Source: Flaviaestuariibacter flavus (GTDB taxonomy: Bacteria > Bacteroidota > Bacteroidia > Chitinophagales > Chitinophagaceae). Taken from it: a stretch of 64,000 bases of DNA. Shown here piece after piece: positions 1-64,000 of the stretch (positions within the stretch are counted from its first letter, which is position 1; each line of letters starts with the position of its first letter). The notes beneath the pieces are model-generated. The model had not been told where the DNA came from. It ran no database searches and saw only the letters and a program-made list of their open reading frames with translations. The position numbers and the translations under genes were made by a program. The stretch covers positions 186,001 through 250,000 of the forward strand of contig NZ_SJZI01000052.1 in assembly GCF_004337505.1 (NCBI RefSeq), read 5' to 3'.

Positions 1-16
1 TTACCTTCTATCGACC

Positions 17-739
17 ATGAAACAGCGGCCCGACAAAGCATCATTCCTACGCAGGTACATCCGCAAGCTGTCGCTTCGGATGATCATCTTCCTGTCCCTT
101 TTTTTCCTGGTAGTCTTCGGTTTTACATTCATTGTTCACGAGGTCCTGTCGGAGCGGGAAGATGTGGTCGACTTCCGGATCTTCCGGTTCCTGGCAGCGC
201 ATGTAATCACACCCGATCTTACCTCCGTGATGAAGGCCGTGACCTATTTCGCATCGGCCACATTTTTACAGGTTGCTTACGCGCTCTTGTTCCTGACCTA
301 CCTGCTCCTAAAAAATACAAAGCGGGCATTCGAAATTATCGTGGTCGGGGTTGGCGGTTTCATCGTCAACTATTTCATGAAGCTGTCCTTTCACCGGCCC
401 CGGCCGGTCAATCCCCTTGTTGACCCGTTAGCTAATTTCAGCTTCCCCAGCGGTCATGCTACCTCGGGATTCATTTTTTACGGGCTTCTGGCTTATCTCA
501 TTTGGAAGACAGAACTGGCCAAGCCGATCAAATACGCCATCGGATGCCTACTGGTCGGCTTTTCCCTGCTTATTGGCTTCAGCCGCATGTACCTGCGTGT
601 CCATTATCCGAGCGATGTCGCAGCAGGAGTTTGTATCGGCTTTGCCTGGCTGCTACTTACCATCTATTTCATGGAAAAACTGAAAAAGAAAGCAGATCGC
701 GAGCAAAAGGAGCTCGTGACGCATCCGAATGCGACGTGA
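17..739 (+). CDS. PAP2-family membrane phosphatase
   Basis: A 240-residue integral membrane phosphatase of the PAP2/LPP superfamily, which typically dephosphorylates lipid phosphates such as undecaprenyl-PP or phosphatidate at the outer face of the inner membrane. The three family signatures are visible: KLSFHRPRP (KX6RP type), PSGHATSG with the catalytic His, and SRMYLRVHYPSDVAAG (SRX5HX3D). About five or six hydrophobic segments surround them. A basic N-terminus precedes the first membrane segment, which supports this start. A TACCTTCT -7-like element sits only a few bases upstream, so the transcript may be nearly leaderless. The exact substrate cannot be read from the sequence. Confidence 0.9.
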   Translation: MKQRPDKASFLRRYIRKLSLRMIIFLSLFFLVVFGFTFIVHEVLSEREDVVDFRIFRFLAAHVITPDLTSVMKAVTYFASATFLQVAYALLFLTYLLLKNTKRAFEIIVVGVGGFIVNYFMKLSFHRPRPVNPLVDPLANFSFPSGHATSGFIFYGLLAYLIWKTELAKPIKYAIGCLLVGFSLLIGFSRMYLRVHYPSDVAAGVCIGFAWLLLTIYFMEKLKKKADREQKELVTHPNAT

Positions 740-811
740 CACGATAGGGAAACCGGATTCATAAAAAGTATTTGATCGTATTTGACTTTAAAAACAATCA
801 AAAAATCAGCG

Positions 812-1354
812 ATGAAGAAGCTTATCTGGAAATTAACCGCGTTCGCTGCGCTGCTGTTCTTAGTCGCCTGCCAGGAGGGCAAAGGCAAAAAGCACCACAA
901 GAAAGAAAAAGAAGAGCAGGAGGCGAATACCGGGGATAACGCGCAAGCATCCACGGCGCCAGCCGCTCCCTGCGACACGGCCATTTGGCGCTATGTTTAC
1001 AACCCTGCCCGTTTGCAGGTGATTGAGTATTGCAAAACAGTAACAGGCGTCATTGAGGAAACCAATGCCGATGACGATGGCGACCAGCATATGTTGTTGA
1101 AACTGGACAATGGCCAGGAGTCGCTGCTCACCAAGAAAAATATGAAGAAAAAGCAGGGCGACCTGGTCATCGAGGCGGTTTGCGCCAACAAAGTCCTGCT
1201 GAAGAAGGTCGGTGCAACCTGTGAGGGCTACCTGAATCATATCCAATTGCCCAAGGTTGGCGATCATGTGCGCGTATCAGGCAGTTTGGTAAACGATACA
1301 CACAACGGCTGGAACGAAATTCATCCCATCACCCGAATCGAGCCGATAAAATAA
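812..1354 (+). CDS. Lipoprotein with OB-fold-like domain, function unknown
   Basis: The chosen ATG at 812 gives a clear lipoprotein signal (MKKLIWKL, hydrophobic core, LLFLVAC), whereas an in-frame upstream TTG at 782 would place ten residues before it. A Lys/Glu-rich linker (KGKKHHKKEKEEQE) follows, then a domain of about 120 residues containing ITGVIEE-like beta strands and ending HNGWNEIHPITRIEP. This NGWNEIHP ending resembles OB-fold nucleic-acid-like domains seen in uncharacterised Bacteroidota proteins. It is probably anchored in the outer or inner membrane facing the periplasm. I cannot assign an activity. It is a solo gene between PAP2 and a convergent T9SS cargo gene. Confidence 0.8.
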   Translation: MKKLIWKLTAFAALLFLVACQEGKGKKHHKKEKEEQEANTGDNAQASTAPAAPCDTAIWRYVYNPARLQVIEYCKTVTGVIEETNADDDGDQHMLLKLDNGQESLLTKKNMKKKQGDLVIEAVCANKVLLKKVGATCEGYLNHIQLPKVGDHVRVSGSLVNDTHNGWNEIHPITRIEPIK

Positions 1355-1383
1355 CCGGTCAACCCGCTTCTACACTTTCCCGA

Positions 1384-2589
1384 TCAAAATACGAAGACCT
1401 TAGAAGAGCAGCTGCGACCGCCGGCGGTTGCCTGTAAAATGTAGATGCCGGGTGTCAGATTGTCAAATTTCGCACTGCTTCCACTGCGCGGCCGCTGAGC
1501 GAGTAAGCGTCCCTGTAAATCGTAGAGCTGAAGCGCCGGAAGGTTGCCGGATGCAAGAATCCAAACGGATCCTTTACCCGGCCGGATTTGAATGCCGGCG
1601 TCGGGGCGCAGGTCTGTAACCGCGGTGGTAATGCCGGGCGTTGCCAGCCAGATGGTTGCATTCATCAGCAATCGCTGGTGGTTGCCGCCGGCGTCGGAGA
1701 AATAACCATTGAAAAGGGAACAGGCGGGATTGCCTGTGCCATCGTCCGCAGGTGAGGAGTCGCCAAGGGCAGCCACTTTGCCGTTGCCATAACGGGCATA
1801 GGCCAGCATCACACCCGTATTGCCGCTGCTGCCGGTCATATAAACCACGCCTTTCACGCTGGAGTTTGCCGTCGTATTAAGGGTCATGGACGTGCCATTG
1901 GACCATTTTACCTGGGTAACATTTCCCATGGAACCGTGGATGATGGAATCGGAAGCGGACGCAATAATGTTGGACGAGGTTTGCGAAAAATTGGCAAGGT
2001 CAAAAGAAATTCCAAAAGGGTCGCTCACACTGCCGTTGTTGGTTAGGAAATCGTTCCAGATGGCCGGAGAATCCCAGCCATCGTTGTTGCGGTCGCTTTG
2101 CGTATGGTCGGATATCATAAACAACCCGCCTCCGGCCTGCACCCACTGCAGGATCGCCGTCTTTTCAGCCGCCGTGAACCGGATGTTCGGCTCGTCGATG
2201 ATAAACACTTTGTAATTCGACAGATCCTGCAAATTGCTGCTGTTGCCATAGGAGATCGTGCCGTTATAAGGCAATGTTTCAACCGTATAACCCCGCTTAA
2301 CGCAATCCACGCCCCAGGCGGAGAGTGCACCATCCCAATATGTTTCGGCAGTTGTAGCCGTAATACCGGATTGCGCCGGTGTCGGAAAACGTTGCGCGTT
2401 GCTCCCGGTATGCGAAACGCCAACGACGGCATTCGGCGTCCAACCCAGGTCGCGCAGGTCAGCGTCGATCACCCAATCCGCGTTCCCGGCGGTCTGGGCC
2501 TTGGTAGCATCAAAAAGGACCTTTACCTGGGCAAACGAAGGCGTCGTGCCCAATAAGGCAGCACAAAGGAGTACGAAACGGAATTGCAT
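1384..2589 (-). CDS. Secreted T9SS cargo protein with GATase-like domain
   Basis: 401 residues. The N-terminal signal peptide (FVLLCAALLGTTPSFAQ) ends in an AQ cleavage site. The middle part (about residues 25-320) has an alpha/beta pattern with YKVFIIDEPNIRFTAAEK and WVQAGGGLFMISDHTQSDRN, like glutamine-amidotransferase-like or ThuA-type folds often found in secreted Bacteroidota proteins. The C-terminal 70 residues (LYDLQGRLLAQ, LTPGIYILQA, KVFVF) are a type A sorting domain for the type IX secretion system, so it is predicted to be exported and attached to the cell surface or released. No catalytic triad can be defended. It is convergent with the preceding lipoprotein gene. Confidence 0.85.
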   Translation of the reverse strand: MQFRFVLLCAALLGTTPSFAQVKVLFDATKAQTAGNADWVIDADLRDLGWTPNAVVGVSHTGSNAQRFPTPAQSGITATTAETYWDGALSAWGVDCVKRGYTVETLPYNGTISYGNSSNLQDLSNYKVFIIDEPNIRFTAAEKTAILQWVQAGGGLFMISDHTQSDRNNDGWDSPAIWNDFLTNNGSVSDPFGISFDLANFSQTSSNIIASASDSIIHGSMGNVTQVKWSNGTSMTLNTTANSSVKGVVYMTGSSGNTGVMLAYARYGNGKVAALGDSSPADDGTGNPACSLFNGYFSDAGGNHQRLLMNATIWLATPGITTAVTDLRPDAGIQIRPGKGSVWILASGNLPALQLYDLQGRLLAQRPRSGSSAKFDNLTPGIYILQATAGGRSCSSKVFVF

Positions 2590-2897
2590 AAATAGTTTTG
2601 GCGTGATGGAGGGGTGAAATTAGAAGTTATTTCAATGCTGCAGGTCTTATTGGGAGGCAGTTAATTGCAGCTGTTCACTTTTTCTCCTGTTCCGCTTTTC
2701 CGGAAAATTAAGCTTGCTTGCCGGCTCCTGTTCTGTCAGCCAGGGCCGCAAATTAGCACCACGTCTAGCCTTTTCTTCAGGACCTTCTGACTTCAATCAT
2801 CTTTCGGTTTGATGCCCGTCAACGGTTCTGCATTCCGGTGAGAATAGTTTTGGCCTTTGAAACAAGACCAGTCGCAAGAATTGGTCACATAAAAGAA
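2590..2897. other. Intergenic region before nosZ, no gene seen
   Basis: Divergent spacer between the T9SS cargo gene and nosZ. Short reading frames here have no family features. It must hold the promoters of both genes. I see no convincing FNR/DNR palindrome (TTGAC-N4-GTCAA type). Confidence 0.5.
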
Positions 2898-2934
2898 GGA
2901 GCCGGTCGGCTCCCCGACTAACTGAATACATTTC
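2898..2934 (+). promoter_or_regulatory. nosZ promoter with GGAGCC-GGTC-GGCTCC palindrome
   Basis: A perfect 6-bp inverted repeat with a 4-bp spacer (2898-2913) lies just upstream of TACATTTC (2927-2934), which fits the Bacteroidota -7 box, 20 bp before the nosZ ATG. The palindrome sits where a -33 element would be, so it may be an operator rather than a terminator, as no T-run follows it. The controlling factor is unknown. Confidence 0.45.
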
Positions 2935-2954
2935 GTTCAACACAAACCAATTTT

Positions 2955-4970
2955 ATGTCTTCCACCGCTTTGATAACCCGCATGAGCGTTGCAGCCGTTG
3001 CCGCTGTTTCGCTGTTTAGTTGCAAGCCCAAAGGTGCCGAATCGGCCGTTACGGGCGATGCCGCCAGCAAGGTGTATGTCGCACCCGGCAAATACGATGA
3101 GTTTTATAATATCGTATCCGGTGGCTTCAACGGCCAGATGTCGGTGTACGGTATCCCTTCGGGCCGCATGTTCCGTATTATTCCTGTCTTCTCCCAGTTC
3201 CCCGAAAACGGTTGGGGCTACAGCGAGGAGACCAAGCCGATGCTCAACACCTCGCACGGCTTTGTTCCCTGGGACGACCTCCACCACATTGCACTCTCTA
3301 CCACGAAGGGCATACACGACGGCCGCTGGGCCTTCGGCAATGCCAACAACACGCCCCGTATCGCCCGTGTGAGCATGTCCACCTTCCGCACCGAAGAGAT
3401 CATCGAAATCCCCAACAGCGCCGGTAACCACTCATCGCCCTTTATCACGGAGAACACCGAATACGTGATCGCCGGCACGCGCTTTTCCGTACCGCTCGAT
3501 AACCAGAACGGAGACGTACCGATCAACACCTACAAGGAAAATTTCAAAGGCACCGTTTCTTTTATCAAAGTCGACACCGCCGGTCACATGAACATCGCTT
3601 TCCAGCTGCGCCTTCCGGGCATCGATTTCGACCTGGCGCGCGCCGGCAAAGGCAAGTCGAACGGGTGGTTCTTTTTCTCCTGCTACAACTCGGAGAAAGC
3701 CAACACGCTGCTGGAAGTGAATGCCTCCGCCAAGGACAAGGACTTCATCATGGCAGTGAACTGGAAGAAGGCCGAAGAGTACGTACGCAATGGCAAGGCG
3801 GTAAAGGAAAATGTACGCTATGCGCACAACGTATATAGCGACAAGACACACAGCGCCACTTCCACGATCGAAAACTCCGTGCTGGTACTCGATCCGAAGG
3901 ATTGCCCCGACATGGTGTATTTCATTCCCTGCCCCAAGTCGCCGCACGGCTGTGATGTAAGCCCCGATGGTGAGAGCATTGTGGGATCCGGAAAGCTCGC
4001 GGCGGTAATCCCCGTATTTTCCTTTGATAAGATTCAGAAAGCCATCGCCGACAAGGCTTTTGATGGCAACTACGATGGCATCCCGGTAATCAAGTACGAA
4101 GCTGCGCTCCGTGGTGAGGTGCAGAAGCCGGGACTCGGGCCCCTGCACACTGAGTTCGACGACAAGGGCAATGCTTACACTTCCTTCTTCGTGTCGTCGG
4201 AGATCGTAAAGTGGAGCGTAAAAGACCTCAAGGTGCTCGACCGTGTACCTACCTACTATTCGATCGGTCACCTGAGCGTTCCGGGCGGGCCCACCGCGAA
4301 GCCCTGGGGCAAGTATGTGATCGCGTACAACAAGATCACCAAGGATCGCTACTTGCCCACTGGCCCGGAGCTTACCCAGAGTGCGCAGCTGTACTCGATC
4401 GATGGCGACAAGATGAAGCTGTTGCTCGACTTCCCGACCGTTGGTGAGCCGCACTATGCCGAGGCGATCCCTGCCGAGCTGATCACCAGGCGCACCCAGA
4501 AGATCTTCAAGATCGAAGAGAACGCCAGTCCCTATGCCGCAAAGGGCGATATCAACGCCAAGGTGGAACGCAAAGGCAACGAAGTGCACGTGTACATGAC
4601 CTCGATCCGCTCGCACTTCACTCCGGACAATATCGAGGGCGTCAAGATGGGCGATGTGGTGTATTTCCACGTGACCAACCTGGAGCAGGACTGGGACGTG
4701 CCGCACGGCTTTGCGGTGAAGGGGGCCAACAACGCCGAGATCCTTGTCATGCCGGGCGAAACCCAGACCCTGAAGTGGACACCGGAACGCGTAGGCATCT
4801 TCCCGATCTATTGCACCGACTTCTGTTCGGCGCTGCACCAGGAAATGCAAGGCTACGTGCGCGTTTCGCCGGCGGGATCGAATGTTCCCATCACGTTCAG
4901 CACCGGCAAGACCGCGCCTGACCCGGTTGCAGCTGGAGGCAAAGCTCCCGCAAAACAAACCAAACAATAA
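2955..4970 (+). CDS. nosZ: Nitrous oxide reductase, clade II (Sec-type) NosZ
   Basis: Periplasmic copper enzyme that reduces N2O to N2. 671 residues. The N-terminus has no twin-arginine motif and ends in a lipobox-like SLFSC (Cys23), typical of clade II, Sec-exported enzymes and here possibly lipid-anchored. The beta-propeller carries the CuZ histidine pair DDLHHIALS (His110, His111) and further His-containing blades such as SGNHSSPF and SPHGCDVSPDGE. The C-terminal cupredoxin has the CuA set: DVPHGF (His584) and C620-TDF-C624-SAL-H628-QE-M631. It is the first gene of a plus-strand nos operon and is separated from the next gene by a terminator-like hairpin, so it may be made in excess over the accessory proteins. 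Family and clade assignment are secure; membrane anchoring is inferred. Confidence 0.98.
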   Translation: MSSTALITRMSVAAVAAVSLFSCKPKGAESAVTGDAASKVYVAPGKYDEFYNIVSGGFNGQMSVYGIPSGRMFRIIPVFSQFPENGWGYSEETKPMLNTSHGFVPWDDLHHIALSTTKGIHDGRWAFGNANNTPRIARVSMSTFRTEEIIEIPNSAGNHSSPFITENTEYVIAGTRFSVPLDNQNGDVPINTYKENFKGTVSFIKVDTAGHMNIAFQLRLPGIDFDLARAGKGKSNGWFFFSCYNSEKANTLLEVNASAKDKDFIMAVNWKKAEEYVRNGKAVKENVRYAHNVYSDKTHSATSTIENSVLVLDPKDCPDMVYFIPCPKSPHGCDVSPDGESIVGSGKLAAVIPVFSFDKIQKAIADKAFDGNYDGIPVIKYEAALRGEVQKPGLGPLHTEFDDKGNAYTSFFVSSEIVKWSVKDLKVLDRVPTYYSIGHLSVPGGPTAKPWGKYVIAYNKITKDRYLPTGPELTQSAQLYSIDGDKMKLLLDFPTVGEPHYAEAIPAELITRRTQKIFKIEENASPYAAKGDINAKVERKGNEVHVYMTSIRSHFTPDNIEGVKMGDVVYFHVTNLEQDWDVPHGFAVKGANNAEILVMPGETQTLKWTPERVGIFPIYCTDFCSALHQEMQGYVRVSPAGSNVPITFSTGKTAPDPVAAGGKAPAKQTKQ

Positions 4971-4975
4971 ACCGG

Positions 4976-5006
4976 AAAGGGTCGCCGCATCCCGGCGGCC
5001 CTTTTT
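4976..5006 (+). terminator. Terminator or attenuator after nosZ
   Basis: GGGTCGCCG and CGGCGGCCC pair around a CATCC loop (one T-G wobble), followed by TTTTT. It lies six bases after the nosZ stop and before the next co-directional gene, so partial termination could set NosZ to accessory-protein ratios. Confidence 0.75.
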
Positions 5007-5020
5007 CAAAACACACTGTC

Positions 5021-5584
5021 ATGAAAAAAGTATTCTTTTCCTTCTGCACCGGCCTGCTGCTGCTTTCGATGCCGGCTTGTAACAATGCCGTCCAGCAAGC
5101 ACCCAAGGTGGCCGATGCGGCCGCAACGGCCAACGCGGGTCAATCGGGTGTGCAGGACGATGAATCGCAGAAAGATGTGGTGAAGGTCGCTGCCGGCTCG
5201 AAAGACCACAGCACGCTTGTAGCCGCGGTGAAGGCCGGCGCGTTGGTCGACGCACTGTCCAATGCCGGTCCCTTTACCCTATTCGCACCTACTAATGCCG
5301 CTTTTGAAAAGCTTCCGGCCGGAACGGTGGACGAGTTGCTGAAGCCGGAGAATAAGACAAAGCTGCAGGACCTCCTGCAATACCACGTGTATGTGGGCAG
5401 CCTCAAGACCGACCTCATGCAGGACGGGCAGACGCTCAACCAGGTGAACGGTGGCAATATCAGCATCAGCAAAAAAGATGGCAAGGTTATCATCAACGGT
5501 AATGCTACGATCATCGCCTCCATCCCGGCTTCCAATGGCATCATCCATGTCATCGACGCGGTGCTGCTGCCGCCTGCCAAATAA
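5021..5584 (+). CDS. Fasciclin (FAS1) domain lipoprotein
   Basis: 187 residues. The lipobox LLLSMPAC puts the lipid on Cys20. A low-complexity Ala/Asp linker leads to one FAS1 domain (about 50-186) with both conserved blocks: DALSNAGPFTLFAPTNAAFEKLP (H1 region) and the late IIHVIDAVLLPP (H2 region). FAS1 domains mediate adhesion or protein contacts. Its place between nosZ and nosL suggests a role in holding or delivering a partner of the N2O reductase in the periplasm, but this is inference from position only. The ATG at 5021 lies 15 bases after the nosZ hairpin. Confidence 0.9.
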   Translation: MKKVFFSFCTGLLLLSMPACNNAVQQAPKVADAAATANAGQSGVQDDESQKDVVKVAAGSKDHSTLVAAVKAGALVDALSNAGPFTLFAPTNAAFEKLPAGTVDELLKPENKTKLQDLLQYHVYVGSLKTDLMQDGQTLNQVNGGNISISKKDGKVIINGNATIIASIPASNGIIHVIDAVLLPPAK

Positions 5585-5741
5585 CGGAAACCTGCTTTCG
5601 CTCAGGCCGGGCATGGGGAAAGATCAGTCTCCGCGGCCGCCCGGCTCATTCCTTTCGCCCCCCTTTTTCAGTCATTTTGCTTATGGTTCCGAAGCGGCCG
5701 GCCGTCGTGCGGGCCGCCCCACGGAATCCAAAACTGAAGTT

Positions 5742-6767
5742 ATGCAACCCCAAATGCGTCCCCTTTCCCGGATCCTGATCGCCCTGGCAGCGCTTTCACT
5801 CAGCCTGACCTATATCCTGCCGGTGTGGTTCATTTTTCTGCTGGCGCCGCAGTACCCGGAAGGGCTCACCATGAATATCTGGCTCAGCCGGCTCAGCGGG
5901 CAGGTGGAGATCATCAACGGCCTCAATCACTACATCGGCATGAAGCATATCAACGAGGCGATGTTTCCCGAGTTTCAATACCTCGGGTACATCGTGGGGG
6001 CCTTCATCGTGCTCGGGCTGCTGGTAGCAGCCACGGGCCGCCGCAAGCACCTCTTCGCTTACCTTATACTGCTGGTTGCGGCAGCTGGCGCGGCGATGTA
6101 TGATTTTTATTCCTGGGGCTACGACTACGGCCATAACCTCGACCCGAAGGCAGCCATCCAGGTGCCCGGGCTTTTTTACCAGCCGCCGCTGCTGGGCCAC
6201 AAGAAGCTCCTCAACTTCGACGCCTATTCCTATCCCGACCAGGGTGGCTGGGTGGTGATTGGCGCCGGCCTGCTGTGCATAGCGGTTTGGGGCTGGGAGC
6301 GCTTCGGCCGCAAAGGCGCACAGCCGGTTAAGACCGTGCACCTGCCACGAAATGCCGCTGCCGCCGCTTCCCTGCTGCTGTCCGCAGGACTTGCTTCCTG
6401 CAAAGCCGGCCCCGAGCCGTTTCAACTGGGGCGCGATGCCTGCGATGATTGCAAGATGACCATCGCCGATGCCCGCTTCGGCGCGGAGCTCATTACGAAG
6501 AAAGGCCGCATCTACAAGTTCGACGACCTGCATTGCCTCGCGCATTTCCGTAAAGCCAACCCGGGGATTGCAATGGATGCGCAGCTGCTCTTCTCCGACT
6601 TCGCGCAGTCGAAACTGATTCCGGCTGCTGCAAGCTGGAGCCTGTCCGATCCTTCATTCAAAAGCCCGATGAACAGCAACGCGGTTTCGTTTGAAAGTGC
6701 CGCTGCCGCCAGGGCTGCCGGTAAAGGCGAGCCTGTTGCGGGTATTGCTATTCTTGATAAACTATAA
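5742..6767 (+). CDS. nosL: Fusion of polytopic membrane protein with NosL
   Basis: 341 residues from the ATG at 5742; an in-frame ATG at 5451 would start inside the preceding FAS1 gene and adds 97 residues of non-protein-like sequence, so I reject it. Residues 1-190 form about four membrane segments with a loop NHYIGMKHINEAMFPEFQYLGY. Residues 205-220 look like an intact lipoprotein signal (LLLSAGLASC, Cys220) and are followed by a NosL domain with the Cu(I)-binding C234-DD-C237-KM motif and KFDDLHCLAHF. NosL delivers copper to apo-NosZ. In relatives these are expected as two genes, so this is a fusion or a lost stop codon. The next gene starts immediately after its stop. Confidence 0.88.
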   Translation: MQPQMRPLSRILIALAALSLSLTYILPVWFIFLLAPQYPEGLTMNIWLSRLSGQVEIINGLNHYIGMKHINEAMFPEFQYLGYIVGAFIVLGLLVAATGRRKHLFAYLILLVAAAGAAMYDFYSWGYDYGHNLDPKAAIQVPGLFYQPPLLGHKKLLNFDAYSYPDQGGWVVIGAGLLCIAVWGWERFGRKGAQPVKTVHLPRNAAAAASLLLSAGLASCKAGPEPFQLGRDACDDCKMTIADARFGAELITKKGRIYKFDDLHCLAHFRKANPGIAMDAQLLFSDFAQSKLIPAAASWSLSDPSFKSPMNSNAVSFESAAAARAAGKGEPVAGIAILDKL

Positions 6768-8012
6768 ATGATGCGCGCGCTCCTGCTATACCTTTTCTTG
6801 TTGGCGACTGGCTCCGCTTTTGGCCGGACCATCGAGGTGGGGGCCACGAAGGCGGTCTGCTCCCTGCGCCGGGGGATCGCCCTCGCACATAGTGGCGACA
6901 CTGTGCTGCTGCATGCCGGCACCTACCGCGAAGGCAACATCATCATCAGCAAACCGCTGACCCTGATTGGAATTGGCGGACCCGTGCTCGATGGCCAGGG
7001 CCGCTTCGAGCAGCTCACCATCAGCGGCGAGCGCATCAGGGTGCGTGGCCTGCGCTTCACCGGCACGGGTTATTCGAGCATGAATGACAATGCTGCCATC
7101 AGCATCATCGATGCGCGCTTTGTTACAATAGAAGGCAATTGCATCGAGCGCGCCTACTTCGCCATCCACGTCGCAAACGCCAGCTACTGCACCATCGCCA
7201 ACAACCGTATTGCCGGCATTCCTAGAACGGAACAGACTTCCGGAAACGGCATTCACCTCTGGAAGTGCGCACGGATGCTAGTGCAGCACAATGATGTGCA
7301 GGGCCACCGCGACGGCATTTATTTCGAATTTGTGACCGCTTCGGAGATCCGCCGGAATTACAGTCACGACAACATCCGCTACGGGCTCCATTTTATGTTC
7401 TCCAACAACGATGCCTACGAAGCAAATACGTTTGCTTCGAACGGTGCCGGTGTCGCCGTAATGTATTCGAACCATGTGCGGATGGAGCGCAACTTTTTCC
7501 GCCGCAACTGGGGCGCCAATGCCTACGGCCTGCTGTTGAAGGAGATTTCCGACGCGCAGATCCGGGAAAATGTTTTCGAGGCCAACACTGCCGGCATCAT
7601 GATGGAAAGCACGAACCGGGTGGAGGTGCTCGCCAACGCCTTCCGCAGCAACGGCTGGGCGCTGCGTATCTCTGCGTCGTGCAACGAAAACACCGTGTGC
7701 CTTAACAACTTCCAGGGAAACACGTTTGACGTTGCCACCAACGGCGACCTCATGCTGAACCGCTTTTTCAATAATTATTGGGATAAGTACGACGGGTACG
7801 ATCTAAACCGTGATGGCAAAGGCGATGTGCCCTACCACCCGGTGAGCCTGTATTCGATGGTCATCGAGCGCAACCCGCAGTCGGTGATGCTCCTCCGCAG
7901 CTTTATGGTGACGCTGCTCGACAAAGCCGAGAAGGCGATGCCGAGCCTCACGCCCGGGCAGATGGTGGATGCTGCCCCACTCATGAAACCCTACCGCTAT
8001 GATCGACATTAA
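6768..8012 (+). CDS. nosD: NosD, periplasmic beta-helix maturation protein
   Basis: 414 residues with a signal peptide (LLLYLFLLATGSAFG) and a long right-handed beta-helix of CASH/NosD repeats, visible as recurring short strands such as NYSHDNIRYGLHFMFSNNDAYEANTF and GIMMESTNRVEVLANAF. The DLNRDGKGDVPYHPVSLYSMV segment near the C-terminus is typical of NosD. It works with the NosFY ABC transporter in assembling the CuZ sulfide-copper site of NosZ. The ATG directly abuts the previous stop and the 3' end overlaps nosF by 14 bases, indicating tight translational coupling. Confidence 0.96.
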   Translation: MMRALLLYLFLLATGSAFGRTIEVGATKAVCSLRRGIALAHSGDTVLLHAGTYREGNIIISKPLTLIGIGGPVLDGQGRFEQLTISGERIRVRGLRFTGTGYSSMNDNAAISIIDARFVTIEGNCIERAYFAIHVANASYCTIANNRIAGIPRTEQTSGNGIHLWKCARMLVQHNDVQGHRDGIYFEFVTASEIRRNYSHDNIRYGLHFMFSNNDAYEANTFASNGAGVAVMYSNHVRMERNFFRRNWGANAYGLLLKEISDAQIRENVFEANTAGIMMESTNRVEVLANAFRSNGWALRISASCNENTVCLNNFQGNTFDVATNGDLMLNRFFNNYWDKYDGYDLNRDGKGDVPYHPVSLYSMVIERNPQSVMLLRSFMVTLLDKAEKAMPSLTPGQMVDAAPLMKPYRYDRH

Positions 8013-8757
8013 GCACATCGGCAAGCGCTTTAAAAAGCTCGCAGCCCTCGACGATATCAATGCTTCTTTTAACGCCGGCCAGGTGGTTGCCCTCATCGGT
8101 CCCAACGGCTCGGGGAAGACGACCCTGATCAAGACGATCCTCGGACTCGTGCGCCCCGATGGGGGAAGCATCCTTTTCCAGGGGCGGCCCATCACCGAAG
8201 GCGTGGCGTACCGCAGCCAGATCGGTTACATGCCGCAGATCGGGCGCTACCCGGATAACATGACAATCGGGCAGCTGTTCCGGATGATCCGCGACCTGCG
8301 CAAAGACGAGACCGACCTCGATGAAGAAATCTATTACCAGTATAAACTAGATACGATCCAGGACAAGCCGATGCGCGCGCTTTCGGGCGGCACGCGCCAG
8401 AAGGTGAGCGCGGCCCTGGCTTTCCTGTTCAATCCGCCCGTATTAATACTGGATGAGCCCACGGCCGGCCTCGACCCGCTGTCGAGCGAGGTGCTGAAGA
8501 AAAAGATCCAGCGTGAAAAGGCAAACGGAAAGCTGGTCCTCATTACCTCGCACGTGCTCACCGACCTGGAGGAAGTGACCACGGACATTCTCTACCTGCA
8601 GGACGGCCGCATCCTGTTCAACGAAAAGCTCGAAGAACTGCAGCGACTCACCGGCGAAGAAAAGCTGGGCAAGGCCATTGCCCACGTCATGCAGAACGGG
8701 CTGAAGACGGTGCCGGGATCGGCGCACGAATTCCTTTACCTCAAAATCGCGAACTGA
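7999..8757 (+). CDS. nosF: NosF, ABC transporter ATPase for NosZ maturation
   Basis: 252-residue ABC ATPase. Walker A GPNGSGKTT, Q-loop region IGYMPQIGRYPDN, signature LSGGTRQKVS, Walker B VLILDEPTAGLDP and the switch His in ITSHVL are all present. With NosY it forms an inner-membrane transporter that interacts with NosD and is needed for CuZ assembly, probably by supplying a sulfur species. It starts inside the end of nosD and ends two bases before nosY, so F and Y are co-translated. Confidence 0.96.
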   Translation: MIDIKHIGKRFKKLAALDDINASFNAGQVVALIGPNGSGKTTLIKTILGLVRPDGGSILFQGRPITEGVAYRSQIGYMPQIGRYPDNMTIGQLFRMIRDLRKDETDLDEEIYYQYKLDTIQDKPMRALSGGTRQKVSAALAFLFNPPVLILDEPTAGLDPLSSEVLKKKIQREKANGKLVLITSHVLTDLEEVTTDILYLQDGRILFNEKLEELQRLTGEEKLGKAIAHVMQNGLKTVPGSAHEFLYLKIAN

Positions 8758-8759
8758 TC

Positions 8760-9527
8760 ATGCTCAAAATATCCCGGTACGTATTGTACGACATCATCCG
8801 CAACAAGGTGGTGCTCGCTTATACCTTGTTTCTCCTGGTGGTTTCGCTGAGTCTTTTCCAGATGGAGGAAGATACCTCCAAAGCCGTCCTGAGCCTCCTC
8901 AACATCATCCTCATCGTGGTGCCCCTGGTAAGCATGGTCTTCGCCACCATCCACTGGTACAACTCCTACGAATTTCTTGAGCTGATGCTGACACAGCCGG
9001 TGAGCCGCACCAGGGTATTGCTGTCGGAATGGGCAGGAGTCGGCGGCTCGCTGCTCACCGCCTTTATGATCGGCGTAGGCATCCCGGTATTATTGTACAA
9101 CGGCAATGCAACGGGGCTGGCACTCCTGCTGGTGGGTGGTTTGCTCACGCTGGCTTTTACCTCGCTGGCATTTCTTGCCTCGGTGCGGAGCCGTGATAAA
9201 GCACGCGGTATTGGTGCCGCGCTGCTCCTGTGGTTTTATTTTTCGCTGATCTATGACGGCCTGGTCTTGCTGGTACTCTTTGCTTTCAGCGATTACCCGC
9301 TGGAAGGGCCCACCATGATCCTGTCCTGCCTCAATCCGGTCGACCTGGGCCGCATCTTCATCATGCTGCACCTCGACGTGAGCGCGTTGATGGGCTATAC
9401 GGGCGCGCTGTACAAAGACTTTCTCGGCACTGCCACCGGTACCGGTCTTACTCTGGGCATCCTGCTGCTGTGGGTGCTGTTGCCCCTGCTCTGGGCGCTG
9501 CGGATCTTCAAACGGAAAGACCTCTGA
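8760..9527 (+). CDS. nosY: NosY, ABC transporter permease for NosZ maturation
   Basis: 255 residues with about six hydrophobic segments arranged like ABC-2 type permeases (YDIIRNKVVLAYTLFL at the N-terminus, a helix pair around LLSLLNIILIVVPLVSMVFATIHWY, and a late LTLGILLLWVLLPLLWALRIF). The FELMLTQPVSRTRVLLSEW-like region after the second helix is characteristic of NosY. It pairs with the ATPase encoded two bases upstream. Function follows from family knowledge and operon order. Confidence 0.95.
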   Translation: MLKISRYVLYDIIRNKVVLAYTLFLLVVSLSLFQMEEDTSKAVLSLLNIILIVVPLVSMVFATIHWYNSYEFLELMLTQPVSRTRVLLSEWAGVGGSLLTAFMIGVGIPVLLYNGNATGLALLLVGGLLTLAFTSLAFLASVRSRDKARGIGAALLLWFYFSLIYDGLVLLVLFAFSDYPLEGPTMILSCLNPVDLGRIFIMLHLDVSALMGYTGALYKDFLGTATGTGLTLGILLLWVLLPLLWALRIFKRKDL

Positions 9528-9530
9528 GAA

Positions 9531-9565
9531 TAGCGAATAACGAATATCGAATATCGAATTACGAA
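9531..9565. repeat. Short CGAATA tandem repeat between nosY and cytochrome gene
   Basis: Four degenerate copies of CGAATA/CGAAT(T) at 8- to 9-bp intervals fill the 40-bp spacer: AGCGAATAACGAATATCGA, then ATATCGAATTACGAAG. It interrupts an otherwise tightly packed operon. It is AT-rich and not hairpin-forming beyond TCGA units. Confidence 0.6.
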
Positions 9566-9567
9566 GA

Positions 9568-9939
9568 ATGACGCGTGTTTTTGTAGTCTTGTTCTTGCTG
9601 ACGGCCTATGCCGGTTACAGTGCGCTGGTGTATACCCGCGGCACAGAGGCGCCCGCCGCAGCAAAGCTGTGGACCGACGAGGCGGCCGCGGGCAAGGCGC
9701 TGTTTCAAAAGCACAACTGCACGGCCTGCCACCAGCTTTATGGTTTGGGTGGCTACCTCGGTCCCGACCTGACACAGGCCTGGAGCGACCCGCGGCGCGG
9801 GCCGGCCTTTATGCGGGCCTTGCTGCAGTCGGGTGGCAGCCGGATGCCCGATTTTCATTTTACTCCCGGCGAGGTAGAAAGCCTGCTGGCCTACCTGCGT
9901 GCCGTTGATGCTTCAAGCCATGAAACTCCCTCCCACTGA
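9568..9939 (+). CDS. NorC-like membrane-anchored cytochrome c
   Basis: 123 residues: one N-terminal membrane anchor (VFVVLFLLTAYAGYSALVY), then a mono-heme cytochrome c domain with C51-TA-C54-H55 followed by QLYGLGGYLGPDLT, the sequence pattern of NorC subunits, and a candidate distal Met93 in SRMPDF. It should carry electrons in the periplasm, either to the NorB-like partner or to NosZ. The downstream NorB-like gene begins within its last codons, as in norCB pairs. I call it NorC-like rather than norC because the partner lacks some canonical ligands. Confidence 0.88.
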   Translation: MTRVFVVLFLLTAYAGYSALVYTRGTEAPAAAKLWTDEAAAGKALFQKHNCTACHQLYGLGGYLGPDLTQAWSDPRRGPAFMRALLQSGGSRMPDFHFTPGEVESLLAYLRAVDASSHETPSH

Positions 9940-11350
9940 TTCCCTGCACCGGTCCGGCGACCGGGTGGCACTGGCCTTTCTCGGCCTCGCACTGTCTTAC
10001 CTGCTGCTCGGATTGTTATTCGGCACCCTTGGAAGTATGCAGTACGTGCTGCCGCAGTTTTTGCGCGAGGCGCTTTCCTTTCAGAAAACGCGGCCCCTGC
10101 ATGTTTACCTGGTAACGTCATGGATCTATACAGCAGCGCAGGGAGGCCTGTATTTCTACGTGCCGCGCGTAGCGGGACGGCCCTTGCGCTGGCCCGACGG
10201 AGGCTGGATCCACTTCGTATCACAACTGACCACTTCGCTGCTGATTGTCGGCTGCTTTTTTGCGGGCCGCTTCGGCGGACGGGAATACCTCGAGTTTCCG
10301 CCGGCGCTCGGCGGACTGATTGCACTCAGTTGGGTGCCGCTGGCCATAAATTTTTTCGCTACGCTGCGTCCGCGCTACCGCAATGCACCCGTATATTATT
10401 TCAGCTGGACAGCCGGCATCCTCTTTTTCTTTATTACCCTTTCCGAAAGTTACCTGTGGCTTTTTGATCATTTTTTCGGCAACCCGGTGCGCGATGTTAC
10501 CGTGCAATGGAAAGCGCTCGGATCGATGGTGGGGAGCTGGAACATGCTGATCTATGGCTGCAGTATGTATGTGATGACGCAACTGAAGGGCGATGATGCG
10601 GTGGCGCGCTCAAGGACGGCTTTCTTCTTCTTTTTTCTGGGGTTTACCAACCTGCTGTTCAACTGGGGCCATCATACCTACATCGTGCCGGCGGCCTCGT
10701 GGGTACGCAACGTATCCTACATCATCAGTATGACCGAGCTGCTGTTGTTTGCGCAGCTCCTCTTCCAGTTCCGCCGTACGCTGAGCCATGCACGGAAGAA
10801 GTTTCACCAGCTTACATATCGCCTGCTATGCCTGGCTGACATATGGGTACTACTCAACCTCGGCCTGGCCATCGCCTTGTCGGTGCCGGCAATCAACCGC
10901 TACACGCATGGAACCCATATCACCGTCGCGCATGCCATGGGCGCCACCATCGGGATAAACACGATGCTGGAGCTAGCTTCCATTTCGTATATCCTGAAGC
11001 GGGTGCGCCCCGCCGCGCTGGCGCGGCATGCGCGCACAATCCGGCGCGGTGTGCTGCTTACGAACGGCGCCCTGCTGCTCTTCTGGATTGCGTTGCTCGG
11101 CACCGGCCTTGTAAAGATCGCGGGCGCCTCGGCGGGCCAGTCTTTTGCCACCATCATGCAGCGCTCCGCGCCCCTGTTCCGCCTCTTCGCCGGCAGCGGT
11201 GTTTTCATTGTCGCCGGGCTTGTCCTGGTCATTGTGCCGCTTCTGCGGGTGCTTGGCTCCAAACCGCAGCCGGCAGACACTACCGCAACAAAACCGCGCA
11301 TCGTTGAAGCCGCTTCGGAGAATGCCTTTTTCCATAGAGGTGCCGGCTGA
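9920..11350 (+). CDS. NorB-like heme-copper oxidase homologue with altered ligands
   Basis: 476 residues, about 12 membrane segments. The start at 9920 (MKLPPTDSLH) overlaps the cytochrome gene by 20 bases. By eye it aligns to the NO-reductase/heme-copper oxidase subunit I fold: H61 in TRPLHVYLVTSW matches a low-spin heme b ligand, H251-H252 in NWGHHTYIVPA match two active-site metal ligands, and H338 in THGTHITVAHAM matches the high-spin heme ligand. However the segment usually VVHLWVEGVWE reads GSWNMLIYGCSM, so the third metal-ligand His and the Glu appear absent, and the second His of the HGH motif is Met340. It may be a divergent NO reductase or an electron-transfer protein for NosZ. The alignment is manual, hence caution. 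Confidence 0.75.
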   Translation: MKLPPTDSLHRSGDRVALAFLGLALSYLLLGLLFGTLGSMQYVLPQFLREALSFQKTRPLHVYLVTSWIYTAAQGGLYFYVPRVAGRPLRWPDGGWIHFVSQLTTSLLIVGCFFAGRFGGREYLEFPPALGGLIALSWVPLAINFFATLRPRYRNAPVYYFSWTAGILFFFITLSESYLWLFDHFFGNPVRDVTVQWKALGSMVGSWNMLIYGCSMYVMTQLKGDDAVARSRTAFFFFFLGFTNLLFNWGHHTYIVPAASWVRNVSYIISMTELLLFAQLLFQFRRTLSHARKKFHQLTYRLLCLADIWVLLNLGLAIALSVPAINRYTHGTHITVAHAMGATIGINTMLELASISYILKRVRPAALARHARTIRRGVLLTNGALLLFWIALLGTGLVKIAGASAGQSFATIMQRSAPLFRLFAGSGVFIVAGLVLVIVPLLRVLGSKPQPADTTATKPRIVEAASENAFFHRGAG

Positions 11351-11513
11351 TGAGAGTCACCCGGATGGTTGAGTTGGATTATCTGCCAGCATTCAGGTTA
11401 TCGGGAATTTTGATTTTCTAACGAAGCCACCATCGCAGCCCCGGCGGATAGCGTAAATGGGTTAACGAAAACGGTTACTGGTGTCTTGCGTTCTGTAACA
11501 ACAAACTGCTTCT

Positions 11514-12404
11514 ATGAAACGAATTCTGACGACAGTCCTGGCCGGCATCCTGCTGGCGGCCACACCCGCGGCGGCCTGTGACATCTGCGGCTGCGGAGTG
11601 AGCTATTACAACCCTTATCTGTTCCCGCATCTGTCGAAAAGCTACATCGGACTGAGCTCCATCCACCGCACCTATACAACCCTGTCGCACGAAGGCGATG
11701 CAAGCCGCGAGCGGTATCATACTTTATTGCTTACCGCCCAATACTCGCTTAGCCGGAAGATCCAGCTGGTTGGGATGCTTCCCTGGCAATTCAATACCCT
11801 GCAAAGCAGCACCGGCGAGCGTCACCTGTCTGGTGCCGGCGATGTTACGCTGCTGGGGCAATACCGTCCTTGGGAACACAATTCGGATAAGGGCATCCGC
11901 CAGGCGGTGCTTGTTGGCGCGGGGGTGAAGCTGGCCACGGGACGCTATGTACCGGCGGCGACCAATAAAGCTGACGACCAGAATTTTCAACTCGGCTCCG
12001 GCAGTAACGACCTCCTGCTGAACGGCTCCTACCGCGTCAGCCTGCGCAAGCTCACCTTCAGTGTCAGCGCGTCGTATAAATACAACAACGCAAACAGCGA
12101 TGATTACCGTTTCGGCGATATAGCCAACGTTGGTATCCAGGCTGCCTGGCGCCAGGAGTGGCGCCGCTGGTCGCTGTCACCTTATGTGCAGGTAAGCGGG
12201 GATTGGATGCTGAAAGATGCCGATCAGCATGTGCTGCAGACCGTTTCGGGCGGTTCGGTGTGCTATGCGGGCGGCGGGTTCGATGTAAACAACCGCAGGC
12301 TTGCCTTTGGCGCCAGTTACCAGTTTGCAGCCGCGCAGGATCTGGCCGGCGGGCAGATCCGGGTACAACCTCGCCTCTCGCTACGCACATCCGTTACATT
12401 CTAA
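11514..12404 (+). CDS. Outer-membrane beta-barrel protein with N-terminal CDICGCG motif
   Basis: 296 residues. A signal peptide (LAGILLAATPAAA) is followed directly by C22-DI-C25-G-C27-G, then alternating beta-strand sequence typical of a small outer-membrane barrel (RYHTLLLTAQYSLSRKIQLVGMLPW, LRKLTFSVSASYKYN, final RVQPRLSLRTSVTF with terminal Phe). The cysteine cluster at the mature N-terminus could bind a metal such as copper. It sits between the NorB-like gene and two small lipoproteins on the same strand within the nos locus, so a role in copper or substrate access is plausible but unproven. Confidence 0.75.
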   Translation: MKRILTTVLAGILLAATPAAACDICGCGVSYYNPYLFPHLSKSYIGLSSIHRTYTTLSHEGDASRERYHTLLLTAQYSLSRKIQLVGMLPWQFNTLQSSTGERHLSGAGDVTLLGQYRPWEHNSDKGIRQAVLVGAGVKLATGRYVPAATNKADDQNFQLGSGSNDLLLNGSYRVSLRKLTFSVSASYKYNNANSDDYRFGDIANVGIQAAWRQEWRRWSLSPYVQVSGDWMLKDADQHVLQTVSGGSVCYAGGGFDVNNRRLAFGASYQFAAAQDLAGGQIRVQPRLSLRTSVTF

Positions 12405-12425
12405 AATCACAAGCGGCAAAATATT

Positions 12426-12827
12426 ATGAAACACATTTTGTTTTTTTCCTTTGCACTCATCCTGTTCGCCGCCTGCAGCAAGCATGCCGGCGATACCGAT
12501 CCGGGTTCCGTTGAGGCTGATAAGGCGCAGCTAAGGGTTGCCCGGCCCACAGCAAATTCGATCTATCGCATCGGCGACACCGTACGGATCAAGGCCGAGG
12601 CCATCGCGCCGGCTACCATCCATGGCTATGAGCTTTCCATTCAGCGGCCCGGTGACACTTCCCGGATTTATTACGCGCATATTCATGATCACAACGACAC
12701 ACTGCAGATTGACAGGTACTGGGTCAACGACCGCGCCGAGGCCCAGGGCCTGGAGCTTCGGATCAGCCTGACGCTTGATCATGAGGGCAACCAATATGTG
12801 CGTACCATACCCTTCATCGTGCAATAA
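12426..12827 (+). CDS. Small lipoprotein with His-rich segment, unknown
   Basis: 133 residues. The signal ends in LFAAC (Cys17) and is followed by a variable linker and a beta-sandwich-like domain containing IYYAHIHDHNDTLQIDRYWVND. The HIHDHND cluster is a potential metal site and resembles DUF4625-type periplasmic lipoproteins, though I am not certain of that family. It is 22 bases from the barrel gene and probably in the same transcript. A copper-binding accessory role for NosZ is only an inference from position. Confidence 0.7.
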   Translation: MKHILFFSFALILFAACSKHAGDTDPGSVEADKAQLRVARPTANSIYRIGDTVRIKAEAIAPATIHGYELSIQRPGDTSRIYYAHIHDHNDTLQIDRYWVNDRAEAQGLELRISLTLDHEGNQYVRTIPFIVQ

Positions 12828-12918
12828 CTGATGTTGCTAATCCGGCTTTAATCTGGCCGGCACTGGCATGAGTCTTTACGCGGGATAGTCCCGAATTATT
12901 CACATTAAACCCTTCTTT

Positions 12919-13425
12919 ATGAGAAAGACAATCTGGTCGGCGACGGTTGCATTATGTAGCCTTTTTGCCGTTTCGTGCGGCTCTGGGTCCGACAACAATA
13001 GCGGATCCGGAAGCGCGACCACCACGACCACCGGCACCGATGCGGGCAGCTCCACCGGCACAACCGAAGCTACCGCCGGTACGAATCCCAAGGGCGTCGG
13101 CCCTATCAGCGAGGTGAAGCTCAATAACCCGCTTGACCAAAAGCTGGCAGCTTCCGGCAAGAGTGTGTACGAAGTGAAATGCGCCTCTTGCCACAAACTC
13201 TCGGGCGAAAAGCTGGTAGGTCCGGGCTGGAAGGGCGTAACCACACGTCGCACCCCGGAGTGGATCATGAACTTCGTGATGAACACCGAAGAGATGCTGA
13301 ACAAAGACGCCGAAGCGCAGAAGATGCTGGAGGTGTGCATGGTGCGCATGCCTAACCAAAGCCTCACCGAAACCGATGCCCGGTCGGTGCTCGAATTCAT
13401 GTTCAGCAACGACGGAAAGAAATAG
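12919..13425 (+). CDS. Cytochrome c lipoprotein, candidate NosZ electron donor
   Basis: 168 residues. The lipobox is LFAVSC (Cys20), followed by a Ser/Thr/Gly-rich flexible linker of about 40 residues and a mono-heme cytochrome c domain with C88-AS-C91-H92 KLSGEKLVGPGWKGV, RRTPEWIMNFV and the axial M144 in VRMPNQSL. Such tethered cytochromes hand electrons to periplasmic reductases; here the closest customer is NosZ or the NorB-like protein. It is the last gene of the nos locus, followed by a strong terminator. Confidence 0.9.
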   Translation: MRKTIWSATVALCSLFAVSCGSGSDNNSGSGSATTTTTGTDAGSSTGTTEATAGTNPKGVGPISEVKLNNPLDQKLAASGKSVYEVKCASCHKLSGEKLVGPGWKGVTTRRTPEWIMNFVMNTEEMLNKDAEAQKMLEVCMVRMPNQSLTETDARSVLEFMFSNDGKK

Positions 13426-13451
13426 CATCCGTTCGGAATTCTTTATCATTA

Positions 13452-13477
13452 AACCGCCGCGACCCGGCGGTTTTTTT
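13452..13477 (+). terminator. Terminator closing the nos locus
   Basis: AACCGCCG and CGGCGGTT pair perfectly around a CGACC loop, followed by TTTTTTTATT. Because the opposing gene ends at 13476, the structure can serve both directions. Confidence 0.9.
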
Positions 13478-14693
13478 ATTGTATACGTCTGCGCCAGGCC
13501 GATACCGCCATGAGCACGGCACCTGAAAACAGCAACAGCGCCGCGCCAAGCAGGCCCCAGTTGAACAGGTAGCTGTTGGTTTGCAGCAACACACCCAGCC
13601 CCTGGCACATCAGCAGTATCTCGTTGGCAAAGACCCCGCCACCGAACACATAAACAGGTAAAGCCCGCATCCGCCGCGCGCGCGTGAAGTATCCTTCTTC
13701 CACAAGTGTCGCCAGCAGGTAAAAGCTCACAAAGCCGAGGAACACAAGGTGCAGGAAACCGATGATTACCGGGCGGTCGCCATATACGGCGTTGCCCAGG
13801 GCCGGGATCAGTGTACCGGCCTGTAAAAGCAGCTTCAATGCAAAGGAAAGCAGGGAAAGCCGCAGCAGGCGCCGCCCGAGCTTTGTGCGGAATCGCTGAG
13901 CCGGTCCGCCGGGAAGCCAGAGCCGGATAAAATAAAAAAGTGCAGCGAAAAGCAACAGTACGCCGATTGCGCCGATAACATAAAAGAGCGTCTTGTTGTG
14001 CCAGAGTAACGACAGGAAAAGGGTTGGCAGCACCGAGGCACACAGGCAGAACGCAAAGCGACGCGCTGCTAACGGCGGCGTGCCCGCATTAAAATAAAGG
14101 ACACGGAAAAGATGCGCGAAAATGCCCAATGTGAAAAAGCCATTGTATTGAAAATGCAGGAACCAATAGATCGCTGTCCGGTACAGGTTGGCATCCTTTG
14201 ATTTACCGGCAGCAATGTAGCCGAGCATCATCGGACCGGCTGCTGAAAAAAGCAAGGCCAGAATCGCGCAGAGGCTGAAGAGGTGGATGCTTTTGTCTAC
14301 GTTGTTTCTTAGCAATGGCAGAAAGCGGGCTGCAAACACAAAGGTGACGATGATGAACAGTGTTGAAAAGAGCAGCGCAACCGGACCATAGCCCTGGAAA
14401 GGAAAACTCGCGAGCATGCCATAAGCGCATACGTTAACGGCGATGAGCATCCAGGAGAACCTGCGTTGCAGTTCCGCCCCCGGCAAAAGCCCGTATACTA
14501 ACAGGACGAGTAGCGTAAAGCTTACCCAGCCCGTAAAGGCAAAATGCGAATGCCCGGTAAGCAGGTTGTGGTAGTCGATAAAAGGAAGTTCAAATAGAAT
14601 CTTGAGGCGAAGCGAGAGTCCGAGTAGCGCAACGATAGCCAGGTTGAGGAGGGCGAGGCGGAAATAAAAATGCTTGTTGTGCATGGTTTCCAT
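13476..14693 (-). CDS. His-rich multi-spanning membrane protein (heme-copper oxidase-like)
   Basis: 405 residues from the ATG at 14693 (METMHNKHFYF); a start at 14735 would add 14 weakly supported residues. About 12 membrane helices. Conserved-looking histidines lie inside helices: DYHNLLTGHSHFAFTGWVS in helix 2, YWFLHFQYNGFFTLGIFAHLFRVLY in the middle, LLWHNKTLF and VIIGFLHLVFLGFVSFYLL later. The GHSHFAF pattern recalls heme b ligands in subunit I of heme-copper oxidases and NorB, but the active-site HH pair is not visible. It lies beside NO-stress genes, so a heme-binding role in NO response or respiration is plausible. No firm function. Confidence 0.7.
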   Translation of the reverse strand: METMHNKHFYFRLALLNLAIVALLGLSLRLKILFELPFIDYHNLLTGHSHFAFTGWVSFTLLVLLVYGLLPGAELQRRFSWMLIAVNVCAYGMLASFPFQGYGPVALLFSTLFIIVTFVFAARFLPLLRNNVDKSIHLFSLCAILALLFSAAGPMMLGYIAAGKSKDANLYRTAIYWFLHFQYNGFFTLGIFAHLFRVLYFNAGTPPLAARRFAFCLCASVLPTLFLSLLWHNKTLFYVIGAIGVLLLFAALFYFIRLWLPGGPAQRFRTKLGRRLLRLSLLSFALKLLLQAGTLIPALGNAVYGDRPVIIGFLHLVFLGFVSFYLLATLVEEGYFTRARRMRALPVYVFGGGVFANEILLMCQGLGVLLQTNSYLFNWGLLGAALLLFSGAVLMAVSAWRRRIQ

Positions 14694-14951
14694 GATAGGT
14701 CGTGTTCGGCCGCGGCTGGTAAATTGAAACATCAAGCCACGTTCTGAATCGATAATAGGTTATGAAGCAATTCCTGTTTACTCGTCCGTTTGTTTTTGTA
14801 GTAGTTCGAAAGTATACCGACAACAACATGATCAGCCTTTTGCGAAAGCTTTGAAGCGCCAGGCGAAGCTGAGCAAAGTCAGCGTGCCGCGGGCCGCCAC
14901 TCAGCGTGTCGCATCGGCCACCGGCGGAACTTCGCCGCAAACCGCAACCTC

Positions 14952-15248
14952 ATGAGCATCCCGGAAGTGATCAACCAGCTCAAAACGATTTACGATCCCG
15001 AGATCCCGGTAAATATCTATGACCTGGGTCTTATTTATAATATCCGGGTCATCGGCTCGGAAGCCTATATCGTGATGACGCTCACGACCGCCGCCTGCCC
15101 GGCCGCGGCTTTCATGCCGGAAGCGGTGCGGGCTGCGGTGACACAGGTACCCGGCATTGAAGCAGTGCACGTGGACGTAACCTTCGAGCCCCGCTGGACC
15201 AATGCGCGGATGAGCGCCGAAGCCCGTGCGCAGCTAGGCTTTTCCTGA
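14952..15248 (+). CDS. MIP18/PaaD-like (DUF59) Fe-S cluster assembly factor
   Basis: 98 residues matching the DUF59 fold: IYDPEIPVNIYDLGLIYNIRV, VMTLTTAACPAA with the conserved Cys that is functionally important in the SufT/PaaD family, and VTFEPRWTNARMSAEARAQLG. These proteins help mature [4Fe-4S] proteins in the cytoplasm. The gene overlaps the 3' end of the convergent NnrS-like gene by 15 bases. Its place in a NO-stress group fits a role in rebuilding Fe-S clusters damaged by NO, together with Ric. Confidence 0.92.
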   Translation: MSIPEVINQLKTIYDPEIPVNIYDLGLIYNIRVIGSEAYIVMTLTTAACPAAAFMPEAVRAAVTQVPGIEAVHVDVTFEPRWTNARMSAEARAQLGFS

Positions 15249-16283
15249 GCGCAGGCCGCTGGACACCCGCACGGCCACCGTTACAAAGAACAGCAGTATC
15301 GGCAAACCGTTACCGAGCAGGGCTCCGCGGCGCCACGAAGCGTCACCGGCAATATCGGCCCCGATCCGTACCAGCAGCGATACCTGCAGCCATCCGAACC
15401 AGGCATACAGCAGTGGATGGTAAACCGTCAATCGTTTTTTCAGCACGGCCGGGAGAATAACCGGCGCATGTGCGAAGATCATCGAAAACACAAAGCCCAG
15501 GAAGAAACTATGCAGTACGGCATCGTAGCCAAGCGGGATCCGGTGCTGCAATAGTATAAGCACGGATGCCACCGGCAGCCAGCAGTAGCCGGCCAGCAAC
15601 AGGCGCCCCGAGTACCGGTGCGCGCCGGGAAGCCGTACGGAAATACGCGCCATGTCATAGCGCAGCAACCAGCAACCGGTGCCGCCGAGAGCGGCTGCCA
15701 GAAGCCACTTACCAGTGGTCATAGGGAGCAATAATCCGGGCAGAATTAGTGCCAGGCAAGCGAGCAAGGCATTGCGCTGTGCGGGACTACGGGGCAGGAA
15801 CTTACTCAGCTCAAGGCGTTCGGCAACGATCGTCAGCAGGAGGAAGGCGACCCACCAGCCGGTAGCGGCAGGGTAGGAGCCGCTCTGGAGCAGCACGCTA
15901 TTGGCGACCACGAGGCTGAGTGCACCGGTAAGAAAAACGAGATAGTATAGTTCGCGGTGCCGGTACAGCAGCCAGCCACAAAGCACGGCAAAGCCTACGC
16001 TTCCGGCCAACTGCATGCCCAGGGCAGCCTGAGGTGCGCCGGCAAGTAGCGGCAGCAGCGCCAGCGCATTCAGCAGCGGCAGCAGGCGTACCCACCATTG
16101 CCGGAAGGTGACCGCGCGCTCCAGCAAGATCAGCGTAGCGAGGAAACAGTTGACCATCAGGTTGCCATGCTGCCCGGCCGCCTGTGGCAGCGGCAGCTCC
16201 CAGCCGCCACGTATCCAACCCGTCCAGATGGCGGCCAGCAGCGACAGCAGGATCAGCGGCAGAGCCGCGGGAATGGGTTTCAT
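15234..16283 (-). CDS. NnrS-like multi-spanning membrane protein
   Basis: 349 residues with about 10-12 hydrophobic helices. The segment HSFFLGFVFSMIFAHAPVILPAVL resembles the conserved His-containing region of NnrS proteins, heme- and copper-containing membrane proteins linked to nitric-oxide tolerance. It is shorter than typical NnrS (about 400). Its ATG overlaps the stop of the Rrf2 gene in an ATGA arrangement, so the two are translationally coupled. The family call is by pattern and context, not a certain match. Confidence 0.65.
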   Translation of the reverse strand: MKPIPAALPLILLSLLAAIWTGWIRGGWELPLPQAAGQHGNLMVNCFLATLILLERAVTFRQWWVRLLPLLNALALLPLLAGAPQAALGMQLAGSVGFAVLCGWLLYRHRELYYLVFLTGALSLVVANSVLLQSGSYPAATGWWVAFLLLTIVAERLELSKFLPRSPAQRNALLACLALILPGLLLPMTTGKWLLAAALGGTGCWLLRYDMARISVRLPGAHRYSGRLLLAGYCWLPVASVLILLQHRIPLGYDAVLHSFFLGFVFSMIFAHAPVILPAVLKKRLTVYHPLLYAWFGWLQVSLLVRIGADIAGDASWRRGALLGNGLPILLFFVTVAVRVSSGLRSGKA

Positions 16284-16561
16284 CGGGAACGTTTGAGAAA
16301 GGCGATGCCACTTTCAAAATCATCGATCAGGTAGATCGTTTTCGCGTCGGCGGGAATAAAGAAGCCGCCGTTCGGTCCCTTTGCCGAAGCAATCACACCT
16401 TCGCGTGCGAGTTGCTGCAGGATTTTGGCAGTGCTGTGCCCATTTGCTTCGATACCGGCCGCCACCTCGCGGATGCCTGCGCGGGCACCCTGTGGCGAGC
16501 GGGCCGCCAGGTAAACGGCTGCCCGCAGGGCGTATTTACAGGATTGGGAGCGCATAAGCAA
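16280..16561 (-). CDS. Short Rrf2-family transcriptional regulator
   Basis: 93 residues. The winged-helix DNA-binding part is recognisable: CKYALRAAVYLAARSPQGARAGIREVAAGI, STAKILQQLAREGVIASAKGPNGGFFI. Standard Rrf2 proteins (NsrR, IscR) run to about 140-160 residues and carry three Fe-S ligand cysteines after the wing; here the protein ends soon after YLIDDFESGIAFLKRSR and only Cys8 remains, so Fe-S binding in the usual way is unlikely. Short forms of this kind occur next to NO-stress genes in Bacteroidota. It probably regulates the Ric/NnrS-like operon in which it lies. Confidence 0.88.
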   Translation of the reverse strand: MLMRSQSCKYALRAAVYLAARSPQGARAGIREVAAGIEANGHSTAKILQQLAREGVIASAKGPNGGFFIPADAKTIYLIDDFESGIAFLKRSR

Positions 16562-16577
16562 AAATGGCCCGAAACTG

Positions 16578-17558
16578 TCAGTTGCGGAGCTTCCGCTCCA
16601 GCTTCAGTGCTTTGGGGAAGAGTACGTTGTTTTCAAGGTGAATATGTGTATGCAGGTCAGCCTCCAGGTTTTTCAGCTTTGAATACAGCAGCGCAAAGCT
16701 GTTGCAAGTGCCTTCGGGCAGATTATAATTATTAGTGATGCGGCGGATCGACTCCAGCAGTTCGCCGGCAGCTTCGTGGTCGGCCTCCATCATCTGCACC
16801 GGCTCGCGCAGCGAAAACTGCTGTTGCAACACACGCGTGTCGCCGCTGGCTTCTGCCTGCGCTAAAGCTTTGATGAAGGGAAACAGCACTTTTTCTTCCT
16901 TGGCGAAGTGTCCGCCCAATTCAGCAAACAACACATCACAGGCCTGTTTCAGTTCTGCCAGCTGGGGATGCGTAGCGCCATGATGCCCGGACACCCGGTT
17001 CAACAGGTCGGCGATTATGGGTGCTTCGTCATAGTAGTAGCGGTGGTGCTTGTTATAGATGTAGTCGGCAAGAAAGGCCGGGTCCCAGCCCTCATAATTT
17101 TCGGTTGGAGCACCCGACTGGCCTGCCTGGTCGAGCTCGGCTTCGACGGCTGCAAGGTCAAGGCCTTTTTCCGCGCAGGTTTGTTGGAGCGATTTCTTAC
17201 CGCCGCAGCAGAAATCAATGCCGTACTTGCGAAAAACTTCAGCCTTGCGCAGGTCTTTCGCGGCAATCTCACCGACTGTTTCGCCCGAAGATTCTTCGAT
17301 CTTCCGTATTTCTACAAGCCACCATTCCGGTCCTTTTTCGAGGTAGGTCCACCCGAATACATTGCCGCGCTCGGCTATGAGCTGGTAATACAATGGCTTC
17401 GGGTCGTGATCGTTGCGGATACGGAAAGCCGTGCCCGGTGCGAGTTCATCAAAATGCCGGAAGATCGTGGGGTGTTTGAACCGGGGCTCGATGGTCGTTA
17501 CCTCCAGGGTGAAAATACCGGCATTTGCCGGTGCGGAAACAATATCGGGAGTTTGCAT
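16578..17558 (-). CDS. ric: DUF2249-Ric (YtfE/ScdA) di-iron Fe-S repair protein
   Basis: 326 residues in three parts: an N-terminal DUF2249 domain (about 10-90, FKHPTIFRHFDELAPGTAFRIRNDHDPKPLYYQL), the ScdA_N segment (VFRKYGIDFCCGGKKSLQQTC) and a hemerythrin-like di-iron four-helix bundle with YIYNKHHRYYYDEAP, HFAKEEKVLFPF, EADHEAAGELL and HTHIHLENNVLFPKAL. Ric proteins release iron to repair Fe-S clusters after NO or oxidative damage. DUF2249 fused ahead of Ric is an added module. It is followed by the Rrf2 regulator 17 bases downstream in one operon. Confidence 0.93.
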   Translation of the reverse strand: MQTPDIVSAPANAGIFTLEVTTIEPRFKHPTIFRHFDELAPGTAFRIRNDHDPKPLYYQLIAERGNVFGWTYLEKGPEWWLVEIRKIEESSGETVGEIAAKDLRKAEVFRKYGIDFCCGGKKSLQQTCAEKGLDLAAVEAELDQAGQSGAPTENYEGWDPAFLADYIYNKHHRYYYDEAPIIADLLNRVSGHHGATHPQLAELKQACDVLFAELGGHFAKEEKVLFPFIKALAQAEASGDTRVLQQQFSLREPVQMMEADHEAAGELLESIRRITNNYNLPEGTCNSFALLYSKLKNLEADLHTHIHLENNVLFPKALKLERKLRN

Positions 17559-17759
17559 ACTGGTTGATTTGCGGGTAAAAGTATTCTGGTGCTTTTATTC
17601 GATCTGCTGACTTTCATCAGCTTTGATCCCCACATTCGTCTTGTTTCCGTTTGCCTGTTTAAAGCACCGCGGTATATGATAAGAATCAGGGCACGGTGAC
17701 GGTAGCGTCAGCTCCCCGCAGTGCACGACGGCGGTCCTTTGTAATACAAAAAGCAGATT

Positions 17760-18584
17760 ATGAAACGCATACTGGTCCCCACTGATTTCTCTCCGAACGC
17801 TGACAAGGCATTTGACTACGCGGTGCAGATCGCCGGTAAGACAGGCGCAGAGCTCCTTGTACTGCATGCGTGCGCCTTCCCGCTACCGGAGTATGCGGAG
17901 CAGCCGGAAGACCTGCGGCAATACAACCGCGTCCGCGCCCTCGGGTTGCAGGAGCGTCTCGATGACTACCTGCTCGCTGCACCCGGACAGGTGAAGACCC
18001 TGCTGGTTGACGGCAGAACTGTTGACGCCATTTTGGAAAAGTCGCGCCGGTACGAGGTGGACCTGATTGTTATGGGCACCCGTGGCGCCGGCAGCCTGAA
18101 GACTCTGTTGTTTGGCACCCGCACCGAGGCGGTGATCGCCGCCAGCCGCATCCCGGTGATTGCCGTACCCGAAAGCTATACCGGCGGCGCGCCGAAAAAC
18201 ATACTCCTGGCTGTTCAGGAAGAAGAATCGGAAACGGTTCTGGCTCCCGCCTTCCATTTACGCGAGTTGTTTGGCGCTTCGTTGAAGACGGTCGTATTCT
18301 CCGACACGAACGAGCCGGTGGGTACCTATATCGATCATGAGCATGGTGTAGCCCAGGCTACCGGCCGGTGGAAAGCGTCATTTTCGCTTCCCGAACTAAA
18401 GAGCGAGCATCTTGTGGGTTCGGGATTTTGTGAAACGATAGAGAACTATGCAGAAGATCAGGATATGAACCTGCTGGTGATGATCACCCGCGCCAATGCC
18501 AGTGTGCCGCACCTGTTCAGTTCCAGCATGACCCGCGAGATGGCCCTTCGGACGGAGATCCCGCTTTTGACGTTGCATGCCTGA
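17760..18584 (+). CDS. Universal stress protein with tandem UspA domains
   Basis: 274 residues made of two UspA folds. The first (MKRILVPTDFSPNADKAFDYAVQIA) ends with the ATP-binding motif GTRGAGSLKTLLFGTRTEAVI; the second half is more divergent and ends SSSMTREMALRTEIPLLTLHA. Cytoplasmic stress protein. It is divergent from ric with about 200 bases between them; CCTTTG at about 17734 may be its -7 box. Proteins of this type are common in Bacteroidota anaerobic or NO-responsive loci. Confidence 0.92.
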   Translation: MKRILVPTDFSPNADKAFDYAVQIAGKTGAELLVLHACAFPLPEYAEQPEDLRQYNRVRALGLQERLDDYLLAAPGQVKTLLVDGRTVDAILEKSRRYEVDLIVMGTRGAGSLKTLLFGTRTEAVIAASRIPVIAVPESYTGGAPKNILLAVQEEESETVLAPAFHLRELFGASLKTVVFSDTNEPVGTYIDHEHGVAQATGRWKASFSLPELKSEHLVGSGFCETIENYAEDQDMNLLVMITRANASVPHLFSSSMTREMALRTEIPLLTLHA

Positions 18585-19009
18585 TGAGCGGCTCGGCTGA
18601 TCGTCAACGACCTCTGTAAATGCAATAACGTTGGATCAGGGCTTTAAAAATCTACTTAATCATCAAAAGCCTGTCTACAAAAAGTGCACAGAAACGGCAG
18701 GTGGTCGTACCATTTGGCTGAGCATCTAAGGCGTGTTGTCGAATACTGGACGGTGAGGTCAGGACCGGATTCGTTAGTCGTTAAGCCTCAATTTCTTAAA
18801 GTCACTTGTGTTCTTTTGTGACATAAATCAAATAGGTTAATGGGTAGCGTGACGGTTGAGTTTTATTCGCTTTTTCACTGTCAAACCAAAGATAGAATGA
18901 CACACGAGCCGCCTGATAAAACGGAACGGAAAAGAATCTGGTTCGAGCACAAGCGGCTTATTCGTAATAATTCGAATTTATCGGTTAGGTAATTTCCCCT
19001 GACATTCAG
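18585..19009. other. Non-coding stretch before a decayed copper-oxidase gene
   Basis: 425 bases with no reading frame that looks coding. It may contain the eroded 5' portion of the multicopper oxidase copy that follows, but I find no recognisable remnant of its first cupredoxin domains. Only a loose GTCAC...GTGAC everted pair (about 18801-18823) is visible, which I do not call. Confidence 0.5.
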
Positions 19010-19520
19010 CTGATGCCGACATGGCAAGATGAAGGATATGAGTATGGCTATGAGCCTGCAGCGGATGGACATGAATATGGTGATGTATCCTGAAATAACG
19101 GGTGGGGTGGGGGACCAGGAGGGCGCTGGAGCCATTCCAAAGCAGGCGAGCCCCGACGGCGACCACATTCTGGCTGGAATGCAGCACGGAAATATGGATG
19201 TGCCTGCCTTAAGAAAGGAACCTGCTTGGCAGATCAGTAATAAAAGCAACCGTAGTACCATAACCGGTGGCGTTCAATACATCACCCCCTTTCTCTTTCT
19301 GCCGGCTGCGCGGATCGGCAGAAACGGTAAACTGCGCTTTCAGTTAAGCCGGGAAGACATTCGCATTACTTCCCGGCTCCGTTTGCAATCATGGGAAATT
19401 CGGATAAGGAGTATATGGCCGGTTTCCGGTACATTGTATCCAGGTGATTCGCACTTTCGACTCATTGCGACAGCGATATCGGATCAGGGGGCGGAATTGC
19501 ATTTACCTGTTAATAAATAA
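19010..19520 (+). pseudogene. Remnant of multicopper oxidase-PcoB fusion gene
   Basis: The 163-codon reading frame from 19029 joins two pieces of the intact gene at 37755-39962. Its start (SMAMSLQRMDMNMVMYPEI) matches the Met-rich linker DMGLQQMDMNTVMYPEI of that protein, and its latter half (ITGGVQYITPFLFLPAARI, GKLRFQLSREDIRITSRLRL) matches the barrel part (CAGVQYVLPMLLKADARI, GKLRLQVGREDMALSSRLRF). After this the match continues at DNA level but in other frames (TCGGATAAGGAGTATATGGC, then a match to the final CATTACGACAGCGATATG). Cupredoxin domains 1 and 2, the last copper-ligand domain and part of the barrel are missing. It is therefore a deleted and frameshifted paralogue. Confidence 0.85.
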
Positions 19521-19525
19521 GTCAT

Positions 19526-19789
19526 ATGAGCGTTCCTGTCCATTACGATCGCAGCCTTTTGCTCAGCGAAAAAATTTTATATGTGCTTTCCGTCCTGAAA
19601 AAGGAAAGTATCAGTGAGCTGAGCGCGGAGATTGTTGAATTAGACGGCATTGCGGCGGAAGAAGAAGTTGCTGAAATGACCAGAGATATCGAGCAGGAAA
19701 TTAAGAAGATGTGCGCCGAAAAGATAGTGGAGAAGTTGAAAGAACACCGGCAAAAGGTTCGGTATGTCATTGTTGAACCGGAAGAGTAG
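19526..19789 (+). CDS. Small acidic coiled protein, unknown
   Basis: 87 residues, rich in Glu and Lys, predicted alpha-helical: LLLSEKILYVLSVLKKESISELSAEIVELDG and EIEQEIKKMCAEKIVEKLKEHRQKVRYVIVEPEE. No signal peptide or membrane segment. It lies just after the decayed copper-oxidase copy and 38 bases before a DUF305 gene, so it may belong to the copper cluster. No family recognised. Confidence 0.65.
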   Translation: MSVPVHYDRSLLLSEKILYVLSVLKKESISELSAEIVELDGIAAEEEVAEMTRDIEQEIKKMCAEKIVEKLKEHRQKVRYVIVEPEE

Positions 19790-19827
19790 CGGTTATTGAT
19801 TTCCCAACATTAAAAAATTGTTTGAAG

Positions 19828-20319
19828 ATGGCAATGATGCAAATGAAAAAGATGCAACCAATGAAAGGAATGAGTTACAAAAAGTTTTGGCTTACAATGT
19901 TCATTTCCTTCATTATTATGTACACCGTCATGTTCCTGAACATTGATAATGCCAGCCATTATCACACCAGCTTAACACGTATTTACATGGCGCTGCTGAT
20001 GGTTGCACCAATGGCGGTTGTAATGATGGCAATGATGGGCACTATGTATCCAAACAAAAACACGAACATGGCCATTATTTTCGGCGGAATAGTCGTGTTC
20101 TTCCTTTCACTGATCGCTTTGCGTACGCAAACGCCGATTGGCGACATTCAGTATATGAAAGCGATGATCCCGCACCACTCTTCAGCCATTATGGTTAGTA
20201 AACACGCAAAAATCACGGATCCTGAGGTGAAAAGACTATCGGAACAGATAATAGCCGCACAGGAGCGCGAGATTGCAGAAATGGATGCAATGATTACTCG
20301 CCTGAAAAACAGTCAGTAG
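19828..20319 (+). CDS. DUF305-family membrane protein with Met-rich N-terminus
   Basis: 163 residues from the ATG at 19828; a TTG two codons upstream is a less likely start. The N-terminus is Met-rich (MAMMQMKKMQPMKGM), followed by three membrane segments and a C-terminal DUF305 helix pair with IQYMKAMIPHHSSAIMVSKHAKI and EIAEMDAMITRLK. The MIPHHSSAI motif is the family signature and a likely metal site. Such proteins commonly accompany copper P-ATPases and multicopper oxidases, as here. Role in copper binding at the membrane is inferred. Confidence 0.85.
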   Translation: MAMMQMKKMQPMKGMSYKKFWLTMFISFIIMYTVMFLNIDNASHYHTSLTRIYMALLMVAPMAVVMMAMMGTMYPNKNTNMAIIFGGIVVFFLSLIALRTQTPIGDIQYMKAMIPHHSSAIMVSKHAKITDPEVKRLSEQIIAAQEREIAEMDAMITRLKNSQ

Positions 20320-20349
20320 GGGGTATGCGTAGATTAAAATATTCCTGCT

Positions 20350-22431
20350 ATGGAACAGACACCTCACCAGCACCACGGTCAAAAGGGTTCTTCACACGTC
20401 GCTCATAATACTGCTTCTGATCCCGTTTCTCCCGAAGTTCATGGCGGACACGACAAGCACGCCGGCCATCATACCCAGGATTTCCTGACCCGGTTTTGGG
20501 TATGCCTGGTGGTAACTGTGCCGGTGCTTTTGCTGTCTCCTATGATCCAGTCCTGGCTCGGCTACTCGTTGCGCTTTCCGGGCGACATATATGTCCTGTT
20601 GGCATTAGGCGCCTTTATCTATTTCTATGGCGGGCTTCCGTTTTTAAAAGGAATGATCAGCGAAATCCGCGATCGTGCGATCGGCATGATGACCCTGGTG
20701 GCCCTCGCGATCTCGGTAGCCTTTTTCTACAGCGTGGCCGTGGTCTTTGGGCTTCGCGGCATGGACTTTTTCTGGGAGCTGGCCACGCTTATCGACATCA
20801 TGCTGCTAGGGCACTGGCTGGAAATGCGGTCCCAAACGGCCGCATCAAATGCCTTGCAGTCGCTGGTGGCGCTTTTGCCTTCCCAGGTGCACCTTGTTGA
20901 AACGGATGGCGTTCGGGACATTGAATTAATAGACCTGCACAATAACGATATAGTGCTGGTCAAGCCAGGGGAGAAAATGCCGGCGGATGGCCATGTGGTG
21001 GCGGGAGAAAGCTTTGTCGACGAAAGCATGCTGACCGGCGAGAGTGTACCTGTCCGCAAGACCAGGGGTGACCGGGTGATTGCCGGCGCAATCAACGGTG
21101 ATGGGGCCCTGCGCCTGCATGTTACCGGCGCGGGTGCAGACAGCTACCTGAATAAGGTCATTGCCCTGGTTCAGTCGGCGCAGAATGCCAAATCGGCTAC
21201 CCAAAACCTGGCCGACCGGGTAGCTAAGTGGCTCACTTTTATTTCCATCATCGTAGGAGTCGGCACTTTCCTTTTCTGGTACCTGCAGGACCGGAACCTG
21301 GCCTTCGCGCTGGAACGGCTCGTAACTGTGATGGTCACCTCCTGCCCGCATGCGCTCGGAGTGGCCATACCGCTGGTCGTCGCTATCTCTACCACCCGTG
21401 CTGCTATCAGCGGCCTGCTGATCCGCAACCGTACTGCCTTTGAGAATGCACGGAAGCTTACTACCGTCATTTTCGACAAGACCGGTACCCTGACAAAAGG
21501 ATCGCACGAAGTGCAGCAGGTTTTGCCGGCAAATGAGTCAATCAACGCGGAAAGCCTGTTGCAGCTCGCCGCTTCTGCGCAACAAAATTCAGAGCACTAT
21601 ATCGCCCGCGGAATGCTTCGCGCCCTGAAGCAGCAAAATATAGCACTATTGCCTTCCTCCGGCTTCCGTAATGAGCAAGGTGCGGGCGTGGAAGCTACGG
21701 TTGCAGGTAAGAAGATCGCCGTTGGTGGACCGAATTATTTCGGCAGCCGGAATAGCCCCGTTCCGGCGATCCCCTCCTCCGTTGACCAGGCTGCCGAGAC
21801 AGTGAGCTTCGTCCTGATTGACGGGACACTCGCAGGCTATATTACCCTTGCCGACTCGATCCGCGAAACAGCCCCGGACGCGATCCGGCACCTGAAATCG
21901 ATGGGCATCCGCTCCTTCCTTCTTACCGGCGATAATGAACAGGTAGCCGCTTCAGTGGCCCAAAAGCTCCATATGGACGGATTTATGGCCAATGTATTGC
22001 CGCACCAAAAGCAGGAGCGGCTGCAGTCGCTCCAGCAAAAAGGGGAAATTGTAGCCATGACCGGCGATGGCGTGAATGACGCGCCCGCATTGGCACAGGC
22101 GGATGTGGGCATAGCCGTAGGAAGCGGCACCGACGTGGCCGCCGAGACGGCGGACATCATCCTGGTAAACAGCGACCCGCAGGATGTGGTGAATATGATC
22201 GCTTTTGGGCGAGCTACCTACCGGAAAATGAAACAGAATCTTTTCTGGGCTGTAGGTTATAACCTGGTTGCTATTCCATTGGCCGCCGGGGTACTCTACC
22301 CTAAGTTCATGCTAAGTCCGGCGATGGGTGCTGTGCTGATGAGCCTGAGTACCATCGTAGTAGCATTCAACGCACAATTGTTGCGCCGGCAATTTCATCC
22401 GGTCAGGCACCAGGATTTGGAACAGGAGTGA
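20350..22431 (+). CDS. CopB-type (CPH) heavy-metal P-type ATPase
   Basis: 693-residue P1B-ATPase. The N-terminus is His-rich ([22 protein letters not shown]) in place of a CxxC HMA domain. The metal-translocation helix has C332-P333-H334 ([13 protein letters not shown]), the CopB/P1B-3 signature; also seen are TGES in the actuator, D376-KTGTLT phosphorylation loop, HYIARGM (in place of the usual HP) and [18 protein letters not shown]1B-3 pumps export copper, Cu(II) or Cu(I), or silver. It follows DUF305 by 30 bases, so the two are likely co-transcribed. Confidence 0.93.
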
Positions 22432-22477
22432 ACGGGATAGCTTTTTAGAGCTTGTGACAGGTGTATGCGTCCGAATT

Positions 22478-22503
22478 GTGATACAGGTCGAATGCTACCT
22501 TTG
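22478..22503 (+). promoter_or_regulatory. Autoregulatory operator overlapping crp-like promoter
   Basis: GTGATACAGGTCGA (22478-22491) is a degenerate copy of the GTGAC-N4-GTCAC operators found downstream. It lies between ATTG (-33) and TACCTTTG (-7, 22496-22503), with its centre 11.5 bp before the -7 box. Binding there would block RNA polymerase, predicting self-repression. The -7 box is only 5 bases from the ATG, so the mRNA is probably leaderless. Confidence 0.7.
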
Positions 22504-22508
22504 TTTTC

Positions 22509-23156
22509 ATGACCGAAAAAGAGTTGAGCCTGTATTTTCCTACGCTTGAGCCGGAACTGCTTGCCGAAATGATCCGGGTTGCGGACGTTCGGGAGTTGCC
22601 GGAAGGGACGGTACTCATGCGCACCGGGCAAAATATCCGTACGGCCCTGCTCGTGCTCGAAGGACTGGTCAAGGTCTACCGCGAAGATGAAGAAGGCAAT
22701 GAGTTCCTGATGTATTACCTCGACTCCGGGAAAGCCTGCGCCGTTTCGCTGGTGTGCGAGCTGGGAAAAGAGCAAAGCGGCCTCATGGTAAAGGCGGTTA
22801 CCAACGCTACGGTCCTGGCCATTCCCCTGCAGCAGGTGGACGCCTGGATGGGCAAATACAAAAGCTGGGCGCAGTTTTCCGTTTCTTCCTACCGCGATCG
22901 CTTCGATGAGCTGTTACAGACCATCGACCAGATCGCGTTCCGCAGCCTGGATGAACGTCTTGTGTTTTACCTGCGGCGCTACCAGGAAAAGTTCGGAACC
23001 AGGCAGGTGCCGGTCCCGTTCACCGAGATCGCCCAGGATCTCAACTCTTCGCGCGAGGTGATCTCCCGCCTCATGAAAAAGCTCTCGGAGCGGGGCGCCG
23101 TTCGCCTCTTCAAATCGTATGTTGAGATCGTGGATCTCGGCACTGTACTCCCGTGA
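22509..23156 (+). CDS. Crp/Fnr-family regulator of the sulfur island
   Basis: 215 residues: an N-terminal cyclic-nucleotide-like beta-barrel (about 10-120), a dimer helix and a C-terminal winged helix with recognition helix SSREVISRLMKKL. The R-E-x3-R pattern is that of E. coli CRP, which reads GTGA half-sites, matching the GTGA-N6-TCAC operators in this island. There are only two cysteines, C77 and C83 (GKACAVSLVCELG), in the sensor barrel; no FNR-type N-terminal Fe-S ligands. A thiol or persulfide switch is a reasonable hypothesis, not shown. Four nearby operons have matching sites. The stop codon lies inside the next operator. Confidence 0.93.
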   Translation: MTEKELSLYFPTLEPELLAEMIRVADVRELPEGTVLMRTGQNIRTALLVLEGLVKVYREDEEGNEFLMYYLDSGKACAVSLVCELGKEQSGLMVKAVTNATVLAIPLQQVDAWMGKYKSWAQFSVSSYRDRFDELLQTIDQIAFRSLDERLVFYLRRYQEKFGTRQVPVPFTEIAQDLNSSREVISRLMKKLSERGAVRLFKSYVEIVDLGTVLP

Positions 23157-23196
23157 CCCGGGTCACGTTTCGCTGCGGACACAACGTCCACCTTCG
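23153..23196 (+). promoter_or_regulatory. Operator and promoter of TauE/SafE gene
   Basis: GTGACCCGGGTCAC (23153-23166; the perfect palindrome extends to 16 bp with flanking C and G) overlaps the stop codon of the regulator gene. Its centre (23159.5) is exactly 29.5 bp before the CACCTTCG -7 box (23189-23196), the spacing of a class II activator site near -41. Confidence 0.85.
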
Positions 23197-23213
23197 CTTT
23201 CCAAACAGAAAGC

Positions 23214-24011
23214 ATGGCGTTATTTGGCTATTTCGCATCCCTGCTGATCGGTGTGTCGCTCGGCCTCATCGGTGGTGGCGGATCCATTCTCACCGTCCCG
23301 GTGCTGGTGTACCTCTTCGGGTTGAACCCGCTCCTGGCAACCTCCTATTCACTCTTTGTGGTGGGCTCCACGAGCTTCGTCGGTGCCCTCAACAACTTCC
23401 GTAAGCGATTGGTACACCTGAAGGCAGTTGTTCTTTTCGGCTCCTCTTCGCTGGTCACCGTCTTTGCCACCCGGCGCTTCCTCGTGCCGGCAATTCCCCA
23501 GAACCTGGCACAGGTGGGAAGTTTCACGCTTACTTCTTCGCTGCTCACGATGGTGCTTTTTGCGGTACTGATGCTGCTGGCTTCAGTGAGCATGATCCGT
23601 GGCCGTAAAGAGGAGGCTCATGCATCGGAGTGCGCTGAATACTTCACCGTTAAAAAGCTGCTTGACTATGGCATCGGCATCGGTCTGATTACCGGGCTTT
23701 TGGGCGCCGGGGGCGGATTTCTCCTGATTCCTGCGCTCGTGCTGCTTCTTAGGCTCCCCATGAAGATGGCGGTGGGTACTTCTCTACTCATCATTGCACT
23801 GAACTCGCTGATCGGCTTTGCCGGTGATCTCGGCCACGTGGCGATCCGGTGGGGCTTCCTGCTGCGGATCACTGCAATCGCAGTAGCCGGAATTTTCCTG
23901 GGTGGCGCCATCGGTAAAAAGATCGCAGGCGAGCGCCTCAAAAAAGGTTTTGGCTGGTTTGTGTTGCTGATGGGCACCTACATCCTGGTCCGCGAAACCC
24001 TTCTGAAATAA
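23214..24011 (+). CDS. TauE/SafE-family sulfur-compound permease
   Basis: 265 residues with about eight membrane helices. The duplicated family motif is visible at the start of each half: IGVSLGLIGGGGSILTVPVL and IGLITGLLGAGGGFLLIPALV. TauE/SafE proteins move sulfur-containing anions (sulfite, sulfoacetate, possibly thiosulfate) across the inner membrane. It directly follows the Crp/Fnr gene, with its own operator, and precedes persulfide-oxidising genes, so export of sulfite formed in the cytoplasm is likely. Confidence 0.92.
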   Translation: MALFGYFASLLIGVSLGLIGGGGSILTVPVLVYLFGLNPLLATSYSLFVVGSTSFVGALNNFRKRLVHLKAVVLFGSSSLVTVFATRRFLVPAIPQNLAQVGSFTLTSSLLTMVLFAVLMLLASVSMIRGRKEEAHASECAEYFTVKKLLDYGIGIGLITGLLGAGGGFLLIPALVLLLRLPMKMAVGTSLLIIALNSLIGFAGDLGHVAIRWGFLLRITAIAVAGIFLGGAIGKKIAGERLKKGFGWFVLLMGTYILVRETLLK

Positions 24012-24025
24012 GCCGACCGCGCACT

Positions 24026-24069
24026 GTGACTCAGGTCACGGATGGCCCGGAAACAACAGGAGAACTTTA
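24026..24069 (+). promoter_or_regulatory. Operator and promoter of first MBL-rhodanese gene
   Basis: GTGACTCAGGTCAC (24026-24039), centre 24032.5; the -7 candidate GAACTTTA begins at 24062, again 29.5 bp away. A GTG within the palindrome is in frame with the gene but is operator, not start codon. Confidence 0.85.
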
Positions 24070-24088
24070 CAGGTATAAACGAAACAAT

Positions 24089-25507
24089 ATGAAAATTGAA
24101 CAGATCTATACCGGTTGCCTGGCACAAGGCGCCTACTATATCGAAAGCGACGGCGAGGCCGTGGTGATCGACCCCCTGCGCGAGGTGGCCCCTTACCTGG
24201 CCAAAGCTGCGGGTGATGGTGCGCGGATCAAGTACATTTTTGAGACGCACTTCCATGCCGACTTTGTTTCAGGTCACGTGGATCTCTCCCGGGAAACGGG
24301 TGCCCCGATCGTTTACGGTCCGGGCGCAGATACTGCCTTTGAAGCGCACGTTGCTCAGGATGGTGAAGAGTTTCGCGAAGGTACGGTCACCTTTCAATTG
24401 CTCCACACGCCAGGTCACACCCTGGAGAGCGCCTGCTTTCTTTTGAAGGATGAGACCGGTAAGGCCGTGGCCCTGTTCAGCGGTGACACTCTTTTTATCG
24501 GCGATGTGGGCCGTCCTGACCTCGCACAAAAAGCCGCGCATATGACGCAGGAAGAGCTGGCAGGAACGCTGTATGACTCGCTCCGTACAAAAGTGATGAC
24601 GCTGCCCGACGAAGTGGTCGTTTATCCCGCGCACGGTGCCGGCTCTGCCTGCGGTAAGAACATGAGCAAAGACACCTCCGACACGCTTGGCAACCAGAAG
24701 CGGACGAATTATGCCCTTCGTGCCGATATGACGCGGGGGGAATTCATTCATGAAGTAACGGATGGGCTTACAACTCCGCCGGCATTCTTCCCCTTGAATG
24801 TGATGCTCAATAAGCACGGCTACGACAACATCGGCGAAGTGCTGAAGCGCGGCCAGCAAGCCTTGGACCCGGATGCGTTCGAGGCAGCTGCCAATGAAAC
24901 CGGTGCGCTCATCCTGGATACGCGGGCGCCGCAAGTCTTCGCGAATGGATTTATTCCGAACGCGATAAACATTGGTATCGATGGCTCTTTTGCCCCTTGG
25001 GTAGGTGCGCTGATCCCCGACATCCGGCAGCCCATTCTGCTGGTAACGGAACCCGGCCGCGAGGAAGAGGTGGTGACCCGCCTGGCACGGGTCGGCTACG
25101 ACGGAACAATCGGTTACCTGGACGGCGGCTTCGATGCCTGGCAGGCTGACGGGAAAGAAGTGGACCATGTCGATTCAATATCTGCGACATCCTTTGCAGC
25201 GTTTGCTGCGCTGCCGGATGTAAAGATCCTTGATGTGCGGAAGCCTGGGGAGGTCGTGAGCGAACACGTAGTGGGTTCCCAGAACCTGCCGCTCGATAAC
25301 ATCAATGACCACATCGCTTCACTCGACCCCGAGCAGACCTACTTCGTACACTGCGCCGGCGGCTACCGCTCCATGATCTTTAACTCGATCCTGCGCGCCC
25401 GCGGCTTCCACAAGCTGGTAGATGTACAAGGCGGCTTCAAAGCCATCAAAGAGAGCGGCGCGGTACCGGTAACAGCCTATCTGTGCCCGAGTACGCTTGC
25501 TAAATAA
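24089..25507 (+). CDS. Metallo-beta-lactamase/double-rhodanese persulfide dioxygenase
   Basis: 472 residues from the ATG at 24089. The N-terminal MBL domain has ETHFHADFVSGH (H54, H56, D58), TPGHTLES and SGDTLFIGDVGRPDL, close to ETHE1/CstB-type persulfide dioxygenases that bind one iron and oxidise low-molecular-weight persulfides to sulfite. Two rhodanese domains follow: the first (about 265-355) lacks the active Cys (PILLVTEPGREEEV), the second has C422-AGGYRS. Acts in the cytoplasm to remove sulfane sulfur. It follows an operator for the nearby Crp/Fnr protein and heads a run of rhodanese and membrane genes. Confidence 0.94.
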   Translation: MKIEQIYTGCLAQGAYYIESDGEAVVIDPLREVAPYLAKAAGDGARIKYIFETHFHADFVSGHVDLSRETGAPIVYGPGADTAFEAHVAQDGEEFREGTVTFQLLHTPGHTLESACFLLKDETGKAVALFSGDTLFIGDVGRPDLAQKAAHMTQEELAGTLYDSLRTKVMTLPDEVVVYPAHGAGSACGKNMSKDTSDTLGNQKRTNYALRADMTRGEFIHEVTDGLTTPPAFFPLNVMLNKHGYDNIGEVLKRGQQALDPDAFEAAANETGALILDTRAPQVFANGFIPNAINIGIDGSFAPWVGALIPDIRQPILLVTEPGREEEVVTRLARVGYDGTIGYLDGGFDAWQADGKEVDHVDSISATSFAAFAALPDVKILDVRKPGEVVSEHVVGSQNLPLDNINDHIASLDPEQTYFVHCAGGYRSMIFNSILRARGFHKLVDVQGGFKAIKESGAVPVTAYLCPSTLAK

Positions 25508-25534
25508 TCACGAATACACGTAAATCACTTTGTT

Positions 25535-25801
25535 ATGATGAATAAGCTGACAGACGCAGTAATTGTAGATGTGCGCACGCCGGACGAATACCGGCAGGAG
25601 CACTTCCCGAACGCAGTAAACATTCCCCTCGACCAGGTTGGCGCCCGTGCCGCTGAGATCAGGGCCTGGAACAAGCCGGTAGTGCTCTATTGCCGCAGTG
25701 GCAACCGGAGTGGCATGGCTTTGTCGCTGCTCAAGCTGCAAGGGCTTGCCGAGGTGTACAACGGCGGCGGTCTTGATGATATGAAACGCGAAGCCCGATA
25801 A
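25535..25801 (+). CDS. Single-domain rhodanese
   Basis: 88 residues. DVRTPDEYRQEHFPNAVNIPLDQV and the active-site loop CRSGNRSG mark a compact rhodanese (GlpE/PspE size) that moves sulfane sulfur between thiols. There is no signal peptide, so it acts in the cytoplasm. A second ATG one codon downstream is equally possible. It lies 27 bases after the MBL-rhodanese gene and has no operator of its own; probably co-transcribed. Confidence 0.93.
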   Translation: MMNKLTDAVIVDVRTPDEYRQEHFPNAVNIPLDQVGARAAEIRAWNKPVVLYCRSGNRSGMALSLLKLQGLAEVYNGGGLDDMKREAR

Positions 25802-26012
25802 CCCAAGCCGGTAACCGCCATGCGGGAGCATCGCTTCGTTACGAATCAATGATTCAGACGCATCGGTTGCGGGTTGAAGCAACGGTCGTAGGCAAAGGAA
25901 CGCCCGGTAAGGCTGTCTGGCCCGATCCCTATGTGTTCAATAAGGTGAATCTGATACAGTATAACTTAATAATGCAGCTGTCTTTCTGACGGCTTGTGAA
26001 AAAAAGAAGAGA

Positions 26013-26252
26013 ATGACTAGGAGAAGCTGGTACATTTTCAGGGTCCTGCGGCTGATTGCGGGACTCGCGATTGCCGGGTTTGGAATTTCAAACAGCTCGG
26101 CTGGTATGATAGCGGCAGGCGCCTTATTTTCAACCATGGCCTTGTTGAATATTGGAGGATGCGGGGCAGCCGGTTGCACGCGACGGATGGAAAACAACGT
26201 TTCACAACAAAAAAGGAAAATCGATTATGAAAAGCTGGATCTACCGCAATAA
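26013..26252 (+). CDS. DUF2892/YgaP-like small membrane protein
   Basis: 79 residues with two hydrophobic helices (LRLIAGLAIAGFGISN, IAAGALFSTMALLNIGGCGAAGC). The pattern is that of the membrane part of YgaP-type rhodaneses (DUF2892), which in other bacteria is fused to a rhodanese. GGCGAAGC supplies two cysteines near the membrane face. It overlaps the next gene by 26 bases. Likely part of a sulfur-transfer relay at the inner membrane (inference). Confidence 0.82.
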   Translation: MTRRSWYIFRVLRLIAGLAIAGFGISNSSAGMIAAGALFSTMALLNIGGCGAAGCTRRMENNVSQQKRKIDYEKLDLPQ

Positions 26253-26460
26253 GGTATACTTCATCGGGGCGATCGCAGGCGCTTCAGCCGGGTACCTGTA
26301 CTGGCGCAATGTGGGTTGCCTCACCGGCTCCTGTGCCATCACTTCCAACCCGCTAAGGAGTACACTCTATTTTGCCGGAATGGGCGCCTTGCTCTTCGGT
26401 TTTTTCAAAAAGGAACAAAAAGATACGAAGCCAGCAGGCAGCACTGAACAGCACGCTTAA
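26227..26460 (+). CDS. DUF6132-like small membrane protein
   Basis: 77 residues from the ATG at 26227. A membrane helix (VYFIGAIAGASAGYLYW) is followed by RNVGCLTGSCAITSNPLRSTLYFAGMGALLFGFFK, with a CLTGSC dicysteine motif like that of the DUF6132 family. It overlaps the DUF2892 gene and ends 10 bases before the second MBL-rhodanese gene. The cysteines and the context suggest handling of sulfane sulfur at the membrane. Function unproven. Confidence 0.8.
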   Translation: MKSWIYRNKVYFIGAIAGASAGYLYWRNVGCLTGSCAITSNPLRSTLYFAGMGALLFGFFKKEQKDTKPAGSTEQHA

Positions 26461-26470
26461 ACGATACGAT

Positions 26471-27826
26471 ATGCAGATCAAACAATGGGAAGACAAAAGC
26501 CTCGCGCACTTCAGCTACGCAGTGCTCAGTGATTGTGAAAAGAAGATTGTCCTCATCGACCCGGCACGCGATGCGTCACCTTATCTCGAGTATGCGGCTG
26601 CGGAAGGAGCTCAGATCGTGGGCGTGATCGAAACGCATCCGCATGCCGACTTTGTGAGCAGCCACCTGGAAGTACACGAAAAAGCAGGCGCTACGATCTA
26701 CGTGAGTGAGCTGGCCGGCGCTCAGTACCCACACGAGCCCCTCAAAGAAGGCAGTGAGCTGCGCATCGGCAAGGTGCTCCTGCGGGCGCTGCATACCCCC
26801 GGTCATTCGCCCGACAGCCTCTCGATCGTGCTGGAGCATGACGGCAAGCTAAAGGCGGCATTCACTGGTGACACGCTCTTTATCGGCGACTGCGGCCGTC
26901 CCGACCTGCGCGAGGGGGCGGGCGCCATGCAGGCTACGCGGGAAGACCTCGCCCGGCAGATGTATCACTCGCTGCGCGATAAATTGATGGCGCTGCCCGA
27001 CGATGTATTGCTGTACCCGGCGCACGGCGCAGGCACCTTATGTGGTAAGGCGCTCAGTAAGGCTTCGGTAAGTACCATCGGTGCCGAGCGGCAAACGAAC
27101 TGGTCGCTACAGGAAATGAGTGAGGCCGAATTCGTAGCGGAGCTGCTGTCTGATCAGCCTTTCGTGCCGAAATATTTCCCGTTTGATGTGGAGCTGAACC
27201 GCACAGGCGCGCCAGCATTGAAAGCCTCGTTACATGACGTCGTGATCGGCACTCCCGTAAACGAGAAGACTTTCGGGCGCCTGGATCCGCACACCTGGAT
27301 CATAGACGGTCGGAAAGAAGATGTGTTCAAGTCGGGTCACCTGCCACATTCGGTGAACCTGATGGAGGGCAACAAATTTGAGACCTGGCTAGGCTCGATC
27401 ATCGCACCTGGCGAACCGTTTTATCTCGCCGCAGAAGATGAGGGGCAGCTATGGCGTTTGCTCAGTCGTGCCGCCGCAATTGGCTATGAAGCGCAGATTC
27501 GGGAAGCCTTTGTGCTGCAGGGCGGTTCTGTGCGGGAAGAAACCTTTGATGTAGCTGCTTTCCGGGAAGGTCCAGACAGGTACACTGTTGTGGACGTGCG
27601 GAACCCGTCCGAGACGAGTCAAGGCAAGCCTTTTGGCCACAGCATCACCATCCCCTTGGCCGACCTCCGCGAGCGGGCCCACGATATTCCGACCGATAAG
27701 CCCATCGTGGTGCATTGCGCCGGTGGCTACCGAAGCGCAGCGGCAGCCTCCCTGCTGGCCTCCCTGACCGATGGCAACACCAAGGTCTATGACATGGGGG
27801 AGAATATCCGTAGTTTTCAGGTGTAG
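26471..27826 (+). CDS. Second metallo-beta-lactamase/rhodanese protein
   Basis: 451 residues from the ATG at 26471. MBL part: ETHPHADFVSSH (H56, H58, D60), TPGHSPDS, TGDTLFIGDCGRPDL. Rhodanese part: a degenerate first domain (WIIDGRKEDVFKSGH) and a second with C416-AGGYRS. It is a paralogue of the 24089 gene but clearly diverged (for example an insertion REGAGAMQATRED). Two copies in one island suggest different persulfide substrates or partners. The start follows DUF6132 by 10 bases, so it is part of the same transcript. Confidence 0.93.
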   Translation: MQIKQWEDKSLAHFSYAVLSDCEKKIVLIDPARDASPYLEYAAAEGAQIVGVIETHPHADFVSSHLEVHEKAGATIYVSELAGAQYPHEPLKEGSELRIGKVLLRALHTPGHSPDSLSIVLEHDGKLKAAFTGDTLFIGDCGRPDLREGAGAMQATREDLARQMYHSLRDKLMALPDDVLLYPAHGAGTLCGKALSKASVSTIGAERQTNWSLQEMSEAEFVAELLSDQPFVPKYFPFDVELNRTGAPALKASLHDVVIGTPVNEKTFGRLDPHTWIIDGRKEDVFKSGHLPHSVNLMEGNKFETWLGSIIAPGEPFYLAAEDEGQLWRLLSRAAAIGYEAQIREAFVLQGGSVREETFDVAAFREGPDRYTVVDVRNPSETSQGKPFGHSITIPLADLRERAHDIPTDKPIVVHCAGGYRSAAAASLLASLTDGNTKVYDMGENIRSFQV

Positions 27827-27886
27827 TCGGCGGCCTGCGGAACCGTTTCGCATCATTTGTTGCATGAATTTCATAAAACGCCCTGG

Positions 27887-27930
27887 GTGACTCCGGTCAC
27901 GTAGGGGCTTTTTTTATCCCCGCACCTTTG
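27887..27930 (+). promoter_or_regulatory. Operator and promoter of YeeE/YedE pair
   Basis: GTGACTCCGGTCAC (27887-27900), centre 27893.5; CACCTTTG -7 box at 27923-27930, 29.5 bp away. A TTG inside the -7 box is in frame with the gene but is not the start. Confidence 0.88.
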
Positions 27931-27945
27931 CTTAAAACTTTGAAT

Positions 27946-28509
27946 ATGCTCGAATTTCTCCGTCACCCTTGGCCCTGGTACATAGCCGGGCCGCTCATTG
28001 GCCTGATTGTGCCCACGCTGCTGCTGATCGGCAACAAGCACTTCGGCATCTCGGCAAACCTGCGGCATGCCTGCGCGGCTTGTTTTCCTGCAAGCATCCC
28101 GTTTTTTAAATACGAATGGAAGAAAGAGATCTGGAACTTCTTCTTCGTGGGCGGCATTTTCGTGGGCGCATTCCTGGCCGTATGGCTGCTGGCGAATCCG
28201 GAACCCATCGCGGTGCACCCGGAACTTACCAGGGAGCTTGCCGGTTATGGTATCCATGATCAAAGCAGGCTCCTGCCCGCCGAGATCTTCAGCTTCAGTA
28301 GTCTCTTTACTTTGCGTGGATTAATCCTGCTGGTGGGAGGAGGCTTCCTGGTGGGCTTTGGTGCCCGCTACGCCGGCGGCTGCACTTCCGGTCACGCCAT
28401 CATGGGCCTGAGCAATCTGCAGGTGCCCTCGCTCATTGCCACATGCTCCTTTATGGCCGGGGGCTTTATCATGGCCAACTGGATCCTTCCCTTCATTCTT
28501 TCCCTGTAA
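27946..28509 (+). CDS. YeeE/YedE-family sulfur transporter, first half
   Basis: 187 residues from the ATG at 27946. Four or five membrane helices and the family motif [20 protein letters not shown], whose Cys lines the thiosulfate/sulfane-sulfur path in YeeE. In many bacteria the transporter is split in two half-size genes; the second half follows 19 bases downstream. Inner-membrane transport of thiosulfate or sulfane sulfur is the family role. Transcription is predicted to be activated by the Crp/Fnr protein. Confidence 0.93.
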
Positions 28510-28528
28510 CTCTTAGAACATTTTCCTA

Positions 28529-29050
28529 ATGGAAAAAACACAAACTACAGCCGGCGCTCCGCAGGCTATCGATACCGATTTCGAAGTACGTAGCCTCGAC
28601 ACGATCTGTATTAACGAATCGCGCCAGGTGCACCCCTGGTGGTACAACTTCAAGTACCTGCTGGTAGGCTTGGTATTTGGCATCGTCTTCGTCAAGGCGG
28701 AGATCATCTCGTGGTTCCGCATCCAGGAGATGTTCCGCCTGCAAAGTTTTCATATGTACGGTGTCATCGGCTCCGCGGTCGCAGTCGGCATCATTTCCGT
28801 ATGGCTCATCAAGCGCTTTGGGGTGAAGACGATCTATGGCGAGCCGATCGAGTTTCATCCCAAGAAGTTCAACAAAGGACAAATCTACGGGGGCTTGCTT
28901 TTTGGCCTCGGCTGGGCCATGACCGGAGCCTGTCCGGGTCCGCTGTTCGCGCAGATCGCTTCCGGCTTCGGGGTGGTTGTTGTCGTGCTGCTGAGTGCCA
29001 TCGCCGGCACCTGGGTGTATGGCTACTTCCGCGAACGGCTTCCGCATTGA
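28529..29050 (+). CDS. YeeE/YedE-family sulfur transporter, second half
   Basis: 173 residues. A hydrophilic N-terminus of about 35 residues, then four membrane helices with the half-motif GLGWAMTGACPGPLFAQIASG, including the conserved Cys. It pairs with the preceding 187-residue half to give a complete YeeE-type fold. It ends 15 bases before the stop of the convergent MFS gene. Confidence 0.93.
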   Translation: MEKTQTTAGAPQAIDTDFEVRSLDTICINESRQVHPWWYNFKYLLVGLVFGIVFVKAEIISWFRIQEMFRLQSFHMYGVIGSAVAVGIISVWLIKRFGVKTIYGEPIEFHPKKFNKGQIYGGLLFGLGWAMTGACPGPLFAQIASGFGVVVVVLLSAIAGTWVYGYFRERLPH

Positions 29051-29064
29051 CCTGGCGCAATAGG

Positions 29065-30285
29065 TCAGGGGCAGATGACGCTGGTCCAAAGCAGCTTCCG
29101 GCTGCAGCACATCCGCACCTGCGCAACGAGCCCGGCGCCTGCGGTAATCGCCGATACCGCCCCAAAAGCTGCACCGATGCCAAAGGCGTCCGCGATCACA
29201 CCTGCAAGCAGTGCCCCGATCACATAACCGGCATCCCGCCAGAAGCGAAAGATCGCAAGCCCCTCTGCCCGTTGAGCAGGGTGCAGGTTCTCCGCGACGG
29301 TGGTAAGGAAGTTAGGGTATACCAGCGCCGTGCCGAGGCCGAGCATGGATACGAGTATCACATCGGCGGTGAAGCTGCTTTGAAAAGCTACCAACGCGAG
29401 CGCGATCGCCTGCACCCACATGCCCAGGATGATCAGTTGCTTTTTGCAAAAGCGGTCGCCGAGCCGGCCGGTCAGGAGCTGCCCAATGCCCCACACAGCG
29501 GGATATATGCCTGCAAGGATACCGACCTGGCCTGTGGTGTATCCTTTCTGCAACAGCAGAAAGGGAAGCAGGCCCCAGGTGATGCCGTCATTCAGGTTGT
29601 TCACGAGTCCATTGAGGGTGACGCTTCCGAGGTTGCTATGTTTGTAAGTCGTTTCTTTCCAGATGTTGCGGAGACGTGGGATCGGGCTCGATAGCCCTTC
29701 TGCGTGCACGAGTACGCCGGTGTCCTTTACAAACAGGAGGCTGAGCACAAGGCCTGCGACCGCGAAGAGTGCGCCCGGCGCGAAGGAAAGCACCCGGCTC
29801 CCCGCCGCCCCGCCGAGATAGGCCGCAAGGTAGGCAGCCAGGCCCACGGAAAGGTAGCCGGCGAATTCGTTAATGCCCATGGCAAGCCCACGGTTCTTCT
29901 CGCCGATAAGGTCGATCTTCATGATGACGGTAGTGGACCAGGCTAATCCCTGGTTGATTCCGAGTAGTACGTTGGCCAAAAGGATCCAGGTCCAGGCAGG
30001 GGCGTACATCAGCAGGAAGGGGACGGGCAGAGCGGCCAGCCAGCCCAAGATCAGTACCGCTTTGCGCGAATACCGCTTCATGAGGCATCGGGTGACCAGG
30101 TTGAAGAGCGCCTTGGTGGCGCCGAAAGCGATAATAAAGCTGAGGACCGCCGTTTTCCCATTGATGTGAAACTCCGAGGCGGCAAGCCCCGGCAGCACGG
30201 AGCGCTCCAGGCCGATCATGGCCCCCACGAAGGCGTTGATGAGCACCAGCAGCCAGAACTGCTTCCAGTTTTCCGTCAGTCGCAT
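29065..30285 (-). CDS. MFS exporter in the sulfur island
   Basis: 406 residues from the ATG at 30285 (MRLTENWKQF); the GTG at 30348 lies inside an operator and is rejected. Twelve membrane helices; NAFVGAMIGLERSVLPGLA in helix 1 and AYLSVGLAAYLAAYLGG are typical of an MFS subgroup found near sulfur and arsenic genes. The substrate is not readable. Its operator indicates shared control with the permease, persulfide-oxidising and YeeE genes, so export of a sulfur compound such as sulfite or thiosulfate is plausible. Confidence 0.88.
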   Translation of the reverse strand: MRLTENWKQFWLLVLINAFVGAMIGLERSVLPGLAASEFHINGKTAVLSFIIAFGATKALFNLVTRCLMKRYSRKAVLILGWLAALPVPFLLMYAPAWTWILLANVLLGINQGLAWSTTVIMKIDLIGEKNRGLAMGINEFAGYLSVGLAAYLAAYLGGAAGSRVLSFAPGALFAVAGLVLSLLFVKDTGVLVHAEGLSSPIPRLRNIWKETTYKHSNLGSVTLNGLVNNLNDGITWGLLPFLLLQKGYTTGQVGILAGIYPAVWGIGQLLTGRLGDRFCKKQLIILGMWVQAIALALVAFQSSFTADVILVSMLGLGTALVYPNFLTTVAENLHPAQRAEGLAIFRFWRDAGYVIGALLAGVIADAFGIGAAFGAVSAITAGAGLVAQVRMCCSRKLLWTSVICP

Positions 30286-30304
30286 CTCGTTGTTTGTTGA
30301 GGGT

Positions 30305-30348
30305 CGAAGTTGCGGCTGCAAAAGCATTCCTGGCGTGACTGCGGTCAC
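30305..30348 (-). promoter_or_regulatory. Operator and promoter of MFS gene
   Basis: GTGACTGCGGTCAC (30335-30348), centre 30341.5. On the minus strand the -7 box CAACTTCG (30312-30305) begins 29.5 bp from that centre, the same geometry as the three plus-strand targets. Confidence 0.85.
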
Positions 30349-30373
30349 GTAGTCCTCAGGTCCTTTTGCTCCC

Positions 30374-30399
30374 GTGACGTCTGTCGAAACGTACCTTAA
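30374..30399 (+). promoter_or_regulatory. Orphan copy of the autoregulated crp-like promoter
   Basis: GTGACGTCTGTCGA (30374-30387) followed by TACCTTAA (30392-30399), centre to box 11.5 bp. This is the arrangement, and much of the sequence (GTGAY-N4-GTCGAA-N3-TACCTT), of the regulator promoter at 22478. No regulator gene follows; it looks like a relic of a duplicated promoter. Confidence 0.55.
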
Positions 30400-30477
30400 A
30401 ATACGGCATAGGAAAGAAAGTGGTCTTTACCCAAAACCATGTTCTGAAAGCGATCGTTTTCACCATTGCCAAAAAAG

Positions 30478-30505
30478 GAAGCCCCGATCTTTCGATCGGG
30501 GCTTC
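30478..30505 (+). terminator. Hairpin next to a dispersed repeat
   Basis: GAAGCCCCGATC and GATCGGGGCTTC form a 12-bp perfect stem with a TTTC loop. Only weak T content follows. The same layout (stem ending GATC, TTTY loop, then a conserved 34-bp tail) recurs at 56671. No gene clearly reads into it. Confidence 0.6.
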
Positions 30506-30506
30506 T

Positions 30507-30540
30507 GTGCCCAGAACTAGCCTGAGTTCGAACTTTTTAG
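30507..30540. repeat. 34-bp dispersed repeat, copy 1
   Basis: Identical to 56704-56737 except for one base. It contains GTGCCCAGAACTAGCC, the 10-bp palindrome AGTTCGAACT and TTTTTAG. It directly follows a hairpin in both places. The rest of 30400-30766 holds no gene that I can see. Confidence 0.85.
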
Positions 30541-30766
30541 CCATAGATATTAGGCAAGCAATTGATTTCCAAGTGCGGTTGTTTTGAAAAGAAGTCTTAG
30601 AACTGGATGAATATTCAAGTTGTTTAAGAAACTCACTGTTTTGCTGAACTAGTTTCAGCGCAATGTTCACCGGCGTTTTATGAACAATTGGTAACGAATT
30701 TTTTTCGCAAATGCGATTGGACACGGCATCCCTCGAAACGCATTTTTGCTGAAGATTCTTACGGAA

Positions 30767-31340
30767 ATGACCACCCCCCAAATTGCCATCATTTATTATA
30801 GCCGTGGCGGGCATACGCAACGCATCGCGGAGGCGATCAAAAAGCGACTAACGGCCGGTGCAGCGGATGTGTTGCTGGTGCCTGTTGCCGAAGTGCCGGC
30901 AAAGATGGAAGCCATCATGGAGGCCCAGACGCTCATTTTCCGTACACCTACAAACTTCGGGAATGTGGCAGCCCCTTTCAAAGAATTTATGGATAGTACG
31001 GGTGCCTTTTGGTATAAGCAGGCCTGGAAGAATAAGCTGGCAGCGGGCTTTACGGTTTCTTCAACTACCAATGGCGACAAGTTGCACACCTTTGTATCGC
31101 TTGCTCTCTTCGCTGCGCAGCATAGCATGGTCTGGATTCCACTGGGCGTGTTGCCGCGCTTTATCAACGACCAACAAACCGATGGTCAGAACAGGCTAGC
31201 CAGCTATTGGCCTCATGGCTCAATGTGATAACGGGACTACCGCCGGCGAACTACATCCCGGCGACGAACTGACTGCTGAATTATTTGCCGTCCAGATCCT
31301 CGACGTTACCCGCCGACATGCGCATACCATTTTATCATAA
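30767..31340 (+). pseudogene. WrbA-like flavodoxin-fold oxidoreductase with frameshift
   Basis: From the ATG at 30767 the protein matches WrbA/NAD(P)H:quinone oxidoreductases: IAIIYYSRGGHTQRIAEAI (FMN phosphate loop), FRTPTNFGNVAAPFKEFMDSTG and SSTTNGDKLHTFVSLALF. The open frame stops at 31228 (LASYWPHGSM). At about 31205-31208 the +1 frame continues the family perfectly: IGLMAQCDNGTTAGELHPGDELTAE up to a stop at 31338-31340. Two bases appear lost (TATATT to TATT). It is either a recent inactivation or a sequence error. It begins a group with SnoaL-like, DoxX and Crp/Fnr genes. Confidence 0.85.
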
Positions 31341-31348
31341 AAACAAAC

Positions 31349-31708
31349 ATGACAAGAACTGAAATCGAGAGCTCGCTCACCGCGCTCAATCAGCTCGTGC
31401 TGGAAGGCAAGGTGCTCGAGGCCTTTGAAAAGTATTATCACAGCGATGTGACAATGCAGGAAAATAACTTGCTACCGACTATCTCAAAATCGGCCAACCG
31501 CGAAAGGGAGATCGCTTTCCTGGATAACATCGTGGAGTTCCGTAATGCACAGGTAAAAAGCGTTGCTATAGGGGACAACGTGTCGTTTGTACAATGGCAC
31601 TACGACTATACCCATAAGGAATGGGGAGTCCGCAACTACACGCAGGTTTCTGTTCAGCACTGGAAGGATGGCCAGATCATCAGCGAACAATTCATTTACT
31701 CAAACTAA
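31349..31708 (+). CDS. SnoaL-like/NTF2-fold protein
   Basis: 119 residues with the NTF2-like cone fold: LNQLVLEGKVLEAFEKYYHSDVTMQEN, then EIAFLDNIVEFRNAQVKSVAIGDNVSFVQWHYDYT and VSVQHWKDGQIISEQFIY. SnoaL-like proteins bind small hydrophobic ligands or act as isomerases/cyclases; the activity here is unknown. It starts 8 bases after the flavodoxin's true stop and lies 6 bases before DoxX, so these are one operon. Confidence 0.85.
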   Translation: MTRTEIESSLTALNQLVLEGKVLEAFEKYYHSDVTMQENNLLPTISKSANREREIAFLDNIVEFRNAQVKSVAIGDNVSFVQWHYDYTHKEWGVRNYTQVSVQHWKDGQIISEQFIYSN

Positions 31709-31714
31709 TCAAAT

Positions 31715-32224
31715 ATGAAACAATCATTTTTCGCTTCGCAGGAAACCATTGCCCCACTCTTTGTCCGCCTTTTATTGGGATTGGTGTTATTCCCGCACGG
31801 GGCACAAAAACTGTTCGGATGGTTCGGCGGTTCCGGGTTCGAAGGCACGATGGCTTATTTTACGGGAACTGTTGGCTTGCCTTGGATCATGGGCTTCCTG
31901 GTAATCCTCATCGAGGTATTTGGTTCGCTGTTCCTGATAGCGGGCTTCGCTACCCGGCTTTCGGCAATGGCAGTTGGCTGTGTGATGCTTGGAATCGTGG
32001 CAACTACGATGAACGACTACTTTTTTATGAACTGGTTCGGTGACCACAAATCGGAGGGAATGGAATACTTCCTTCTTGCGATTGGAATGGCATTATCGCT
32101 GGTGTCGGGCGGCGCCGGGAAATGGTCCGCAGACAACCTGGTCGCATCGCGTAAAGAAGCACGCCGGAAGCGTTCCGAAACAGATCTGGTACCTGGTATT
32201 TCTGCAAACAGGAAGACTGCCTGA
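31715..32224 (+). CDS. DoxX-family membrane protein
   Basis: 169 residues, four membrane helices. RLLLGLVLFPHGAQKLFGWFGGSGFEGTMAYF and LVILIEVFGSLFLIAGFATRL are the DoxX signatures. A hydrophilic Arg/Lys-rich tail of about 30 residues is unusual and may be read-on beyond the usual end. DoxX proteins are implicated in redox or thiol stress in the membrane. It shares the operon with the SnoaL-like gene and the broken flavodoxin. Confidence 0.9.
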   Translation: MKQSFFASQETIAPLFVRLLLGLVLFPHGAQKLFGWFGGSGFEGTMAYFTGTVGLPWIMGFLVILIEVFGSLFLIAGFATRLSAMAVGCVMLGIVATTMNDYFFMNWFGDHKSEGMEYFLLAIGMALSLVSGGAGKWSADNLVASRKEARRKRSETDLVPGISANRKTA

Positions 32225-32268
32225 TTGCATGTCGCAGCCTGGCGTTGCTCTTCCGCAAATCTTTCCGG

Positions 32269-32291
32269 GCCCCTGTAGTAACAGGGGCTTT
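32269..32291 (+). terminator. Terminator after DoxX
   Basis: GCCCCTGT and ACAGGGGC pair around an AGTA loop, followed by TTTG. It separates DoxX from the Crp/Fnr gene. Confidence 0.7.
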
Positions 32292-32359
32292 GCCAATGTC
32301 GCGCTATCCGGGAGTAGAAAATATTTTGGCTACTTTTAAGCGAAGCTTACTACCACATT

Positions 32360-32947
32360 ATGTACGATTTGCTGATTAAGCACTTTAACCGATACGTTTC
32401 ACTGACTCCGGAAGAGCAGGACTTGTGTATAGATTTTTTTCAGTACCGCAAGCTGCGAAAGCATCAATATCTTCTGCAGGAAGGTGATGTAAGCCGCCAC
32501 GAAACCTATATCCTCAAGGGCTGCATCCGTGTTTACGAAGTGGACGAAAAAGGGCAGGAGCATATCCTGCAGTTCGGCGTCGAAGACTGGTGGGTAGGAG
32601 ACCTGCTGAGCTACTGGACAGGCACGCCTTCTACGCTCAATATCGATTGCGTGGAGGACTGCGAGGTGTTGCAGATCACGCAGGAAAAGAACGAGGAGCT
32701 TTGTATGGCGATCCCTAAGCTGGAGCGGCATTTCAGAAAGCTCATACAGGCGGCATACGTGGCCTCACAACGCCGCATTCATTCCTCCATCAGCAAGACG
32801 GCCCTTGAACGTTACCAGGAATTTATCGCTAAATATCCCGAGATCGATCAGCGTGTTCCGAACCATTATATTGCTTCGTATCTTGGCATTACCCCCCAGA
32901 GCCTGAGCCGCGTGCGCAGCCACAAACCGAATAGTGCGCGCTCATGA
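32360..32947 (+). CDS. Second Crp/Fnr-family regulator
   Basis: 195 residues: cNMP-binding-like barrel (YLLQEGDVSRHETYILKGCIRVYEVDEKGQEHILQFG) and a C-terminal helix-turn-helix HYIASYLGITPQSLSRVR. The recognition helix (PQSLSRVR) differs from the sulfur regulator's SREVISR, so it should read another site. This Bacteroidota subgroup often stands next to small stress genes such as the flavodoxin, SnoaL and DoxX cluster just upstream and probably regulates them. Confidence 0.9.
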   Translation: MYDLLIKHFNRYVSLTPEEQDLCIDFFQYRKLRKHQYLLQEGDVSRHETYILKGCIRVYEVDEKGQEHILQFGVEDWWVGDLLSYWTGTPSTLNIDCVEDCEVLQITQEKNEELCMAIPKLERHFRKLIQAAYVASQRRIHSSISKTALERYQEFIAKYPEIDQRVPNHYIASYLGITPQSLSRVRSHKPNSARS

Positions 32948-32977
32948 TCGCCGGCGAATTTTTACGGAAAACAAAAC

Positions 32978-32985
32978 TATTTTTG
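32978..32985 (+). promoter_or_regulatory. -7 box of first HMA-AraC gene
   Basis: TATTTTTG, an exact TAnnTTTG match, only 4 bases before the ATG at 32990. No copper-type TATAA operator lies upstream, unlike the second regulator gene. Confidence 0.5.
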
Positions 32986-32989
32986 TTGC

Positions 32990-33550
32990 ATGCACCTGTT
33001 TATCAAAAATATGGTATGCGACCGCTGTATCATGGCGGTACAACGTACACTGGATCAGCAGGGCCTGGCATATACGGACGTCAGATTGGGCGAAGTGGAA
33101 CTTCCCGGTTCCCTATCTCAGGAGCAGCAGGAAGCGTTGAGAACTTCCTTAAGAGAAATAGGATTTGAGTTGCTGGATGATAAAAAGGCACGAATCGTAG
33201 AAAAAATAAAGAATGCAATCGTTTCACTGGTACACCGGGGCGATGACGAGTTTAACATGAAGCTATCCGCGTTGCTCGAAGAAAAGCTTCAAATGGATTA
33301 CCATTATCTCACCTCGCTTTTTACATCAATCGAAGGTGTGACCATTGAAAAGTATACTATACTGCAACGCATTGAAAAAGCTAAGGAGTTATTGGCGTAC
33401 AACGAATTGAGCCTGAGTGAGATCTCGTACCAGATGGGCTACAGCAGCGTTCAGCATTTATCCCAGCAATTCAAGAAGGTCACCGGGATGACGCCCTCCC
33501 AGTTCCGCAATCTGAAAGAAAACAACCGAAAGCCTTTAGACAAGGTTTGA
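32990..33550 (+). CDS. HMA-domain/AraC-type HTH regulator, copy 1
   Basis: 186 residues. The first 70 resemble a heavy-metal-associated domain: MHLFIKNMVC10DRC13IMAVQRTLDQQG, ending REIGFELLDDKK. The remainder is an AraC-type double helix-turn-helix: LLAYNELSLSEISYQMGYSSVQHLSQQFKKVTGMTPSQFR. It lacks the cupin or other sensor domain typical of AraC proteins. The CxxC suggests direct sensing of Cu(I) or a similar thiophilic metal, in line with the neighbouring CopA, CopZ and multicopper oxidase genes. Paralogous to the next gene. Confidence 0.85.
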   Translation: MHLFIKNMVCDRCIMAVQRTLDQQGLAYTDVRLGEVELPGSLSQEQQEALRTSLREIGFELLDDKKARIVEKIKNAIVSLVHRGDDEFNMKLSALLEEKLQMDYHYLTSLFTSIEGVTIEKYTILQRIEKAKELLAYNELSLSEISYQMGYSSVQHLSQQFKKVTGMTPSQFRNLKENNRKPLDKV

Positions 33551-33574
33551 TTCCTAAAATTATATAAACCGCTC

Positions 33575-33593
33575 CCCGTATTTTATAACAGGC
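33575..33593 (+). promoter_or_regulatory. Copper-type operator before second HMA-AraC gene
   Basis: CCCGTATTTTATAACAGGC matches CCCTTATTGTATAACAAGC (37160-37178) at 16 of 19 positions. It lies about 27-28 bp before a weak -7 box near 33610. It suggests autoregulation of this regulator. Confidence 0.6.
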
Positions 33594-33637
33594 CGGGCCT
33601 CCTGGCTGGCTAATTTGTGCCTTCAAGTTATAGTCCA

Positions 33638-34216
33638 ATGCAGGTACAAAAAATAGTTATCAAGGGAATGGTTTGTGAACGCTGTATTTCTTCCGTCACT
33701 GATGAATTATTAAAGCTCGATGTGCAGGTGATGGAAGTAAGCCTCGGACAGGTGATCCTGCAAGCACCGTTTTTGATAGATGAGGCACTTATCGGGGAAC
33801 GGCTGCGACCGCTCGGATTTACGCTTCTTTCCGATAAGCGGTCTAAAGTGGTCAAGGATGTGAAGGCGCTCATTTCAGAAATGTATTCCGGTCATTTTGA
33901 TTTTGCGGATCATTTCAGGTTTTCTGCATTTCTGGCAAGCCGCATGAATATGTCGTATGATAAAATCAGTAACGATTTTTATGCACTGGAAAAAACGTCT
34001 CTGGAACAGTTCTCCATTTCTTTTCGCATCGATAAAATAAAAGAGGAGCTGGTTTATACCAATAAAAGCCTGGCCGATATTGCCGTTGCTTTTGGATTCA
34101 GCAGCGTAGCACACGTCTCGAAACAATTCAAAACGCATACGGGCCTCAATCCATCCTACTTCAGGAAATTGAAAACATCAAAAGAAGCCACGCAGGCTTC
34201 GTTATCGAAGGCCTAA
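33638..34216 (+). CDS. HMA-domain/AraC-type HTH regulator, copy 2
   Basis: 192 residues from the ATG at 33638; an upstream GTG adds seven residues without support. Same plan as copy 1: an HMA-like domain (VIKGMVC13ERC16ISSVTDELLKLDVQVMEVSLGQ) and an AraC HTH (ELVYTNKSLADIAVAFGFSSVAHVSKQFKTHTGLNPSYFRKLK). The two are diverged paralogues, so they may respond to different metals or partners. It lies directly before copA, and both have TATAA-type operators in their promoters; this protein is the best candidate to bind them. Confidence 0.85.
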   Translation: MQVQKIVIKGMVCERCISSVTDELLKLDVQVMEVSLGQVILQAPFLIDEALIGERLRPLGFTLLSDKRSKVVKDVKALISEMYSGHFDFADHFRFSAFLASRMNMSYDKISNDFYALEKTSLEQFSISFRIDKIKEELVYTNKSLADIAVAFGFSSVAHVSKQFKTHTGLNPSYFRKLKTSKEATQASLSKA

Positions 34217-34239
34217 AATCTTATACATCCGGCCTTTCA

Positions 34240-34277
34240 AAGTATAATAGGGGACTATGCGGGCTTGCTGACCTTTG
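34240..34277 (+). promoter_or_regulatory. copA promoter with TATAA-type operator
   Basis: AAGTATAATAG begins at 34240; GTATAA starts 28 bp before the -7 box GACCTTTG (34270-34277), the same spacing as in front of copZ and the DUF3347 gene. Confidence 0.6.
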
Positions 34278-34291
34278 TGAAAAGAATAATC

Positions 34292-36553
34292 ATGGCCAGC
34301 ATAGTTAAGATAAAAGATAAGTCGGGAACGGAAGCCGCATTATTGGTCAGGGAGACCTTCCCGGTACTGGAAATGACCTGTGCAGCATGTGCTGTAAGTG
34401 TTGAGTCGATGCTCAAATCAGCCCCCGGAATAAAAGACGCCGGCGTGAACTTTGCCAATCAAAGTGCTTGGGTGGAATACGATCCCGCCCTGGCAACTAA
34501 AAACGACCTGCAGAACGTTGTTCGTTCAATTGGCTACGACCTGGTGATCGATACCGAGAACAGCGAAGAAATCAAGGAGACCGCCCAACGCAGGCATTTA
34601 AGAGAGGTTCAGCAACGAACGATCTGGTCTTCTGCCTTATCGCTTCCTATCGTGATCATTGGGATGTTTTACATGCGTATGCCCTACGGCAACTGGATCA
34701 TGATGGCGCTGGCAACGCCAGTTGTGTTCTATTTCGGAAAGACCTTTTTTGTCAATGCCTGGAAACAGGCGATGCATAAAAAGGCCAATATGGATACGCT
34801 GGTAGCCCTGAGCACAGGTGTTGCCTACATATTCAGTGCGTTTAATACGATCTGGCCGGATTTCTGGCTTCAACGCGGATTACGTCCCTATGTTTATTTT
34901 GAGGCAGCCTCGGTGGTCATAGCATTTATTTCGCTGGGAAAATTACTGGAAGAAAAAGCGAAGTCGAATACTTCATCGGCACTGAAAAAGTTAATGGGCT
35001 TACAGCCTAAGACCGTCACTTTGATCCATAACGGAGTGCAACGGCTGGAAGTGCACATCACCGCTGTTAAAGCAGGTGATACGCTTCTTGTGAAGCCTGG
35101 CGATAAGGTGCCCGTAGATGGCGTTGTCAGCTCAGGCGAATCTTTTGTAGACGAAAGCATGATCACTGGAGAACCCGTGGCCGTTTTAAAGATCGCGAAT
35201 GAAAAGGTCTTTGCGGGCACCATCAATCAAAAGGGAAGCTTTCAGCTGAAAGCGGAAAAGGTGGGCGCTGAAACGGTGCTTGCGCAGATCGTAAAGATGG
35301 TGCAGGAAGCACAGGGAAGCAAAGCGCCGGTTCAAAAGCTGGTTGATAAGATCGCAGGGATTTTTGTGCCGGTAGTTATACTCATTGCGCTTCTGACGTT
35401 TGCGGCATGGATGCTATTTGGTGGCGAAAACGCGTTTACGCAGGGTCTGATTAATGCGATAACAGTTTTAGTGATCGCTTGTCCCTGTGCCTTGGGACTG
35501 GCAACTCCAACGGCCATTATGGTAGGGGTAGGCAAAGGTGCAGAAGAGAATATGCTCATCAGGGATGCTGAAAGCCTGGAGTTAGCGCATAAAGTAAACG
35601 CAGTAGTGCTGGATAAAACCGGCACCATAACGGAGGGAAAGCCGTCCGTGGCGGGTATGGAGTTCGCAACCAACCGCGATGTGCCGCTTCTCAAGAGCAT
35701 ACTGCTTGCTATCGAGGCGCAGTCGGAACATCCGCTTGCCGAGGCTGCCGTCAATCGCCTTCAAGCGGAAGGTGCAATCGCCGCAAAAGTCGATGCGATT
35801 GAAAGTATTACCGGTCAGGGCCTGAAGGCGGTCGTCAACGGCGACTTGTACTTGGTCGGGAACCGGCGGCTGATGGCTGCGCATGGAGTGCTTCCGAATG
35901 CCCCCCTCGACGAGCGCATTGCTTCCTGGCAAACCGACGCAAAAACGGTGGTTATGTACGCTAAAGACCGTTCGCTTCTGGCTGCGATCGCTATTACAGA
36001 TAAAGTAAAAGCAGGGTCAGTTGCAGCGGTTCAAAGCTTGGTGCGTCAGGGCATCGAGGTATATATGCTCACTGGAGATAATAAGCATACGGCAGCAGCA
36101 GTGGCACAGGAAGCTGGAATAAAGGAATTCAAAGCCGAAGTAATGCCCAACAATAAGGCCGAATTTATCAGGCTGCTGCAGAAGCAGGGGAAAACGGTTG
36201 CGATGGTAGGGGATGGTATCAATGATTCGCAAGCGCTGGCCCAGGCCGACGTGAGTATCGCGATGGGGCGTGGCTCTGATATTGCGATGGACGTAGCCAA
36301 AATGACCCTGATCACATCCGACCTAAATGCTATCCCCAAAGCGCTGAAGCTTTCGCGGAAAACAGTAAGAACGATCAGGCAGAACTTGTTTTGGGCTTTT
36401 ATTTATAATATTATCGGGATTCCATTGGCTGCCGGTCTTTTATACCCGCTCAACGGCTTTTTGCTAAACCCGATGATCGCGGGTGCAGCCATGGCGCTCA
36501 GTTCTGTAAGTGTAGTTGGCAACAGCCTTCGCCTAAAGTTTACCAGATTATGA
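34292..36553 (+). CDS. copA: CopA-type Cu(I)-exporting P-type ATPase
   Basis: 753 residues from the ATG at 34292. One N-terminal HMA domain (EMTC30AAC33AVSVESMLKS), eight membrane helices, translocation motif C397-P-C399 (VIACPCALGLATP), phosphorylation loop D441-KTGTITEG, SEHPLAEA, and GDGINDSQALAQADVS. This is a P1B-1 pump moving Cu(I) or Ag(I) out of the cytoplasm. It may also supply copper to periplasmic cuproenzymes such as NosZ. Upstream are the two HMA-AraC regulators; downstream copZ. Confidence 0.96.
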   Translation: MASIVKIKDKSGTEAALLVRETFPVLEMTCAACAVSVESMLKSAPGIKDAGVNFANQSAWVEYDPALATKNDLQNVVRSIGYDLVIDTENSEEIKETAQRRHLREVQQRTIWSSALSLPIVIIGMFYMRMPYGNWIMMALATPVVFYFGKTFFVNAWKQAMHKKANMDTLVALSTGVAYIFSAFNTIWPDFWLQRGLRPYVYFEAASVVIAFISLGKLLEEKAKSNTSSALKKLMGLQPKTVTLIHNGVQRLEVHITAVKAGDTLLVKPGDKVPVDGVVSSGESFVDESMITGEPVAVLKIANEKVFAGTINQKGSFQLKAEKVGAETVLAQIVKMVQEAQGSKAPVQKLVDKIAGIFVPVVILIALLTFAAWMLFGGENAFTQGLINAITVLVIACPCALGLATPTAIMVGVGKGAEENMLIRDAESLELAHKVNAVVLDKTGTITEGKPSVAGMEFATNRDVPLLKSILLAIEAQSEHPLAEAAVNRLQAEGAIAAKVDAIESITGQGLKAVVNGDLYLVGNRRLMAAHGVLPNAPLDERIASWQTDAKTVVMYAKDRSLLAAIAITDKVKAGSVAAVQSLVRQGIEVYMLTGDNKHTAAAVAQEAGIKEFKAEVMPNNKAEFIRLLQKQGKTVAMVGDGINDSQALAQADVSIAMGRGSDIAMDVAKMTLITSDLNAIPKALKLSRKTVRTIRQNLFWAFIYNIIGIPLAAGLLYPLNGFLLNPMIAGAAMALSSVSVVGNSLRLKFTRL

Positions 36554-36751
36554 GCGAAACTTCGACGAAAGATACCTGGCACATGTGCTCGGCATCTTTT
36601 TAAGCAGGATCCACAAGCACCCGCAACATGCTTCTGGCAAAAAAAATGACAATGGGCTCTGGCGCAGGATACCTCCATTTTATGTAGCTAAAGCCCGTTT
36701 CATGGCGCCAGCATCATTAGGGAACAGCGCCACAATTTTATACAGGGAACG

Positions 36752-36794
36752 CCCTATTGTATAAGAGGCGCCCCGCAGGTGCGAAATAGCTTTG
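36752..36794 (+). promoter_or_regulatory. copZ promoter with TATAA-type operator
   Basis: CCCTATTGTATAAGAGG (36752-36768) and -7 box TAGCTTTG (36787-36794); GTATAA to the box start is 28 bp. The region 36554-36751 shows no gene. Confidence 0.7.
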
Positions 36795-36812
36795 CAGAAT
36801 AAATAATAAATC

Positions 36813-37025
36813 ATGGAAACATTAAAATTTAAAACAACGATCAAATGTTCGGGTTGTGTAGCTGCCGTAAAGCCGGTTTTGAACGATGCCGTAGGAGCCG
36901 ATAACTGGCGCGTAGATATCGTGTCCCCAGAAAAAATTCTGACCATTGCACCAGCTGAGGAAGTAGATGCTTCCGCCGTTGTGAAAGCGATCGAGGCTGC
37001 CGGCTATAAAGCAGAACGTCTGTAA
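36813..37025 (+). CDS. copZ: CopZ-like copper chaperone (HMA domain)
   Basis: 70 residues, one HMA domain: TLKFKTTIKCSGCVAAVKPVLNDAVG with the metal-binding CSGC, and the closing VKAIEAAGYKAERL. It should carry Cu(I) in the cytoplasm to CopA or to the HMA-AraC sensors. Its promoter shares the operator and the TAGCTTTG box with the DUF3347 gene. It is followed by a terminator. Confidence 0.9.
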   Translation: METLKFKTTIKCSGCVAAVKPVLNDAVGADNWRVDIVSPEKILTIAPAEEVDASAVVKAIEAAGYKAERL

Positions 37026-37089
37026 TAGACTGGCCTCCGGGCTGGTTGGCCCGGCCTGCTAAAAACAGAGCCGTGTCTTTCTTAAAGAA

Positions 37090-37113
37090 ATCCCTGTTGC
37101 AGGGATTTTTTTT
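37090..37113 (+). terminator. Terminator after copZ
   Basis: ATCCCTG and CAGGGAT pair with a TTG loop, followed by a run of eight T. Classic intrinsic terminator. Confidence 0.9.
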
Positions 37114-37159
37114 ATTTAATGCCTCCGGCAAGCCTGCCTCATAATCATGTAATGTTTAG

Positions 37160-37203
37160 CCCTTATTGTATAACAAGCACGCCATTCATTGCAAATAGCT
37201 TTG
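37160..37203 (+). promoter_or_regulatory. DUF3347-oxidase operon promoter with TATAA-type operator
   Basis: CTTATTGTATAACAAG (37162-37177) is an imperfect palindrome with purine-pyrimidine symmetry (CTTRTTRTAYAAYAAG). GTATAA starts 28 bp before the -7 box TAGCTTTG (37196-37203). Confidence 0.75.
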
Positions 37204-37222
37204 CTCCCTCAAACGATTAGAT

Positions 37223-37720
37223 ATGAAAAAAGCAACTACCGTTTTTTTAGCCTTGACCACGTTCCTGATGGCTCCGTTCCAATCTTTCAGCCGTGAAATT
37301 CCGCAACCGGTGCCCACGCTGCTCTCAGCATATTATGATATCAAGAATGCATTGGTTGCCAGCGACGTTGCGGCTGCCGCCAGGGCAGCGGATGCTTTCG
37401 TCGCATTGATAAAAGGGATGGATGCGTCTGCTTTGTCCACCGTTGAACAGGTAGCATTCAAAAGTGTTCAGGCCCCGCTGTTGGCAGATGCAAGTGCAGT
37501 CGCAAGCGCGAAGGAGATTTCAAAGCAGCGTGTTTTCTTTCAAAGTTTATCTGAAAACATAATAATCACAGTCAGGGCGTCGCAGCTTGTAAAGCCCGCC
37601 TATATCGCGTACTGCCCGATGAAAAAAGCATACTGGATCAGCGCTGAATCCGGAATAAGAAATCCCTATTACGGAAGCAGTATGCTCACCTGCGGTAAAG
37701 TGACCGAAACGATAAAATAA
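37223..37720 (+). CDS. DUF3347 secreted copper-associated protein
   Basis: 165 residues with a signal peptide (TVFLALTTFLMAPFQSFS). The helical body (LLSAYYDIKNALVASDVAAAARAADAFVALIKGM) and the C-terminal AYCPMKKAYWISAESGIRNPYYGSSMLTCGKVTETIK are the DUF3347 signature. The motif with Cys, Met and a late Cys likely binds copper in the periplasm; related domains are fused to CusB-like proteins. It is 26-35 bases upstream of the multicopper oxidase and co-transcribed with it. Confidence 0.9.
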   Translation: MKKATTVFLALTTFLMAPFQSFSREIPQPVPTLLSAYYDIKNALVASDVAAAARAADAFVALIKGMDASALSTVEQVAFKSVQAPLLADASAVASAKEISKQRVFFQSLSENIIITVRASQLVKPAYIAYCPMKKAYWISAESGIRNPYYGSSMLTCGKVTETIK

Positions 37721-37754
37721 TCGACTGCTCCAATTTATTAATGCCATGATGCAT

Positions 37755-39962
37755 ATGAGAAAGTTATTAGTGTGCGTTTTTTTGCTTGCTGCCCTGATGG
37801 TGCAGGGCCAACACGGCGTGTTGATGCCCGGTAAAGAGGAACACGGCCGTAAACCTTTTCGGATGAAAATGGGTGGCAGGGTTATTTATCATTTGTACGT
37901 AACCGACACCATCGTTAACTATACAGGTAAAAAGACGGAGGCAATTGCCATTAATGGCTCTATTCCTGCGCCGCAGCTTGAATTTACAGAGGGCGATACC
38001 GCCGAAATCCATGTTCATAATATAATGCATATGGAAACCTCTATTCATTGGCACGGGTTGATTCTGCCGAATAGTCAGGACGGTGTTCCCTACCTCACAA
38101 CGGCGCCTATAAAAGGGCACGAAACCTTTATATATAAATTTCCCATCGTGCAAAATGGCACGTATTGGTATCATTCGCATTCCATGCTCCAGGAGCAATC
38201 CGGAATGTATGGAGCTTTCATTATTCACAAAAGAGGAAAACAGGCGGAAAAAGAATACACCGTTTTATTGAGTGACTGGACCAATGAAAAGCCAGAGCGC
38301 ATCGAGCGCGCTTTGCACAATGCTTCGGATTGGTACGCTATAAAAAAAGGCGCCACGCAAGACTATTGGCAGGCCCTGAAGCAAGCGCGGTTAAAAACAA
38401 AGCTTGGAAATGAATGGAAGCGGATGATGGCTATGGATGTAAGCGATGTCTATTACGATCTGTTTACTGTAAACGGCAAGCCAACTGACCACGCAGGTGG
38501 TTTTAAGGCTGGTGATAAAGTGCGGCTGCGAGTCATAAACGGAAGTTCGTCTACGTACTTCTGGCTGCGCTACGCTGGAGGGCAGATAAGCGTTGTGGCA
38601 ACAGACGGGAAGGACGTTGTGCCTGTAGCCGTTGACAGGCTTATTGTTGGCGCGTCTGAGACCTACGATGTGGAGGTAACCGTTCCGGATGAAGGAAGCT
38701 ATGAGTTCATGGCCACATCGGAAGACAGGACCAGGAGCACTTCGCTCTGGATAGGCGATGGCGCCCGGCAAGCCCTCAAGCCATTGCCGATGCTCAAATA
38801 TTTTGATGGCATGAAGATGATGAATGACATGATGAACATGGACGGCAGCATGAATGATATGGGCATGGATATGGGCCTGCAACAGATGGATATGAACACG
38901 GTGATGTACCCGGAAATATCGGACAGCAATGGGGCCATCAGCACTTTGAACTACGCTATGTTAAAGGCGCCCGAACAAACTACTTTGCCGCCTGGAAAGC
39001 TCAGGGAAATGAAGTTCGGGCTCACCGGGAACATGAATCGATATGTTTGGACCGTAAACAACAAAACGGTTTCGGAGTCGGACAAGATCCTGATTAAGAA
39101 AGGGGAGAACATACGGATCGTCATTCAGAATAATTCCATGATGCGTCACCCCATGCACCTTCACGGCCACTTTTTCAGGGTGCTGAACGGGCGGGGCGAC
39201 TTTGCGCCCCTGAAGACAGTGCTCGACGTGATGCCCATGGAAACAGATACCATCGAGTTTCACGCTTCCGAAAATAGCGGTGACTGGTATTTTCATTGCC
39301 ACATTCTCTATCATATGATGGCAGGCATGGGCCGCATATTCAGCTATGAGAATACGGACACGGCCAGTGTGCGAGCTGCTTACCGGCAGGACATGCGGAA
39401 AGTATACCGGGACGATAAAAAGTTCTATCCGTCAGCGCAGGTAAGTATTGAAAGCAACGGCAGCGATGGAGAATTTGCACTTTCCAATACGCGTTGGCGA
39501 CTGCAGACAGAATGGCGGTTGGGAAGCACTAAAGAAAGAGGTTATGAAAGCGAAACCCATATCGGAAGCTACATCGGGGCCAACCAATGGCTGATGCCCT
39601 ATGTAGGCTTTGACTGGAGGTCCAGGAAGATAGAGCCGCAGGACGCACATGGTACCATCGAACGCGATCTTTTTGGACAGGTTAACACGAGGAATGAAAG
39701 AAGCGTCTTATGCGCAGGTGTTCAATACGTATTGCCGATGTTGCTGAAGGCAGATGCCCGGATCGATATGCAAGGAAAGCTTCGCCTGCAGGTAGGAAGG
39801 GAAGACATGGCACTCAGCAGCCGTCTGCGCTTTAGCTTCTATTTCAACTCGGATAAGGAATATATGACCGGGTTCAGGTATGTTCTGACCAGATATTTCT
39901 TGCTCTCATCGCATTACGACAGCGATATGGGCTGGGGAGCGGGCTTCAGCATAAGCTATTGA
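37755..39962 (+). CDS. Multicopper oxidase fused to PcoB/CopB-like barrel domain
   Basis: 735 residues from ATG 37755 (MRKLLVCVF; two further ATGs lie 6 and 9 bases upstream). A signal peptide precedes three cupredoxin domains with all copper ligands: IHWHGLI, YWYHSHSMLQEQSG, MRHPMHLHGHFF and YFHCHILYHMMAGM. A Met-rich linker (MNDMMNMDGSMNDMGMDMG) is like that of CopA/PcoA Cu(I) oxidases. After about residue 560 comes a region resembling outer-membrane PcoB (LMPYVGFDWRSRKIE, LRLQVGREDMALSSRLRFSFYFN, SSHYDSDMGWGAGFSISY). PcoA and PcoB are separate proteins in proteobacteria, so this is a fusion. The role is oxidation and sequestration of periplasmic copper. Confidence 0.92.
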   Translation: MRKLLVCVFLLAALMVQGQHGVLMPGKEEHGRKPFRMKMGGRVIYHLYVTDTIVNYTGKKTEAIAINGSIPAPQLEFTEGDTAEIHVHNIMHMETSIHWHGLILPNSQDGVPYLTTAPIKGHETFIYKFPIVQNGTYWYHSHSMLQEQSGMYGAFIIHKRGKQAEKEYTVLLSDWTNEKPERIERALHNASDWYAIKKGATQDYWQALKQARLKTKLGNEWKRMMAMDVSDVYYDLFTVNGKPTDHAGGFKAGDKVRLRVINGSSSTYFWLRYAGGQISVVATDGKDVVPVAVDRLIVGASETYDVEVTVPDEGSYEFMATSEDRTRSTSLWIGDGARQALKPLPMLKYFDGMKMMNDMMNMDGSMNDMGMDMGLQQMDMNTVMYPEISDSNGAISTLNYAMLKAPEQTTLPPGKLREMKFGLTGNMNRYVWTVNNKTVSESDKILIKKGENIRIVIQNNSMMRHPMHLHGHFFRVLNGRGDFAPLKTVLDVMPMETDTIEFHASENSGDWYFHCHILYHMMAGMGRIFSYENTDTASVRAAYRQDMRKVYRDDKKFYPSAQVSIESNGSDGEFALSNTRWRLQTEWRLGSTKERGYESETHIGSYIGANQWLMPYVGFDWRSRKIEPQDAHGTIERDLFGQVNTRNERSVLCAGVQYVLPMLLKADARIDMQGKLRLQVGREDMALSSRLRFSFYFNSDKEYMTGFRYVLTRYFLLSSHYDSDMGWGAGFSISY

Positions 39963-40153
39963 CGCAGTTCGCATTCGGTTCAAAAAAGCGTTACCTGGTG
40001 TTTCTCATTTTAAGTATCAAGCGGTCTTGCAAATCGCCTGTCCGTTTATGACACCTGTCGGTCTTTCACAGGCTCATAAACCGAAACATATTTGTATTCG
40101 GGAACAAAAGGAGAATGGCTTAAAGCGGTTGGTTAGCAATAAAATCCTTCATC

Positions 40154-40588
40154 ATGTTAGAGACAATTTTCGGCCTAATAACCGCTGCATTGATCATCGT
40201 TCTATGCCAGCTGTTATCAGGATATTTTAAAATGAAGCTGGTAGCAGCCACGATCCTGGTAGCCATTGCCTTTATTTATGTTGGTTTCTCGCTTAAGGGC
40301 AACGGGATTCGCTTTATCATCTTAGAAGTGGCCATCGCCCTTGGTTTCTATTTCATGGCGATCATCGGCTATACCCGGAACGTCCTGCTACTGGCTTACG
40401 GGATCCTGCTCCACGGCGTCTGGGATATATTTCATCACAACGGCGTGCCTGTTCAGACGGATATACCAGGCTATTGGCCAACCTTTTGTTTCGTAATCGA
40501 TATTATTGATGGCCTGTACTTTCTCTTTCTTTTCAAGACGCTGAAAAGCGGTTCGTCGTCCCGACAGGAAAGCCTGGTGAAGTCTTAA
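40154..40588 (+). CDS. DUF6010-like membrane protein
   Basis: 144 residues, four membrane helices (TIFGLITAALIIVLCQLLSGYF, MKLVAATILVAIAFIYVGFSL, FIILEVAIALGFYFMAIIGY, LLLAYGILLHGVWDIFHHNG). The HGVWDIFHHNGVPVQTDIPGYWPTFCFVIDI stretch has conserved-looking histidines and matches my recollection of the DUF6010 family. No known function. It stands alone between the copper operon and a DUF2147 gene. Confidence 0.75.
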   Translation: MLETIFGLITAALIIVLCQLLSGYFKMKLVAATILVAIAFIYVGFSLKGNGIRFIILEVAIALGFYFMAIIGYTRNVLLLAYGILLHGVWDIFHHNGVPVQTDIPGYWPTFCFVIDIIDGLYFLFLFKTLKSGSSSRQESLVKS

Positions 40589-40828
40589 GGCCGAATAACG
40601 ATTGCGCAGCCGGCATCCACGCCAGCGCCACCTGTATGGTCCTGTTAATGACGGCACCTTCTGCATGCCGCAGCACGGTATTTTTTAAGGCCTGCTTCCG
40701 CAAACATGTTGATACGGACATCTTGTCTGTTTTTGACATCTTCCTGTCCTCCAGGCGCTTTGCAGCCAGTCTAATTTTACCTCGTCAAGCTGCCACCAAC
40801 TGCACCATCCATCAAAAAAAATATCAAC

Positions 40829-41260
40829 GTGAAACAGCTTTCAAAAACAATCATTCTTACGATTGTTCTATTCGTTTTTGCCGTGAACGCCTTTGCACAA
40901 GACGGTCAGGCGGCACCAGATAAAATATTAGGCTTGTACTGGTCTCCCAAAAAGGATGCTAAGATCGAAATGTACAAAAAGGGCGATCGTTACTTCGGAA
41001 GAACGGTCTGGGCGCTCCATCCCCGGAAAGACACCGAGAACCCTGATGTGCGACTAAGAAGCAGGGCCTTGGTTGGCCTGGATCTGCTGACCAGCTTTTC
41101 TTTCGAGGAGGGTATTTATACCAATGGCCAGGTTTACGACCCTGAAAGCGGGAAGACATACAGCTGCAAAATTTCGTTCAGCGGCTCCAATATTAAGGTA
41201 CGGGGGTACGTAGGATTTTCTCTGTTCGGCCGAACGGAGTTGTTTGAACGCATCCCCTAG
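40829..41260 (+). CDS. DUF2147 secreted protein
   Basis: 143 residues with a signal peptide (TIILTIVLFVFAVNAFAQ). The body matches DUF2147, a small lipocalin-like beta-barrel: DKILGLYWSPKKDAKIEMYKKGDRYFGRTVW, RSRALVGLDLLTSFSFEEGIYTNGQVYDPESGKTYSCKISFSG and LKVRGYVG-like ending. Typical length. Periplasmic or surface location, ligand unknown. Confidence 0.88.
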   Translation: MKQLSKTIILTIVLFVFAVNAFAQDGQAAPDKILGLYWSPKKDAKIEMYKKGDRYFGRTVWALHPRKDTENPDVRLRSRALVGLDLLTSFSFEEGIYTNGQVYDPESGKTYSCKISFSGSNIKVRGYVGFSLFGRTELFERIP

Positions 41261-41350
41261 TCCAAACAGGTAAGCCAAGGCATCTCTTGAAGGCTGCAGG
41301 ACGGTCGCTGATTCGCAACGCAAATACCATAAATCCTAAAAGGAAATATA

Positions 41351-42451
41351 ATGAAAAATCGCAGATATTTTGACGCGTTCATTTTGTTGGCTGTAGTTAC
41401 CATGTTCTTACTCACAGCTTGTGCGCACTTCGCGAGTTCGGAACAACACCCGCTTATAAAGGGGGCAACAACTTCGCTTACGGGCTTCCGCTTCACGACA
41501 ACCTGAAAAAAATGTCGTTATAATAGCCAACAACGACGGAACCGAGCTCTTCGATATGTTGGCGCCCTATTATCTTTTTAATGCGACTGGAAAAGCCAAT
41601 GTGGACATCGTTGCGAAAAGCAAATCTCCAATTGTGGTAAAGAATTTTATACGATTGGAGAGGAGCCTGTTAGCACCTCCGGACTTGCTTTTGGGGAACT
41701 GAGGAATTTCAACGATGCACTTCTAAAAGAGGGGGATTACCTATTCGTGCCAGGAATGAGTTTCGACTATGTTGGTAGCATTGCCTTCCGAGCAGAGCAA
41801 AATTTTTTTGCTTGGCTCAAGGCGTGCTCCCGAGAAAAGATAACGGTGTGCTCGGTCTGCAACGGGGCCTTTGCGCTTGGAGAAGAAGGCCTGCTTAAGG
41901 ATACGGAATGCACAACGCATTGGAGAAGAGTAAAAGAGCTACAGTCCAAATTCCCGGAGGCCCGCGTGTTATCCGATATTCTCTTCATCAAAAGCAACAA
42001 CGTGTACACAAGTGCAGGAATCAGCGCGGGTATTGATCTCGCACTCGCGATCCTGGAGGATTTACAAGGACCGCTATTTACACACAAGGTTGCAAGAGGC
42101 CTAGTTGTCTATCACCGGCGAAGTGGAAAACATCGTCAGCAAAGCATCTATCTTGATTATCGAAACCATATTAATCCACAGATCCACGAAGTGCAGGATT
42201 ATATGATCGAGAACCTCGCATAGGACAATAATGTCGAAGATCTGGCTGCGCCCGTGGGGATGAGTCCAAGAAACCTAAGCCGGGTGTTTAAGGAAAAGAC
42301 TGGTTCGACCGTTTTGGAATACCTCACGCTGCTTAGGAAAGAATATGCCGGAACCATGCTCAACAATCCGGAGTATACCATTGAATATATCGCAGCTCAA
42401 TGCGGCTTTAAGAGTGCCCGGCAATTACAACGAATTCTAAAATTCTCGTAA
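41351..42451 (+). pseudogene. GlxA-type (DJ-1/PfpI plus AraC HTH) regulator, decayed
   Basis: Reading across frames gives one protein: a lipoprotein-like or membrane N-terminus (MKNRRYFDAFILLAVVTMFLLTAC), a DJ-1/PfpI domain (DGTELFDMLAPYYLFNATG, GDYLFVPGMSFDY, VCSVCNGAFALGEEGLLKDTECTTHW, YTSAGISAGIDLALAIL) and an AraC HTH (VGMSPRNLSRVFKEKTGSTVLEYL). Frame breaks occur at the G-run near 41457, the A-run near 41510 and around 41645, and an in-frame TAG at 42221-42223 separates the two domains. The multiple lesions make inactivation certain unless the homopolymer ones are sequencing errors. Confidence 0.88.
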
Positions 42452-42462
42452 CCGATCGAAAA

Positions 42463-43359
42463 ATGAAATTTGGTAGCACTATTTTCAACGGTATTATATC
42501 AAACTGCAAAGTCTTGAATGCAAATACAAAAAACAGTTTTAGGCAATCGCTGATAGGCAAGATGGGGGTTGCCGTAGAAGAAAGTGAAATAATGGTAGGC
42601 GCGGTTAGGACAGCTTATTTATCGGCTGGAACTGGTCATCCGGTGATCTTATTACATGGAGCCGGTGCAGGTGCCGTCACCTGGTATCCGGCGATAGCGG
42701 CGGTGGCCAAACTCTTTCACGTTCTGGCGCCAGATATCGTGGGATATGGAGAATCCGACAAACCCGCTGCGCCTTATGATCGCCGCTATTTCTCAAAGTG
42801 GCTAAAAGATTTCCTGGTTAATTTAAATATATCGCGCGCTCATATAGTTGGGCTGTCACAAGGAGGCGCTATAGCATTGCAGTTTGCCATAGATAATCCG
42901 GAGATGGTCGATAAACTTGTTTTGGTTGATTCAGCTGGCCTGGAAGCAAAAGTTTCTTTTTGGTCTCTGTTCGGAATGGTATGGTTGAATACTTTTCCAT
43001 CCATGATTGCAAGTCGTTTTAATGCTCATTTTATTCTCTATAAGCCAGAAAATAGGGATCCAAATCATAGTCTTTACTCTGTTGCTGTTATTAAATCTAC
43101 TGGAGGGAAAAACGTTTTCAGACTAGGAAGGGGTGCTGCTGTTTCGAAAATCGATGATGTATCCCTGCAGCAAATCAAAAGCAAAACTTTAATTATCTGG
43201 GGAAAGCAAGATCGGATGTTTTCTGTTGAAGCGGGTGAAAGGGCTGCCAGGATTATTCCACATGCAAAGATTCATATCATTGGGAATGCGGGGCATTTAC
43301 CTCTGATTGATCAAACGGAGATCTTCAACAAGCATCTCACCGATTTTCTAAACAGCTAA
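42463..43359 (+). CDS. Alpha/beta-hydrolase
   Basis: 298 residues by the first ATG; a start at 42562 (MGVAVEESEIMVGAVRTAYLSAG) would fit the family better. Catalytic features: oxyanion region LLHGAGAGAVTWYPAI, nucleophile elbow GLSQGG, acid in IIWGKQDRMFSVEAG and His in IIGNAGHLPLIDQTE. This resembles C-C bond hydrolases and esterases of the MhpC/BphD type. The DNA is more AT-rich than the nos region. Substrate unknown. Confidence 0.88.
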   Translation: MKFGSTIFNGIISNCKVLNANTKNSFRQSLIGKMGVAVEESEIMVGAVRTAYLSAGTGHPVILLHGAGAGAVTWYPAIAAVAKLFHVLAPDIVGYGESDKPAAPYDRRYFSKWLKDFLVNLNISRAHIVGLSQGGAIALQFAIDNPEMVDKLVLVDSAGLEAKVSFWSLFGMVWLNTFPSMIASRFNAHFILYKPENRDPNHSLYSVAVIKSTGGKNVFRLGRGAAVSKIDDVSLQQIKSKTLIIWGKQDRMFSVEAGERAARIIPHAKIHIIGNAGHLPLIDQTEIFNKHLTDFLNS

Positions 43360-43507
43360 AGATCAGTGGCTGGAACTTCACTTTGTAGCCGCTTGTCGCC
43401 TTTGGCGTTCCCCTTTACATATGGTCGGAATTGTAGCAGTTCGCGATAAGCATATTTAAGTCCGATACAACTCTACGGCTGTCCTACCCGGCGCCTGCCA
43501 CTGAAAG

Positions 43508-43670
43508 TAGTTTTGTGTCAAATAAAATTACATAAAATGAAAATTATTATCGTAGGAGCTTCGGCAACGCCGGGCACGCCGACACCGGCCCGGTCGATGT
43601 AACCTAAATGACAGCACGCAGGTATTTACGGAATGGTGGAAAGAAGTTGATAAGCACCAGAAATCTCTTT
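43508..43670 (+). pseudogene. Stub of a short-chain dehydrogenase gene
   Basis: A perfect -7 box TAGTTTTG (43508-43515) precedes an ATG at 43537 that begins MKIIIVGASAT, the Rossmann start of small SDR proteins. The frame stops after about 20 codons, but a shifted frame continues GPVDVT then NLNDSTQVF, like the second strand region (VQVDVTNLND) of such enzymes. Most of the gene is missing. Confidence 0.6.
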
Positions 43671-44238
43671 CCTGAATCGATTAAGAAGCAGCGTGATCGA
43701 ATGTAACGGCGCGAAACATGGAAGTGACTTCGCCAAAGGGCGTAAAAAGGTCCTGGAGATCCTGATTTCCCATAGTAAAATCAAGATTCAATACGTAAAG
43801 GATCGTACATGTTTGTTTGAAAGGATCAGATAAATATCTAAGAAAGGCAAGGAGTAGGGGAGAGATAAATGCGGAAGCAGGTTGAATGCGAAGGCAAGGG
43901 TGTAGCCGGTACTGAATGCGAGGCTCAAATGATAACTGGTGTGAGCTACGCTTATTATTGCATCTTCGGCTCTATTCTTTTGTGCGCCTCTTATTTGAAC
44001 AGAACCGCCGTGGTTCCGACAGCAGCGCCGGCGCAGCTGGTGCATCAGGATTTGTTCGGAGAAGAACCTTTCAAACAGCACTTGATGATCAGATCGACTA
44101 AATCCTTCAGGTCGTTGTAACAATTTTGACTGACGAAGAGGCTTTGCGCCAATGCAAAAATGATTATGGTGCCGGTATGCGTGAAAAACAAGATTCTGAA
44201 TGATAGCATCGGACAAAATCGATGCAAGTACTTCTCTA
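43671..44238. other. Degenerate stretch without a recognisable gene
   Basis: Several overlapping open frames exist on both strands, but none has family features. A plus-strand fragment near 43690-43833 (IECNGAKHGSDFAKGRKKVL, then EILISHSK) looks protein-like and could be the 3' end of a lost gene. Confidence 0.4.
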
Positions 44239-44421
44239 TTAAATTTTGTTACCCAGGTTGTCAGGATTTTTAATTCCGAGCTGGTTTTTGACTTCCTGAA
44301 TTCGGAGCCACAGCGATGCCAGCACTTCCTTATCCGCTTCCATAAAACATTCCGCATAAGCGGTTTCCAATTCGCTTAATTGCACTTCGAGCGGGAAGAA
44401 GCCCATTTCGTCTGACAACAT
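44239..44421 (-). CDS. Small acidic hypothetical protein
   Basis: 60 residues: MLSDEMGFFPLEVQLSELETAYAECFMEADKEVLASLWLRIQEVKNQLG-type amphipathic helices, acidic, no signal. The composition is that of a real small cytoplasmic protein. It lies downstream of the sigma-factor gene on the same strand. No family recognised. Confidence 0.5.
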   Translation of the reverse strand: MLSDEMGFFPLEVQLSELETAYAECFMEADKEVLASLWLRIQEVKNQLGIKNPDNLGNKI

Positions 44422-44709
44422 TTGCGGTATTTTAAAAATGATTACTCTAGTGTAACGATCGCAGCTGTAGTGTCATCGCGTTGTATAGCTTCGGAATGCG
44501 CGTCAGTTACCCAATGTTCCTGCTGCATGCTTAAATCTTCGGCAAGCGCGCTGAAACCCGGAAGAAATAACCTGTTGATTAATGTTGGACCTGATGTCCC
44601 GTTACTGTAGCAAATGCAATAATCGCTCCGCGAATCGAAATGTTTCGCCTGGCTCGTCAGCGGCCGGTTGGAGATGCGAAGGCGGGGCTTTCGTATCCGT
44701 GTCCGTCCG

Positions 44710-45582
44710 TCAGAGAAAGGCACGCAGCAATACGGCATTGTTGCGCTGCCGTAGTAGTTGCAATGCCTTGTCTTTAATCTGGCGAATGCGTTCCGTTGTC
44801 ATGTCGAGCGATAAAGCGATCTCCCGTAGAGTGTGCGGGCGCGCATGCCCGATTCCGAAAAAGGCGCAAAGTATCAGCTGGTCACGCTCCTTAAGGCCTG
44901 CGAGGGAACGGCGTAGCTCAATCTGCAGTGATAGCGTATGTGCCAGGGAATGATCTGCAGCCATTCTTTCGTCTTCGCTGGACAGCTCGTCGCAAGGCGT
45001 TGCGTCTTCCCTTCCGGGTAAGGGCGCATCAAGACTGTTAACCCGCTCATTGACCGAATGCGCCAACCGCACATCTTCGACAGAGATGCCCATGGCTTCG
45101 GCCAATTCTTCAGTGGATGGAAGTCGTTCATGTTCCTGCTCCAGGAGTGCCTGCATGTGCTGTACCCGAATGCCCGCCCCGATGCGGTTGGAAGGTATGC
45201 GCGCCAGTCGTCCCTTATCAGAAAGGGCCTGAGCGATGCTCTGGCGAATCCACCATACAGCACAGGAAATAAACTTGAAGCCGCGGCTCTCATCAAACCG
45301 GGCTGCTGCTTTGATCAGGCCCAGGTTACCTTCATTGATGAGGTCGGACAGCGCCAGGCCACGGTGCTGGTATTGTTTGGCTACCGTGACAACGAAGCGC
45401 AGGTTGGCTTGCACCAGTTGCTGCAGCGCTTCCGGGTCGCCGTTCCGGATGCTCCGTGCAAGAAGGGCCTCATTTTCAGCGCTCACCATGGGCAAGCGAT
45501 TCACCTCGGACAGGTAACTTTCCAGCCGGTCGACTTTTCGCGGTGTGAACAGGGATTGAACCACAAGGGGGCGCATACGCAT
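44710..45582 (-). CDS. Alternative sigma-70 (RpoD-like group) factor
   Basis: 290 residues. Region 1.2 (RLESYLSEVNRLPMVSAENEALLARSI), region 2 (ANLRFVVTVAKQYQHRGLALSDLINEGNLGLIKAAARFDESRGFKFISCAVWWIRQSI), region 3 (RLPSTEELAEAMGISVEDVRLA) and region 4 (HTLREIALSLDMTTERIRQIKDKALQLLR) are complete. Size and layout equal the main Bacteroidota RpoD, but the sequence is atypical (FISCAVWWI instead of FISYAVWWI, DLINEGNLG conserved), so I take it as a paralogous group 2 sigma factor. No anti-sigma gene is adjacent. Confidence 0.92.
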   Translation of the reverse strand: MRMRPLVVQSLFTPRKVDRLESYLSEVNRLPMVSAENEALLARSIRNGDPEALQQLVQANLRFVVTVAKQYQHRGLALSDLINEGNLGLIKAAARFDESRGFKFISCAVWWIRQSIAQALSDKGRLARIPSNRIGAGIRVQHMQALLEQEHERLPSTEELAEAMGISVEDVRLAHSVNERVNSLDAPLPGREDATPCDELSSEDERMAADHSLAHTLSLQIELRRSLAGLKERDQLILCAFFGIGHARPHTLREIALSLDMTTERIRQIKDKALQLLRQRNNAVLLRAFL

Positions 45583-46021
45583 TGATTAGGAGGAGTGAAC
45601 AAAAAGGGAAGGCCGTCAGCTTAGGAATAGGGCGAAAAGCAGAGGCAGTAGCAATGCCAGCGGAAGCGAGAAGGTAGGTTTAATAGCTCATAATGTCTAA
45701 TATATTCGGTCGAAGCGGCGCCAACAGCACCGTCCGCCTTCCGAAGGCATCCCAACAGTGAAGCCCGTGCATAGTGCGATAAAGTAGCAGGATGCGCCGG
45801 TGCAGACAAGTTGACCACTTTACGGCCCGTTGCACGCGCACGCAGTGAGCGGCTTTTCGTGGACTGATTGTTGCTCCTGAAAAGGAGTATCCCTTTATTT
45901 CACGCTTTCGATCCTCCCTCCTTTGTGGTGCCCACAGCAGTTGATTTTTTCATACCTGCAAAAGAGGCAATCTTTTCTGCCGATAACCCTCACTATATCC
46001 TTGAACATCTAAAAAAATGTT
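45583..46021. other. Intergenic region, no gene seen
   Basis: 439 bases between divergent genes. A CTCCTTTG element near 45919 could be a -7 box for the gene at 46022, though about 100 bases away. Nothing else is identifiable. Confidence 0.45.
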
Positions 46022-46564
46022 ATGAAAAACCTGGTAGCCGCATTCGCAATGGCCATTTTGCTTGCTTTCGCAGCCCAGGCGCAGGAGATCGACACGGTGC
46101 GGGTGCAGGCAAAGGTGCGGCGCTTTCAGCCCGACAAGTATTACCTGATCACCTACGAAACAGGCGAAACCGTTGATTCCGCCGGAAAAACTCTGCGGTC
46201 GAGCCGCAGTTATTTTTTTGATAAAAAAGAACGTATGCTCCACTCTGTGCGGGAGAGCAGCAACGCCGCTTTTCCGCGACGGGGCACACAGGTGGTCTAT
46301 GATTTCTGGAAGAACCGACTGACTAAGGTGAACGTTACCCCGCCGGCCTCGGATTGCCGCAACTGCGCCAGTGAATATTTCTTTGAGGCAGATACCCTCT
46401 GGAATATCCGGGAGCGTGGCTACCGCAATGCCCTGCCCCGCAGCTATGCGGCCCGCGCCGCCTATTTCCGGTCGCGCGTGCCTGTGCTGTTGGAATGGGG
46501 CTACTTCGGGAATGAACACACCGTCAACGGCAGGCAGGAAACCAGCACCAGACGTTCTTACTGA
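46022..46564 (+). CDS. Secreted hypothetical protein
   Basis: 180 residues with a signal peptide (LVAAFAMAILLAFAAQAQ). The mature part is beta-rich: DTVRVQAKVRRFQPDKYYLITYETGETVD, SSRSYFFDKKERMLHSVRESS, followed by a CRNC motif (DCRNCASEYFFEADTLW). No family recognised. It is on the same strand as, and about 150 bases before, a histidine kinase gene. Confidence 0.75.
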   Translation: MKNLVAAFAMAILLAFAAQAQEIDTVRVQAKVRRFQPDKYYLITYETGETVDSAGKTLRSSRSYFFDKKERMLHSVRESSNAAFPRRGTQVVYDFWKNRLTKVNVTPPASDCRNCASEYFFEADTLWNIRERGYRNALPRSYAARAAYFRSRVPVLLEWGYFGNEHTVNGRQETSTRRSY

Positions 46565-46712
46565 CCGGTGCCGTTGGTAGGCATAAAGTTGGCGCGCAGG
46601 CCGAAAGACGAACCAACGAGGACTTGCAGCAACCCTTGCCCGGACGCCCTCCGATCCTTCGGAAATTACCTGGTAAACCGTATCTATAAAGCCAACCTTC
46701 ATAAAAGCCATT

Positions 46713-48320
46713 ATGCCTAATGATTCCATTTTGCCGCAACCCGATTATTTTACGGAGGCCTTGTTTGAGGCGCTGCCTGGAAGTTGCATCTTGCTGCAAA
46801 ACAATGCGCCCCTGTATACGGTGCTTGCCGCCACTCCCGCATACCTGGCCCAGATGGGTTGCAGGAAAGAAGCGCTCCTCGGCAAAAGTATCTTCGAAAT
46901 AGCACCGTCCTGCACGGATAGCCATTCCGATACCGGCGTGCACGACCTTACCCATTCGCTCGCCCAGGTGCTCCGCTTCCGGAAGCCGCACGCGCTGCCG
47001 GTGCAGCGCTACGACATTGCGGGTGCCGATGAAGGTTTCACCAAACACTATCGGCGCGTCAGCAACAGACCGGTGCTTTCTCCGGATGGCAAAGTAGCCT
47101 TCATCATTCATACCGCCGAAGACATTTCTCCCGAGGTCAGCGCCATGGAGCAGGATGAAAAGATCAAAGGCCTAAAGCAGGCCTACGGCCTTTTCATGCA
47201 GGCGCCCTTTGCCATCTATATGCTGACTGGCCCGCATTTTAGGATTGACCTGGCGAATCCGCCCGCGCTGGCACACTGGGGCAAATCTTCCGACGTACTG
47301 GGACAGCGCTACTTTGACGTGGTTCCTGATCTGCGCGAGCAGGGATTCAGTACGCTCTTGCACGACGTGCTCCAAACCGGCGCCACCAGGCACGCTTACG
47401 AGGTGCCTTTGCCGCGCGGGCAGGCGGGCCCGGAAGAGACCGGCTATTTCAACTACGTCTGCCAACCTTTCCGCCAACCGGGCGCAATGCTGCCCGAAAG
47501 CGTGCTGGTGATCGCCATCGACGTAACCCGGCAGGCGATCGCATGCCGCAAGATTGAGGAAGTGGTGGCGCACCGAACCCGGGAGCTGTCCGACATCAAC
47601 CGCGCCCTCCAGGAGGCGAACCAGGAGCTCAAGCGCTCCAATGCGAATCTCGAGGAATTCGCCTATGCGGCTTCGCACGACCTGCAGGAGCCGGTACGCA
47701 AGATCCGCTACTTTACCAGCCATCTGAAGAAGCAACTTGAGAACAAGCTTTACGATGGGAAAGCCCATTCCTTCGAACGGATCGAAACAGCTACACAGCG
47801 CATGGGCAGCCTCATCGACGACCTGATGCAATATGCGCATGTAAGCCAGCTGCCGCACGAAATGGCACCGGTAGACCTGAACCTTGTGGTGCAGCAGGTG
47901 CTCGAAGACCTGGAGTTGCACATCCAGCAGAAAGGGGCCGTCGTGCAGGTGCACCCCCTGCCCGTCGTAAAGGGCTATCGCTGCCAGTTGCAGCAGCTTT
48001 TTCAAAACCTGGTGGGCAATGCGCTGAAGTACAGCAAGCCACAGGTGCCACCGCATATTTCCGTTTCGGCGGTGCAACAAGAGTGCGACGGCCGGCACTT
48101 CCAGGCCATCAGCGTTCGCGACAATGGGATCGGTTTTCCGCAGGAATACGAAGCGAAGATCTTCCAGATGTTCGCCCGCTTGCACGGGAAGGCCGAGTTC
48201 AGCGGATCGGGTGTCGGCCTCGCCATCGTAAAGAAAATGGTGGAAAACCATCACGGGATCATTCAGGTGCGTAGCGTGCCCGGCGCCGGCTCCACCTTCA
48301 CAGTCTGGTTGCCGGCATAA
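46713..48320 (+). CDS. PAS-domain sensor histidine kinase
   Basis: 535 residues, no membrane segment. Two PAS domains (about 10-140 and 155-290), a coiled linker (HRTRELSDINRALQEANQELKRSNANLEEFAY), then the phosphoacceptor H322 in AASHDLQEPVRKIRYF and an ATPase domain with NLVGNALKY, DNGIGFPQEYEAKIF and GSGVGLAIVKKMVENHHG. This is the soluble HK type common in Bacteroidota, often paired with single-domain receivers like the broken ones nearby. The signal is unknown. Confidence 0.95.
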   Translation: MPNDSILPQPDYFTEALFEALPGSCILLQNNAPLYTVLAATPAYLAQMGCRKEALLGKSIFEIAPSCTDSHSDTGVHDLTHSLAQVLRFRKPHALPVQRYDIAGADEGFTKHYRRVSNRPVLSPDGKVAFIIHTAEDISPEVSAMEQDEKIKGLKQAYGLFMQAPFAIYMLTGPHFRIDLANPPALAHWGKSSDVLGQRYFDVVPDLREQGFSTLLHDVLQTGATRHAYEVPLPRGQAGPEETGYFNYVCQPFRQPGAMLPESVLVIAIDVTRQAIACRKIEEVVAHRTRELSDINRALQEANQELKRSNANLEEFAYAASHDLQEPVRKIRYFTSHLKKQLENKLYDGKAHSFERIETATQRMGSLIDDLMQYAHVSQLPHEMAPVDLNLVVQQVLEDLELHIQQKGAVVQVHPLPVVKGYRCQLQQLFQNLVGNALKYSKPQVPPHISVSAVQQECDGRHFQAISVRDNGIGFPQEYEAKIFQMFARLHGKAEFSGSGVGLAIVKKMVENHHGIIQVRSVPGAGSTFTVWLPA

Positions 48321-48382
48321 TAATTTGGTTTCTGCCCAATGCTCCTGTACCCACCCGTTCGGAAATCCGTAAACGACAATGT

Positions 48383-48685
48383 ATGAAAGACGACAACGAG
48401 CAGATCCTGGCTGAATTCCACGAGCAGGCGCGCGGCGCATTTTTCGAGTTGTTTGCCGATTTCGACCAGGCCGCGCAGGCCCTCCACCGCGAAAAGGAGG
48501 AGCAGCAATTTCAAAAGACTCGCCACGCATTTGGCCTGGCACTAAAAGCCCGTCTCGAAGCACTGGCGTCCGGGCTCTTGCAGGCGCACCAACATAACCG
48601 GCAGGAGAATGATCTATCGCAAAACCTGCAGCGCCACATCCAGTATTACCTACACCAGTTTGTAGTGAAGACTCGGGAGCGGTAG
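48383..48685 (+). CDS. Small helical hypothetical protein
   Basis: 100 residues, charged and helical throughout: ILAEFHEQARGAFFELFADFDQAAQAL, HREKEEQQFQKTRHAFGLALKARLEALASGLLQAHQ. No signal. Follows the histidine kinase by 62 bases. It may work with that kinase, but no domain is recognisable. Confidence 0.65.
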   Translation: MKDDNEQILAEFHEQARGAFFELFADFDQAAQALHREKEEQQFQKTRHAFGLALKARLEALASGLLQAHQHNRQENDLSQNLQRHIQYYLHQFVVKTRER

Positions 48686-48751
48686 GTTCCCGAAAAAGCG
48701 ACGCGCATGGTCTTGCCGCTATCGTGGCATGATATTCCCCGTATTAGCAAG

Positions 48752-48781
48752 GGCTCCTGCAACGAGCCGCTGTCTTTTTTT
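48752..48781 (+). terminator. Weak terminator
   Basis: GGCTC and GAGCC pair around CTGCAAC, followed by GCTGTC and a run of eight T. It closes the kinase and small-protein transcript. Confidence 0.55.
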
Positions 48782-48869
48782 ACCGCTGGCGGGCCGCCGC
48801 GGTGCATGTTTCCTTTCTTGCCTTTTCTTTCCCGCTTCCCGCCTAGTTGACTCTCAAAAATAATGGACC

Positions 48870-49139
48870 ATGAACACCTACCGCATTTATCTCATCGGGC
48901 CAGCCGACCGGTTTTATTTATCCAATTATCCGGAGCTGGAGGCGCAACTCAGCAAGGCACTACCGCACTCGACTTCAACGCCCATCGACGCAACCGCATC
49001 CATGTTCTTGTCTTTTGCGAAACATCATTGGCTTAACAGCCGGCTGGCGGTGCGGTATCCAGAGCTGGCCGACCGGATCGGCTCGAAGGATATCCCGCTT
49101 TCCGTGCTGGAGCAGCTTTTTGAGGCGAGCCGTCCATAG
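48870..49139 (+). CDS. Small hypothetical protein
   Basis: 89 residues: MNTYRIYLIGPADRFYLSN, FLSFAKHHWLNSRLAVRYPEL, ending LSVLEQLFEASRP. No signal or membrane segment. Not recognised. Sequence beyond its stop keeps coding-like character in other frames (DLEAYVTQAIRNRNSVGPEDA near 49156-49220), which suggests a gene remnant next door. Confidence 0.55.
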   Translation: MNTYRIYLIGPADRFYLSNYPELEAQLSKALPHSTSTPIDATASMFLSFAKHHWLNSRLAVRYPELADRIGSKDIPLSVLEQLFEASRP

Positions 49140-49453
49140 GCGCTCTTCCAGCACGATCTCGAAGCCTATGTGACCCAGGCGATTCGGAACCGCAACAGCG
49201 TCGGCCCCGAGGATGCCTGAACAAAAACAAACCCGACGACGCCAAACTTCCAAATGTCGGTAAGGCGCTGCGTTCCGGGCACTTTGTGGAAGAAACTGTT
49301 GAGGCGGTTACGTTCGGTCTCTTCGTTGATGGCGATGACTACCGGGTGGTGACCCTACTAGCGGTGGACGAACAGCTAAGGACCTGCCGACCCCTGAGAT
49401 TGCGCTCCATTTACAGGGAAGCGCTGCCTGGCGGGTGCCTACCGGATGAATGA
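49140..49453 (+). pseudogene. Possible remnant reading frames
   Basis: Two protein-like segments in different frames: one ending VGPEDA at about 49220, and one without a start codon (SGHFVEETVEAVTFGLFVDG, DDYRVVTLLAVDEQ, LRLRSIYREALPGG) ending with a stop at 49451-49453. Neither forms a complete gene. Confidence 0.35.
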
Positions 49454-49536
49454 GGAAACGCCGCATGTCATCAGGCAATTACTTCTCGAAATGGAGGCCC
49501 GGTAAAGCCTCTGTTAACCTTGTAAAAAGAACCTTT

Positions 49537-49944
49537 ATGATACCTGTACAGGAATTGCGGATCGGAAACTATGTGAGCGTGGGTAACAAATGGCGCCAGC
49601 TGACCGCCATCGGGCGGAACACTGTACAGGCCGATAGCGATGCATTGACAACCCAGATCCAGGGATACAAGCCGGAAGACCTGTCGCCGGTGGCGCTCTC
49701 CGAAAGCATTCTGCTGCGATGCGGTTTTGTATTTCGCGACTATTTCCATTTCTGGCAGCTCATTGCCGGCAGCGGCAACGATCGATCCGAACTGGACCTC
49801 GACAACGATTTCAACCTGCTCGATTTTATGCGCCGCCCGATTGTGCGCAGGATCGCATCGCTGCACCAGCTCCAGAATCTTTACTTTGCGCTCAAGGGGA
49901 AGGAACTTTCCCTATGCGATGGCGAAAAGGAATTGCCGCATTAG
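49537..49944 (+). CDS. Phage/mobile-element-type conserved protein
   Basis: 135 residues from the ATG at 49537; the upstream ATG at 49450 adds 29 residues that overlap the remnant frame. IPVQELRIGNYVSVGNKWRQLTAI, PVALSESILLRCGFVFRDYFHFW and ASLHQLQNLYFALKGKELSL match a widespread Bacteroidota protein family seen in phages and mobile elements (RIGN...LHQLQNLYFALTGKEL). Function unknown. It supports past element activity in this accessory stretch. Confidence 0.75.
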   Translation: MIPVQELRIGNYVSVGNKWRQLTAIGRNTVQADSDALTTQIQGYKPEDLSPVALSESILLRCGFVFRDYFHFWQLIAGSGNDRSELDLDNDFNLLDFMRRPIVRRIASLHQLQNLYFALKGKELSLCDGEKELPH

Positions 49945-50215
49945 TGCTGCGACCTTGTAGGGGAAGAACAGAGTGTCCCGTTTTCCATGATGACGCGGAT
50001 GGTTTCCATGAGCGCGGGATAGGAATTCGGCTTTATAAAGAAACCCTGAACGGATTTACTATACGCGTCGATGACAATGCTTTGGTCGCTAGCGGTTGTG
50101 AAAAACAGGTACGGTATGCATTTGACCCGCAGCTTCGCGTTCATCTTTACCTGGTCGCGTATCCTGGTTGTCTTTGTCATCTTCGATGGTGATCACGGGG
50201 CCACCTGAATTCATA
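49941..50215 (-). pseudogene. Response-regulator receiver with internal deletion
   Basis: From the minus-strand ATG at 50215 the frame gives MNSGGPVITIEDDKDNQD, the start and acidic pair of a receiver domain. A shifted frame then gives TRIRDQVKMNAKLRVKCIP, FLFTTA-like PYLFFTTASDQSIVIDAYS and SVQGFFIKPNSYPALMETIRVI, the last half with the conserved Lys. About 50-60 residues including the phosphoacceptor Asp are missing. Confidence 0.75.
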
Positions 50216-50390
50216 AAGAGCTTTGCGCGAAGTCGAACAACATGGACACGCCGGGTTCAGAAACGACTAAAAAGTGAAGGCAGGCTATTTATTGCCCATG
50301 CGCCGATCTATTCATGATCGCTTATTTCCTTTTGAGGAAGGACTGCGGGTTTTGCATGGATAGGCTGCACCTAAAGTACCGGAGGAATAA

Positions 50391-51458
50391 ATGAAACAGA
50401 AAAAGCAGCTAGTCGGGAACAAGAAAAAAGGGCCCGTTGCGGTAAAGCGGGGCCGGTGGACAAAAAGAGCACACCGGACGCCAGCCAGAATTGAAGCAGT
50501 GGGAAGCATGAGTGTGTCGCAAGACCGTTGCGAGGAACAACTGGCCGACCTGCTTGAGCAACTGCGGCATCAGGAGGACGAGAAAGGGCGCCGGGCCGCC
50601 GAGTTGCTGCTTGCCAACAAGGAGCTGCTTTTTCAGAGCTACGAGAAGGCGCAGCGTGCCGGTGAGCTGGAGATCGCCAATGCCGAACTAGAGCGCCAGG
50701 GGTTGCTGAAAGAGCGACGAGCCGCCGAGTTGGCCGCGGCACTGGACGACTTGAAAGCGTTCGCCTACATCACCAGCCACCACCTGCAGGAGCCACTGCG
50801 CAAGATCCGCCTTTTCGCCGACCGACTCCTCGGTACTGAATCGGCTGCTCTGTCCGCCAAAGGCCGGGAAGACCTGTACCGTATCGAGCGCGGCGCCATG
50901 CGGATGAGCAACATGATACAGGATATCTACCGGTATGCCCGGGTCAACCTCCACGAGCAACAGCCAGAGGAGGTTGAAGCTGATAAGCTTGTTGATCAGG
51001 TGCTCGATGGGTTTGCCGGACGGCTGGACCAGGCTGGCGCAAGGGTTGTGAATGAGCTGGCGATTACCCTTCCGCTCGCTGGCGAACAATTTCACGAAGC
51101 ATTTCGCCAGGTGATCGATAATGCGCTTACCTTTTCGCGACCCGGCATTCCGCCCCAAATCCACATCAGCGGCACCTGTAATACAGGTGCCGGCTTCGGG
51201 ATCGCCGCTCTGACGCAAGACCGTGGATACTTTCGCATTTCAATACAGGACAACGGCATCGGCTTCGAGCCCCGCTTCAACGAGCGCATCTTCGATGTTT
51301 TTCGTACGTTGCATTCCGTGGGCGCATATCCTGGCACCGGCATCGGGCTCGCCATCGTGCGCCGTATTATGCACCGGCATGGAGGGCTCGCCACCGCGGA
51401 TGGCTTGCCGAATGAGGGCGCTCGCTTTTCCCTTTATTTCCCGATGTCCTGGCCGTGA
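50391..51458 (+). CDS. Soluble sensor histidine kinase without PAS domain
   Basis: 355 residues. A very basic N-terminus (KQKKQLVGNKKKGPVAVKRGRWTKRAH-like) is followed by a long coiled coil (about 45-120, with repeated RRAAEL), the phosphoacceptor H130 in TSHHLQEPLRKIRLF and an ATPase domain with QVIDNALTFSRP, DNGIGFEPRFNERIF and GTGIGLAIVRRIMHRHGG. There is no sensor domain other than the coiled coil, so input probably comes from a partner. A start at 50508 (MSVSQDRCEE) would drop the basic stretch. It lies between two receiver remnants. Confidence 0.92.
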   Translation: MKQKKQLVGNKKKGPVAVKRGRWTKRAHRTPARIEAVGSMSVSQDRCEEQLADLLEQLRHQEDEKGRRAAELLLANKELLFQSYEKAQRAGELEIANAELERQGLLKERRAAELAAALDDLKAFAYITSHHLQEPLRKIRLFADRLLGTESAALSAKGREDLYRIERGAMRMSNMIQDIYRYARVNLHEQQPEEVEADKLVDQVLDGFAGRLDQAGARVVNELAITLPLAGEQFHEAFRQVIDNALTFSRPGIPPQIHISGTCNTGAGFGIAALTQDRGYFRISIQDNGIGFEPRFNERIFDVFRTLHSVGAYPGTGIGLAIVRRIMHRHGGLATADGLPNEGARFSLYFPMSWP

Positions 51459-51539
51459 AATTTATTCGGTCGAAGCTGATCGCCGTCTCTGCAGGGCCCG
51501 TTTGTTGTTGCTGATGCCTGGCCCTTTTTCAAAAAACAA

Positions 51540-51653
51540 ATGGCACATGACCTGATTCTCTACGCAGACGACGGCGACCTGGAGGTGTTCGCTTCGGCTT
51601 TATTCGCTCATGCCGGAATGGGGCTTGAGGTTTTTCACGATGGCCAGGTGTAG
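51540..51653 (+). pseudogene. Truncated receiver-domain start
   Basis: 37 codons beginning MAHDLILYADDGDLEVFASALF with the acidic pocket of a response-regulator receiver and ending at a stop in the second helix/strand (EVFHDGQV). It follows the histidine kinase by 81 bases, where a cognate receiver gene would be expected. Confidence 0.6.
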
Positions 51654-52370
51654 GTGACGTACCTGTTGGGTTCTAAACCATAACACGATTATTTCCGGAA
51701 AGGTCGAACCAAGAATTAGCGCCACTTAGTTGAGATTCGCTTCCAGAAAAAGTTCCGGCAGGTTGCGCAGGAAATAGAAGCACAAGTCAAGCACTTATGA
51801 AATATCTGAGCCTTTTTCCTCCTGTTCACTTTTCGGGCGAGTAAGCCGCTTCAGTTTGGGCTCCGGTTTAGCCTTGATGTTCCGGTAATCGTCCAGACGC
51901 TTGTGCAAGAGCTCCACTTCCTTCACTGGCTTTTCCTGTTCCGCGTTCTTCTCTCCGCCGTCCTTCTGGTAGTGGTCGCGCAGGATGTGCTGCCAGGAGC
52001 GGAGCAATTCTTCATTCCCGCTAATGTTCTGCAGCTTGTCAAAGAAAATTTATCGGCTTCTCTTGCATTGGTATTAGAAGTACTTACCACCGTTTCCTTT
52101 CGATGCACCGCCGGTGAGGTTGCGGTCTCAGGCGCTTCACTTCAAGAAGCCCGCAGGAGCAGATCCTCGATCAGGCACCCCGCTATCTGTTCAAAAGCTG
52201 TCATAGTGTATTAATCAAGCAATTTTGATCTTCATTTTTCCTGGTAGCTAGATTGGGATGATACATTAGATGAATTAGATTTCGGCGCAGCCAATTTACA
52301 TTTGAACAAGGGCACGAGAGAATGCAATTGTTGGCCGCAAGCCTTTTGTGAAATTCAAATTTCTATCAAC
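51654..52370. other. Degenerate stretch, no complete gene
   Basis: 717 bases before the TMEM175-like gene. A minus-strand frame at 52007-51795 (SWQHILRDHYQKDGGEKN, then VKEVELLHKRLDDYR) looks protein-like but lacks a credible start in context, since a stop lies just upstream in frame. A separate minus-strand MTAFEQIAGCLIEDLLLRAS piece near 52200 may be its original N-terminus. Confidence 0.4.
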
Positions 52371-52988
52371 ATGTCTTTAGAAACAGAGTTAGATATAAAA
52401 CGGATACAGTCATTGACAGATGGGGCTTTCTCGATAGCAATGACCATCTTGATTCTAGAGGTCAAGATTCCCACCGGGTTGAATTCTATTGAACTTAATG
52501 ACTACTTTTTCGAACACACTTTTCAAAAACTACTTATTTACATTTTAGGCTTTGTAACGCTGGGCATTCTTTGGATTGGCTCTCATTTTCATCACCATCA
52601 CGTAATGAAAACTGACAGGACTAGTAGTTGGTTAAATATCATTTTCTTAATGTTCGTTTGCATCATTCCTTTTTCAATTGGCTTTCTTTCTGATTACAAG
52701 CATGATAATTTGAGCATCATTTTTCTGGGGATTAACCTGATTCTTTCAAGTTTGGGAAACTACCTTATGCTCTGGTATGCATGGAAAAAGGAATACATTA
52801 AACCGCATTTTACCATAGAACATTTTACGCATGCAAAACACAGGATTTTGTTTACTGTCTACATTTACATGGCTATCATTGTTATTTCATATTTTGTAAC
52901 CTCTTCCTTTGTTCTATATTTATTCTTAATCCCAGTTATATTACATGTCATCCCTGAAAGAGGGAACAAACCAATTGGTCAACCGTAA
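52371..52988 (+). CDS. TMEM175/DUF1211-family membrane protein
   Basis: 205 residues from the ATG at 52371 (MSLETELDIKR). RIQSLTDGAFSIAMTILILEVKIP is the family signature of the first pore helix (FSDG-type motif); five further helices follow, including ILGFVTLGILWIGSHFHHHHVM. Bacterial members form tetrameric potassium channels. The gene is clearly more AT-rich than the nos and RND regions and stands alone, consistent with acquisition by transfer. Confidence 0.87.
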   Translation: MSLETELDIKRIQSLTDGAFSIAMTILILEVKIPTGLNSIELNDYFFEHTFQKLLIYILGFVTLGILWIGSHFHHHHVMKTDRTSSWLNIIFLMFVCIIPFSIGFLSDYKHDNLSIIFLGINLILSSLGNYLMLWYAWKKEYIKPHFTIEHFTHAKHRILFTVYIYMAIIVISYFVTSSFVLYLFLIPVILHVIPERGNKPIGQP

Positions 52989-53420
52989 GTCAAGAAAGGG
53001 ATCCTGACCGCTAAAAACGTATGGCCCCAATCGACGCTGACATCGTGCTATTGAGTTGACGGAAGTAATTCAACATTTGGATTTCCAATGAACGGCAGCA
53101 ATAAATTTTCCCGCCTCTGCAACGCATGAATCCTTATGTATATTTCGCCAATACTTGAAAGCCTAAAGTAAGCTTGTAAGCTCCCCTTTTTTTGTGCCGA
53201 TGTCAGTTGGGCTATCAAATGTGTAACGGGTTTTTTCAAAACCAGACAACGGTTAATTGGGAAGTCGCGTAAATTCTGCTCAATAGTGGTCTGTCAACCT
53301 CAGCGGCGATTTTTCCCGAAGCCTCCATGGTACCTGTCTTAAAGTACGGTTCCGCATAAAATGTTGACGACTCCTTCTGTATTGGTACAAACCTAGAGTG
53401 GCAGCTTTTATCTTTATTCC
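52989..53420. other. Intergenic region, no supported gene
   Basis: 432 bases. The only sizeable frame (minus strand, 53239-53048) has no family features and I do not call it. Confidence 0.45.
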
Positions 53421-54332
53421 ATGGAACATGGACCGTTCACCATACCGGCTTACAAAGAAATCAATGCATTTCTTCAATCGTTTTCATCCGGTTACCAATC
53501 CAGCGATCCCAACCTGTTCTGTCTTCGGTTGAAAGAAAATATGCCGGCAATGGAACGATACAAGCCGCCGTTCAAAAAGGATTTTTATTTCCTGGCGCTG
53601 GTGAAAAATGCGGGCAAGACAAAGATCATCTACGACACCACCAGCGTCACCGAACTCAACTCTTTCCTTGTGTTTCAGTCACCCGGTCTGTTGTACAGCT
53701 TCTTTCGCGATGATTCTGCGTCCGGATACCTGATTTATTTCAAAAAAGAATCATTCTCTTTTTTCAAGCCTGATTTTGAAAGTGAGTTTCCGTTTTTCGA
53801 CTTACTGCATACCAACTTCTTCAAGCTCAGCCAGCCGCGTTTCAATGAGTTTGCCCCACTGTTTGAAGAAGTGTTTACAGCGTATGAAGCCACGTCCGAT
53901 AAAGAGCACAAGATTGCAGCCTTGAAACTATTGACTCTTTTATACCAGCTCAAAGAGTTCGCTGCCGCTTTCAACCAGTGGGAGCGGGGCTTTGCTACAC
54001 CGCAGCAGACACTCCTGAAAAAATTCACGCAACTCGTAAATAACTACTACCTCGAAAAACGAACGATCGAGGAATATGCAGACCTTCTTTTTATCACACC
54101 CAACCACCTGTCGCAATCGATTAAAGCCGCCTCCGGCAAAAATGCCCTTGCCTTTGTCAATGAGCGTATAGTTGCCGAGGCCCGCTCGCTCATCCTCTAT
54201 ACGGATTTCGATATAGCTCAGATCGCATGGCAATTGAATTTCTCCGACCCGGCTAACTTTGGAAAGTTTTTCAAGCGGCATACAGGGCAAACGCCGCTGG
54301 AATTTCGAAAATCCCATATCAAAAGTCAATGA
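53421..54332 (+). CDS. AraC-family transcriptional regulator
   Basis: 303 residues: an N-terminal cupin-like ligand domain (FLALVKNAGKTKIIYDTTSVTELNSFLVFQSPGLLYSF) and a C-terminal AraC HTH pair (RTIEEYADLLFITPNHLSQSIKAASGKNALAFVNERIV, DFDIAQIAWQLNFSDPANFGKFFKRHTGQTPLEFR). It overlaps the next AraC gene by 4 bases (ATGA) and precedes an aldo/keto reductase, the usual target of such regulators. Confidence 0.92.
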   Translation: MEHGPFTIPAYKEINAFLQSFSSGYQSSDPNLFCLRLKENMPAMERYKPPFKKDFYFLALVKNAGKTKIIYDTTSVTELNSFLVFQSPGLLYSFFRDDSASGYLIYFKKESFSFFKPDFESEFPFFDLLHTNFFKLSQPRFNEFAPLFEEVFTAYEATSDKEHKIAALKLLTLLYQLKEFAAAFNQWERGFATPQQTLLKKFTQLVNNYYLEKRTIEEYADLLFITPNHLSQSIKAASGKNALAFVNERIVAEARSLILYTDFDIAQIAWQLNFSDPANFGKFFKRHTGQTPLEFRKSHIKSQ

Positions 54333-54682
54333 AGCGTCCCCGGGAAATTACCGAAGCCTATTTAAAAGAGCTGGACAAGCACCTGGAGGAGCTGAAGTCC
54401 GGCAAGGCTGCGGACACCTTTGAAATAAAGGATATTGCCGCGCTCCTGCACATTCATCCCACTCACCTGAGCAATACGATTCAGGAAGAACTGAAGCGAT
54501 CGCCCTGCGATATCTAGGAAGAACGGTTGTTGGGAATAGCCAAAGAACTTATTCTTACGACCGATCTTTCCATAGCCGCCATCGCCCGGCAGCTAACATT
54601 TGATCCTTCCAACTTCAGCAAGTTCTTCCGGCATTTTACCGGAATTACTCCCAAAAAGTTCCGCGACGCCCATCGGTCCTGA
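54329..54682 (+). pseudogene. Short AraC-type regulator with in-frame amber stop
   Basis: Starts at the ATGA overlap. The first 62 codons (REITEAYLKELDKHLEELKSG, IKDIAALLHIHPTHLSNTIQEELKRSPCDI) end at TAG 54515-54517. The same frame continues without break to 54682: EERLLGIAKELILTTDLSIA and RQLTFDPSNFSKFFRHFTGI, then TPKKFRDAHRS. This is one AraC double HTH of about 117 codons cut by a single nonsense codon between its two helix-turn-helices, where a Tyr or similar is expected. Confidence 0.85.
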
Positions 54683-54773
54683 TCTCAGCGCTGCCGCGAT
54701 TTTCCTGAACTTCTCACCATAATCGAACGGGAGTAGTGTCCGACTTTTGCTTTGAATTCTAAAATCAGGAGAA

Positions 54774-55763
54774 ATGAAACAAGGTTAATTAGGTAAAGCC
54801 GGTCCCCTGGTATCGGCACCCGGTCTTGGAACTATGGGAATGAGTGATATGTATGGCAGTAAGGAAAGCCGCAACGACAATGAAAGCATTGAAACGGTTC
54901 GGGCGGCCCTGGAGATGGGCATCAATTTCCTGGACACGGGAGACTATTACGGCATGGGGCACAACGAACTGCTGATCCAGGAGGCTCTGAAGGGGCGAAG
55001 CGAAAAACCGGTGATCAGCGTAAAGTTTGGGGCCTTGCGCTCCCCGGCCGGTGACTGGCTCGGTTTCGATACGCGTCCTGAGGCTGTGAAGACGTTTGCC
55101 GCCTATTCGCTCAACCGGTTGGGCGTTGACGCCATTGATATTTACCAGCCCGGCCGCGTTCACCCGGCCATTCCCATCGAGGATACGGTCGGTGCCATTG
55201 CGGACCTTATTCAGCAAGGGAAAGTGAAATACATCGGGCTTTCCGAAGCCAGTCCGGACATTATTCGCCGTGCCCATAAGGTCCATCCAATTACGGCCAT
55301 AGAGGTTGAATATTCCCTCGCCTCCCGGGTGATTGAAAAAGAGCTGTTGTCCGTTTGCCGCGAGCTGGGAATTGGTATTGTCGCTTACGGTGTATTGAGC
55401 AGGGGCTTGCTGTCGGGTGAGCTTACCGGCCAGTTTGCTCCTTCTGACTTCCGGGCGCACGCGCCCCGGTTCAGCGGCGAAAACTTCGAGGAGAACAAAC
55501 GGAAGGTTTCCCAATTGCAGGAGCTGGCCCGGCAAAAAGGATGTACACCCTCCCAACTCGCCCTGGCTTGGGTGTTGCACCAGGGGAGTGATATCCTGCC
55601 TCTTTTCGGTACCACCAAAAAAAGCCGCTTGCAGGAGAATATTCATGCCGCGGATATTGTACTGACAAAAGAGGAGCTGGATTGGCTGGACAAGACCTTT
55701 CCGGAGGGGTCCTTTGCCGGAACCCGCTATGCGGCGCCGCAGATGGGAATGGTTGTGAATTAG
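54774..55763 (+). pseudogene. Aldo/keto reductase with nonsense codon at position 5
   Basis: The original ATG is at 54774: MKQG, then TAA at 54786-54788, then LGKAGPLVSAPGLGTMGMSDMYG in the same frame, the normal AKR N-terminus (MKQRxLGK). The remainder is intact: NFLDTGDYYGMGHNE with Asp and Tyr, VISVKFG with Lys, IEDTVGAIADLIQQGKVKYIGLSEASPD, and a full NADP-binding C-terminus to VVN. The usual catalytic-His segment reads IYQPGRVHP. A start at the in-frame ATG 54834 would skip the first strand, so activity is doubtful. CAA to TAA is a single-base change. Confidence 0.82.
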
Positions 55764-55786
55764 TAAGGAAAGCGTATCTGTGAAGC

Positions 55787-55811
55787 GCGCCCTGTTTGCC
55801 AGGCAGGGCGC
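55787..55811 (+). terminator. Hairpin after aldo/keto reductase
   Basis: GCGCCCTG and CAGGGCGC pair around a nine-base loop; only TAATTT follows, so termination would be weak. Confidence 0.5.
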
Positions 55812-55901
55812 TAATTTACCAGTACATCCAAGATATTGACCATACTGTCCTTGTAAAAAGGGGCAGCTTTGTGCCATCAATTATTCATTAAATAGATACA
55901 A

Positions 55902-56561
55902 ATGAAAATAGCTGTTTTAGGAACGGGCATGGTCGGTGATACGATCGGCTCCCGGCTGATCGAACTCGGACATGAAGTAAAAATGGGCAGCCGTACCGCT
56001 GACAATGAAAAAGCCAGGGCGTTCGTGGCGAAGCATGAGCGCAATGCAAGTGCCGGTACTTTTGCGGATGCCGCTGCCTTTGGTGAAATTATTTTCAACT
56101 GTACGGCTGGTGCCGCTTCTGTTGACGCGTTGAAAATGGCCGGTGAAGCCAATGTGGCTGGCAAGATTGCCGTAGATATCGCCAACCCGCTGGACTTTAG
56201 CAACGGGATGCCGCCCAGCCTGATCCCTGCATTGAGCAACACCCATTCCCTGGGCGAAGAAATCCAGAAGACCTTCCCCGCTACCAAAGTGGTAAAAACG
56301 CTGAACACGATGTGGTGTGGGCTTATGGTGAATCCTGCAATGGTGGGTGGCGGCGACCACACCAATTTTATTTGTGGTAATGATGCCGAAGCCAAACAGC
56401 AGGTGAAAGCCTTACTGAATGAGTTTGGCTGGAAGAACGAAAACATACTTGACCTGGGGGATATTTCTTCGGCCAGGGGAACGGAAGCGGTGCTGCCGGT
56501 CTGGTTGCGAATCTGGAACGCTACGCAAAACGGAGCATTCAATTTTAAAGTGGTTAGCTAG
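55902..56561 (+). CDS. F420/NADP-type oxidoreductase (NPD family)
   Basis: 219 residues. The Rossmann start MKIAVLGTGMVGDTIGSRLIELGHEVKMGSR with an NADP-binding Ser-Arg, the NCTAGAASVDALKMAG and DIANPLDFSNGMPPSL blocks, and KVVKTLNTMWCGLMVNPAM place it among coenzyme F420-dependent NADP oxidoreductase-like proteins. In Bacteroidota without F420 the true substrate is unknown. Monocistronic, followed by a hairpin and a dispersed repeat. Confidence 0.9.
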   Translation: MKIAVLGTGMVGDTIGSRLIELGHEVKMGSRTADNEKARAFVAKHERNASAGTFADAAAFGEIIFNCTAGAASVDALKMAGEANVAGKIAVDIANPLDFSNGMPPSLIPALSNTHSLGEEIQKTFPATKVVKTLNTMWCGLMVNPAMVGGGDHTNFICGNDAEAKQQVKALLNEFGWKNENILDLGDISSARGTEAVLPVWLRIWNATQNGAFNFKVVS

Positions 56562-56670
56562 GTTGTATACGGTTAGTACCCGCAAAACACATAACCGGGC
56601 TGAAGCTTACTCGGCGGGCGGGATCCGGGATCTGGCCTGAGTCCGGAAGCTGAGCGTAGAAAATAATAAA

Positions 56671-56702
56671 AAGGCTCTGATCTTTTGATCAGAGCCTTTT
56701 TA
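56671..56702 (+). terminator. Terminator before dispersed repeat copy 2
   Basis: AAGGCTCTGATC and GATCAGAGCCTT form a 12-bp stem with a TTTT loop, followed by TTT. The A-run before the stem makes it bidirectional in form. Confidence 0.85.
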
Positions 56703-56703
56703 A

Positions 56704-56737
56704 GTGCACAGAACTAGCCTGAGTTCGAACTTTTTAG
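56704..56737. repeat. 34-bp dispersed repeat, copy 2
   Basis: Matches 30507-30540 at 33 of 34 positions, with the central palindrome AGTTCGAACT and TTTTTAG end, again just downstream of a GATC-TTTY-GATC hairpin. The following 56738-56867 contains no gene. Confidence 0.85.
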
Positions 56738-56867
56738 GCCATTCAGTTTCACAGCTCATTGATTATCAGCTTTAGCTTGATTTGTCTAAATAATTGGGCT
56801 CAGGTTTACAAACCAGGCTTTGGAAACTTTGCAAGGGTAGCGGGTGGGAGGGAAGCCTACGGCCCAT

Positions 56868-56909
56868 TTTAAGCTTTTTTTAAACTGCCTGCAGCGGGAG
56901 ATATGTTTT
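56868..56909 (+). promoter_or_regulatory. Promoter of OmpR-type regulator with two TTTAAG repeats
   Basis: TTTAAG at 56868 and TTTAAA at 56879 are 11 bp apart, matching the repeats before the ompA-like and RND genes. TATGTTTT (56902-56909) is the likely -7 box. Suggests weaker autoregulation. Confidence 0.6.
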
Positions 56910-56922
56910 CTTTACGCCGGAA

Positions 56923-57642
56923 ATGGCTTTCACCGGGCCGTTGCTAACCCCGAATAATTTGAAGATCCTGTTACTGGAAGATGACCAAAAGCTGGCGGCG
57001 GAACTGCGCCTGTACCTGCAAAAGCAGGACTTTGACTGCACGAACGTCTACGATGGCGAGATCTTTTTCAAAGAGATCGTTCGGGAGCGCTTTGACCTGT
57101 ACGTTTTGGATATCAATGTGCCCTTGATGAACGGGCTGGAGGTTTGCCGCAGGCTCCGGCAAAGTGATACCAGTACACCGATCCTGATGCTGACGGCCTA
57201 TGGCGCCGTCGGTGACAAGGTGCAGGCCCTCAACTACGGGGCGGATGATTACCTGGTAAAACCCTTTCATCTGGAAGAGCTGCTGGCGCGGGTCAAGGCT
57301 CTGTTGCGGAGGAGCAGCCAGCCGCAGCACCCCGCCGGCCAGCTTATCGAAGTGGCAGACCTCCAGATCAACACCACCGAAATGAAGGTGTTCCGCGCCG
57401 GGCGCGAAATCGCACTTACGCCGAAGGAATACAAATTGCTGGAGCTGCTCGGCAAGCAAAAGGGCCGCACCGTATCCAAGCAAACCATCGCGGAGCAGGT
57501 ATGGGACCTGAATTTCGAAACCGGCACCAATACCATTGAGGTCTATATTTCCTTTCTTCGCAACAAGATCGACAAGGGACACGAGCTGCCCCTGATTCAT
57601 ACGCGTCCCGGTTTCGGGTATTACCTCAGAGCAACCAAGTAG
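56923..57642 (+). CDS. OmpR/CusR-type response regulator
   Basis: 239 residues: receiver domain with acidic pair LLLEDDQKL, phosphoacceptor D63 (YVLDINVPLMNG), LMLTAYGAVGDK and KPF; then an OmpR-type winged helix (EIALTPKEYKLLELLGKQKGRTVSKQTIAEQVW, TIEVYISFLRNKID, IHTRPGFGYYL). A later start at about 56956 (just before LKILLLEDD) is possible. The kinase gene begins one base after its stop. Direct repeats of TTTAAG at 11 bp before neighbouring operons are the expected kind of site for this family. Confidence 0.95.
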   Translation: MAFTGPLLTPNNLKILLLEDDQKLAAELRLYLQKQDFDCTNVYDGEIFFKEIVRERFDLYVLDINVPLMNGLEVCRRLRQSDTSTPILMLTAYGAVGDKVQALNYGADDYLVKPFHLEELLARVKALLRRSSQPQHPAGQLIEVADLQINTTEMKVFRAGREIALTPKEYKLLELLGKQKGRTVSKQTIAEQVWDLNFETGTNTIEVYISFLRNKIDKGHELPLIHTRPGFGYYLRATK

Positions 57643-57643
57643 C

Positions 57644-59017
57644 GTGAAGCTTACCCGGCGCATACCTCTTTTCTTCAGCTTTCTTTTCTCGGGGCTGCTG
57701 GCCACCGTGCTTTCGGTCGTTTACCTGCTTTTTGCCAACTTCCGGAAAACCGAATTCAAGGACCGCCTGTCGGAAAAGGCACGTACCACGGTCAAGATTT
57801 TGCTGGAGGTGGAAGTGATCGACCGGCAGATGCTCCGCACTTTCGACCGCAATTCCATCAACGCGCTGTATAACGAAAAGACAATCGTCTTCGATGAAGG
57901 CAAAAAAGTGATCTACAGCAGCATCGACGATGCCGTCATCAATTGGTCAAAGCAGGACCTCGATGCGATCAAGGCACGCAAGGAGCTGTTTCGCCGCAAC
58001 AAGGGTTATGATGTGCTGGGGATCTATTACGAGTACAAGGGGCGTGATTACTACGTGCTCATCTCGGCCGAAGACACCTACGGCATCCGCAAGCTCGCCT
58101 ATCTGAAGATGGTGCTGTTCGGTGCATTTGCTGCCAGCACCGTGGCCATCTGGCTTATCTCTTTCCTGCTTAGCAAGCGGACGCTGCGTCCGCTGGACCT
58201 GTTGCGGCGCCAGATGCAGGACGTCACCAGCCGCAACCTCACTGCGCGCGTAGCGGAGCCGGCCCGGGAAGACGAGATCAAAGCTCTGTCCCGTTCGTTC
58301 AACCAGATGCTGGACCGTATCGACCTGGCCTATAAAAGCCAGCGCGATTTCACGAGCAACGCCTCCCACGAGCTGCGCACCCCGCTTTCGCGAATCGTCA
58401 TGCAACTGGAAAACCTGCTCGCCGGCGAGTCGCTTCGGGAGACATCTGAAAGGGTGATCAAAAGCGTGGTGCAGGACACAGGACAGTTATCCGACATCGT
58501 CACGTCCCTGCTCTTTCTTTCTCGCGCGGAAGAAGAGCAGGACGAGGCTCACCTGCAGTGGAGCCGGCTCGACGAGATCCTGTTCGCTGCCGGCGCGCAG
58601 CTTGCCAAAAGCTGTTCCGACTTCCGCCTGCACTTCGAAATTTTACCCTCCGAAGAGGAAACGATGACCATGGAAGTAGGTGGCGACGAGACACTGCTCG
58701 GCATTGCGCTGTTGAATCTCCTGAAGAACGCGTACACCTACTCCGACGACCACCTGATCGTCTGTGAAGTGCGCCAGGAAGCCGGCCTGCTGCTCCTTTC
58801 CATTACCAACCAGGGCGACACTCCCGACATCGAGGACACCGGCCTGCTCTTCCGGCCGTTTTCGCGCGGAAGCAATAGTCACCACCATCCTGGCAGCGGA
58901 ATCGGCCTCTCCATCGTGCGGCGGGTGCTGGAACGCTATGGCATCGGGATCCGGTATCATATTCCGGCGCCCCGCACCAACCAGGTCCTGCTCTCTTTTC
59001 CCACGCGGCGGGGGTAG
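57644..59017 (+). CDS. Membrane sensor histidine kinase
   Basis: 457 residues from a GTG start that overlaps nothing and follows the regulator stop by one base. Two membrane helices (IPLFFSFLFSGLLATVLSVVYLLF and MVLFGAFAASTVAIWLISFLL) flank a periplasmic sensor of about 130 residues. A HAMP domain follows, then H242 in SNASHELRTPLSRIVMQLENLL, and an ATPase domain with NLLKNAYTYSDD and GSGIGLSIVRRVLERYGI. The partner is the upstream OmpR protein. Neighbouring RND genes suggest it senses metal or envelope stress. Confidence 0.95.
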   Translation: MKLTRRIPLFFSFLFSGLLATVLSVVYLLFANFRKTEFKDRLSEKARTTVKILLEVEVIDRQMLRTFDRNSINALYNEKTIVFDEGKKVIYSSIDDAVINWSKQDLDAIKARKELFRRNKGYDVLGIYYEYKGRDYYVLISAEDTYGIRKLAYLKMVLFGAFAASTVAIWLISFLLSKRTLRPLDLLRRQMQDVTSRNLTARVAEPAREDEIKALSRSFNQMLDRIDLAYKSQRDFTSNASHELRTPLSRIVMQLENLLAGESLRETSERVIKSVVQDTGQLSDIVTSLLFLSRAEEEQDEAHLQWSRLDEILFAAGAQLAKSCSDFRLHFEILPSEEETMTMEVGGDETLLGIALLNLLKNAYTYSDDHLIVCEVRQEAGLLLLSITNQGDTPDIEDTGLLFRPFSRGSNSHHHPGSGIGLSIVRRVLERYGIGIRYHIPAPRTNQVLLSFPTRRG

Positions 59018-59049
59018 GGCCGTAGCGCATTAACGTTCCCTTTGGGCTT

Positions 59050-59106
59050 TTTAAGCCGTCCTTAAGCCCCCTTTAAGGTTTTTTTAATCGGGCTGGTAAA
59101 ATTTTG
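59050..59106 (+). promoter_or_regulatory. Four-repeat operator and promoter of OmpA-like gene
   Basis: TTTAAG (59050), CTTAAG (59061), TTTAAG (59072), TTTAAT (59083): four hexamers at exact 11-bp intervals. The -7 box AAATTTTG begins at 59099, ten bases after the last repeat. Confidence 0.88.
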
Positions 59107-59128
59107 CCGTCACCAAACAATAGTGACC

Positions 59129-59998
59129 ATGATTTTCCATTCCCTCAAAACCCCGGTAGTAGTACTGGGTACGCTTTTACTGGCAAGTTCTTGTGCCTCG
59201 TCCAAAAAGCTAAAGCAGAAAGACGCAGAATACAACCGCCTCAACGGGTTCTATGAGCAGGTGCAGGCAGACTTGCGCAAGTGCCGCGACGAGGCGGACG
59301 AGATTGCCCGGCGCCGCAACGCGCTGGAGCAGGAAAATCGGCAGCTCCGCGACAAGGCCGAAGGCCTGAAGGAAAGCAGCAACGTGATGGTGAGCCAGCT
59401 TCGGGACCTTTCGGTGATCTCCGGCGCCCAGGCTGAAAGCATCCGCAGGTCGCTGGAAAACCTCGGCGCCAAAGACGCCTATATCAATGACCTGCAGCAG
59501 GCAATGAGTCGCAAGGACTCGCTCCATGCGCTGCTCGTCAGCAACCTTAAGAGCGCCCTCTCTGACGTCAATGACCAGGACATCGAGATCAAGGTGGATA
59601 AAGGAGTTGTTTTTGTTTCCATTTCTGACAAATTGCTTTTCAACAGCGGCAGCTACACGGTCACCGCCCGGGCCATGAGTGTGTTGCAAAAAGTGGCGCA
59701 GGTGCTGAACAGCCGTCCCGACATCGAGTTCCTTGTAGAGGGGCATACCGATAACGTAACGATCCGCAACACCTGCATTGCCGACAACTGGGACCTGAGC
59801 ACCAAGCGCGCCACCTCCGTGGTGCGGCTGCTGCAAACTCGTTTCGGCATTGCCCCGCGGCGCATGACCGCCGGCGGTCGCGGCGAGTACCTGCCTGCTG
59901 CCAGCAACGCGTCGGCAGCCGGAAAAGCGGCCAACCGGAGAACCCGGATCGTCATCCTGCCGCAGCTGGACCAGTTCTTCCAGCTCCTGGAAAAATAA
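59129..59998 (+). CDS. OmpA-family peptidoglycan-binding lipoprotein
   Basis: 289 residues from the ATG at 59129; a GTG two codons upstream is less likely. Lipobox LLLASSC, then a coiled coil of about 130 residues (YNRLNGFYEQVQADLRKCRDEADEIARRRNALEQE-type) and a C-terminal OmpA domain (SDKLLFNSGSYTVTARAMSVLQKVAQVL, FLVEGHTDNVTI, LSTKRATSVVRLLQTRFGI, NRRTRIVILPQL). It likely links the outer membrane to peptidoglycan. Its promoter has the same four-repeat operator as the RND operon, so it is part of that envelope/metal response. Confidence 0.93.
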   Translation: MIFHSLKTPVVVLGTLLLASSCASSKKLKQKDAEYNRLNGFYEQVQADLRKCRDEADEIARRRNALEQENRQLRDKAEGLKESSNVMVSQLRDLSVISGAQAESIRRSLENLGAKDAYINDLQQAMSRKDSLHALLVSNLKSALSDVNDQDIEIKVDKGVVFVSISDKLLFNSGSYTVTARAMSVLQKVAQVLNSRPDIEFLVEGHTDNVTIRNTCIADNWDLSTKRATSVVRLLQTRFGIAPRRMTAGGRGEYLPAASNASAAGKAANRRTRIVILPQLDQFFQLLEK

Positions 59999-60123
59999 TT
60001 GGGCGGGGCATCCCATCCAACCGATGTGTGTGTGTGCATCTGCGTGCAACGCAGGTTGCTTTTTGGATTTTAGTTGACCGGGCCGGGGCTTTTGCCTTGG
60101 CCTTTTCTTTTGCTGTCGTGCAC

Positions 60124-60180
60124 TTTAAGCCGATTTTAAGCGCCGTTTAAGGGGGGCTTAATCGTGCCGTCGAAGCTTTG
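60124..60180 (+). promoter_or_regulatory. Four-repeat operator and promoter of RND efflux operon
   Basis: TTTAAG at 60124, 60135 and 60146 and CTTAAT at 60157, 11 bp apart. The -7 box AAGCTTTG begins at 60173, ten bases after the last repeat, matching the OmpA-like promoter exactly. Confidence 0.9.
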
Positions 60181-60206
60181 CAGCCTTAAGGGACACGTAC
60201 TTTTCC

Positions 60207-61451
60207 ATGACACGATTTTTCTTCCTTCTATTGCTCCTTTCGGGGCTCCGCACCGCGGCACAGGGTCCGCTATCACTCGCTGAGTGCGAGGCACTGTTTC
60301 AAAAAAACAACCTGCGCCTGCTTGCCGCTCATTTCAACGTCGAGGCGGCCCGAGCACAGATCATCCAGGCAAAGCTTTTTGAGAATCCCTACGTGACGGC
60401 GGACCTCAACCTGTTCAACCCCGAACGCCACCGGTGGCTCGACGTGGGCGCCACGGGGCAAAAGGCTGTGGCCATCCAGCAACTCGTCTACCTCGGCGGA
60501 AAAAGAAAGAAGGGGATGGACCTCGCCACAAAGAATGCCGAGGCTGCGGCCCGCGAGCTGGAAGATCTGCTGCGCCACCTGCGCTTCGAGCTGCGTCAGG
60601 CTTATTTCCGGCTCTACTACAACGAGCAGGCGCTGGTGGTCGCCGACCGGCAGCTCGCCCAGCTGGACAGCCTGGTGGGTTATTACGAGATACAGGTAGC
60701 AAAAGGGACGCTGCCCTTACGCGACCTCGTGCGTCTGCAAACGCTGCAGGTGGGCGTTCGGGCCACCCGCCACGCAATGCGGTCTGAGAACGCGGAACTG
60801 CGGGAGCGCCTCGCCCTGCTGACCACGACGGATACGATAAGTGCCGTGCGGCCGGCCCCGGAGGAAGCGGACCGTTATGAGCGCCGGCTGCACGCCACGC
60901 TTCCTGAGCTGGAGGCGATGGCCCTGATTAACCGCGCCGACCTGTCGTGGGCCCTGGTGCAGCAGGAGGCTGCGCAAGTGAACCTGCGCTTGCAGCAGGC
61001 GTTGTCGGTGCCCGACCTGACGCTCGGCCTTGCCTATGACCAGCGCAGCGGGCCTTTCAATAATCAGGTAAACCTAACGATTGGGGCGCCCCTGCGCCTT
61101 TGGAACCGCAACCAGGGAAACATCCGCGCGGCTCAGGCTCAGAGCGGGCGCGCGGCAGCGGTGCGGGCCGATTACGAGCAGACCGTGCGCCGCGAGGTAG
61201 CTACGGCCTATGCGCAATATGAAGCGGCCCGCGCCCATTTCGATTCCTTTACCCCGGAGCGGGCTGTCCGGCTCGACGAGGTGTACACCGGCATGCTGCG
61301 CAACTTCCAGCGGCGCAACGTGGCCTTGGTGGAATTCACAGACTTCATGGAAAGCTATAACGAGGCGCTCATACACTACAACAACGCACGCAAAACGCTG
61401 ATGGAAAGCTGCGAACAGATCAATTTAACTACCGGCACGCTGCAATTCTGA
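60207..61451 (+). CDS. TolC/CzcC-type outer-membrane efflux protein
   Basis: 414 residues with a signal peptide (FFLLLLLSGLRTAAQ). Long helices in duplicated halves, as in outer-membrane efflux proteins: AECEALFQKNNLRLLAAHFNVEAARAQIIQAKLFENPYV, RQAYFRLYYNEQALVVADRQLAQLD, and GAPLRLWNRNQGNIRAAQAQ, ALVEFTDFMESYNEALIHYNNARKTL. It forms the outer-membrane exit of an RND pump whose adaptor and transporter follow. Confidence 0.94.
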   Translation: MTRFFFLLLLLSGLRTAAQGPLSLAECEALFQKNNLRLLAAHFNVEAARAQIIQAKLFENPYVTADLNLFNPERHRWLDVGATGQKAVAIQQLVYLGGKRKKGMDLATKNAEAAARELEDLLRHLRFELRQAYFRLYYNEQALVVADRQLAQLDSLVGYYEIQVAKGTLPLRDLVRLQTLQVGVRATRHAMRSENAELRERLALLTTTDTISAVRPAPEEADRYERRLHATLPELEAMALINRADLSWALVQQEAAQVNLRLQQALSVPDLTLGLAYDQRSGPFNNQVNLTIGAPLRLWNRNQGNIRAAQAQSGRAAAVRADYEQTVRREVATAYAQYEAARAHFDSFTPERAVRLDEVYTGMLRNFQRRNVALVEFTDFMESYNEALIHYNNARKTLMESCEQINLTTGTLQF

Positions 61452-61458
61452 CGAACAT

Positions 61459-62544
61459 ATGAAAACAATATACTGCTTTACGGCACTGGCCCTGCTGCTT
61501 GCCGGGTGCGCTGAAAAACAGGCGCCCGCCGCCGGTGGCCTGGCCCAGACCTTTGTGCTGAGCGACACCATGCTCAAAACCACGACCACCGCCACGGCAA
61601 CGCTGAGGCCACTGCGCAATGAGTTGAAGTTCTTTGGCAAGATCACCGCCGACAACAACAAGTTCGTAGAGGTATTCCCGGTAGTTGGAGGGAGTGTGAC
61701 AAGGGTGTTTGCCGAGTTGGGCGACTATGTGAAAAAAGGCCAGGTGCTGGCCATCATCCGGAGCACCGAAGTGGCCGCCTTTGAAAAAGAGCTCCAGGAC
61801 GCCCGGAAAGACGAGCAGCTGGCCCGCAACAACCTGCGCGTGGCCCAGGAACTGTTCGACGGAAAGATCAACACGGAACGCGAAGTACTGGAAGCACGCA
61901 CCGCACTCGATAAGGCCCGCTCGCAGCTTGCGCGGGTGCAGGAAACCTATCGCATCTACCACCTTCGTTCCGGGTCTACTTACGAAGTGCGGGCGCCGAT
62001 CAGCGGCTTCATCATTCAAAAGCGCATCAACGAAGACATGCTCCTGCGCAGCGACCGCACCGACAACATCTTCGACATCGCCGAGATCAACGAGGTGTGG
62101 GCCCTTGCCAACGTGAACGAAAGCGACATCAACCAGGTGCGTATCGGCCACGACGCCGAAGTGAACACCCTCAGCTACCCCGACCGCGTATTTACCGGCA
62201 AGGTCGATAAGATCTTCAACGTGATCGACCCGGAAACAATGGCCATGAAGGTGCGCATCCGCCTGCCCAACCCCGGCTTCCTGCTGAAGCCCGACATGCG
62301 TACCTCGATCCGCGTCTCCTACGAGGAGCCGGGCCAAATGATCGCTGTGCCGGCGGAAGCGATCATCTTCGACAAAAACCGCAGCTTCGTGATGGTCTAC
62401 CGTGACCGGCACAATATCGAAACCCGCCCCGTTGAAGTAGCGCGGCAGGTAGCCGGCACCGCGTTCCTCGCCGCGGGCCTCGCGGAAGGTGAAAAAGTGA
62501 TCACGCACAACCAACTCCTCATCTACGACGCACTAAACGACTGA
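61459..62544 (+). CDS. RND periplasmic adaptor (CusB/CzcB-like)
   Basis: 361 residues. Lipobox LLLAGC (Cys16). Barrel-sandwich hybrid strands (KFVEVFPVVGGSVTRVFAELGDYVKKGQVLAIIRS), a helical hairpin (FEKELQDARKDEQLARNNLRVAQELF), lipoyl return (VRAPISGFIIQKRINEDMLL) and a beta-barrel (VWALANVNESDINQVRIGHDAEV). It joins the inner-membrane pump to the outer-membrane channel. Seven bases after the TolC-like gene and four before the pump gene. No C-terminal heavy-metal domain. Confidence 0.95.
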   Translation: MKTIYCFTALALLLAGCAEKQAPAAGGLAQTFVLSDTMLKTTTTATATLRPLRNELKFFGKITADNNKFVEVFPVVGGSVTRVFAELGDYVKKGQVLAIIRSTEVAAFEKELQDARKDEQLARNNLRVAQELFDGKINTEREVLEARTALDKARSQLARVQETYRIYHLRSGSTYEVRAPISGFIIQKRINEDMLLRSDRTDNIFDIAEINEVWALANVNESDINQVRIGHDAEVNTLSYPDRVFTGKVDKIFNVIDPETMAMKVRIRLPNPGFLLKPDMRTSIRVSYEEPGQMIAVPAEAIIFDKNRSFVMVYRDRHNIETRPVEVARQVAGTAFLAAGLAEGEKVITHNQLLIYDALND

Positions 62545-62548
62545 GTCC

Positions 62549-64000
62549 ATGAACCGCTTTATTCGCAAGATCATTTCGTTCTCTCTCAAGAACCGGGGCT
62601 TCACCTTTTTCTGGGCGGGCCTCCTCGCGGTTGCCGGGTTCGTGGCGTTCCGCTCCATGCCCATTGAGGCCTTCCCGGACGTTACCAATACACAAATCAT
62701 CATCGTAACGGAGTGGAACGGCCGCAGCGCCGAAGAGATCGAGCGTTTCGTGACGACGCCGATCGAGATCGCGATGAACCCCGTGCAAAAGAAGGCGAGC
62801 GTGCGCAGCAGCACCATGTTCGGGCTGTCGGTGGTCAAAATCATCTTTGACGACGGGGTGGAAGACTTCTTTGCGCGCCAACAGGTTACCAACGGGCTGC
62901 GCAGCGTTTCCCTGCCCGACGGCGTCGCCCCCGACGTGCAACCGCCCTACGGGCCAACCGGGGAGATCTTCCGCTATGTGCTACACGGTAAGGGCCGCGA
63001 TACGAGGGACCTTCTCACCTTTCAAAACTGGGTCGTGGATCGGCACCTGCGCTCCGTGCCAGGCGTGGCCGACCTCGTGGCCTTCGGCGGACAGGAAAAG
63101 ATTTACGAGATCAACGTAGACCCGAACAAGTTGTCAAAATACAACGTCACGCCACTGGACGTGTACGAGGCCGTGAGCCGGAGCAACCTCAACGTAGGTG
63201 GTGACGTTATCGAAAAAAACGGCCAGGCCTACGTGGTGCGCGGCCTTGGCCTGCTGCGCTCGGAAGCCGACATCGGGAATATCATCGTCACTGACGCCGG
63301 CGGCAACCCCATCCTTGTGAAGCACCTGGCCGATGTGCGCCAGGGCAGCGCTCCTCGCGTAGGGCAGGCCGGCCTCAACGACAATGACGACATCGTGGAA
63401 GGCATCGTGGTGATGCGCAAAGGAGAGAATCCCCAGGAAGTGCTGGCCAGAGTAAAAGAAAAGATTCACGAACTCAATACCCGCATCCTGCCCTCCGACG
63501 TAAAGCTGGAAACATTTTACGACCGTGACGTGCTGATGAACTATACCACCCGCACTGTGATGCACAACCTCCTGGAAGGCATCCTGCTTGTGACGGTGGT
63601 GGTGTTCCTGTTTATGGCCGACTGGCGCGCTACTGTTATCGTCTCAGTCATCATACCCCTGTCGCTGCTTTTTGCCTTCCTGTGCCTGAAGCTGAAAGGT
63701 ATGAGTGCCAACCTGCTGTCCCTGGGCGCGGTCGACTTCGGGATAATCATCGATGGCGCCGTGGTGATGGTGGAGGGCCTGTTCGTCGCCCTGGACCACC
63801 AGGCGCACCGCAACGGCATGCAGCGGTTCAACCTGCTGGCCAAATCGGGGCTGATCCGGAAGACGGGGACACAGATGGGCAAGGCGATATTCTTTTCCAA
63901 ACTGATCATCATCACGGCCCTGCTACCCATTTTTGCTTTCCAGAAGGTGGAGGGTAAGATGTTCTCGCCGTTGGCCTGGACGCTTGGCTTTGCCCTCCTC
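62549..64000 (+). CDS. CzcA/CusA-type RND heavy-metal pump, 3' end outside window
   Basis: The ATG at 62549 opens a frame that runs off the window (484 codons present of about 1030). The start FIRKIISFSLKNRGFTFFWAG, PIEAFPDVTNTQIIIVTEW, ARQQVTNGLRSVSLPDGVAP, the large periplasmic loop and helix-4 motif SANLLSLGAVDFGIIIDGAVVMVE identify the heavy-metal efflux (HME) branch of RND transporters, which export Cu, Ag, Zn, Co or Cd. In the helix-4 motif the D-F-G-I-I-I-D-G Asp residues for proton relay are present. Which metal is moved cannot be read; its regulation is discussed at the four-repeat operators. Confidence 0.95.
   Translation, partial: MNRFIRKIISFSLKNRGFTFFWAGLLAVAGFVAFRSMPIEAFPDVTNTQIIIVTEWNGRSAEEIERFVTTPIEIAMNPVQKKASVRSSTMFGLSVVKIIFDDGVEDFFARQQVTNGLRSVSLPDGVAPDVQPPYGPTGEIFRYVLHGKGRDTRDLLTFQNWVVDRHLRSVPGVADLVAFGGQEKIYEINVDPNKLSKYNVTPLDVYEAVSRSNLNVGGDVIEKNGQAYVVRGLGLLRSEADIGNIIVTDAGGNPILVKHLADVRQGSAPRVGQAGLNDNDDIVEGIVVMRKGENPQEVLARVKEKIHELNTRILPSDVKLETFYDRDVLMNYTTRTVMHNLLEGILLVTVVVFLFMADWRATVIVSVIIPLSLLFAFLCLKLKGMSANLLSLGAVDFGIIIDGAVVMVEGLFVALDHQAHRNGMQRFNLLAKSGLIRKTGTQMGKAIFFSKLIIITALLPIFAFQKVEGKMFSPLAWTLGFALL

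Follow-up and report, generated by a model that had tools for sequence, protein, structure and literature searches.

A gene for a Crp/Fnr-family regulator lies beside candidate sulfur transport and persulfide oxidation genes in the window (the whole stretch of DNA that was analysed, 64 kb), and the same palindrome, GTGAC-N4-GTCAC, stands before four transcription units. This raises the question of whether one protein governs these units through a shared operator, and which signal it would sense. The locus comprises:

22509–23156, plus strand: Crp/Fnr-family regulator of 215 aa with Cys77, Cys83 and recognition helix SREVISR (Pfam cNMP_binding and HTH_Crp_2; orthologues; alignment)
23153–23166, plus strand: operator 1, GTGACCCGGGTCAC, an exact dyad sharing bases with the regulator stop codon
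23189–23196, plus strand: -7-type box CACCTTCG at offset 36, an offset kept in relatives
23214–24011, plus strand: TauE/SafE-type permease (Pfam TauE, E = 6.5e-38)
24026–24039, plus strand: operator 2, GTGACTCAGGTCAC, an exact dyad
24062–24069, plus strand: -7-type box GAACTTTA, offset 36 from operator 2
24089–25507, plus strand: MBL-rhodanese fusion 1, candidate persulfide dioxygenase (Pfam Lactamase_B and Rhodanese)
25535–25801, plus strand: single-domain rhodanese (Pfam Rhodanese, E = 3.3e-16)
26013–26252, plus strand: small membrane protein of 79 aa (a few relatives have comparable reading frames)
26227–26460, plus strand: small membrane protein of 77 aa (similar reading frames in relatives)
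26471–27826, plus strand: MBL-rhodanese fusion 2, candidate persulfide dioxygenase (Pfam; PDB matches)
27887–27900, plus strand: operator 3, GTGACTCCGGTCAC, an exact dyad
27923–27930, plus strand: -7-type box CACCTTTG, offset 36 from operator 3
27946–28509, plus strand: YeeE/YedE-type transporter half 1 (Pfam Sulf_transp, E = 3.3e-15)
28529–29050, plus strand: YeeE/YedE-type transporter half 2 (DUF6691/Sulf_transp; Pfam)
29065–30285, minus strand: predicted MFS transporter (general MFS models, scores below their cut-offs)
30305–30312, minus strand: -7-type box CAACTTCG at offset 36, read from 30312 to 30305
30335–30348, minus strand: operator 4, GTGACCGCAGTCAC as read on the minus strand, an exact dyad

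As an earlier sequence-only reading had claimed, all four dyads are exact at these positions and the geometry is identical at the four promoters: every box begins 36 bp after the start of the dyad, 29.5 bp after its centre. The units behind them are also those it had named (TauE permease, MBL-rhodanese operon, YeeE/YedE-type pair and MFS transporter) according to Pfam/NCBIfam models, the MFS match being below cut-off. Both fusions combine an MBL and a rhodanese domain, as persulfide dioxygenase-rhodanese fusions do, and share this architecture with 3tp9, 3r2u (which we take to be CstB) and ETHE1/BpPRF-type proteins, the activity being predicted; chains of these four proteins were the PDB matches of fusion 1. 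Fusion 2 has no operator of its own within the window, whereas its counterpart in some relatives does have one. The first YeeE/YedE-type half gave a weak match to the thiosulfate transporter TsuA, and neither small membrane protein had a match in Pfam or NCBIfam, the 77-aa one being presumably DUF6132-like. One P-type ATPase flanks the sulfur cluster on each side, and a second cNMP-binding protein is encoded in the window at 32360-32944.

A dyad with up to two mismatches followed by a box at offset 36 was found at just these four places in the 64 kb. The dyad alone is only moderately surprising within the window: with up to one mismatch, shuffled versions contained a mean of 1.12 sites, and the motif by itself was rejected as sufficient evidence because 3 of 100 shuffles reached at least four sites. 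In the organism's own genome (3.96 Mb, assembly 85.8% complete), we counted seven exact dyads compared to three for a backward control pattern, and four of the seven fall inside 7.2 kb. Simple binomial estimates, uncorrected for the choice of the reported feature, gave p ~7e-6 for this clustering and p ~2e-9 for the common box offset. The remaining three exact dyads have no box at offset 36, and neither has any of the eight one-mismatch sites that were checked (64 such sites in total). Since many exact dyads are boxless (3 of the organism's 7, and 12 of the 20 unlinked sites from relatives) and the backward control pattern is as common as the dyad in many genomes, we do not take an exact dyad as functional by itself, and the idea that every one is functional was discarded.

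Many related bacteria show this arrangement as well. A regulator match at E up to 1e-25 was obtained in 133 of the 392 Bacteroidota genomes sampled, and the comparison set consisted of 198 stretches carrying regulator orthologues, with 197 regulators for residue counts. Residue 183 of the recognition helix is Glu in 137 of these and Val in 60. As the sequence-only reading would have it, the operator and box were found again before sulfur genes on scanning these relatives: the box lies at exactly offset 36 in 130/160 Glu-class and 25/34 Val-class sites upstream of sulfur genes, offset 37 occurs at 12 Glu-class sites and one Val-class site, and the remaining top offsets listed occur once or twice each. 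Overall, the 198 stretches hold 234 operator-plus-box sites (at least one in 131 stretches), compared to nine in reversed sequence and none around the same gene families in 29 stretches from 21 genomes without the regulator. Of the 163 stretches that contain a sulfur gene, 50 have no such site by the rule used. Most targets in relatives are sulfane-sulfur genes, and many relatives have persulfide oxidation and sulfur transport genes behind operator and box; of the 240 sites followed by a reading frame, 79 precede genes unlike those of the window.

These comparisons also delimit the regulon. It had been called self-contained, which is not fully supported: in relatives, all eight exact sites that are unlinked to the regulator and have a box also stand before sulfur genes. 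Its description as a complete system is not fully supported, as the own genome gave only a weak match (E = 3.6e-4, with a 90-residue query and an incomplete assembly) to the FAD oxidoreductase that we read as a putative sulfide:quinone oxidoreductase. Sulfite export by the MFS protein was a guess: the operator is present at 4 of 12 other MFS loci, with a strict box in one of the four. With the window included, a dyad (up to one mismatch) lies within 100 bp upstream in 5/13 MFS loci, and 2 of these 5 have a strict box at offset 36, so that a place for this transporter in the core regulon is only partly supported.

Very probably, the regulator switches on reactive-sulfur import and oxidation genes through one address at four promoters. 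The comparison of sequences gives good support to the pairing of regulator and operator, to the geometry and to a regulon made up of sulfur genes, and the core of the earlier proposal (one regulator, one operator, class II-like geometry, sulfur genes) is upheld by its recurrence in relatives and by covariation of a helix residue with an operator base. We consider it likely that sulfane-sulfur import and oxidation are controlled by a class II activator of the Crp/Fnr family, in which Cys77 would probably be the sensor of persulfide. The regulator (22509-23156) would bind the four operators as a dimer and act as a class II activator from about -41.5, at promoters with a -7 box and no recognisable -33 element. 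The units switched on would be YeeE/YedE-type import and MBL-rhodanese persulfide oxidation, together with TauE-type export and perhaps MFS export; these substrates, like the cysteine chemistry, are what we infer.

Both PF00027 and PF13545 score above cut-off in the regulator and fold matches agree, which places it in the Crp/Fnr superfamily; the best PDB sequence match was 3dv8 (E = 3.3e-16), a Crp/Fnr protein from Eubacterium rectale in which two cysteines align as a pair and the recognition helix also reads REV. The CRP-like helix noted earlier was borne out, the equivalents of CRP Arg180, Glu181 and Arg185 being Arg, Glu or Val, and Arg in 197/197 regulators. In CRP, Glu72 and Arg82 hold cAMP. 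According to the sequence alignment of the PDB search, the Glu72 equivalent is Glu in 0/197 regulators and the Arg82 equivalent is Arg in just 10/197, and identity as a cAMP-dependent CRP was rejected. Cys77, at what we take to be the position where CRP holds the cAMP phosphate, is retained in 196/197, and in the single case where Cys77 and Cys83 are both missing, the site precedes an ArsR-like gene instead of a sulfur gene. Cys83 is absent from 31/197, which excludes a Cys77-Cys83 disulfide as a universal mechanism, and the predicted structure is weak around it (mean pLDDT 59 at residues 81-90). FNR uses four cysteines for its [4Fe-4S] cluster; the window regulator has two in total and is thus not an FNR.

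A persulfide or polysulfide, acting on Cys77 with the assistance of Cys83 in most members, would be the most likely signal, and we favour persulfide with modest confidence. Possible, though clearly less probable, is the same regulator, operator and regulon responding to thiosulfate, sulfite, NO, general thiol oxidation or a bound cofactor. Crp/Fnr proteins respond to many signals, glutathione being that of PrfA and Vfr according to the accessible text of PMC7315123; the incomplete conservation of Cys83 and the two flanking P-type ATPases would also suit such a signal. By contrast, the predominance of sulfane-sulfur genes among the targets and the near invariance of Cys77 argue for persulfide, and the window regulator alone cannot build an FNR-type cluster because it has only two cysteines.

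It is improbable that the regulator instead represses these promoters and is relieved by persulfide, even if CstR, SqrR and BigR, the most thoroughly studied regulators of this kind, are all repressors (PMC7315123 and PMC11211675, as far as their accessible text goes). The operator does not cover the box but lies upstream, the offset of 36 bp is fixed, and no -33 element was apparent in a logo of 118 sites; this is the layout expected of an activator. Start sites and activation over repression are what we infer here: the operator-to-box distance is constant at 36 bp, and a class II centre at -41.5 would rest on predicted start sites.

More improbable still is occupation of the operators by a different Crp/Fnr protein of the cell, the adjacent regulator being incidental. 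The operator layout is of the common CRP type and a second candidate is encoded at 32360-32944; however, that protein has no REV helix on inspection of its sequence, the 21 genomes without the regulator have no sites in the 29 stretches around the same gene families, and the operator base tracks residue 183 of the adjacent regulator. When all perfect 5-4-5 dyads are counted, the most frequent half-site is GTGAC for the Glu class (39/238) and GTAAC for the Val class (23/75), and helix and operator agree (Glu with GTGAC, Val with GTAAC) in 106 of 109 callable loci. The exceptions are two Val loci with G and one Glu locus with A; the mismatch at L213 is accounted for by a second regulator, and L112 and L193 lack an explanation. 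The regulator tree requires at least four helix changes, with at least three independent Glu/Val switches, and in well-supported pairs the operator follows in 2.9 of 3 on average, three independent pairs being too few for a sign test. This covariation is consistent with the known residue-181 code of CRP.

Finally, an HcpR2-type nitrosative-stress regulator is very improbable: it is likewise a Crp/Fnr protein, its predicted motif GTAACnnnnGTTAC equals the Val-class operator and Porphyromonas HcpR was among the top fold matches, but residue 181 is Pro in most species and Ser or Gln in three in the accessible text of PMC1274295, whereas its equivalent is Glu or Val in 197/197 here, so that this identity was rejected, and the regulon also differs, with sulfur genes as targets. 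Among the target groups named by Pfam on representatives, none was hcp.

Comparable gene kinds (YeeE/YedE, persulfide dioxygenase, TauE) are found in Acinetobacter, where the accessible text of PMC7315123 describes the ArsR repressor BigR controlling yeeE-yedE-pdo2 and the sigma-54 activator FisR controlling pdo-sqr-tauE; by contrast, a Crp/Fnr protein and a class II-like operator are present here. The fold, the GTGA-N6-TCAC operator and the helix Arg/Glu, which read the half-site, are those of E. coli CRP (PMC11253593, in its accessible part), with the difference that Glu72 and Arg82 are lost and a cysteine lies within the cassette. The sulfane-sulfur sensors named in the accessible part of PMC11211675 are of the FisR, SqrR, CstR, CsoR, OxyR and MarR types. 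A search of the open literature found no example of a Crp/Fnr sensor governing sulfane-sulfur removal genes and no description of the arrangement, in agreement with the earlier reading. If the model is right, a sulfur switch would be named for a large share of Bacteroidota (133/392 sampled genomes), the operator-plus-box rule would yield target predictions, and naturally occurring pairs of regulator and operator, which come in two helix states and with two spacers, would be at hand for studying transcription factor-site coevolution.

A broader reading, to which we give even chances, is an unnamed phylum-spanning class of Crp/Fnr activators in which the cAMP phosphate cassette would have become a cysteine persulfide sensor, with a half-site shared between Bacteroidota and Proteobacteria and operators diverging by the Glu/Val-G/A switch and a 4-bp or 3-bp spacer. 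The relatives retrieved from Thermus and a clostridial plasmid had no sulfur context. In the Proteobacterial relatives, the half-sites are identical and the spacer is 3 bp in all 7 of 7 records.

The four operators, each a GTGAC-N4-GTCAC dyad, were recovered by re-scanning the window, with strands, boxes and the 29.5 bp between dyad centre and box exactly as the sequence-only reading had claimed. Together with the regulator, they lie as follows:

22509-23156, plus strand: Crp/Fnr-family regulator, 215 aa
23153, plus strand: operator 1, before the TauE gene
24026, plus strand: operator 2, before the MBL-rhodanese operon
27887, plus strand: operator 3, before the YeeE/YedE pair
30335, minus strand: operator 4, before the MFS gene

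At positions 23153-23156, operator 1 and the regulator's stop codon overlap. Beyond these four, no dyad with up to two mismatches and a box at offset 36 (bp from dyad start to start of the -7-type box) was found anywhere in the 64 kb. Shuffling indicated that four near-exact dyads in a 64-kb window are only moderately rare. The whole genome (assembly of 3.96 Mb, 85.8% complete, the window lying on one contig) holds seven exact dyads, four of them inside 7.2 kb and the remaining three without a box. What is improbable is the common box offset and the gathering of 4/7 exact sites in 7.2 kb, not the dyad count in the window. The observation stands and is far stronger in the wider comparison than inside the window.

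For this comparison, 198 stretches including the window (201 regulator genes, 197 distinct proteins) were picked by regulator similarity and not by motif; certain genomes are present twice, and counts are based on distinct contexts where the script applied that. Upstream of sulfur genes (548 regions; sites with at most one mismatch, box [TCG]A..TT[TC][GA]), the box stood at offset 36 for 130 of 160 sites in the Glu class, whose regulators carry Glu at recognition-helix residue 183, and for 25 of 34 in the Val class. Offset 37 accounted for 12 Glu-class sites and one Val-class site, and every other listed offset for one or two. The fixed spacing near sulfur genes, which the earlier reading had proposed to look for in related genomes, recurs. 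Across the complete stretches we counted 234 operator-plus-box sites, against 9 in reversed sequences as a control; at least one was present in 113 of the 163 stretches with a sulfur gene and none in 50. The regulator was absent (threshold E ≤1e-15) from 21 of 57 relatives, which had an MBL-rhodanese homologue in 21/21 and a TauE homologue in 5/21. The 29 stretches around those homologues (113,922 bases, partly overlapping) contained no operator-plus-box site, a good but not perfect control, since the homologues there may be paralogues. In a logo of 118 non-redundant Glu-class sites, preselected for the box, the promoter-proximal half-site was stricter than the distal one and no -33-type element was seen between operator and box. 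Bacteroidota promoters carry a -33 element and a TAnnTTTG -7 element; on this assumption, the operator centre would presumably lie near -41.5.

Regulator class and operator sequence also varied together. When every perfect 5-4-5 dyad upstream of a sulfur gene was counted, whatever its sequence, the most frequent half-site in Glu183 genomes was GTGAC (39/238) and in Val183 genomes GTAAC (23/75); perfect dyads of the mismatched type numbered two (GTAAC in the Glu class) and zero (GTGAC in the Val class). Spacers other than 4 gave no comparable half-site there, save shifted readings of the same dyads. With per-locus scoring blind to the third half-site base, 109 of 198 loci were callable: Glu with G in 80, Val with A in 26, Val with G in 2 and Glu with A in 1. 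Of the three discordant loci (L213, L112 and L193), only L213 is accounted for, by a second regulator. At L213 (6571-11834), a Val and a Glu regulator each adjoin operators of their own type, with a GTGAC site immediately after the Glu gene and GTAAC and GTTAC sites either side of the Val gene. On a tree of 105 regulators, helix columns left out, the helix state required at least four changes and the operator at least seven; among three independent pairs, all on well-supported branches, the operator followed the helix state in an average of 2.9, and three pairs do not suffice for a sign test. In CRP, the Glu181Val substitution shifts this base pair. The direction found is the expected one, because Glu181 and Arg185 of CRP are described as reading this base pair (PMC11253593) and residues 180 and 181 as correlated with operator bases family-wide (PMC1274295). 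Overall, comparison across relatives gives the pairing of regulator with operator good support.

The regulon count covered 246 distinct operator-plus-box sites, drawn from the collected stretches plus 20 additional regions, and 240 of these sites have a reading frame behind them; Pfam was applied to a single representative of each cluster.

Targets of the 240 sites
MBL-rhodanese fusions: 69 and 12
TauE: 39
YeeE: 20
Rhodanese: 16
DUF6132-like protein: 2
Regulator itself: 2
MFS: 1
Others, including several misread frames and single genes: 79
Among these others, by cluster: YgaP-type membrane protein 15; outer-membrane efflux protein 8; FAD oxidoreductase (putative sulfide:quinone oxidoreductase) 6; SulP permease 5; DUF983 protein 4; thioredoxin 3; molybdopterin oxidoreductase 2; peroxiredoxin 2

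Outside the regulator stretches, 20 exact sites lay in 18 regions, 12 without a box; all 8 with one precede the FAD oxidoreductase (3), TauE (2), an MBL-rhodanese fusion (2) or a rhodanese (1). The placing of the MFS gene under an operator held in part: 4 of 12 other MFS loci were positive for a dyad, one of these with a strict box and another with a near-box. On a Pontibacter akesuensis plasmid, the gene row runs regulator, TauE, MBL, rhodanese, YeeE, DUF6691, MFS, and the part retrieved contains four operator-plus-box sites, upstream of TauE, of the MBL gene and of two genes with rhodanese domains.

Among the named matches listed in a search of genome contigs, the closest relative of the window regulator belongs to a Chitinophagaceae bacterium (79% identical), and the other 79 are mostly Bacteroidota by name. 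From 45 plasmid records with a match, seven proteobacterial and one clostridial record were fetched. The plasmid relatives (Paracoccus, Thioclava, Pseudosulfitobacter, Azospirillum, Thiothrix; 26-32% identity) retain the CxxxxxC pair, C83/C89 in Thiothrix, and a REV[IV]SR helix. In 5 of the 7 proteobacterial records the gene adjoins MBL and SulP genes, accompanied in some by YeeE, DUF2892 and BLH/FAD-oxidoreductase genes; the Azospirillum and Thiothrix regulators are followed by DUF2892 alone. All seven (L310, L313-L318, two Paracoccus nearly identical) carry GTRAY-N3-GTYAC in the gap between regulator and next gene, and no other spacer from 0 to 12 was found for these half-sites. Their spacer is thus 3 bp, whereas that of Bacteroidota is 4 bp. 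In the clostridial relative the cysteines are retained, but its record showed no dyad of this kind and no sulfur genes, and sulfur genes were not found near a Thermus relative.

Cys77 is kept in 196 of the 197 regulators and Cys83 in 166. By sequence alignment, 0/197 have Glu at the position matching CRP Glu72, and 10/197 have Arg at the one matching CRP Arg82. The sole regulator without Cys77, at L069 (9710-10339), also lacks Cys83, and its operator (site 10410) precedes a gene named ArsR-like from its sequence, not a sulfur gene. Known sulfane-sulfur sensors are described as forming cysteine persulfides, disulfides or tetrasulfides (PMC11211675). Because they react through cysteines, Cys77 is proposed as the residue that would react with sulfane sulfur, a basis and not a proof. 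An AlphaFold2 model (mean pLDDT 87) predicts a short helix, 78-82, between the two cysteines; their geometry is uncertain, since residues 81-90 average a pLDDT of only 59. Persulfide is probably the signal, and control by the regulator is probably positive. Titles and abstracts listed in searches of the open literature, subscription papers being mostly outside this scope, described no Crp/Fnr regulator of persulfide genes. A Crp-like protein of Acinetobacter is reported as highly persulfidated, with unknown effect (PMC7315123); it is ~50% identical to E. coli CRP and a different case from the window regulator.

In the window, Pfam identified, in order, the Crp/Fnr regulator, TauE, an MBL protein carrying two rhodanese stretches, a rhodanese, another MBL-rhodanese, and Sulf_transp and DUF6691 as a pair. 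Two small proteins of the cluster had no Pfam match, and the MFS protein matched general transporter models only, every match under cut-off. Further genes lie around the cluster:

20350-22431: P-type ATPase, putative metal exporter
32990-33550: AraC-type HTH protein (Pfam: HTH only)
33617-34216: AraC-type HTH protein, in tandem (Pfam: HTH only)
34265-36553: P-type ATPase, putative metal exporter

The N-termini of both AraC-type proteins show a metal-binding-like MVCxRC motif, from which this part may be read as HMA. The two ATPase genes flank the sulfur cluster on either side, their products ~35% identical over the match.
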